The position numbers and the translations under genes were made by a program. Positions 1 to 32,046 of a DNA stretch of 32,046 bases are shown piece by piece (position 1 is the stretch's first letter; each line of letters opens with the position of its first letter). Under the pieces are notes generated by a model. The model was given only the letters and a program-made list of their open reading frames with translations. It did not search any database and was not told the origin of the DNA. The DNA lies in assembly GCA_020726335.1 (NCBI GenBank), contig DYSU01000030.1, forward strand, positions 1 to 32,046. Direction: 5' to 3'. Source of the stretch: Thiomargarita sp. (GTDB taxonomy: Bacteria; Pseudomonadota; Gammaproteobacteria; Beggiatoales; Beggiatoaceae).

Positions 1-120
1 CAAAATATAACCGTTTATGCTCATACTGTAAATAAATGGGATGAAGTCCAGAGATTAAAAGCCAAAGGTGCTTTTGGTGTTTATACAGACTGGTTGTCAA
101 CCAGCCCTGCATCTCGTTGA
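1..120 (+). CDS. Glycerophosphodiester phosphodiesterase, C-terminal end (partial)
   Basis: The reading frame is open from the window edge to a TGA at 118-120 and encodes the last 39 residues of a protein. The segment TVNKWDEVQRLKAKGAFGVY followed by TDWL fits the last strand-helix-strand of the GDPD TIM barrel, where family members carry a 'WTVN....L...GVDGI.TD.P' pattern. Enzymes of this family hydrolyse glycerophosphodiesters to glycerol 3-phosphate and an alcohol. The catalytic His and Glu/Asp residues lie upstream, outside the window, so activity cannot be judged. The gene ends 50 bases before the DUF190 gene on the same strand and may be co-transcribed with it. The assignment rests on a short C-terminal match only. 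Confidence 0.65.
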   Translation, partial: QNITVYAHTVNKWDEVQRLKAKGAFGVYTDWLSTSPASR

Positions 121-170
121 ATGTATTGATGCACAAGCCTTAAACGCTTTTTTAAAAAAAGGAGGGTTTT

Positions 171-2848
<2,678 letters not shown>

Positions 2849-2852
<4 letters not shown>

Positions 2853-3460
2853 AACGCATCCAATTGGATGACCCGCGCATAATCACAAATCACGGTGTGG
2901 TGTGAAGTCAAGACGGCGATACCGCCTGCTTGGGCGTGCGCGCTGAGCATGGCTTCGACATGGGTGATGCCGCGTTTATCCAAGGCGGTGAACGGCTCAT
3001 CTAAAATCCACAACGGGGTTTGGGTGGCCAACAGCCGCGCCAACGCCACCCGCCGCCGCTGGCCTGCGGATAAACTGGCGCATAACACGTCTTCAAAACC
3101 GCGCAAACCGACGTGTTCCAGCACATCAACCAACGGCGTGGCGGACGGTTGCGCGCCCAATGCCCGCGCCACGTTCAGGTTTTCAATCGGGGTCAGCTCT
3201 TCTTTGACCCCGTTGGCATGGCCGATGTAGTTGAGTTGCGCTTGAAATTCAGCGCGGTTGTGTTCGATGCCTTCGCCTTGCCAGCGCACTTCACCCGTTT
3301 CAGGTAACAGCAAGCCACATAAAATCCGCAACAAGCTGGTTTTGCCACAACCGTTGCGCCCTTCAATTTGTAATACTTGCCCTGCTTCCAAATTAAAATT
3401 GAGATTTTTGAATAACATGCGGTCGTCGCGCAGACAAGACAGATGATGTACACTGAACAA
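2849..3460 (-). CDS. ccmA: Heme exporter ATP-binding protein CcmA (cytochrome c maturation)
   Basis: A 203-residue ABC ATPase. It has Walker A GRNGCGKTS (about residues 34-42), signature LSAGQRRRVALARLL, Walker B LWILDEPF and a switch histidine segment TSHH. Length and the opening pattern (strand, then DDRMLF, then LEAGQVLQIEGRNG) fit CcmA. In E. coli CcmA works with CcmB, CcmC and CcmD to release heme-loaded CcmE for cytochrome c assembly. The start must be the TTG at 3458-3460: an in-frame TGA lies five codons upstream (15 bases between them), the only later ATG would delete the first strand, and a GAGAGGGA ribosome site is present. The usual partner ccmB does not follow; pdxB does, with a 4-base overlap. 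Another small single-domain ABC ATPase is possible but less likely. Confidence 0.85.
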
Positions 3461-3525
3461 ACTTTGTCCCTCTCATAAAATTTTCTGAGGTTAACCACAA
3501 CAGCCGATTTGTCAATCGACTGCCA

Positions 3526-4527
3526 TCAGCAAATGCGCGGCAACGGCTCGTCTTCCAATTCTTCTAAAATTCTTTCGCCGCCCAATTCCGTTTGTAAAAC
3601 CACACATGACCCACAAACCACTTCGCCGATAATGGCCGCCGCATCGCCATGGGGCAAAGCCTGCCACAAAGCCAAGGCTTGCTCTGCCACATCAGCCGCC
3701 ACCACCGCCACCACCCGCCCTTCGCAGGCCAAATAAAGCGGGTCGTAGCCCAACATGTCGCACACCGCTTGCACGGGCGGTTTAATCGGAATCGCGCTTT
3801 GTTGCAAGCGAATGCCCAAGCGCGTGGCATGGCTGATTTCGTGGCACACCGTGGCCAAGCCGCCACGGGTTGGGTCACGCATAAAACGCAGACCCCGCAA
3901 TGAGCCAAGGGCTTGGGTCAAGGGCAGCACGCTGGCGCAATCGGAAGCCAAATCACCTTGCAAGCCAAATTGTTCGCGTGCCAACAGCACACAAATGCCG
4001 TGGTCGCCGACTGAACCGCTGACCAGCAGTTGATCGCCCGCTTGAATTTGGTCAAACCCCAACGACAATGCGCGGGTTTTCACCCCAAGCCCCGTGGTCG
4101 CCAAATACAGCCCGCCGCCTTGACCACGCGGCACGACTTTGGTATCGCCCGCCACCACCGCCACGCCGATTTTTTGCGCCGCCTCTGCCAAGTCAATGAT
4201 AATTCGCTCTAAAACTTCAATGGACAGCCCTTCTTCGATAAACGCATTCAAGCTGAGGTACAGCGGCGTTGCGCCTGCCACGGCCAAATCGTTGGTGGTG
4301 CCGTGAACCGCCAAACTGCCGATGCTGCCGCCCGCAAATTCCAACGGTTGCACGCTGAAGCCGTCGGTGGTGAACACCAACAATTCATGCGGCCAAGGCA
4401 ATGTGACCGCATCCAATGACGTATCTAATTGCTTATTATTCAAATGCTTGGCAAACAGCTCGTTGATTAATTCGCGCATATAACGGCCACCGTTGCCGTG
4501 TGCCAAACTGATGTGGGAATCTTGCAT
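3526..4527 (-). CDS. hypE: Hydrogenase maturation protein HypE (carbamoyl dehydratase)
   Basis: A 333-residue PurM/AIR-synthase-like protein that dehydrates the thiocarboxamide on its C-terminal cysteine to thiocyanate, providing the CN ligands of the [NiFe]-hydrogenase Fe atom. The diagnostic C-terminus ...PLPRIC is intact, with the modified Cys as last residue. The N-terminal ISLAHGNGGRYMRELI and the VVAGDTKVVPRG segment are the conserved ATP-binding parts. I choose ATG 4527, three residues into the HypE-like sequence start, because GGAG lies seven bases upstream. An ATG at 4554 would extend nine residues into hypF without support. The hypF stop is one base upstream of this start. Hydrogenase structural genes and hypABCD are not in the window. 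Confidence 0.95.
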   Translation of the reverse strand: MQDSHISLAHGNGGRYMRELINELFAKHLNNKQLDTSLDAVTLPWPHELLVFTTDGFSVQPLEFAGGSIGSLAVHGTTNDLAVAGATPLYLSLNAFIEEGLSIEVLERIIIDLAEAAQKIGVAVVAGDTKVVPRGQGGGLYLATTGLGVKTRALSLGFDQIQAGDQLLVSGSVGDHGICVLLAREQFGLQGDLASDCASVLPLTQALGSLRGLRFMRDPTRGGLATVCHEISHATRLGIRLQQSAIPIKPPVQAVCDMLGYDPLYLACEGRVVAVVAADVAEQALALWQALPHGDAAAIIGEVVCGSCVVLQTELGGERILEELEDEPLPRIC

Positions 4528-4528
4528 G

Positions 4529-6796
4529 TCAATCTCCAAAAAAACGGGCGGCATAGACCATCACTTGGCCAAAACTGATGCCTGCATCGTTGCAAGGTAT
4601 TTGGGCGGGCAAAGTGACGCGAAAGCCCGCTTGTTGTAACAGCGCAACAGCGGTTTCGCTCAACAGCCGATTTTGAAACACCCCGCCCGACAAAGTGACT
4701 TCTTGAATATTGTGTTGTTGGCGTAAAATTTTTGCTTGATTTAACAACAGCTTGGCCATGCTGTGATGAAACAAACTGGCGCGTTCAGCCACACTTTGGC
4801 GGCTGTCCAACAACAGCGGTAACAGCACTGACCAATCGGCTTGCCACAAGCCCGCCGCGTTCGGGCGCACAGGCACATCCAGCGCGTTGGCACACGGTTG
4901 GCTGTGGCTTTCCAAAAGCATCGGGGCTTTGCCTTCAAAATCAGCGGTTTGCCCCAAACCCAGCAACGCGCTGGCGGCATCAAACAAACGCGCTACGCTG
5001 GTGCTGGTCACGGTGTTGAGCCTGCGTTGCCATGCCAGATGAACAACGTCATGGGGCGATACAGGGCAGTTTAAACCCAGTTCCCAACACAAGGCCGCCG
5101 CACTGCGCCACGGTTCGCGCCCCACTCGGTCGCCGCCGATCAAATGAAACGGGCGCATACTCGCCACCCGTTCCCAGCGATGGGGCTGGCCTATGAAGGT
5201 TTCACCGCCCCACAGCCTGCCATCATCGCCCAAACCCACCGCATCCCATGTGAAGGCGATGACTTTGCCCGTGGTTTGCGCTTCATAATAGGCGGCGGCG
5301 GCATGGGCATGGTGGTGCAACACCGTGGTCACAGGCAATGGCTGTTGGCGCGCCCAGCGGTGACTGCGGTAATGCGGATGGGCATCGCACAACAGATGCA
5401 AGGCTTTAACCCGATACAAGGCTTGTAAATCATGGATTGTTTGATGAAAAACCGCCAAACTGCGCGGATTGTCCATGTCTCCGATGTGCGGCGATACCAC
5501 CGCCCGCTTGTCCCACGCCAACGTGACGGTGTTTTTCATTTGACTGCCCAAGGCCAACACAGGTTGCGGCAAACGATAGGGCAAGGTCAGCTCCAGCGGA
5601 CTGATGCCGCGCCCCAAACGCAATGGCCGCGCTTGGCCTGCAATGGGGCGATAAACCGCGTCGTCGGCTGGGCGAACAATCGGGCGGTTGTGGTGCAAAA
5701 AGCCATCGGCCACCGCGCTGAGGCGTTGTTCCACTGCGCGGTTGTCCGTCAACACGGGTTCGCCGCTGAGATTGGCCGACGTGGCCACCACGGGCGCGGC
5801 AAACGCATTGAGCAATAAATGATGCAAAGGGCTGTAAGGCAAAAACACGCCGATTTCACGCAATCGGGGCGCGATCTGTGCCGACAGACGCACCCCATCG
5901 CGTTGGGGCAATAATAAAATCGGGCGTGCCGCTTGGCTTAAAAACGCACGGTCGGCTTCGGTTAAAATTACAAATTTTTCAACAACTTGACAAGGGCTGT
6001 GCGGGGGCGCAGGAAACAGCACCGCCAGCGGTTTGCTGGGGCGCGGTTTGCGTTGGCGCAGGCGTTGGATGCTGGTGTCATTGTTTGCGTCGCACAACAA
6101 ATGATAACCGCCAATGCCTTTAACCGCTAAAATCTGGCCTTGACGCAAGGCGGCCACGGCATGGCTTAAAGCCAATTCATTGTTTTCTATCACTTTTCCT
6201 TTGTGAACCCAAGACAAATGCGGGCCACACACGGGGCAGGCGATGGGTTCGGCGTGAAAACGGCGGTCATGGGGGTTTTGGTATTCAGCGGCGCAATCGG
6301 GGCATAACGGGAAGCTGGCCATGCTGGTGTTGGCGCGGTCGTAGGGCAGGCGTTCAATCAAGGTGTAGCGCGGCCCGCATTGGGTGCAGTTGATGAAGGG
6401 GTAACGGTGGCGGCGGTCGGCGGGGTTGTTGAGTTCCGTCAAACAGGCCTCGCATAAAAACAAATCGACGGGAACACGGATGTCGCTGTCGCTGTTGGCT
6501 TCGCTGGCCAATATCCGAAAATCGGTAAAATTTTCTGGCAACACCGCCTGCCATGTGACGCATTGCGGTTGAGCCAATGGCGGTTTTTGGCTAAAAATCG
6601 CGGCAATAAACTGTTGTAAATCAGGGTGTTGCCCTTGGACGTGGATGGCGACCGTGCCAAGTTGGTTGCGCACCCAACCGCAGAGGTGGTTTTGCTGGGC
6701 GATTTGATAAATGAAGGGGCGAAACCCCACGCCCTGCACTTGGCCTGCCAACAGCAGTTGACACGCTTGCACTTCGGGCGGCAGGGTGAGTGTCAT
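4529..6796 (-). CDS. hypF: Carbamoyltransferase HypF
   Basis: A 755-residue protein that makes carbamoyl-adenylate from carbamoyl phosphate and ATP and passes the carbamoyl group to HypE. Domains in order: acylphosphatase-like (GQVQGVGFRPFIYQIA, about 17-32); two zinc fingers of the C-x2-C-x18-C-x2-C type (CEAC...CTQC and CPDC...CPVC, about 110-195); a YrdC/Sua5-like domain (LAVKGIGGYHLLCDA onward); and a Kae1-like C-terminal domain with the metal-binding HHHAHAAA and the late VTLSGGVFQN segment. Length matches E. coli HypF (~750). The gene begins eight bases after fabI with no clear ribosome site, so it probably relies on coupling. It ends one base before the hypE start. Pairing with hypE is normal; sharing an operon with fabI and lolB is not. 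Confidence 0.96.
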   Translation of the reverse strand: MTLTLPPEVQACQLLLAGQVQGVGFRPFIYQIAQQNHLCGWVRNQLGTVAIHVQGQHPDLQQFIAAIFSQKPPLAQPQCVTWQAVLPENFTDFRILASEANSDSDIRVPVDLFLCEACLTELNNPADRRHRYPFINCTQCGPRYTLIERLPYDRANTSMASFPLCPDCAAEYQNPHDRRFHAEPIACPVCGPHLSWVHKGKVIENNELALSHAVAALRQGQILAVKGIGGYHLLCDANNDTSIQRLRQRKPRPSKPLAVLFPAPPHSPCQVVEKFVILTEADRAFLSQAARPILLLPQRDGVRLSAQIAPRLREIGVFLPYSPLHHLLLNAFAAPVVATSANLSGEPVLTDNRAVEQRLSAVADGFLHHNRPIVRPADDAVYRPIAGQARPLRLGRGISPLELTLPYRLPQPVLALGSQMKNTVTLAWDKRAVVSPHIGDMDNPRSLAVFHQTIHDLQALYRVKALHLLCDAHPHYRSHRWARQQPLPVTTVLHHHAHAAAAYYEAQTTGKVIAFTWDAVGLGDDGRLWGGETFIGQPHRWERVASMRPFHLIGGDRVGREPWRSAAALCWELGLNCPVSPHDVVHLAWQRRLNTVTSTSVARLFDAASALLGLGQTADFEGKAPMLLESHSQPCANALDVPVRPNAAGLWQADWSVLLPLLLDSRQSVAERASLFHHSMAKLLLNQAKILRQQHNIQEVTLSGGVFQNRLLSETAVALLQQAGFRVTLPAQIPCNDAGISFGQVMVYAARFFGD

Positions 6797-6804
6797 AGAG
6801 GGGT

Positions 6805-7587
6805 TTAAATCGGCCCCATGCCGATGATGTTAAAACCGCTGTCCACATGGGTGATTTCGCCCGTAATGCCGCGTGCCAAGTCGGAGCATAAAAAGGCGGC
6901 GACATTGCCGACTTCTTCAATCGTCACATTGCGGCGCAACGGCGCATTTTTTTCCACTTGCTCCAGCATCAAGCGAAAATCAGCAATGCCCGAAGCGGCC
7001 AAGGTTTTGATGGGGCCTGCGGAAATGGCGTTGACCCGAATGCCTTCAACCCCAAGGCTGTTGGCCATGTAGCGCACATTGGCTTCTAAACTGGCTTTGG
7101 CCAAGCCCATGACATTGTAATTGGGCATGGCTTTGACCGCGCCTAAATAGCTGATGGTCAATAAAGCGGCATCGCGTCCTTGCATCATTGTCCGCCCCGC
7201 TTGCGCCAAGGCGGAAAAGCTGTATGAGCTGATTTCATGGGCGGTGATAAAACCTTGTCGGGTGGCGTTTTTTAAATATGGGCCTTCTAATTCGGCGCGT
7301 GGCGCAAAAGCGACTGAATGAACAAGGCCGTCTAAACCGTCCCAATGGCCTGCCAGTTGGCTGAATAAATCTGTGATTTGGCCATCGTCGCCCACATCGC
7401 AAGGAAAGATTAAATCGCTGTTGCATTCGCTGGCCATTTTGGCCACGCGGCTTTGCAGTTTATCGTTTTGATAACTGAAGGCCAACGTTGCGCCTTCGCG
7501 GTGCATGGCTTGTGCGATGCCCCATGCGATGGAACGGTTGCTGGCCAAACCAACGATTAAAATTTTCTTGCCTGTTAAAAATCCCAT
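6805..7587 (-). CDS. fabI: Enoyl-[acyl-carrier-protein] reductase (NADH)
   Basis: A 260-residue SDR-type enoyl-ACP reductase catalysing the last step of each fatty-acid elongation cycle. It has the FabI glycine-rich start [20 protein letters not shown] and the active-site region with Tyr and Lys in [20 protein letters not shown], essentially as in E. coli FabI. The C-terminus [17 protein letters not shown] is also typical. The start is ATG 7587 ([13 protein letters not shown]), preceded by AAGGA; the longer open frame to 7674 adds 29 residues with no family match and overlaps lolB. The gene lies 28 bases downstream of lolB and eight bases upstream of hypF on the same strand. Confidence 0.97.
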
Positions 7588-7615
7588 AAAAAATCCTTGA
7601 AGTGAGAATGAAAAG

Positions 7616-8200
7616 CTAAAACTGCCAACTGGCAATGGCCATTTTAATGATATATTCGGGGTTTTCCAGTTCAATTTTTTGCGGCAACCATAGGTTATTG
7701 GTCGGCTGATAATGGAGATAACGCACCGTCCAGCCTTGTTGTTGCAATTGCTTTAACCGCCCGTGTTCATCCAAAACCAGTTGTTCAACAGGGGCATGGG
7801 TCGGCAAACCGCGCACCCAGTCGAGCAAAGACAAAACAGGCAATTCAATCGCCGTGACTTTTTTGAACAGCTCTTGCGGCGTTTTGGCGGTCAATGACCG
7901 CCCTTGGCCATCGCGCAAGGTGACATCATCGGCATAACCATCCAACACCAACGTGCCTTGACCCACAGGGCCGTTTAAGCGCAGTCGGTAATGTTCAGGG
8001 CTTTGTCGCCAATGCAACCTTGCGTGCCAACCGTCGTTGCGGCTGTTGGCAATCAAGCCTGCGGTCAGTGTCCAGTGTTGCAACGGCTGAATTTTCGCTT
8101 GCTGTTCTTGCCACAACTGCACTTGTTCGCCTGTGTTTTGGGGGGTTATTGCGCACGCGCTGAGCAAACTCAGCAAAAGCATAGAATAAAATAATTTCAT
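7616..8200 (-). CDS. lolB: Outer-membrane lipoprotein receptor LolB
   Basis: A 194-residue lipoprotein that accepts lipoproteins from LolA and inserts them into the outer membrane. The signal sequence [16 protein letters not shown] ends in a lipobox (LSAC) with Cys16 as the lipidated residue. The mature part has LolB blocks: [17 protein letters not shown], then [18 protein letters not shown] and the late LLDWVRGLP. The start is set at ATG 8200, because the open frame upstream to 8302 would put 34 polar residues before the signal peptide. The ribosome site is weak. lolB is more often next to ispE and prs; here it is divergent from rbfA, with 34 bases between start codons, and leads the fabI-hypF-hypE-ccmA-pdxB series. 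Confidence 0.9.
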
Positions 8201-8234
8201 GGTAAAATAACCGTTTTGTTCAAAAGAAGCCATT

Positions 8235-8594
8235 ATGCCAAGAGAATTCAGTCGAAACCGCCGCGTAGGCGAACAAATCCAGCGCGAATTAGCCCAAATC
8301 ATCCCGCATCACATCACTTTGGATAAATCGCTGTTGGTCACTGTGTCGGCAGTGGAAATTTCACCCGATTTTCAACAAGCCAAAGTCTATGTCACCGTAT
8401 TGGGCGAAACCATGAACCACGCCGATGTGGTCAAATGGCTCAATCAACACGCCTCTGCGGTGCGTTATGCGTTGGCACACAGTTTAAATTTGCGCAGCAC
8501 ACCCACTGTGCGCTTTGTGTATGATCAATCAGTGGAAAATGGCGCGTATCTCAACCAATTGATCAATCAAGCGGTGCAACTGGAAAATCATTGA
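8235..8594 (+). CDS. rbfA: Ribosome-binding factor A
   Basis: A 119-residue KH-like protein that binds the immature 30S subunit and helps 16S rRNA 5'-end processing, including during cold adaptation. RbfA hallmarks are the opening REFSRNRRVGEQIQRELAQI, then VSAVEISPDFQQAKVYVTVL and RSTPTVRFVYDQSVENGAYL near the end. A modest AGAAG ribosome site lies six bases before the ATG. The gene usually follows infB in the nusA-infB operon; here it stands alone, divergent from lolB and convergent with pyk. Confidence 0.95.
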   Translation: MPREFSRNRRVGEQIQRELAQIIPHHITLDKSLLVTVSAVEISPDFQQAKVYVTVLGETMNHADVVKWLNQHASAVRYALAHSLNLRSTPTVRFVYDQSVENGAYLNQLINQAVQLENH

Positions 8595-8616
8595 ACAGGT
8601 CTTTGACTTTGGCAAA

Positions 8617-8651
8617 GCGCAACCTGTTTTATCGTGTTCATGGGGTTGCGC
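8617..8651 (+). other. Perfect 8-bp stem-loop between rbfA and pyk
   Basis: GCGCAACC (8617-8624) and GGTTGCGC (8644-8651) form an exact inverted repeat with a 19-base loop, inside the 176-base stretch between the convergent ends of rbfA and pyk. No T-run follows on either strand, so it is not a clear intrinsic terminator. The stretch also holds an open frame from TTG 8603 to TAA 8752 (49 codons, Arg/Trp-rich) with no ribosome site, which I do not call as a gene. Confidence 0.4.
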
Positions 8652-8770
8652 CGCTTTGGGGCAAACGTCACCCGCCAATGGTCAGCACGACGCGCTGGCA
8701 GGCAGATGAAATCGGCCAGCGGTTTAACAAGGTGTCAGGCATTTTAAGCTAAATCGTTGATTTTATTTCT

Positions 8771-10210
8771 TTAATTGGACAGCGTTGACATATCACCTAC
8801 GCGGACGATTTTCATCACATTGGTGCCGCCGCCAACCCCTTGGATGTCGCCTTTGGTGATGATGACTAAATCGCCTTCACGCACCGCACTGCGGCGCAAC
8901 AATTCGTCAATGATTTCTCTGTTGGCGTGGGCGGCGTTCATCAACGATAAATCAAAGCTGACGGGTTCAACCCCACGGTATAAAGTCACTTGACGGCGGG
9001 TGTTGATTTGGCGGCTTAAAGCGTAAATCGGGATGCCTGAGCTGATGCGCGACATCCACAACGGTGTTGAACCCGATTCGGTTAAAGCGGCGATGGCTTT
9101 CACGCCCAAATGATTGGCGGCGTACATGGTCGCCATGGCGACGGCTTCATCAATGTGTTTGAATTGGCTGTTGATGCGATGGTCAGAGCGTTCCACCAAT
9201 TTTTCTGCACGGCGACAAATACGGCTCATCGCTTCAATCGCTTTGTCGGGGTTTTTGCCCATCGCCGTTTCTGCCGACAACATCACCGCATCCGTGCCAT
9301 CCAACACCGCATTGGCAACATCAAACACTTCGGCTCGCGTCGGATTGGGGTTTTTAATCATGGATTCCATCATTTGCGTGGCCGTGATAACGACTTTGTT
9401 CATGTTGCGTGCGCGGTTGATGATGTCTTTTTGCGCGGGTGGCAAGGCTTCATCACCGATTTCCACCCCCAAATCACCGCGTGCAATCATCACGGCATCA
9501 GACGCTTCAATGATTTCATCCAACGCTTTCATTGCTTCGGCGCGTTCGATTTTGGCAATGATACGGCCATTGCCGCCCGCTTCGTGCAGTAAACGGCGGG
9601 TTTCATTGACATCGTTGGCCGAGCGCGGAAAAGACAAGGCGATATAATCGGCATCTAATTTGGCGGCCAATTTAATGTCTTGTTTGTCTTTTTCGGTTAA
9701 AGCTTCGGCGGATAAACCACCGCCTTTGCGGTTAATGCCTTTGTTGTTGGACAAGACACCGCCCACTTTCACTTTGCATTCAATGCGTCCGCCTTTAACT
9801 TCATCGACCCATAACACGATGTTGCCATCGTCTAAAATCAAGGTATCGCCGCGTCTGACATCGTTGGGCAGGTTTTTATAAGTGATACCCACATGGCGTT
9901 CATCGCCTGCATCGCTGGGACAAGCCAAATCCAAAGCGAAGGCTTGGCCTTCTTCTAATTCGATTTCTTTGTTTTTAAACTTTTGGATACGAATTTTAGG
10001 CCCTTGCAAATCGACAATCACCCCGACTTGACGGCCATGTGCGCGTGCGCGATTGCGTACCGATTCTGCGCGTTCTCGATGTTTTTCAAACACATCGTGG
10101 GAAAAATTTAGGCGCACCACATCAACCCCCGCTTGGATAATTTTATCCAACATTTTGGGTTTATCGGTGGCAGGGCCTAAGGTTGCAATAATTTTAGTCC
10201 GTCTTAACAT
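8771..10210 (-). CDS. pyk: Pyruvate kinase
   Basis: A 479-residue glycolytic enzyme transferring phosphate from phosphoenolpyruvate to ADP. It opens with MLRRTKIIATLGPATD and VDVVRLNFSHD. The active-site loop MIARGDLGVEIGDE (about residues 240-253) follows a Lys in the IIAKIERAEAM strand, and MESMIKNPNPTRAEVFDVAN supplies further substrate contacts. The length and N-terminus resemble the PykA (type II) group rather than PykF. No strong ribosome site is seen before the ATG. The gene follows pgk after 71 bases that contain two small hairpins. Confidence 0.95.
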   Translation of the reverse strand: MLRRTKIIATLGPATDKPKMLDKIIQAGVDVVRLNFSHDVFEKHRERAESVRNRARAHGRQVGVIVDLQGPKIRIQKFKNKEIELEEGQAFALDLACPSDAGDERHVGITYKNLPNDVRRGDTLILDDGNIVLWVDEVKGGRIECKVKVGGVLSNNKGINRKGGGLSAEALTEKDKQDIKLAAKLDADYIALSFPRSANDVNETRRLLHEAGGNGRIIAKIERAEAMKALDEIIEASDAVMIARGDLGVEIGDEALPPAQKDIINRARNMNKVVITATQMMESMIKNPNPTRAEVFDVANAVLDGTDAVMLSAETAMGKNPDKAIEAMSRICRRAEKLVERSDHRINSQFKHIDEAVAMATMYAANHLGVKAIAALTESGSTPLWMSRISSGIPIYALSRQINTRRQVTLYRGVEPVSFDLSLMNAAHANREIIDELLRRSAVREGDLVIITKGDIQGVGGGTNVMKIVRVGDMSTLSN

Positions 10211-10227
10211 AGTGGTATCATGGTCAT

Positions 10228-10277
10228 GGCATAAAACCTAAAGATTTTATGCCCGTAATCAATGGGATGCAAATCCC
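10228..10277 (-). other. Two stem-loops in the pgk-pyk intergenic gap
   Basis: Between pgk and pyk, GGCATAAAA (10228-10236) pairs exactly with TTTTATGCC (10245-10253) across an 8-base loop. GGGAT (10264-10268) pairs with ATCCC (10273-10277) across a 4-base loop. Neither is followed by a U-run in the transcript direction. They may act as mRNA processing or stability elements that set the pgk:pyk ratio; that role is inference. Confidence 0.35.
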
Positions 10278-10281
10278 TTGG

Positions 10282-11466
10282 TTAACCTTGGGCGCGCTCT
10301 TCCAAGATGGCAACCGCAGGTAATTTTTTGCCTTCTAAAAATTCCAAGAAAGCCCCGCCGCCTGTGGAAATATAAGACACTTTGTCTTTGATGCCATATT
10401 TGTCTACAGCGGCCAAGGTATCGCCACCGCCTGCGATGGAAAACGCATCACTTTCGGCAATTGCCAAGGACAACGCTTGGGTGCCTGCACCAAATTGGTC
10501 AAATTCAAACACACCAACGGGGCCATTCCACACAATCGTGCCTGCATTTTTCAAAATATCGACCAAGGCAGCGGCAGAATCAGGGCCAATGTCAAAAATC
10601 ATGTCATCGTTGGCAACATCAACAACCGATTTAGTTTGGGCAGGCGCGGTTTCAGAAAATTCTTTGCCGCATACCACATCGGTGGGAATGGGGATGTTAC
10701 CACCATTGGCTTTGGCATCGGCAATTAATTTTTTTGACGTTTCAATTAAATCGGCTTCATACAAGGATTTGCCGACATTATAGCCTTCAGCGGCGATAAA
10801 CGTATTGGCAATGCCGCCGCCGACAATCAATTGGTCAACGATTTTGGATAAAGATTCCAATACCGTTAATTTGGTGGACACTTTAGACCCGCCGACAATC
10901 GCCACCATGGGACGCGCAGGGTTGTCCAAGGCTTTGGCCAAGGCTTCCAATTCACCTGCCAACAAAGGACCTGCACACGCTTGAGGCGCGTATTTGGCCA
11001 CGCCGTGGGTTGAGGCTTGGGCGCGGTGGGCGGTGCCAAACGCATCCATCACATAAACATCACACAAGGCGGCCATTTTTTTCGATAAATCGTCATCGTT
11101 TTTCTTTTCGCCCACGTTAAAGCGCACGTTTTCACACAAGACCACTTCGCCCCCATTGAGGTCAACGCCGTCTAACCAATCTTTGGCCAAACGCACGTCA
11201 CGCCCCAACAGTTTGCTCATGTGCGCGGCAATCGGTGCCATGGAGAATTCTTCATCATACACCCCTTCTGTCGGGCGGCCACGGTGTGACATCACCATCA
11301 CTTTTGCACCTGCGGCCAAAGCGTGTTCAATGGTCGGCAACGAGGCTTGAATGCGCACATCACTGGTGACCACGCCATTCTTGACTGGTACGTTCAAATC
11401 CTGACGGATTAACACCCGTTTTCCCGCTAAAGCTAAATCAGTCATTTTTAATACAGCCACAGACAT
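10282..11466 (-). CDS. pgk: Phosphoglycerate kinase
   Basis: A 394-residue glycolytic and gluconeogenic enzyme interconverting 1,3-bisphosphoglycerate plus ADP and 3-phosphoglycerate plus ATP. The N-terminal domain shows [16 protein letters not shown] and the substrate loop [13 protein letters not shown]. The C-terminal nucleotide domain shows [27 protein letters not shown] and [14 protein letters not shown]. The ATG at 11466 is supported by AGGAG eight bases upstream; a downstream ATG (MTDLALAGK) is less likely. It is followed by pyk and preceded by a 171-base gap from mfd that probably holds its promoter. Confidence 0.97.
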
Positions 11467-11563
11467 GGGTATGCTCCTGAGTTTATTAAAGTAAAATAAT
11501 CTTTATGATGTCAGACACCTGTTAATTGATGGTATGGCAATCCTGACTCTATAACGGACGCAT

Positions 11564-11592
11564 AGTATAGGGGAAATGACCTTGGTTTGCAC
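11564..11592 (-). promoter_or_regulatory. Candidate sigma70 promoter for pgk-pyk
   Basis: On the minus strand the mfd-pgk gap contains TATACT (11564-11569), a 5/6 match to the -10 consensus. A weak GTGCAA -35 element lies 17 bases upstream. The predicted transcript leader is roughly 90 bases before the pgk ATG. No terminator for mfd is evident in the gap, so read-through is also possible. Confidence 0.3.
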
Positions 11593-11637
11593 ACATTATT
11601 ACAAGGGTATTCCCGCCGATGCGCAAGCTTGCCACCT

Positions 11638-14600
11638 TCAGCGTAAATAAGTCAAAAACTGCGCTAAAAAGCCCAAGCGGTCGTTGGGCGTGGGCAAGGC
11701 TTGGTGGATATGCAAGGTGTTTTTGCCATCAAAGCGATAAATGCGCAACTGGGTTTTAATCAAGTGAATGATTTTCATCGGGTCTATTGGTGGTTGGTCG
11801 ATAAAAATCACCCGTCCGCCTTGTTCAGCCAGTTCGATTTTTACAATGCCCAGCGGCGTGGCTTGCAATTTCAGTTCAGCGATGGCAAACAAATTTTTCG
11901 CCGCGTCGGGCAACAAACCAAAACGGTCGATGAGTTCCACTTGCAAATCATCCAATGCCGCTTGATGGCTTGCACTGGCGATGCGTTTATACAGCGACAG
12001 GCGCGTGTGGACATCAAAAATATACGCTTGCGGCAACAAAGCGGGTATTTGCACTAAAATTTCTGCACCGTGGTCTAACGGACGGTCTAAATCAGGCTGT
12101 TTGCCGTGCTTCAAATCATCGATCGCACGCGCCAACAATTCATGATACAATGTGTAGCCGATTTGTTGAATATGGCCACTTTGTTCATCGCCCAACAATT
12201 CACCCGCGCCACGGATTTCCAAATCATGCGAAGCCAAGGTAAAACCCATGCCCAGTTCCTCCAATTCAGCGATGGCTTCCAAGCGTTTAATGGCATCTTT
12301 GCCCAATTTTGCACGCGGGATGATGAGATAGGCATAGGCTTTGTGGTGCGAACGACCCACCCGCCCGCGCAATTGATACAACTGCGCCAAGCCCAATTTG
12401 TCGGCGCGGTTGATGATGATGGTGTTGGCGGTGGGAATGTCAATGCCTGTCTCAATAATCGTGGTACACACCAACACATTGGCACGACGGTGATAAAAAT
12501 CTTGCATCACTTGTTCAAGTTGGCGTTCAGGCATTTGGCCGTGGGCGATTTGCACCTTGGCTTCAGGCACCCATTGCGCCACCTCATCCGCCATTTGCGC
12601 AATGCTGGCGACATCGTTGTGTAAAAAATACACTTGGCCGCCGCGCTTGAGTTCACGCAACAAGGCTTCGGCGATCAACGCCACATCCCATTCATGCACA
12701 AATGTTTTAATCGCCAACCGCTTGGAGGGTGGACTGGCGATGATGGACAAATCGCGCAAATCAGCCAACGCCATGTTGAGCGAACGCGGAATCGGCGTGG
12801 CGGTCAAGGTCAAAATATCCACTTGGGCGCGCAACGCTTTGAACTGTTCTTTTTGCCGCACCCCAAAGCGGTGTTCTTCATCAATCACTACCAAGCCTAA
12901 GTCTTTAAATTTAATGTCTTTTTGTAATAATTTATGCGTGCCGATGACAATATCCAGCTTGCCTTCTGCCAAATCCGCCAAGGTTTGTTTTTGCTCTTTG
13001 GCTGAACGAAAGCGCGACAACTGGCCAATGGTCACAGGCCATTCGGCAAAACGGTCACTGAAGGTTTGATCATGTTGTTCGGCCAGCAAGGTGGTTGGCA
13101 CCAACACCGCCACTTGTTTTTGATTTTGCACCGCGACAAACACCGCACGCATTGCCACTTCGGTTTTTCCAAACCCCACATCACCGCAAATCAACCTGTC
13201 CATCACTTTGCTGGCACGCATATCGGCCAGCACCGCATCAATCGCCGCTTGTTGGTCGGGCGTTTCTTCAAAGGGAAATTGTTGGGCAAAATCTTCATAA
13301 TCTTGGCTTTCATGGCGAAATTGAAAGCCTTGACGGGCAGCGCGTTTGGCATAAATTGCCAGCAATTCAGCGGCGACATCAACAATGCGTTGTTGGGCTT
13401 TTTTCTTGGCTTTTTCCCATTGGTCTGAACCCAAACGGTGCAACGGCGCGTGTTCTGCATCGGCACCTGTGAAGCGGCTGATCAAATGCAATGCCCCCAC
13501 AGGCACATACAATTTATCGCCGTTGGCGTAGCCCAAATGCAGAAATTCGGCAGGTTGGTTGCCAACCGTCAGCAGGCTCAAGCCCAAATACCGCCCGACC
13601 CCGTGTTGTTCATGCACCACAGGCACGCCGATCTCCAGATCGGTTAACAGCGCGACTGCATCGGCTTGTTGACTGCTGTTTTTTTCGCGGCGACGGTGTT
13701 GGCTGACTTTTTGCCCCAACAGCAGATTTTCAGGAATCAAGGCGATGGCGGCATCGCCCAAAATCACCCCTTGTTGCAACGGCGTGACCGCAATATTTAA
13801 GCGGCTGTTTTTACTGAGAAAATCAGCCCAACCATCGCATAACTGCGGTTGAATCTGATGTTTGCCCAGCCAATTGAGCAAGGCTTCACGGCGGCCAAGG
13901 CTTTCCGCGCAAAACAAGACCCTGCCGCTAAACTCTTGAATAAATTGCGAAATTTTCGCTAACGGCTGTTTATGACGCGCTTCACGGAAGTCGGGCAAAG
14001 TTTGGCAAGCGAAAATCACCTGCCCCGCTTTGCTTGGCTGTTCGGCTTGTCGGCTGAGAATGCGCGGATAACGGTTAAAGTGTTGAAAAAACTGTTCAAC
14101 GCTCAAAAATAATTTGTCAGGCGGCAAAATCGAACGGCTGATGTCGTGCGATAATTGTTGATACCGCTGTTTGACTGAAGTCAAAAAATCCTGCGCCGCC
14201 ACCACCACCTGTTCTACGCCAATCAACACGCTGTTGTTGGGGAAATAGTCAAATAAAGTGTGGGTTTGGGCAAAAAACAACGGCAAATAATATTCAATGC
14301 CCGCTTGTGCCAAACCTTGGCTCACCTCTTGATAAATCGAACAAGGTTGCGGCGGTTGATTAAACTGCGCCAGCCATTGCTTTTGAAACAAGCGAATGGC
14401 CTTTGCTGTCATCGGAAATTCACGCGCAGGCAATAATTCAATTTTAGCGATTGCAGGCAATGAACGTTGGCTGTCCACGTCAAACGGGCGCAAGCTGTCG
14501 ATGTCATCGCCAAACCAATCAATGCGATACGGTTTTTGCGCGCCCATGGGAAACACGTCCAGCAGGCTGCCGCGCACTGCAAATTCGCCGTGTTCCGTCA

Positions 14601-15072
14601 CTTGATTAACGCAACGGTAGCCGCTGTGTGTCAGTTGTTGACGCAACAAAGTGGGCGACAAGGTTTGCCCTTGTTTGAGGCATAAACTGTTGGCTTGTAC
14701 ATAATCAATCGGCGGCAACACCTGCATGGCGGTGGCAATCGACACCAAAACGATGCCGTGTTGCATCTGCAACAGACGGTATAAAGTGCTAAGTCGTTGA
14801 GAAACAATGTCTTGATGGGGAGAAAACCCATCATAAGGCAAGGTTTCCCAATCAGGAAAATGCAAAATCGGCGCATCGCCTGAATAAAAAAAGCGCAAGG
14901 TTTGTTCTAAATTTTGTGCGGTCAAGCTGTCGGGTGTGATGACCATCAACGGCGGCTGTTGTGCCATCGCTTGACTGAGTGCCAAAGCCAAGGCTTCCAA
15001 GGATAAGCCGCCCCAAATCAAGCGGTCTTGGGCTTTGCGCGGTAGTTTGGGGTTAAAAATAGACGTTTGCAC
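11638..15072 (-). CDS. mfd: Transcription-repair coupling factor
   Basis: A 1144-residue ATP-dependent translocase that removes RNA polymerase stalled at lesions and recruits UvrA. The N-terminal part holds the UvrB-like modules (YDGFSPHQDIVSQRLSTL; then RGSLLDVFPMG...YRIDWFGDDIDSLRPFD). An RNA-polymerase-interaction region follows around VPVVHEQHGVGRYLGL. The RecG-like helicase has Walker A CGDVGFGKTEVAMRA, DEEH in VIDEEHRFGVRQKE, TATPIPRSL and the ETGIDIPTANTIIINRAD and QLRGRVGRS motifs. A C-terminal autoinhibitory domain completes the protein. Length matches E. coli Mfd (1148). No frameshift is seen. The ATG at 15072 gives the expected N-terminus, though its ribosome site is weak. Confidence 0.98.
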   Translation of the reverse strand: MQTSIFNPKLPRKAQDRLIWGGLSLEALALALSQAMAQQPPLMVITPDSLTAQNLEQTLRFFYSGDAPILHFPDWETLPYDGFSPHQDIVSQRLSTLYRLLQMQHGIVLVSIATAMQVLPPIDYVQANSLCLKQGQTLSPTLLRQQLTHSGYRCVNQVTEHGEFAVRGSLLDVFPMGAQKPYRIDWFGDDIDSLRPFDVDSQRSLPAIAKIELLPAREFPMTAKAIRLFQKQWLAQFNQPPQPCSIYQEVSQGLAQAGIEYYLPLFFAQTHTLFDYFPNNSVLIGVEQVVVAAQDFLTSVKQRYQQLSHDISRSILPPDKLFLSVEQFFQHFNRYPRILSRQAEQPSKAGQVIFACQTLPDFREARHKQPLAKISQFIQEFSGRVLFCAESLGRREALLNWLGKHQIQPQLCDGWADFLSKNSRLNIAVTPLQQGVILGDAAIALIPENLLLGQKVSQHRRREKNSSQQADAVALLTDLEIGVPVVHEQHGVGRYLGLSLLTVGNQPAEFLHLGYANGDKLYVPVGALHLISRFTGADAEHAPLHRLGSDQWEKAKKKAQQRIVDVAAELLAIYAKRAARQGFQFRHESQDYEDFAQQFPFEETPDQQAAIDAVLADMRASKVMDRLICGDVGFGKTEVAMRAVFVAVQNQKQVAVLVPTTLLAEQHDQTFSDRFAEWPVTIGQLSRFRSAKEQKQTLADLAEGKLDIVIGTHKLLQKDIKFKDLGLVVIDEEHRFGVRQKEQFKALRAQVDILTLTATPIPRSLNMALADLRDLSIIASPPSKRLAIKTFVHEWDVALIAEALLRELKRGGQVYFLHNDVASIAQMADEVAQWVPEAKVQIAHGQMPERQLEQVMQDFYHRRANVLVCTTIIETGIDIPTANTIIINRADKLGLAQLYQLRGRVGRSHHKAYAYLIIPRAKLGKDAIKRLEAIAELEELGMGFTLASHDLEIRGAGELLGDEQSGHIQQIGYTLYHELLARAIDDLKHGKQPDLDRPLDHGAEILVQIPALLPQAYIFDVHTRLSLYKRIASASHQAALDDLQVELIDRFGLLPDAAKNLFAIAELKLQATPLGIVKIELAEQGGRVIFIDQPPIDPMKIIHLIKTQLRIYRFDGKNTLHIHQALPTPNDRLGFLAQFLTYLR

Positions 15073-15099
15073 GGTTGGCTTCTTTATCGCTGAACTGCT

Positions 15100-15129
15100 T
15101 TGATAGGCTGAATTGTCGAATCATATCAA
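15100..15129 (-). promoter_or_regulatory. Candidate promoter for mfd, with self-complementary hexamers
   Basis: On the minus strand TTGATA (15124-15129) and TATCAA (15100-15105) are separated by 18 bases: a 5/6 match to -35 and 4/6 to -10. Transcription would start about 20 bases before the mfd ATG. The hexamers are reverse complements of each other, so the plus strand carries the same TTGATA-18-TATCAA pattern and could serve the divergent gene at 15223. Confidence 0.35.
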
Positions 15130-15222
15130 ACTGCCCATTTTTATAAAGCTGATTTTGTTTTATGGCCAGCCAACCAGACTGTGTTAGGATAAGCCAAATT
15201 CTGTTATTGATCTGCCAAAAAG

Positions 15223-17292
15223 ATGACTGCTTGCTATAAACACACGTTTTTCTTATTTTTTATTTTGTTATCAAAAGCTTATGCTGTAGATACGGTAAGG
15301 CTGGATTTGGGCGATTTACAATCGCAAACGCCGCCATGGCAGGCGCAACAAGTGGTTTTGAGTTTAAAACCGATAAACGCCCAACAACTGGCAATGGACG
15401 TTCGCATTCAACGCCTTGATTTGCCGCGTGTACCACAGCCTTTAAACGACATTCAACTGTCTTGTACGCTGGCCAACCATGCCGATGATTGGCACTGTCC
15501 GCAAGGGGTTTTGCGCATCAAGCAAGGTTTTTTGGCGCAAAAAAAAGCCCGCTTTTCCTTTCATTATCAACAAAAACGCGAACGCTTGGATTTTGCGCTG
15601 CAATCAATCTGGCTGGCAGACAGTTGGTTGAATTTTAAAGGTTGGCAACAAGGCAAACAATGGCAAGTCACCATCGACAGCAAAAAGCTGGCCTTGCCTG
15701 CAGGGCTGGTTTTGCTCAAGCAATTGAATTTTATAAAAAAACCGCCCAAATTATCCGGCCAAGCGCAGGCAAGCTTGGTGTTGACGGGCGATGAACAAGT
15801 GCGCCATCTAAACTTTAGCAGCGATATCAGTCGTTTGGCTTACAGCAATGATGCGGGCAATCAAGCGATGGAAAACCTCGCGTTTCATGCGAAAATAACC
15901 GCCCAAGCCGATAAAAACGCTTGGCAGTTGCAAAGCGATGTCGCTTTCAAGCAAGGCGATGTGTTGTTCGACAGTCTGTTTTTTACCTTGCAACCGCCGT
16001 CTGTGTTTTTGTCTGCACACATGACATGGTCAAATAACTTGCTGAAATTAAACAATATTTCATTGAAGCAGACGGATGTATTGGCGTTGCAAGCGCAAGG
16101 TTTGCTGGATTTTAAAGCCAAACAGCCCGTGGCCAAGCTGTCAGTGGCCTTGGAACTGCCGCATGTGGCGCAGTTTCAGCAACACTATTTGAGCGCGTGG
16201 CTACAAGACCATGACAGGGCAAAAATGCGGTTGGCGGGCAAAGTGAGCGTCAATCTGGATAAAACGGGCGCGCATTGGCAGGCGGACAGCCATTGGCGGG
16301 ATGTTGTCTTGCACAATGATGAACAATATCAAATAGATGGCTTGAAAGCGGACATTCATTGGGAAAATCAAGCGCACAGCAAAGACAGCCAAATCGGTTG
16401 GCAACAGATTCAATTGTTTCATGACAAAATCACATTGGCGGCCAATCAACTGCATTTGCGTTTACAGCAAGATGATTTGACTTTGCAACAGCCGTTGCAT
16501 TTGCCGCTGTTGGATGGTCACGCACAGGTGCAACAGTTGACGTTGCGCCACGCGCTGGATGAACAGAAAATGTTGCGATTTAAAGCGCAGTTGAGTCCAA
16601 TTTCTTTGGCGGCTGTGATGCAAGTGTTTGATTTACCCTCATTAGATGGGCAAATTTCCACAGACATACCTGAAATTGTGTATCATCAGGGCAAGCTGTT
16701 TGCCACCCGTCGCGGTGAATTGCGCATTCACGCATTTGATGGCGATGTCATCATCAATGATTTGATTTTGACCCATCCATGGCAAGAACAGCCTGTGTTG
16801 TCGGCGCAAATCAAGATTGATCAACTGGATTTGCAACCGCTGACCCACTTTTTACGTTTTGGCGAAATCACGGGGCGGCTGTCGGGTCATGTCGATGATT
16901 TGCGCTTGGTCAATTGGCAACCCGTGTATTTTCGTGATGCCTATATTGGCACACCGAAAAACGATTCATCGCGCAAATACATCAGCCAAAAAGCCATCAA
17001 CAACATTTCCAGTTTGGGCGGCTCGAATGTCACCGCCGCTTTGTCGCGCAGTGTGTTGCAAATTTTTGAACGCTTTGCCTATAAGCACATCGGTTGGGGT
17101 TGTCAATTGGCCCACGGCGTATGCCAAATGCGCGGTGTGGCGGACATGGCCAACGGCGGTTATTATTTGGTTGAAGGCCGTGGTTTGCCGCGCATTGATG
17201 TCAAAGCCTATAACCGCGTGGTGGATTGGGATGAATTGATTAACCGCCTCAAAGCGGCCACGCAAGCGGGTGAACCGACGGTGGATTTTTAG
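15223..17292 (+). CDS. Periplasmic AsmA/YdbH-like envelope protein
   Basis: A 689-residue exported protein of unknown precise function. Residues 1-21 form a signal peptide (short basic start, FFLFFILLS core, cleavage after AYA). The rest is long stretches of alternating polar and hydrophobic residues predicting repeated beta strands, as in AsmA, TamB and YdbH proteins that span the periplasm and are linked to lipid or lipoprotein traffic. The last ~110 residues (QKAINNISSLGGSN..., then LSRSVLQIFERFAYKHIGW, then GLPRIDVKAYNRVVDWDEL) match the conserved C-terminus I associate with the YdbH / 'dicarboxylate transport' family. E. coli YdbH is longer and is followed by ynbE and ydbL. Neither is clear here; an ExbB-like gene follows after 71 bases. 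Confidence 0.65.
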   Translation: MTACYKHTFFLFFILLSKAYAVDTVRLDLGDLQSQTPPWQAQQVVLSLKPINAQQLAMDVRIQRLDLPRVPQPLNDIQLSCTLANHADDWHCPQGVLRIKQGFLAQKKARFSFHYQQKRERLDFALQSIWLADSWLNFKGWQQGKQWQVTIDSKKLALPAGLVLLKQLNFIKKPPKLSGQAQASLVLTGDEQVRHLNFSSDISRLAYSNDAGNQAMENLAFHAKITAQADKNAWQLQSDVAFKQGDVLFDSLFFTLQPPSVFLSAHMTWSNNLLKLNNISLKQTDVLALQAQGLLDFKAKQPVAKLSVALELPHVAQFQQHYLSAWLQDHDRAKMRLAGKVSVNLDKTGAHWQADSHWRDVVLHNDEQYQIDGLKADIHWENQAHSKDSQIGWQQIQLFHDKITLAANQLHLRLQQDDLTLQQPLHLPLLDGHAQVQQLTLRHALDEQKMLRFKAQLSPISLAAVMQVFDLPSLDGQISTDIPEIVYHQGKLFATRRGELRIHAFDGDVIINDLILTHPWQEQPVLSAQIKIDQLDLQPLTHFLRFGEITGRLSGHVDDLRLVNWQPVYFRDAYIGTPKNDSSRKYISQKAINNISSLGGSNVTAALSRSVLQIFERFAYKHIGWGCQLAHGVCQMRGVADMANGGYYLVEGRGLPRIDVKAYNRVVDWDELINRLKAATQAGEPTVDF

Positions 17293-17363
17293 GCACTGGT
17301 TGCTTTTCCCTGCACTTCATATTAGTCTGCTTGTTTTGGGCTTTGGGTCGGAAGGAAGAAACG

Positions 17364-17975
17364 GTGCTTGAAATCATTAAAGCAGGCGGCTGGGTGATGT
17401 ATCCTTTGCTGTTGTGTTCGTTGGCGGCGATGGCGATTGTCGCGGAGCGTTTTTGGACATTACAACCCAAGCGGATTGCACCCCAATATTTGTTGCACAT
17501 TGTGGCCCAATGGCAACAAAATAATCAATTAAATCAAGAAAATAAGACATGGTTGTCTCATCATTCGCCCTTGGGACACATTTTGGCGATTGGGCTGGAC
17601 AATGTCGATTATGGTCGCCAAGGCATGAAAGAGAGCATGGAAGAGGCCGGCGGCAAAGTGGTGCATGAACTCAGTTGTTTTTTGACCACTTTAGGCACGA
17701 TTGCCACGATTTCGCCGCTGTTGGGTTTGCTTGGGACGGTGATTGGGATGATTGATGTGTTTGCGGTCATCACCACCCAAGGCGTGGGCAATGCGTCGGC
17801 GTTGGCGGGCGGCATTTCAACCGCGTTGATTACCACCGCCATGGGGCTGTCGATTGCCATCCCCAGCTTGTTGTTTTATCGCTATCTTCGTTCACGGGTC
17901 AATGAATTGGTGGTGATGATTGAACATGAATCGGTTAAAATGCTGGATATGTTGTGTAAAGACAAGCCTTTATGA
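17364..17975 (+). CDS. MotA/TolQ/ExbB family proton channel protein
   Basis: A 203-residue inner-membrane protein with the three-helix layout of ExbB/TolQ: helix 1 at about 10-30 (GGWVMYPLLLCSLAAMAIVAE), a cytoplasmic loop, then helices 2 and 3 (LTTLGTIATISPLLGLLGTVIGM and AGGISTALITTAMGLSIAIPSL). The TIATISPLLGLLGTV and GGISTALITTAMG blocks are the family signature, with pore-lining Thr and Pro. The GTG at 17364 is preferred because GGAAGGAAG lies just upstream; an open frame back to 17331 adds an implausible N-terminus. Its normal partner ExbD/TolR is absent. nadD follows immediately with a 4-base overlap. It may energise an unlinked ExbD, or work with the upstream AsmA/YdbH-like protein; both are guesses. 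Confidence 0.85.
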   Translation: MLEIIKAGGWVMYPLLLCSLAAMAIVAERFWTLQPKRIAPQYLLHIVAQWQQNNQLNQENKTWLSHHSPLGHILAIGLDNVDYGRQGMKESMEEAGGKVVHELSCFLTTLGTIATISPLLGLLGTVIGMIDVFAVITTQGVGNASALAGGISTALITTAMGLSIAIPSLLFYRYLRSRVNELVVMIEHESVKMLDMLCKDKPL

Positions 17976-18601
17976 TTGGCATTTTAGGCGGCACGTTTAA
18001 CCCCATTCATTACGGGCATTTGCGGCTGGCGTTGTCGGTGTTTGAACAATTGCAGTTGACGCGGGTGCATTTGGTGTTGTCGGCACGGCCACCGCATCGG
18101 GATGAACCGCAGGTTTCGATTGAACAGCGTTGGCAGATGTTGTGTATGGCACTGGCCGATGAACCTGCGTTGCTGGCCGATGACAGTGAAATACAACGCC
18201 AAGGTTCGTCTTATATGGTGGACACATTGGCGCATTTGCGGCAAAAAACGGGGCAAAGTTTGGCGTTGATTTTAGGCTCGGACGCACTCAATGGTTTGTT
18301 GACGTGGCACCAATGGCCGCGTTTGTTTGATTGGTGTCATGTGGTGGTGGTCAAACGTCCGCAACAACCGTTAAACCTGAAGCCGCAATTGTCGGCTTAT
18401 TTAACCCCCAAAAAAGCCCCTTCGCCTCACATATTGGCTCAACACGCAGCAGGGTTTTACCATGAATTGGAGATGTCGCCACAGCCTTTTGCGATTTCAG
18501 CCAGTATGATTCGCGCCTTGTTGCACAACCAACGCAACCCCCGTTATTTATTGCCAGACGCGGTGCTGGCATGGATTTATTCACATGGACTTTATACATG
18601 A
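17972..18601 (+). CDS. nadD: Nicotinate-nucleotide adenylyltransferase
   Basis: A 209-residue nucleotidyltransferase making nicotinate adenine dinucleotide from NaMN and ATP in NAD synthesis. The N-terminal GGTFNPIHYGHLRLA contains the HxGH-type motif of the superfamily. LILGSDALNGLLTWHQWPR is the substrate region, and ISASMIRALL near the C-terminus is the ATP-binding (S/T)xxxR motif. It overlaps the preceding channel gene by ATGA, and its own TGA overlaps the rsfS ATG. The nadD-rsfS pairing is widely conserved. Confidence 0.97.
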   Translation: MIGILGGTFNPIHYGHLRLALSVFEQLQLTRVHLVLSARPPHRDEPQVSIEQRWQMLCMALADEPALLADDSEIQRQGSSYMVDTLAHLRQKTGQSLALILGSDALNGLLTWHQWPRLFDWCHVVVVKRPQQPLNLKPQLSAYLTPKKAPSPHILAQHAAGFYHELEMSPQPFAISASMIRALLHNQRNPRYLLPDAVLAWIYSHGLYT

Positions 18602-18930
18602 TAGCAAGTGAAAATTTGATTCCGATTATCATCAACGCAATGGCAGACATTAAAGCGCGTGACATCACAACTTTGGATGTGCGCGGCATCAGCACGGTGA
18701 CTGATTTTATGGTGATAGCCAGCGGTTCATCCAATCGACAAGTGTCCGCGATCGCCAAAAATGTGGTGGACAAGGCAAAAATGGGGGGACAAAGGCCGCT
18801 GGGTTTGGAAGGCGAACGGGAAGGCGAATGGATTTTGGTCGATTTCGGCGATGTGGTGGTGCATATCATGCAACCCCAAACCCGCGACTTCTATCAATTG
18901 GAAAAATTGTGGTCAGTTTCAATAACTTAG
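18598..18930 (+). CDS. rsfS: Ribosomal silencing factor RsfS
   Basis: A 110-residue Iojap/DUF143 protein that binds L14 on the 50S subunit and blocks subunit joining when nutrients are scarce. Key parts are DIKARDITTLDVRGISTVTD, FMVIASGSSNRQVSAIAKNV and the acidic GEREGEWILVDFGDVVVHIM block ending in the Tyr-x-Leu-Glu-x-Leu-Trp tail. ATG 18598 overlaps the nadD stop (ATGA). The earlier in-frame ATG at 18571 would be inside nadD and add nine unrelated residues. Confidence 0.95.
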   Translation: MIASENLIPIIINAMADIKARDITTLDVRGISTVTDFMVIASGSSNRQVSAIAKNVVDKAKMGGQRPLGLEGEREGEWILVDFGDVVVHIMQPQTRDFYQLEKLWSVSIT

Positions 18931-18938
18931 TGTAAGGT

Positions 18939-20252
18939 ATGACAATTTTAATCTGGTTCTTTTGTTGGGGTTTATTGTTGATGCCAACGGCTCATGCGGG
19001 TGAGACTTTATTGATCATTTATCAACAGGCCAAAGCATTCAACCCCAGCTTGCAAAGCGCGAAAATGGATTATTTATCCCGCGAACAAGCGCGCAAACAA
19101 ATCAAGGCGTTGCAAAAACCCAATGTTAATTTGGGGGTCAATTACAGTTACGCATGGGATGTGGCTGACGATGTCAACGGTGACAACCAAGGTTATCAAC
19201 TCAGCGCGAAACAGGCGTTGTTTAATCGTCCCGATGACTTGCAATTACAACAAATGGACACCCAAATGACAGAAGCCAAGGTGGCGTTGGCCTTGGCTGA
19301 ACAAGAATTGATGTTGCGTTTGGCCAGCCGTTATTTTGATGTATTGAGCGCGCAAGCCGATTTAACGTTCAGTCATAGCGCGCAACAAGTGGCTAAACGG
19401 CAGTTGGCGCAGACTGAACAGCAGTTGGCGGTTGGTTTGATTGCCATCACCCAAGTTCATGAATCTAAAGCGTATCTTGACCAATCAACCGCAGATGAAA
19501 TTCAAGATCAGGCTTTGGTTGACAACGCTTATGAGGCCTTGAGTGAAGAAACAGGGCGCGATCATCAAGGCTTGTTGGTGTATCCTGACCTCCTTGATTC
19601 GCCGCAGGCGAAGTGGTTGCAAAAACCTGTGCAAAGTGTTGAAAAATGGACACAAAAAGCGATGGAACATAATTTACCCTTGCATCTTGCACAACTTGCA
19701 CTGCAAAATGCTTTACAAGAGATCAAACGCCATCGCAGCAAGCGTTTGCCCACGCTTGATTTGCTGGCACAACACGCTTACAGCGAAGCGGACAACAATA
19801 CTTTGAGCAGCGGTTATCATCATGATAACAGTTTGTCACTCCAGTTGAATTGGCAACTTTATTCAGGTGGCGCGGTGACTGCCCAAATTACCCAAGCCGA
19901 GCAAGAACATGAAAAAGCCTTGTTTTTATTGGAAAAACAACAGCGTTTGTTAAAACGCCAACTGCGTCAAGCGTATTTGAGCATTGTTTCTACCACCGCC
20001 CAAACTCAAGCCTTGCAACAAGCGTTGTTGTCCACTGAAACCGCCTATCAAGCGGTGAAAGCCGAATTTGATGTTGGCACACGCACCACGGTGGACGTGT
20101 TAAATGCCCAACGGGATTTTCTCAATGCCCAACGAAATTTTCGTAAAGCCAAATACCGTTTTTTGCTGGAAACTTTGAACTTAAAACAGGCGGCAGGTTT
20201 GTTGACTGAAGACGCATTGGCCGAGGTGTCCGCATCGTTGTTTGATTCTTGA
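18939..20252 (+). CDS. TolC family outer-membrane efflux/secretion protein
   Basis: A 437-residue protein with a signal peptide (MTILIWFFCWGLLLMPTAHA, cleavage after AHA) followed by the TolC double repeat of long alpha-hairpins and two outer-membrane beta segments. The mature N-terminus ETLLIIYQQAKAFNPSLQSA is the usual start of TolC-type porins. The second half repeats this structure, ending FDVGTRTTVDVLNAQRDFLNAQR, a highly conserved OMF element that includes the helix tip of TolC. It begins eight bases after rsfS behind TAAGGT, so it is likely in the nadD-rsfS transcript. No membrane-fusion protein or pump gene is adjacent; it probably serves distant type I or RND systems. A role with the downstream CsgG system is possible but unsupported. 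Confidence 0.9.
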   Translation: MTILIWFFCWGLLLMPTAHAGETLLIIYQQAKAFNPSLQSAKMDYLSREQARKQIKALQKPNVNLGVNYSYAWDVADDVNGDNQGYQLSAKQALFNRPDDLQLQQMDTQMTEAKVALALAEQELMLRLASRYFDVLSAQADLTFSHSAQQVAKRQLAQTEQQLAVGLIAITQVHESKAYLDQSTADEIQDQALVDNAYEALSEETGRDHQGLLVYPDLLDSPQAKWLQKPVQSVEKWTQKAMEHNLPLHLAQLALQNALQEIKRHRSKRLPTLDLLAQHAYSEADNNTLSSGYHHDNSLSLQLNWQLYSGGAVTAQITQAEQEHEKALFLLEKQQRLLKRQLRQAYLSIVSTTAQTQALQQALLSTETAYQAVKAEFDVGTRTTVDVLNAQRDFLNAQRNFRKAKYRFLLETLNLKQAAGLLTEDALAEVSASLFDS

Positions 20253-20361
20253 AACAGTAGGCGGGTTGTCATGATGTTCACGGGTTGTTTATGAGAAAAT
20301 CAGTGATTAATCAAAGAGTTGTTTTTTTCAACCCTCGTATGCCGTAAAATTAAAAACGGAC

Positions 20362-20377
20362 TGGAATAATTCTTGCT
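20362..20377 (+). promoter_or_regulatory. Candidate sigma54 (RpoN) promoter
   Basis: cTGGAATAATTCTTGCT has the invariant GG and GC of the -24/-12 RpoN promoter at the correct 12-base spacing, with a full TTGCT -12 element and a preceding pyrimidine. The GGCAC half is only partly matched. The palindrome and paired CGGGTTGT sites 50-100 bases upstream are where an enhancer-binding protein would act. Confidence 0.35.
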
Positions 20378-20411
20378 TTTGGAGAACCGCCCCACGATAA
20401 ATATTGTTTTT

Positions 20412-20440
20412 TTGAATTGATTGATTTACTGTACTATATT
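20412..20440 (+). promoter_or_regulatory. Candidate sigma70 promoter of the repeat-protein operon
   Basis: TTGAAT (20412-20417), a 17-base spacer and TATATT (20435-20440) match 4/6 and 5/6 of the -35 and -10 consensus. Transcription would begin near 20447, giving a leader of about 85 bases before the first repeat gene. Confidence 0.45.
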
Positions 20441-20532
20441 TATGGATGGGCAAAACAATGTTTACTATAAGTTAAGGCACAGGTTAAAGTAACATTGTAT
20501 TGAAATATTTTCTATTTTTCAGGAGGTTATGA

Positions 20533-20844
20533 ATGAAATTAACTCGTTTGGTCGTGATTACTTTTGCATCTATTATGGCTGTTTCGGCCTCTTCTGTGTT
20601 TGCAGGGGCAAAAACCACTGTCAATAACGACAGCCAAGGTGGCATCACCGCAACAGCAGATGCCACAGGCAGTGATAACGAAGCGAACAGCAAAGCCGCT
20701 TCTGTTTCTGTTAATAACAAAGAAGGGCAAACCACCGTCAACAACACCAACCGTGGTAGCATTACCTCTAAAGCGTATGCGTCAGGCTCACGCAACGAAG
20801 CCAATGCACGCGCCACCGCAGTTGATGTGAATAACGGCGATTAA
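20533..20844 (+). CDS. Secreted repeat protein 1, putative curli/HfaA-like fibre subunit
   Basis: A 103-residue exported protein. A signal peptide ends SASSVFA (residue 24). The mature protein is almost entirely two tandem repeats of about 39 residues, at 28-66 and 67-103. Each reads TTVNN, a G-x-I-T turn, an alternating Ala-rich strand, a G-S-x-N-E-A-N turn and a final strand A-x-V-x-V-N-N. The regular turns, high Gly/Asn/Ser/Ala and absence of Cys and Trp suggest a beta-solenoid or amyloid-type subunit comparable in style to curlins, though the repeat is longer than the ~22-residue curlin repeat. It has the best ribosome site of the operon (AGGAGG) and is followed by a terminator, both expected of a major subunit. 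Homology to CsgA or HfaA is not established. Confidence 0.75.
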   Translation: MKLTRLVVITFASIMAVSASSVFAGAKTTVNNDSQGGITATADATGSDNEANSKAASVSVNNKEGQTTVNNTNRGSITSKAYASGSRNEANARATAVDVNNGD

Positions 20845-20850
20845 TCTGAT

Positions 20851-20890
20851 AAGGGGGTTTATGTTGAGGCGTAAACCCCCTTTATTATTT
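20851..20890 (+). terminator. Intrinsic terminator after repeat gene 1
   Basis: AAGGGGGTTTA (20851-20861) pairs perfectly over 11 bases with TAAACCCCCTT (20872-20882) across a 10-base loop and is followed by TATTATTT. It lies inside the apparent operon, seven bases after the stop of gene 1 and about 30 bases before the next start, leaving no room for a new promoter. It probably acts as a partial terminator. Confidence 0.8.
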
Positions 20891-20913
20891 CATCGTCCCA
20901 GCCGAGATTTTTA

Positions 20914-21222
20914 ATGATTCAACCCCGGTTCAAAATTTTAGCCATTGTTGTGATTTTATCGGTTTCTAGTGTTTGGGCCGATGCTAAATCTACCGTCAAC
21001 AGTCAAAGCAATGGCAATATCAGCGCAACAGCCAATACCAGTGGCTCTAACAATACCGTCAATGCAAAAGCCCGTGCTGTTGCTGTTCAGGCCAAAAAAA
21101 CCCAGATGCTCTCTATCACATCGCATCATAACGGTGATATTACGGCGGTGGCTGAAGCCAATGGTTCAAATAACAGCGTTTCAGCCACGGCCGCCGCTGT
21201 AGACGTTACGTCGGAAGAGTAA
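20914..21222 (+). CDS. Secreted repeat protein 2, paralogue of repeat protein 1
   Basis: A 102-residue exported protein with a signal peptide (cleavage after SVWA, residue 22) and two ~40-residue repeats at 26-65 and 66-102. The repeats follow the same scheme as protein 1: STVNSQ, NGNISATA, SGSNNTVNAKA, VAV, and again NGDITAVA, NGSNNSVSATA, VDV. NGNI/NGDI and GSNN turns recur exactly 40 residues apart. The S-x4-Q-x-N-G-N start is close in spirit to the curlin repeat. The ribosome site is weak compared with protein 1. A terminator follows. It is likely a second fibre subunit, or a nucleator or minor variant. Confidence 0.75.
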   Translation: MIQPRFKILAIVVILSVSSVWADAKSTVNSQSNGNISATANTSGSNNTVNAKARAVAVQAKKTQMLSITSHHNGDITAVAEANGSNNSVSATAAAVDVTSEE

Positions 21223-21242
21223 CCTATACACTTTTTCCAAAC

Positions 21243-21273
21243 AAGCGCGGGCATTTTCCATCGCGCTTTTTTT
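21243..21273 (+). terminator. Intrinsic terminator after repeat gene 2
   Basis: AAGCGCG (21243-21249) and CGCGCTT (21262-21268) form an exact GC-rich stem with a 12-base loop, running directly into seven Ts (21267-21273). It stands 20 bases after gene 2 and 12 bases before gene 3, so gene 3 and everything downstream depend on read-through unless an unseen promoter exists. Confidence 0.85.
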
Positions 21274-21284
21274 ATGGCTACAAA

Positions 21285-21563
21285 ATGTTAAAAAATATTT
21301 TACTATGGATAACAATCACTTGCTTGTGTTATGCCACGGCCAGTTTTGCCGAAAACCAAACGTCAGCCATCGCTGCTGATGTCGTCGTTGAAACTGGAAC
21401 AGAAGATGCTGTAACCGTTCAAAGTCAACACCAAGGCGAAATCCAAAGCACTGTCAATGGTGAGCCTGTCTCGCCAAAATCCAACGATTTCACAGATGAT
21501 TCTGGCGATGAAACCCGTGATGACTTGCCGTCATCTGATATTGCAAAAGATGAATTTTTTTAG
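21285..21563 (+). CDS. Small secreted acidic protein 3 with one degenerate repeat
   Basis: A 92-residue exported protein. The signal peptide ends ATASFA (residue 22). Residues 26-60 hold a degenerate copy of the operon's repeat: the end of one unit (AIAADVVVE) and the start of the next (VTVQSQHQGEIQS). The last ~30 residues are acidic and Ser/Asp-rich, ending in DEFF, and look disordered. No ribosome site is visible; instead the 5-codon frame ATG-GCT-ACA-AAA-TGT-TAA (21274-21291) overlaps the start codon. It could be a capping, chaperone or regulatory partner for the repeat subunits. No known family is recognised. Confidence 0.6.
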   Translation: MLKNILLWITITCLCYATASFAENQTSAIAADVVVETGTEDAVTVQSQHQGEIQSTVNGEPVSPKSNDFTDDSGDETRDDLPSSDIAKDEFF

Positions 21564-21572
21564 GAACCTATC

Positions 21573-22187
21573 ATGTATCATCTTCAATTATCTGTTCTTT
21601 TTATCAGTTTGTATTCACTCATGAGTGTTGCGGCTGAACAAGGTGCGCCCCCAGCATTGAATAATCGGCCTGTGGTTAAAATGCAACAGCAACAACAAGA
21701 GCGGTTGAAACAACGCCCGCGCAATATGCTGGAACAACGCAATGGGACGGTCAGTGATTATTTGACCACCCAACAGGTGGGCAATAAAACCGTGGTAAAA
21801 GGGGTATTGATCAACCATGGTAATGTCAATGTGGTGGGTGATGAACAAGCAAAAGCGGCAGGCGCGCAAATTGAGGTGGAAAATCAAGACAATGTGCAAG
21901 TCAATGCGGTTTTGATTCAACATGGCAATGTCAACGCCACGGCCAACAGCTTACAAGATGCCCATGCGCAGGCCACGGGTACCCAAGTTGACATTAAAGG
22001 TGCGCGTCAAGCGGTGGTCAATGTCAAATCATTGGTTCATGGCAATGTCACCGCCCATGCCACGGGTCAACAAAAAGTCGAAGCTGTGGCGGTTGGCACT
22101 CAAGTGCAAACAGACGCTGATTATCAACACATTGAAGTGAACGCCCATTCGGGCGCAGCCATCACCGCAATTTCTCAAGGGCAATAA
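21573..22187 (+). CDS. Secreted repeat protein 4, putative fibre or adhesin subunit (HfaD-like position)
   Basis: A 204-residue exported protein starting nine bases after protein 3 with AGGAA upstream. The signal peptide ends near SVAA (residue 21). A Gln/Arg-rich linker follows (about 36-57, including QQQQQ). Then come three full repeats and one partial: HGN turns at residues 82, 117 and 156 and a final SGA at 193, spacing 35-39. Each unit reads V-x-V-x5-HGNV-x-A-x-A ... A-x-A-x-G-T-Q-V. This is the same architecture as proteins 1 and 2 with a different turn. The extra linker and higher repeat number suggest a specialised role, such as the base or an adhesive tip. In Caulobacter, hfaA, hfaB and hfaD encode two surface fibre proteins and a CsgG-like lipoprotein; the parallel is by layout, not proven homology. 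Confidence 0.7.
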   Translation: MYHLQLSVLFISLYSLMSVAAEQGAPPALNNRPVVKMQQQQQERLKQRPRNMLEQRNGTVSDYLTTQQVGNKTVVKGVLINHGNVNVVGDEQAKAAGAQIEVENQDNVQVNAVLIQHGNVNATANSLQDAHAQATGTQVDIKGARQAVVNVKSLVHGNVTAHATGQQKVEAVAVGTQVQTDADYQHIEVNAHSGAAITAISQGQ

Positions 22188-22257
22188 TCTTTTTAATTCA
22201 GTGACATGTTATGCTATGCGGGGTATGGACACTCTGTCATCTTAATGGAAGCGAACC

Positions 22258-23145
22258 ATGACAAAAACAAAAACATTCACCCTTATTTTTTTATTGTCTT
22301 TATTGCAAGGATGTGAAGAAATCACCAAGCCCAATATTGATTATGTTAAACCCGCATCCACAGGCTTGGTTTCGCAAAATAACAGCGTTTATTCCAATGC
22401 TTTGGTGTGTTTAGGCGGGTTAATCAGCGCGGACAATCAAGCAGGCGACAAAGGGGTGACCATGTCAGTGGGCTTGATTCAAGATAAAACAGGCCGCGAA
22501 ATTGACAGCTCTCCCTTAACCCAAGCCGCTTCTGAAATGGCATTGACTTCTTTGTCACGCATCAACGCCATTGATTTGGTCGGTAGCACGGATATTCGAG
22601 ATATTTTGCAATACAATTTTTCCCATGTTGACCAAAATTTATTGGTCAACCAAGTGGCGTTGGGCAGTTTGGGCAGCATTGTGCCTAGCGACGTGTTTAT
22701 CACCGGCGCGATTACCGAATACAACAAAGACATACGCGGGCGTAATTGGGGGGTGAATTTATTTGGCAAATTGGTTGACAGCGGCTTATCGGGCGATGAT
22801 TCCATCATCAATGTGGCCATGGATTTGCGGCTGGTCAACGCCAAAACAGGGCGAGTATTGCGCAGTGGCACAGGTAAATTATTAACCGTCAGTTTGCAAA
22901 ACAATGTGGTGACCAAAAGCTATGATGGCTCTTTATTTCGGGTTTCCACCAGCTTGGGCGTAGGCGGTAATTATGCCATTCGCATTGCTGACCCGCTCCA
23001 TTTGGCCGTGCGCGAAATCATTGAACGCGCCACATTGATGTTGGTGGGCGAACTTTATGAACTGTCTTGGCAACAATGTGATAAAGAAGAAGCACCGCCC
23101 AGATTAGAACCGCCCAAAACCCCTGTTGAATTAGGACAGTGGTAA
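22258..23145 (+). CDS. CsgG/HfaB-family outer-membrane secretion lipoprotein
   Basis: A 295-residue lipoprotein: a hydrophobic signal with lipobox LLQGC (Cys19). CsgG features are SVGLIQDKTGR (70-80; compare VYNIQDETGQ in E. coli CsgG), a helix rich in Ala/Met after the IDSSPLTQAAS segment, VFITGAITEYN, INVAMDLRLVNAKTGRVL, and DPLHLAVREIIERATLMLV near the end. The opening YSNALVCLGGLI with Cys51 is, from memory, more like HfaB than CsgG. CsgG forms a 9-mer outer-membrane pore that exports curlin subunits; this protein should export the repeat proteins encoded just upstream. GGAAG precedes the ATG. A short Pro-rich tail (PPRLEPPKTP) follows the CsgG domain. Confidence 0.88.
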   Translation: MTKTKTFTLIFLLSLLQGCEEITKPNIDYVKPASTGLVSQNNSVYSNALVCLGGLISADNQAGDKGVTMSVGLIQDKTGREIDSSPLTQAASEMALTSLSRINAIDLVGSTDIRDILQYNFSHVDQNLLVNQVALGSLGSIVPSDVFITGAITEYNKDIRGRNWGVNLFGKLVDSGLSGDDSIINVAMDLRLVNAKTGRVLRSGTGKLLTVSLQNNVVTKSYDGSLFRVSTSLGVGGNYAIRIADPLHLAVREIIERATLMLVGELYELSWQQCDKEEAPPRLEPPKTPVELGQW

Positions 23146-23173
23146 TAAAACAACACTTGAGGACATATTGCAA

Positions 23174-24085
23174 ATGAAATCTCATTTAGCACTGATTTTT
23201 ACTGTATTGACCCAAACAAGCCTTGCCCAAGGCGATGTGGGCGTACAAGGTGGCTTTGTTGATTCCATCAAAAGCGCAAAAAGCACGGCATGGTTACAAC
23301 AACTGCCCAAATATGAAAAAAACCGCATCATCTATTATGATGAAAATGGCTTGCCTGCCCAATTACAAGCGGAGCAAACCATTGATTTAACCCATTGGTG
23401 CAACTACGATGCAAACCAAATTCGCCAATGGAAACAAGAATGGGATGAAAAGTATAAAGGCAAAGTCAGCGCAGGTTGTGCCAGTTTGTACCTAGAATGG
23501 CAAAAAGCACGCAACTGCCAAACCCCAGTTGACCCAAATGCCCAATGGAAACCCAATATTGAATGGCAAGGGCAAGGACAAAAATTAAGTGATTTACCCA
23601 ACGGCAACATTGATGGTTTATTGGCCAAAAAACAATGCGTCGGTTGCCAATTAGATTTGGTTGGTTTGGCTTGTTTGAATCTGCAACAGATTGATTTATC
23701 CAAAAGCCAGCTTAATCGGATTGATTTTTACCAAAGCGATTTACGCCACGCCAATTTATCCGCCACCCAACTCAAGCAATCTGTGTTGACGGCCAGCGAT
23801 TTAAGCCAAGCCAACATGGTGGGCATTAAAATCGTCAAAACCGTGATGGCCAATGCGATTGTCGCCAATGCCAACCTGACAGGTGCTTCTTTAAGCCATG
23901 TCGATTTGCAACGTGCTGATCTTAAAAATACCAATTTTCGTCAAAGCACTTTGCGAAATGTATCATTATCCAATGCAGATTTGCGTGGCGCAGACTTCAC
24001 CGATGCAATTTTAGAAAATGTTGACCTTAAAGGAACCAATTTAAGCCAAACCAAAGGTTTATACCTGCGTCGTCCCAAACCTTAA
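23174..24085 (+). CDS. Secreted pentapeptide-repeat protein
   Basis: A 303-residue exported protein with a signal peptide ending SLA (residue 18). The first ~150 mature residues are a Trp/Cys-containing domain I do not recognise (Cys in HWCNYD, AGCAS, ARNCQ). From about residue 155 (QCVGCQLDLVGLACLNLQ) the sequence is a run of A(D/N)Lxx pentapeptides (for example DLRHANLSATQL, NADLRGADFTDAIL), forming a four-sided right-handed beta-helix. Start choice: ATG 23174 lies ten bases after GAGGA, while TTG 23168 lies four bases after it; I prefer the ATG. The gene begins 28 bases after the CsgG-like gene, so it is probably part of the same operon and may be a surface or periplasmic accessory to the fibre system. 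Confidence 0.8.
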   Translation: MKSHLALIFTVLTQTSLAQGDVGVQGGFVDSIKSAKSTAWLQQLPKYEKNRIIYYDENGLPAQLQAEQTIDLTHWCNYDANQIRQWKQEWDEKYKGKVSAGCASLYLEWQKARNCQTPVDPNAQWKPNIEWQGQGQKLSDLPNGNIDGLLAKKQCVGCQLDLVGLACLNLQQIDLSKSQLNRIDFYQSDLRHANLSATQLKQSVLTASDLSQANMVGIKIVKTVMANAIVANANLTGASLSHVDLQRADLKNTNFRQSTLRNVSLSNADLRGADFTDAILENVDLKGTNLSQTKGLYLRRPKP

Positions 24086-24196
24086 AAAATGGCTGTCCGT
24101 CATAATTTTATTTAAACTATTGAATTTAATATTTGTTTTTATCTAAGTTAATTTTCTGTTTAAATAAGCCACTGATCAACCTCCCTCCTTGATTTC

Positions 24197-24235
24197 ATGC
24201 CTGTTCAAGCCAGCAACGACTTGAATCACAGGCAT
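24197..24235 (+). terminator. Long stem-loop downstream of the pentapeptide gene
   Basis: ATGCCTGT-TCAAG (24197-24209) pairs with CTTGA-atc-ACAGGCAT (24220-24235): 8 plus 5 base pairs with a 3-base bulge. The following TATTTGTT is only moderately U-rich. It lies in the 236-base gap before the OmpA-like gene and may end the operon transcript or be a structured leader; the rest of the gap shows no convincing site apart from AGGAG before 24322. Confidence 0.35.
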
Positions 24236-24321
24236 ATTTGTTGCCCCTGCTTAAATTATTCATAAGGATATTCACTACATAAAAACCGTTTTGCGACGCA
24301 TCCAAAACAAGGAGCATTACC

Positions 24322-24768
24322 ATGGCAACAACTCAAGCAAGCGGGCTGATTGACAGCCGGCAACGCAGGTTACAATTTCTTGTAACATTCACTTTATTGG
24401 TGTTTACTGTGTTTTGTAATGTTCCTGTGGACAGCCATGCCAGCAATACATCAGGCCATGCGATCATCAAAAGTTTAACGGGCATCAAAAAAGATACAAA
24501 AAAACCTTCAGCCTATGCTGCACTGGATACGCCCATCAATTTTGTCGCCGATTCGACCAACACACAAGACAACAACGTTTTAGACAACATTGGCCGAGCG
24601 ATGGTATCCGAAGACATGGCCAACATCAGTATTTTAATTCGGTTTCCGCTGGATAATACCAACACCATTCCCGAAGACTTACTCAAAAAACGCGCCAATT
24701 ATATTCAAAACTATCTAATCAAAAAATACGGCATCAGCCGTTCGCGCATAAAAACCCAAATTCGTTAA
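24322..24768 (+). CDS. Short membrane-anchored protein with degenerate OmpA-like domain
   Basis: A 148-residue protein with AGGAG before the ATG. Residues 17-37 are a hydrophobic segment after a polar, Arg-containing start; it could be a signal anchor or a long signal peptide cut near DSHA. Residues ~70-148 resemble the second half of the OmpA C-terminal peptidoglycan-binding fold: INFVADSTN strand, ISILIRFPLD strand, then L-x2-RA-x2-I-x2-YL-x4-GI-x3-R. The key GHTD-type and N-x2-LS-x2-RA residues are altered (DLLKKRA), and the protein stops right after the final strand start, so binding of diaminopimelate is doubtful. It may anchor the fibre system to the wall, or be a decayed OmpA gene. Confidence 0.6.
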   Translation: MATTQASGLIDSRQRRLQFLVTFTLLVFTVFCNVPVDSHASNTSGHAIIKSLTGIKKDTKKPSAYAALDTPINFVADSTNTQDNNVLDNIGRAMVSEDMANISILIRFPLDNTNTIPEDLLKKRANYIQNYLIKKYGISRSRIKTQIR

Positions 24769-24782
24769 TCAGGTGGGGGCAG

Positions 24783-25565
24783 TCAGTGGGATAATGGCCA
24801 AGCAGGGGCGATTTGTGGCAAAGCATAATGAGCAGGATAAATCACCTGACAAAAATACAAGCCATTGGGCAAAGCCGTAACCCCCGCCAAACTGCGCGAT
24901 CGACTGGCCAACACCGCTTTAATCCAATCAGGCGGATATTGGCCTTGGCCAACCGCCAGCAGAGAACCTGCGATATTGCGCACCATATGATGCAAAAAGC
25001 CGTTGGCCACAATATCCAACGCCAACCAATCACCCTGCGCACGCAAAGTCAGTTGTGACACCGTGCGCACTGGATTTTTCGCCTGACAACTGCTGGCACG
25101 AAACGCACTAAAATCATGCTCACCATGCAAATAAACCGCCGCTTCTTGCATTTTAGCCACATCCAAGGGTCGGCAAAACCAGCTCACTTGCGCATCCCAC
25201 AGCGCGGAACGCACAGGTCGATTGAAAATTAAATACCGATAATGGCGTTGCAATGCTGAAAAACGGGCATGAAAATCAGCATCAACAGGTTTTGCCCACA
25301 ACACCGCCACATCGCGTGACAAACGGGTGTTGCTGCCAAACACCCATTGACGCGGGTTGCGTTGGACATGGGTGGTAAAATGCGCCACTTGTTCCACCGC
25401 ATGAACACCCGTGTCGGTGCGTCCTGCACAAACCAAGGTCACCGCATGGTTGGCGACAAAACCCACGGCTTGTTCCAGCGTTTGTTGCACCGAGCGTTGC
25501 CCTGTCTGGCTTTGCCAGCCGCAAAAATCACGGCCATTGTATTCAATCCCCAAGGCAATTTTCAT
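24783..25565 (-). CDS. truA: tRNA pseudouridine(38-40) synthase
   Basis: A 260-residue enzyme converting uridines 38-40 of the tRNA anticodon arm to pseudouridine. The catalytic Asp lies in CAGRTDTGVHA (about 46-56); the opening KIALGIEYNGRDFCGWQSQ and FLHHMVRNIAGSLLAVGQG are family hallmarks. Its ATG overlaps the lipase gene stop (ATGA). It converges on the OmpA-like gene with only 14 bases between stop codons and no visible terminator. Confidence 0.97.
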   Translation of the reverse strand: MKIALGIEYNGRDFCGWQSQTGQRSVQQTLEQAVGFVANHAVTLVCAGRTDTGVHAVEQVAHFTTHVQRNPRQWVFGSNTRLSRDVAVLWAKPVDADFHARFSALQRHYRYLIFNRPVRSALWDAQVSWFCRPLDVAKMQEAAVYLHGEHDFSAFRASSCQAKNPVRTVSQLTLRAQGDWLALDIVANGFLHHMVRNIAGSLLAVGQGQYPPDWIKAVLASRSRSLAGVTALPNGLYFCQVIYPAHYALPQIAPAWPLSH

Positions 25566-26404
25566 AAAGTCAATAAATAGGTGTTGTGTTGTTTGGCAAT
25601 ATGTTCTAACTTATTGATATAATTTTCAATTTGATGGTCGTGGCTGAATGAAGCGATGTTGTTGATCAATGATTTGATGACAATCATCAGCCAGCGGACA
25701 AAAGTGATGTTGCGTAACAGCCGACTGTCGGCGGTGAGATAGCGCAAATCACCGACATGGGTATAGCCCATGATATTGAACGGCATACGGGTGATGGGGT
25801 CAGTGGCATTCACCACACGATAAACGGGGATTTTTGTGTGGGCATCCAATTCGTCATTGCCCACGCGCGGACTGCCAAACGTATAGCAGGCGGCGATGTT
25901 GTCATTGGCCAATACGCCAGTGGCAATACACGCCAATGCACCGCCCAGCGAATGGCCTGTGATGTACAGCGGCATATTGCCCAATTGATCAACCGCCATT
26001 TGAATTTTGCAGCTAACTTCTTGATAAGCTTCGACAAAACCACGATGCAACCGTCCATGTTTGCTGCGGTAAAAACGGATATTCAAATCGGTTTTAATGT
26101 CCGCTTCATTTTCTTCCGTACCCCGAAAAACCAACACCGCAAATTCTGAGTTTTTGGCTAAATAGGCTTGGGTATTGGTTTTTTCGCCATTGAACGTGGC
26201 GCATAATTGAAAAGAAGCGGTGGCCAAATGGGCTTGTAGCGTTTTTCTGTCTTGGGTTTCGGCTTGTTCAAACAATAAATAGGCCAAATTAGCCAATTTA
26301 GCCATCAGCCATGCGGTGCGGTCAGAATAAGCCGCGCGTTGTACGGGTAAAACCAACAATTCTTTGGGTTCAAAATAATCTTGGTAAACTTTTTTTTCGC
26401 ACAT
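25562..26404 (-). CDS. Class 3 lipase-like alpha/beta hydrolase
   Basis: A 280-residue cytoplasmic-looking hydrolase (no signal peptide). The nucleophile elbow is ITGHSLGGALA (Ser as nucleophile), preceded by the oxyanion region VLVFRGTEE and followed by CYTFGSPRVGND (with the acid Asp nearby) and VVNATDPITRMPF; HVGD is a likely catalytic-His region. This is the lipase_3 pattern of Rhizomucor-type lipases. I use ATG 26404, since the frame upstream to 26419 would start at a TTG. Substrate unknown; it might act on membrane lipids or storage esters. It lies 18 bases downstream of sixA and overlaps truA by four bases. Confidence 0.85.
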   Translation of the reverse strand: MCEKKVYQDYFEPKELLVLPVQRAAYSDRTAWLMAKLANLAYLLFEQAETQDRKTLQAHLATASFQLCATFNGEKTNTQAYLAKNSEFAVLVFRGTEENEADIKTDLNIRFYRSKHGRLHRGFVEAYQEVSCKIQMAVDQLGNMPLYITGHSLGGALACIATGVLANDNIAACYTFGSPRVGNDELDAHTKIPVYRVVNATDPITRMPFNIMGYTHVGDLRYLTADSRLLRNITFVRWLMIVIKSLINNIASFSHDHQIENYINKLEHIAKQHNTYLLTL

Positions 26405-26422
26405 CCCCCGCTTCCCCAATAC

Positions 26423-26911
26423 TTACGTTTTCTTTGGAAAATCAAAAAATAACAGTTTTCCTTTTTTAAAATCAACCGCTTGCCAGTTGTCCACATCAAA
26501 TTGAATATAAGCCATGCCACAGGTTGGGATATTATCCAAAGACTTGCCCGTCAATTGATGGGTCAATGTGGTCAAACCGGGGTTATGCCCCACCAAGCCA
26601 ACATACTGGCAATTATCATCCAGATTTTTGATAATTTTCAACAGTTTATTTTCACTGGCCAGATAAATATCGGCTGTTTTTTGCAATTTTTTAGCCTCAA
26701 TAGACACGCTTTTGGCTAAAATTTTGGCGGTGCTTAACGCCCGCACCGCCGTGCTGCTCAAAAGCAAATCCAGTTTAATCGATTGTTTTTCAAGACGTTT
26801 TGCCATTTTTGGCGCGTCTGTTTCGCCACGTTTATTTAAGGGTCGTTGAAAATCAGCCACATCAAGCTTCCAACTGGACTTAGCATGTCGAACCAATAAT
26901 AAGTATTTCAT
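26423..26911 (-). CDS. sixA: SixA-type phosphohistidine phosphatase
   Basis: A 162-residue histidine-phosphatase superfamily protein. The phosphate-binding RHAKSSW (catalytic His9) is at the N-terminus, with Arg in PLNKRGETDAPKMAKRL and the second His in VGHNPGLTTLTHQL. E. coli SixA removes phosphate from phosphohistidine on HPt domains or the nitrogen PTS protein NPr. The gene begins five bases after the FAD protein gene without a ribosome site, indicating coupled translation. Confidence 0.9.
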   Translation of the reverse strand: MKYLLLVRHAKSSWKLDVADFQRPLNKRGETDAPKMAKRLEKQSIKLDLLLSSTAVRALSTAKILAKSVSIEAKKLQKTADIYLASENKLLKIIKNLDDNCQYVGLVGHNPGLTTLTHQLTGKSLDNIPTCGMAYIQFDVDNWQAVDFKKGKLLFFDFPKKT

Positions 26912-26916
26912 AATAT

Positions 26917-28497
26917 TTACAATTTTAATTTAAAGTTGGCCATTTTAGGAAAAAGCAATGGACTTTTAATGTCCAATGACATGGACTTTTCGATTAATTT
27001 ACGCCGCCAACGGGTTAAATGCTCAATCCCACTTCTTTTGTAGTGAGAGCCATTGTTGAATTCTGAGGCTTTTTGCCCCGCTTTGCGGCCAAAACTGATG
27101 ATGTCCAATAACGCATTGCCCATGATGCGGTTGCGCCCATGAATGCCACCCGTCACTTCGCCGACCGACATCAAACCCGGTACACTGGTGCGGCCAAAAG
27201 TGTCGATGACAATGCCGCCGTTTTGATAATGTAACGCGGGATAAACCAGCAAGGGCGTGGTTTTTAAATCAACATGGGTTCGTTTAACCAATTGATATAA
27301 CTTGGGAAAACGTTCAAACAAAATGCCAGAACTCCGTTGCTCCATGGTGGGTATATCCAACCAAACACCGATGCCGCCATCGGGCGATGTGATGCCGCGA
27401 CCTTGTGCGCATTCGCGTAAAATGGCGGCGGCAACCACATCACGCGCCGCCAGTTCATCAACAAAACGTTCACCCAAACCGTTGAGCAATAAACCACCCG
27501 CCGAGCGCACACTTTCGGTAATCAATGTGCCAATCAAATTGGATGGATAAGCAATGGCCGTGGGATGGTATTGAAAAGAATCCAAATCGCGCAGTTTCGC
27601 GCCCAAACGATAAGCCAACACCAAGCCATCGCCTGTCGCGCCAAAATGGTTGGTGGTGGGAAAACCGTTCAAGTGCATTTGACCTATGCCGCCTGTGGCT
27701 AAAATCACGGTTTTGGCTTTGACCATGCGCAACTGTTTTTTGGGCAAAGAATACAACACTGCGCCTGCACAACTTTGCCATTCGCTGGACAATAATTCCA
27801 CGGCAGGACTGTTGTCCCATACCCTGATATTGCTGTTAAACACCGATTCACGCAAAGCGCGCATCATTTCCAGCCCTGTGTAATCATGAAAATAAACGAT
27901 GCGGTTGGCGGATGCCCCCCCCGGGCGGCGGGTGAATAAGTCGCCTGAATCGCTTTTTTCAAATTCCATGCCTTCATTGATGAGCCAACGAAGGGTGTCG
28001 GGTGCGTCCATGACCATGTCAGCCACCAATTGCTTGTCTGATTGATAATGTCCCGCTTTTATCGTGTCATCATAATGGGCTTGCGGACTGTCGTCAGGCT
28101 CAATCGCCGCTTGAATGCCACCTTCAGCCATCACGGTGTTGCTGTCGCCCAGCCGCAGTTTGGTGGCTAAAATAACCCGCGCACCGTTGCGACTGGCCAC
28201 CAAGGCGGCGGCACAGCCTGCGCCACCGCCCCCTATCACCAACACATCGGTTTCCGTGATTGAACAACTGGCCAAATCGGCTTCATCAATATGGGCATCG
28301 GCTTGTAGGCAACAAGCCAATTCACGGTGACACAACCAGCCTTTGTTGACCCCAATTCTTAACCGAACCAAAGAATCTTGTTGATAATCAGGATGATGGT
28401 TTTGCAATAAATCGTCCGCCACGGCGGCAGGTGCGGCATGTGGATAATCACAGCGGTATAAACTCAAGGCCTTTCGATAGGGAATGCCGACAGACAT
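26917..28497 (-). CDS. FAD-dependent fumarate reductase / aspartate oxidase-like flavoprotein
   Basis: A 526-residue flavoprotein of the SdhA/FrdA/NadB family. The FAD dinucleotide fold begins DVLVIGGGGAGCAAAL at about 84-99. It has GDSNTVMAEGGIQAAI, QYHPTAIAYPSNLIGTLITE, NGLGERFVDE and the late SVGEVTGGIHGRNRIMGNALL. In SdhA/FrdA the first of these blocks carries a His that holds FAD covalently; here that place is Asn (SNT), so FAD is probably non-covalent, as in NadB. An unusual ~80-residue N-terminal extension contains Cys16, 56, 62, 63 and 78. The start ATG 28497 has AAAGGAA upstream; 27 earlier residues to 28578 lack support. No iron-sulfur or membrane subunit is adjacent. Substrate is undetermined: quinone- or thiol-linked fumarate reduction and aspartate oxidation are both possible. 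Confidence 0.8.
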   Translation of the reverse strand: MSVGIPYRKALSLYRCDYPHAAPAAVADDLLQNHHPDYQQDSLVRLRIGVNKGWLCHRELACCLQADAHIDEADLASCSITETDVLVIGGGGAGCAAALVASRNGARVILATKLRLGDSNTVMAEGGIQAAIEPDDSPQAHYDDTIKAGHYQSDKQLVADMVMDAPDTLRWLINEGMEFEKSDSGDLFTRRPGGASANRIVYFHDYTGLEMMRALRESVFNSNIRVWDNSPAVELLSSEWQSCAGAVLYSLPKKQLRMVKAKTVILATGGIGQMHLNGFPTTNHFGATGDGLVLAYRLGAKLRDLDSFQYHPTAIAYPSNLIGTLITESVRSAGGLLLNGLGERFVDELAARDVVAAAILRECAQGRGITSPDGGIGVWLDIPTMEQRSSGILFERFPKLYQLVKRTHVDLKTTPLLVYPALHYQNGGIVIDTFGRTSVPGLMSVGEVTGGIHGRNRIMGNALLDIISFGRKAGQKASEFNNGSHYKRSGIEHLTRWRRKLIEKSMSLDIKSPLLFPKMANFKLKL

Positions 28498-28514
28498 GTT
28501 TATTCCTTTGATTT

Positions 28515-28883
28515 TTATAGTAATAACGCAGCCACAACGGCGCGATTTTCTGCCATCAGCACATTGAAAGTGCGGCAAGCGGCATCCGTGGCCATAATTT
28601 CAATCGCTGTGCCTGTGGTGTAAAAATCAGTCAATAGGTCAGGATGCGGAAATTGATGGCGTTTACCTGAACCAAATAACACGAAATGGGGATGCAAGGT
28701 GAAAAGTGGGGTAAAATCTGCCGCAGTCAGTGTGGCGTTGTGCTTGGCTGACCAAGGGGCAATGTGATGGGCAGTTAAAATCAAGCTGTGTGGGTATTCA
28801 ATTTGATTGACACAAATACATTTATCCGCTTGATAATACTGAATATAATGCCTGCCTTCCCCTTTGTCCAACTGAAACTTCAT
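28515..28883 (-). CDS. Mth938-like (DUF498/NDUFAF3 family) protein
   Basis: A 122-residue protein with the Mth938 fold pattern: a [14 protein letters not shown] strand region, [17 protein letters not shown] in the middle (the conserved glycine-containing strand-turn) and [31 protein letters not shown] at the C-terminus, the most conserved part. The mitochondrial homologue NDUFAF3 assists complex I assembly; bacterial function is not established. Its ATG overlaps the csrA stop (ATGA), and it is followed after 17 bases by the flavoprotein gene, suggesting an electron-transfer or assembly link. Confidence 0.85.
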
Positions 28884-29083
28884 GGCTGACCTTTATTGCC
28901 ATTATCGCCATCATGTGTTTTCTCTTGTTGAATACGCTGAAAAATTTCTTCTCGATGTACTGACACCGATTTAGGCGCATCCACCCCGATTCGCACTTGA
29001 TTGCCTTTAACCCCTAATACAGTAACTGCAATTTCATCACCGATAATTAAGGACTCTCCAACCCGTCGGGTTAAAATCAGCAT
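28880..29083 (-). CDS. csrA: Carbon storage regulator CsrA
   Basis: A 67-residue RNA-binding translational regulator. [23 protein letters not shown] is the classic N-terminus with Arg6/Arg7-type RNA contacts; [18 protein letters not shown] contains the second RNA-binding surface (VHREEI, Arg44 type). A polar tail follows. A strong AAGGAGG ribosome site lies seven bases before the ATG and has GGA cores to which CsrA could bind, consistent with autoregulation in other bacteria. It follows lysC, a common arrangement in gammaproteobacteria. Confidence 0.98.
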
Positions 29084-29198
29084 GACAAAGCCTCCTTGTT
29101 ATTATTGTCTGCTTTTAGCGTCTTCTTTCTACCTGTGCAGTTCTCAGTGGTTAAATTTTCTAACCCCCAAACTAAAGCCGAATTACGCTGCCACGGCT

Positions 29199-30413
29199 TC
29201 ACGCCAGATCAAAGGCATCGTGCAGGGCGCGCACCGCCAGTTCTAAATATTTTTCGCTCAATACCACAGACACTTTAATTTCTGATGTGGAAATCATGCG
29301 AATATTGATGCCTTCATCGGATAAGGTTTTGAACATTTTGCTGGCAATGCCCGCGTGCGAACGCATACCAATGCCGACAATCGAAACTTTGACAATTTTA
29401 TTATCGCCCGAAACTTTGGCAATGCCCAGCGTATGGGCCGCTTGTTCAACAATGGTAAAGGCTTTTTTGTAATCGTTGCGATGGACAGTGAAGGTAAAAT
29501 CAGTGGTATCGCCTGCAACGCTGGTATTTTGCACAATCATATCCACTTCAATGTTGGCTTTGGCGATTAAATCCAAAATGTGATAAGCCAAACCGGGGCG
29601 GTCAGGCACACCTTGCAACGTCAATTGGGCTTCATCACGACTAAATGCGATACCTGAAATCAAGGCTTTTTCCATCACTTTATCCTCAGAGACAATCAAA
29701 GTGCCGCCACCTTCGGTGAAAGACGACAACACCCGCAAAGGCACATTGTATTTGCTGGCAAATTCAACCGAACGAATTTGTAAAACTTTAGAACCCAAAC
29801 TGGCCATTTCCAGCATTTCTTCAAAAGAAAGGCTGTCCAACCGCCGTGCATTGCTGACCACACGCGGATCGGTGGTATAAACCCCATCAACATCGGTGTA
29901 AATTTGACATTCGTCCGCTTTCAAAGCGGCGGCCAACGCCACAGCCGTGGTGTCCGAGCCGCCACGACCCAAAGTGGTGATATGCCCTTGTTCGGTGATG
30001 CCTTGAAAACCTGCCACCACCACCACCCGCCCAGCGGCTAAATCAGCATGAATTTTCTCATCTTCAATTTTTTCAATACGGGCTTTGCTGTGGGCATCAT
30101 CGGTTAAAATCCGCACCTGTCCGCCCGTATAAGAACGCGCTGCATGGCCTTTTGTTTCCAATGCCATACACAACAAACTGATGGTCACTTGCTCACCCGT
30201 GGACACCAACACATCATATTCACGGTCGCTGGGGCTGTCAGTGATCGCTTTGGCCAAATCAATCAAACGATTGGTTTCGCCACTCATGGCCGAGACCACC
30301 ACCACCATGCTGTGGCCTTGGGTTTTATCGCGGATAATTTTATCTGCCACCGCTTGGATACGCGCCGTGCTACCCACCGAAGTTCCGCCATATTTTTGTA
30401 CAATCAATGCCAT
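29199..30413 (-). CDS. lysC: Aspartate kinase
   Basis: A 404-residue monofunctional aspartokinase, first step to lysine, threonine and methionine. It opens [15 protein letters not shown] (ATP/aspartate binding), has the [16 protein letters not shown] glycine-rich loop and [11 protein letters not shown] around residue 175. Two ACT domains fill the C-terminal ~140 residues ([19 protein letters not shown] in the second), where lysine/threonine feedback acts. The start is ATG 30413; the open frame continues four codons to a TTG at 30425. A 115-base gap separates it from csrA. A good promoter precedes it. Confidence 0.96.
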
Positions 30414-30472
30414 TACAACACCCAATTTTTAGTCACCCTGGATATAAGCCATTGCTTACGATACAACTTCGC

Positions 30473-30501
30473 ATTATACCCAAACAACGGATAAACACCA
30501 A
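30473..30501 (-). promoter_or_regulatory. Sigma70 promoter candidate for lysC
   Basis: On the minus strand TTGGTG (30496-30501), exactly 17 bases, then a perfect TATAAT (30473-30478). The start site would lie near 30466, about 53 bases before the lysC ATG. The -35 element is weak (3/6), but the consensus -10 and spacing make this the best-looking promoter in the window. Confidence 0.6.
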
Positions 30502-30522
30502 TGGCGATGTAGAAACCTAAGC

Positions 30523-30618
30523 ACTGATATTACGCAGTGCCACCAAAGGATCAATAACTTACACGAATTAAAAATGATGTAAGTAGTTGATGGTTTAAAT
30601 TAGGTGTGTAATATCAGT
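30523..30618. repeat. 96-base imperfect palindrome (MITE-like or structured element)
   Basis: The outer arms ACTGATATTAC (30523-30533) and GTAATATCAGT (30608-30618) are exact reverse complements. Inner arms ATCAATAACTTACA (30550-30563) and TGTAAGTAGTTGAT (30578-30591) pair at 12 of 14 positions around a 14-base loop. The element is AT-rich, carries no gene and sits just upstream of the lysC promoter. A non-autonomous mobile element is plausible. No clear target-site duplication is seen at the ends. Confidence 0.5.
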
Positions 30619-30654
30619 TACGCAATCTCAGCGATGTTAGCAAAGACTGTTTAG

Positions 30655-30777
30655 ATCAATGATTTACTTCTTGAAATTGGAAGGCATGGAAAGGGTATAG
30701 AAAAAGGCAAACAACAAAAAATCGACATTGCCCTTGCTTTATTGACTGTTGCCGAAGCCCAGAAATTGATGCCGTAG
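30655..30777 (+). pseudogene. C-terminal remnant resembling an Rpn/PD-(D/E)XK family transposase
   Basis: An open frame of 40 codons without a start codon ends in TAG at 30775-30777 and reads ...GKGIEKGKQQKIDIALALL..., like the basic E-K-G-rich repeats before the C-terminus of Rpn-type recombination-promoting nucleases. The next frame upstream reads LEGMER; joining the two by one missing base gives LEGMEKGIEKGK, so a single-base indel probably separates them. The rest of the gene is gone. The remnant is beside the palindrome at 30523-30618. The family assignment is by motif style only. Confidence 0.4.
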
Positions 30778-30781
30778 TGCG

Positions 30782-32046
30782 TTAGCGTTGCATTAAGTTT
30801 TGCACATAACCTGATGGATAATAAAGTTGATAGTCCTGCCGATTATCGCCATCTAAATCTCCTGTGGTAATCATATTAAATACACCAGAGGCGGGCTGTT
30901 TGACGGTTAAATAATTCAACATGCCACGATAGTTTTGGCCATTGAAACTAAATTGTAAAATACCAAATTCATCCAACTGCACTGCTGTGCTATTGGCTTG
31001 CAAGCCTTGCATATCAGCTACGCTGGGGTATAAGGTTTGTTGCCAGCGTTGCCCTTTATCATCTTCAACCACCTGATAATACAAAGGATACGCCCCGCTG
31101 TTGTCGGCATACAAACCTGTTTCAAGTTCAGCTTTCACCGCCGCCCAACGGACACGGAAAACCGCATGGTATTGATTCAAGCCGTTAAGCCATAGCGTAC
31201 CGTCATTGTCTTGGCTTAAGTTTTTCACAGGCAATTGCAAAGCAGTCATCAGCGCACTGGCATCATACAACGCAGGAATCACTTCCCCGCTCAAGCCATC
31301 ATAAGTATTCAGCGCAAACGCATGACCTTGTTGTTGCACGTTATTGCTGACGCGCAGATGACGCAAGCTGGCAACATCTTGAATACCTTCATTTTTGGCT
31401 AAGCGACGAATAGACCTACATTTAACAATATAAAACACCTCACCATTGATGTCCAATTCCAACAAACCCGACTTTGGATTTTGCACCACGCGATGGCCGT
31501 CATCGACGATGGCAGGAATTTTATTAATTTTTTGCAAAAAGGTTTCATCACTGTCTATTGTGATGGCTTGGTTCAAATCAATGAACGTCGCATCACCGCG
31601 TTCCACTGTAAACAAACCTTGTAATTCAACATTGGCAGGCAATTTTGCTAAGTTTTTCACTTTCACCCCTTCTCCCAATGTCACGTTGCCCTCTTCAGGA
31701 AACACGATGTCATCGCCCAAAATCACTTGTTTTAACACCGCGCCAGCCAACAATTCCAACGTGCTGAGTTCTGCTTTTTCGCTGGGTTTGTCTGCATTGA
31801 CTAAACCTTGTACCCAACCGCTGATTTTGCCGCCAGATAATTTGCCATTGCTTTTCAAACGAAAATCACGCATCTCACCTTGGTTATTGGTTTTGCCAGA
31901 GAATATACCGCCACTGACTTGTGCATCTGTTTCAATCTTGGCTTGGTCAAATACCGCGTCATCGTTCACGATATTGACATCACGTTTGAAAATGGCCCAT
32001 TGTACAAAACCACTTTGCATGACTTTAGTGTGATCAAATATTGGTG
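30782..32046 (-). CDS. Large, probably surface-exposed protein, C-terminal part (partial)
   Basis: The frame is open to the window edge, so the 5' end is missing; an internal ATG at 32020 is probably not the start, because coding-like sequence (FDHTK V) continues upstream. About 420 residues are visible. The first part has degenerate strand-turn repeats of the type GGxxSGxxxxxGxxxDFxLKSxGKLSGGKISG, then VTLGEGVKVKNLAKLPANVELQG, suggestive of a beta-helical 'sggxi' stalk. The end carries GDLDGDNRQDYQLYY, a DxDxDNxxD calcium-binding loop of the FG-GAP/VCBS/dockerin type. The family is not recognised; a secreted adhesin or surface layer protein is the best reading. Confidence 0.6.
   Translation of the reverse strand, partial: PIFDHTKVMQSGFVQWAIFKRDVNIVNDDAVFDQAKIETDAQVSGGIFSGKTNNQGEMRDFRLKSNGKLSGGKISGWVQGLVNADKPSEKAELSTLELLAGAVLKQVILGDDIVFPEEGNVTLGEGVKVKNLAKLPANVELQGLFTVERGDATFIDLNQAITIDSDETFLQKINKIPAIVDDGHRVVQNPKSGLLELDINGEVFYIVKCRSIRRLAKNEGIQDVASLRHLRVSNNVQQQGHAFALNTYDGLSGEVIPALYDASALMTALQLPVKNLSQDNDGTLWLNGLNQYHAVFRVRWAAVKAELETGLYADNSGAYPLYYQVVEDDKGQRWQQTLYPSVADMQGLQANSTAVQLDEFGILQFSFNGQNYRGMLNYLTVKQPASGVFNMITTGDLDGDNRQDYQLYYPSGYVQNLMQR

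Follow-up and report, generated by a model that had tools for sequence, protein, structure and literature searches.

A run of four small genes leading into a lipoprotein gene of the CsgG family raises the question of whether the locus encodes curli, a holdfast anchor of the Caulobacter type, or another surface structure. The block lies in a stretch of 32,046 nucleotides on contig DYSU01000030.1 (the window), whose host belongs to the Beggiatoaceae and has a small genome. The block was composed of five open reading frames (20533–23145), all on the forward strand, which were separated by intergenic gaps of 69, 62, 9, and 70 bases (Table 1). The coordinates given in a first, sequence-only reading were correct for all five genes. 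Its description of four small genes with signal-peptide-like starts leading into a CsgG-family lipoprotein gene agreed with the open reading frames, the N-termini of A1, A2, C, and D being judged by eye.

Table 1. Features of the five-gene block and adjoining elements in the window.
Feature	Position	Strand	Description
A1	20533..20844	+	103 aa, small repeat protein, predicted exported, two 39-aa repeats
Hairpin with T-rich tail, between A1 and A2	20851..20882	+	Terminator-like scan; fold z-score −3.64, 0/200 shuffles equally stable
A2	20914..21222	+	102 aa, A1 paralogue
Terminator-like hairpin 3' of A2, weaker	21243..21268	+	Fold z-score −1.84, 12/200 shuffles equally stable
C	21285..21563	+	92 aa, small acidic protein, predicted exported; mature net charge −14
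D	21573..22187	+	204 aa, predicted exported; Q-rich N-terminal linker and β-solenoid of ~3.5 coils (model)
B	22258..23145	+	295 aa, CsgG/HfaB-like outer-membrane lipoprotein, putative export channel
Pentapeptide-repeat protein	23168..24085	+	Signal-peptide-like start; Pfam Pentapeptide 9.1e-28; 22 bases 3' of B

A1 is a candidate major subunit, and the hairpin behind it could have a regulatory role by keeping the A1 mRNA in excess. The terminator-like scan found 7 sites, compared with 5.3 expected in shuffles, and a hairpin after A was not uniform among the relatives. Sigma-70-like sites were at the shuffle level (8 vs 7.8); because they were no commoner than in shuffles, no promoter is claimed. 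The pentapeptide-repeat gene is perhaps co-transcribed with B, its membership of the operon is uncertain, and it was not found adjoining B in the relatives that were read.

The identity of B as a CsgG-family lipoprotein was confirmed by its score over the Pfam CsgG (PF03783) cut-off (1.2e-11, 44.8 bits vs 20.8 needed) and by the lipobox LLQGC, followed by E and E (by eye). B scored 92.2 bits with the NCBIfam HfaB equivalog model NF037935 (E 2.9e-26), short of the cut-off of 300, and 18.7 bits with the CsgG equivalog model. The cysteines of B were Cys19, Cys51, and Cys274. A lipobox cysteine with two further cysteines was found in 19 of 19 HfaB-like and related rows and in 0 of 11 CsgG or other rows, a pattern that was spotted after the rows had been chosen. 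The cysteine pair common to B and the HfaB-like proteins was missing from E. coli CsgG.

The check on the pore-forming residues, whose lack the sequence-only reading had named as a possible refutation, gave a mixed result. B aligned to solved CsgG chains over ~200 of 275 profile positions with an E-value of 3.5e-6. The eyelet residues of CsgG are Tyr66, Asn70, and Phe71 (PMC7304575). In the alignment to solved CsgG these residues were not kept in B, where the loop contained no Tyr, Asn, or Phe, and the eyelet loop was 10–12 residues long vs 16 in CsgG. The tree, built from 30 rows drawn from search matches with Caulobacter HfaB itself left out, did not place B firmly. Neither a group made up only of the Beggiatoaceae and the HfaB-like rows (p-AU 0.123) nor one of the Beggiatoaceae and E. 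coli CsgG (p-AU 0.0575) was rejected at 0.05; seven rows were called HfaB-like, and only L031 and L032 among them were scanned with the HfaB model.

A1 and A2 had been described as two double-repeat paralogues, and this was borne out by scores beyond all 500 shuffles. The alignment score of A1 with A2 was 160 (shuffle maximum 76), and those of the two halves of A1 and of A2 were 106 (maximum 50) and 80 (maximum 48), respectively. With a single-repeat profile, the 9 A proteins included (8 genomes) yielded 21 units, a count that is partly circular because the profile was grown iteratively from the same proteins. The Thiomargarita A units were weak with this profile (12.8, 5.8, and 4.1 bits; n = 3), and two tandem A copies were present in Thiomargarita too. 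Mature A1 and A2 contained no cysteine and 1 and 0 aromatic residues, respectively. The share of N, Q, S, T, G, and A residues was 70% in mature A1, 68% in A2, 66% in CsgA, 46% in C, and 54% in D.

The proposal that all four small proteins are made of one and the same repeat was not supported. With the A-repeat profile, C (4.6 bits), in which the repeat was degenerate, and D (−2.5 bits) scored below the best of 440 shuffled controls (7.6 bits). Of 500 shuffles, 44 equalled or exceeded the pairwise score of A1–C, 30 that of A1–D, and 110 that of C–D; for A2–C and A2–D, the numbers were 5 and 3 of 500. Profile–profile comparison gave a moderate link between D and A (70.6%) and between A and C (90.9%, partly via the signal peptides), and D and A had a strand pattern in common in the structure models.

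D carried its own repeat, which was predicted to form a β-solenoid with three strands per coil and a spacing of 35–39 in the AF2 model (pLDDT at least 90 for 136 of 204 residues). The A1 model consisted of two three-strand coils with a layout like that of D, at moderate confidence (pLDDT mostly 70–80). In Foldseek, the top PDB row for the D model was the functional amyloid FapC, with an E-value of 4.5e-4 and a very weak match by TM-score (0.10) and probability (0.12). Imperfect repeats stacked as β-solenoid coils are common to the Fap system and this model, whereas the exporter here is of the CsgG type. With VIA, a CsgA fibril was third in the list (Z 4.8) and FapC had a Z of 3.3, both low scores; the maximum Z of 5.2 is in the range usual for any β-helix and is not evidence of a new fold. 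Against the viral structure library, D had no match at E ≤ 0.001. Searches of PDB sequences with the A and D profiles gave weak, unrelated-looking matches only (best 0.086 and 0.071, respectively). None of the families in the searched libraries matched A1, A2, C, or D.

The block, in the order A–(C)–D–B, recurred in Ca. Marithrix, Thiomargarita, Parabeggiatoa, Thioploca, and two Thiotrichaceae bins. In all eight genomes with a strong B, D was directly upstream of B (−8 to 267 bases) and A came before D; in a ninth genome, A–C–D ran up to the contig end. Each genome was counted once, although several loci occur under two records. Since this linkage was conserved in eight of eight genomes, the objection that relatives might show the genes unlinked fails. 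The C gene was at the equivalent place in five of eight loci (window counted), and also in G001. A strong B was found in only 8 of the 42 family genomes; the genus of Marithrix is represented by two genomes, and just one had it. D was found in 9 of the 42 at E < 1e-60, and in none of the 369 genomes sampled from the class outside the family. The genome-contig scan was built on two peptide patterns and may miss relatives. A viral origin was without support, as a pattern scan of viral_contigs gave 78 stretches, none of which encoded a relative of B.

We consider it probable that the block is a divergent export operon of the holdfast-anchor type (HfaB-like, CsgG superfamily) of the Beggiatoaceae, in which β-solenoid subunits would form a polymerised surface anchor or fibre. 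This reading starts from the genes, their conserved linkage, the family of B, and the repeat of A, all of which were observed. A1, A2, C, and D would reach the periplasm via the Sec pathway and would then exit unfolded through B, assembled as a lipid-anchored oligomeric channel. Outside the cell, the small three-strand β-solenoid units of A1 and A2 may stack into an amyloid-like fibre. D, with its long flexible linker and larger solenoid, may be a nucleator, adaptor, or cap, and the strongly acidic C may be an assembly modulator or matrix binder. The end product would be an adhesive layer or anchor, perhaps where a polysaccharide holdfast or sheath attaches. The holdfast role is plausible because Marithrix and Thiomargarita live attached (PMC4971068, PMC4853749). 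Sequence does not allow a holdfast anchor to be distinguished from another kind of surface fibre.

The foremost alternative, which we regard as rather unlikely, is a general amyloid of the extracellular matrix or sheath that would serve as curli do, would have no connection with the anchoring of polysaccharide, and would be exported in the manner set out above. Parabeggiatoa and Thioploca are gliding rather than attached genera, and their bins carried the block beside those of attached relatives. Polysaccharide neighbours were not fixed, being found beside or near B in only two of seven relatives (four of the seven contigs were shorter than 7.3 kb) and nowhere in the window; the Wza-type exporter of the window genome was on a different contig. 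Against a matrix amyloid, exopolysaccharide genes adjoined the block in the T2 bin and were near it in Marithrix, and B was closer to HfaB than to CsgG by model score and cysteines.

On a less likely reading, the locus belongs with hfaABD of Caulobacter, and its HfaA and HfaD have evolved fast. As in C. crescentus, the gene of an HfaB-like lipoprotein adjoins genes for secreted, probably polymerising surface proteins; the HfaB model match and the cysteine pair of B, and the longer repeat protein D adjoining it, are consistent with such membership. The targeting of HfaA and HfaD is reported to depend on HfaB (PMC6707917). However, no HfaA match was found with NCBIfam at E up to 1 among the eight window proteins scanned, and no HfaD match was found among the window proteins scanned or in the genome (Caulobacter control positive). 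Profile comparison of D and A with HfaD-like proteins gave 0.6% and 0.5%, respectively, and D was unrelated in sequence to those compared. The gene order in Caulobacter is hfaA–hfaB–hfaD, whereas here four small genes lie upstream of B. Membership of HfaABD was rejected on the 92 of 300 bits with the HfaB model and on the HfaA and HfaD results.

It is very unlikely that B is a CsgG-fold periplasmic lipoprotein, such as an LpoB-like regulator, with no export function and with periplasmic small proteins. B gave a weak LpoB match (0.019, under the LpoB cut-off), and a C-terminal extension of ~300 residues was present on B in three relatives. Nevertheless, the CsgG alignment of B covered the places that form the transmembrane hairpins of CsgG, which we take to be missing from LpoB, and the linkage to secreted repeat proteins was constant.

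Curlin coils have ~22 residues and two strands, unlike the coils of ~39 residues and three strands here. No Curlin_rpt was found in the four small proteins (E up to 1) or in the window genome, and hhalign comparison of the window profiles with CsgA/B gave less than 1%. CsgE and CsgF, noted earlier as not visible, were each found in 0 of 42 family genomes, with positive E. coli controls. A distant type of true curli (csgBA–csgEFG homologues), with which the locus shares a CsgG-family channel and small, repeat-rich subunits without cysteines, is thus most improbable and was rejected on the curlin, CsgE, CsgF, and eyelet results. The earlier view that the subunit set corresponds to neither csgBA nor hfaAD agrees with these findings and with those for HfaA, HfaD, and the HfaB cut-off.

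Beyond curli and HfaABD, a wider and more tentative possibility is a substrate-swapping lineage of two-cysteine CsgG/HfaB-type exporters, whose Beggiatoaceae branch may export a new class of functional amyloid, with 39-residue three-strand solenoid coils, as the protein anchor that fixes giant sulfur bacteria, Marithrix and Thiomargarita among them, to surfaces. In two other CsgG-like operons of the family (G028 and G013), a two-cysteine CsgG-like lipoprotein was likewise preceded by small secreted proteins, whereas these were of other sequence and the C-terminal parts were longer, that of G013 comprising DUF4384 and a peptidoglycan-binding part. A 2012 survey (PMC3521004) assigned 171 of 601 PF03783 matches to curli and described the non-specific ones as 'likely paralogs' belonging to a larger family.

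The operon is a concrete candidate for the protein anchor of giant sulfur bacteria. Their attachment has been described by microscopy, and no protein anchor for it was named in the titles or abstract openings that searches of an open-licence library listed. Because B is short and its putative substrates are tiny, the system is testable in laboratory hosts, though the organisms are hard to grow. The operon would also broaden the known range of CsgG-type export.

The operon, in which two paralogues of two 39-residue repeats (A1 and A2), a small acidic exported protein with a degenerate repeat (C) and an exported protein with a linker and a predicted β-solenoid (D) precede a CsgG-family lipoprotein (B), is real and conserved, and has so far been found only in Beggiatoaceae. 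The window was an entire contig from a genome of 2.1 Mb that was 97% complete.

Layout of the operon and its downstream neighbours
Feature	Position	Strand	Remark
A1	20533-20844	+	ORF
A2	20914-21222	+	ORF
C	21285-21563	+	ORF
D	21573-22187	+	ORF
B	22258-23145	+	ORF; CsgG-family lipoprotein
Pentapeptide-repeat protein	23168-24085		Begins 22 bases past B; signal-peptide-like start
Small protein	24322-24768		Weak match to part of OmpA family, E 0.019, under cut-off

The family, which is the whole order in the data used, was covered by 42 genomes in 25 genera; 25 GTDB genera are likewise given for Beggiatoaceae in a published abstract (PMC11172852). Strong homologues of B (E < 1e-100) were present in eight of these genomes, with weak matches in three more, and D (E < 1e-60) in nine, plus one fragment. 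The named carriers, on which the assignment of the family to Beggiatoaceae was based, were Ca. Marithrix, Ca. Thiomargarita nelsonii, two Ca. Parabeggiatoa, a Thioploca bin and two Thiotrichaceae bins. Linkage in relatives, set as a test by the sequence-only reading, held in all eight strong-B genomes, where D was directly upstream of B (gap -8 to 267 bases), with A a further 40 bases to ~2.1 kb before D. The C gene lay between A and D in five of the eight loci, window counted, and the tandem A pair recurred in Thiomargarita. The ninth D genome showed A-C-D up to the contig end, with the position of B beyond view. The C-terminus of B was extended in 7/7 relatives (362–617 aa vs 295 aa in the window), and no pentapeptide-repeat gene adjoined B in the relatives' loci read. 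Among 369 sampled class genomes, D was found only in the window's own, the other known carriers lying outside that sample; B was matched in 11 of 274, strongly only in the window's own (best other, 1.4e-7).

No Pfam or NCBIfam family cut-off was reached by A1, A2, C or D, the best rows being unrelated families (E 0.0096–0.18). The internal repeats of A1 and A2 were significant. A single-repeat profile built from the A proteins themselves comprised 21 units across nine proteins, and was compared with 440 shuffles (best 7.6 bits). The D proteins of Marithrix (10.6) and of M2, another D-carrying relative (7.8), exceeded this maximum, and all remaining C and D proteins fell below it. With the window C at 4.6 bits and D at -2.5, the earlier proposal of one repeat common to all four small proteins was not upheld. 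Profile–profile comparison gave 70.6% for D with A, 90.9% for A with C, to which the signal peptide contributes, and 52.5% for D with C. The hairpin 3' of A1 was stable (fold z -3.64), and might give a surplus of A1 mRNA, which would fit a major subunit; the hairpin after A was non-uniform among relatives.

The model of D, from an 8-row alignment, had pLDDT of at least 90 for 136 of 204 residues, and contained three-strand coils at a spacing of 35–39, preceded by ~58 low-confidence residues. The A1 model had two coils with a strand order like that of D (58 residues at pLDDT 70–90, none higher). The Foldseek top row for D was FapC (E 4.5e-4, probability 0.12, TM 0.10). In VIA the top score was a putative IgA1 protease (Z 5.2); FapC reached Z 3.3 and a CsgA fibril Z 4.8 (rmsd 8.1 over 95). 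Because generic β-helices attain such scores, a predicted β-solenoid is claimed for D, and a FapC or CsgA fold is not.

B matched Pfam CsgG above the cut-off (1.2e-11), which confirmed its reading as a CsgG-family lipoprotein, and a profile of eight B proteins matched solved CsgG chains at 3.5e-6. The CsgG equivalog gave just 18.7 bits. True curli was rejected, since curlin repeats were absent from the window's genome and neither CsgE nor CsgF was matched in any of the 42 family genomes, which widened the absence noted from the window. Curlin_rpt matches occurred in 2/42 family genomes, both of Marithrix's genus (loci L072-L075); in the Marithrix genome they lay on contigs other than the operon's. 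Profile comparison of D and A with E. coli CsgA/B gave 0.1% and 0.8%. HfaABD proper was also rejected, with B at 92.2 of the 300 bits required by NCBIfam HfaB (E 2.9e-26) and HfaD not found in the window's genome. D and A gave 0.6% and 0.5% against HfaD-like proteins of Oricola, Thalassospira and a gammaproteobacterial MAG.

The CsgG eyelet residues are given as Tyr66, Asn70 and Phe71 in PMC7304575. The corresponding stretch was 10–12 residues in B, 16 in CsgG and 13–16 in six alphaproteobacterial HfaB-like proteins; lengths were taken from a pattern that located no loop in 15 of the 30 rows of the B tree, and the Marithrix row (12) was counted by eye. Y, N, F and W were all missing from the window loop; within the set of eight B proteins, F occurred in Marithrix, Y in T2 (an operon-carrying bin), and N and F in Thiomargarita. 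A cysteine 24–35 residues past the lipobox Cys and another near the CsgG-domain end were present in 19/19 rows (eight B, seven HfaB-like and four long CsgG-like proteins) and in 0/11 remaining rows, a pattern noticed only after the rows had been picked; among the alphaproteobacterial proteins (six rows), the first of the two cysteines was offset by ~3 alignment columns. The two cysteines of B may form a disulfide. The 19 rows lay on one side of a branch (support 94/89, not starred). Grouping Beggiatoaceae B with the HfaB-like rows alone was not rejected (p-AU 0.123), and grouping it with E. coli CsgG was not quite rejected (p-AU 0.0575).

Two further family genomes, G028 and G013 (loci L021, 7819-10362, and L020, 8688-13278), encoded CsgG-like two-cysteine lipoproteins of 455 and 536 aa, preceded by small secreted proteins of unrelated sequence, which suggests a single exporter lineage with swapped substrates. 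In an uncultured gammaproteobacterial MAG (L031, 6654-9210), an hfaA-hfaB-like pair (HfaA 4e-08, HfaB 6.3e-74, both under cut-off) was followed by two almost identical 215-aa repeat proteins. In Oricola and Thalassospira (L032, L033, L036), HfaB-like genes were followed by long repeat proteins, with LuxR-type-looking regulators nearby as judged by eye; the long repeat proteins of the two loci scanned (L032, L033) matched no NCBIfam model.

Judging from published work on CsgG and HfaB (PMC6707917, PMC7304575), B would be the export channel for A1, A2, C and D in unfolded form, and these would fold and stack once outside the cell. An attached way of life, with possible holdfast ends, is reported for Marithrix, which is named alongside Thiothrix, Leucothrix and Thiomargarita (PMC4971068). 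The source of the Thiomargarita genome was a bud of a cell attached to a snail (PMC4853749); the main text of that paper does not contain the words curli or CsgG. The T2 bin had exopolysaccharide genes facing the operon, and in Marithrix a Wzz-type protein and a UDP-sugar dehydrogenase lay downstream, beyond RtcB. None adjoined the window operon, and a Wza-type gene with neighbours was on a separate contig of that genome. Two findings speak against the product being strictly a holdfast: the operon was also carried by bins of Parabeggiatoa and Thioploca, and it was missing in one of the two genomes of Marithrix's genus. What is new here, judged from sequence, is a putative CsgG/HfaB-type export system with subunits of unfamiliar sequence. 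Its product is most likely an adhesive fibre or anchor, and a holdfast role is proposed as testable.
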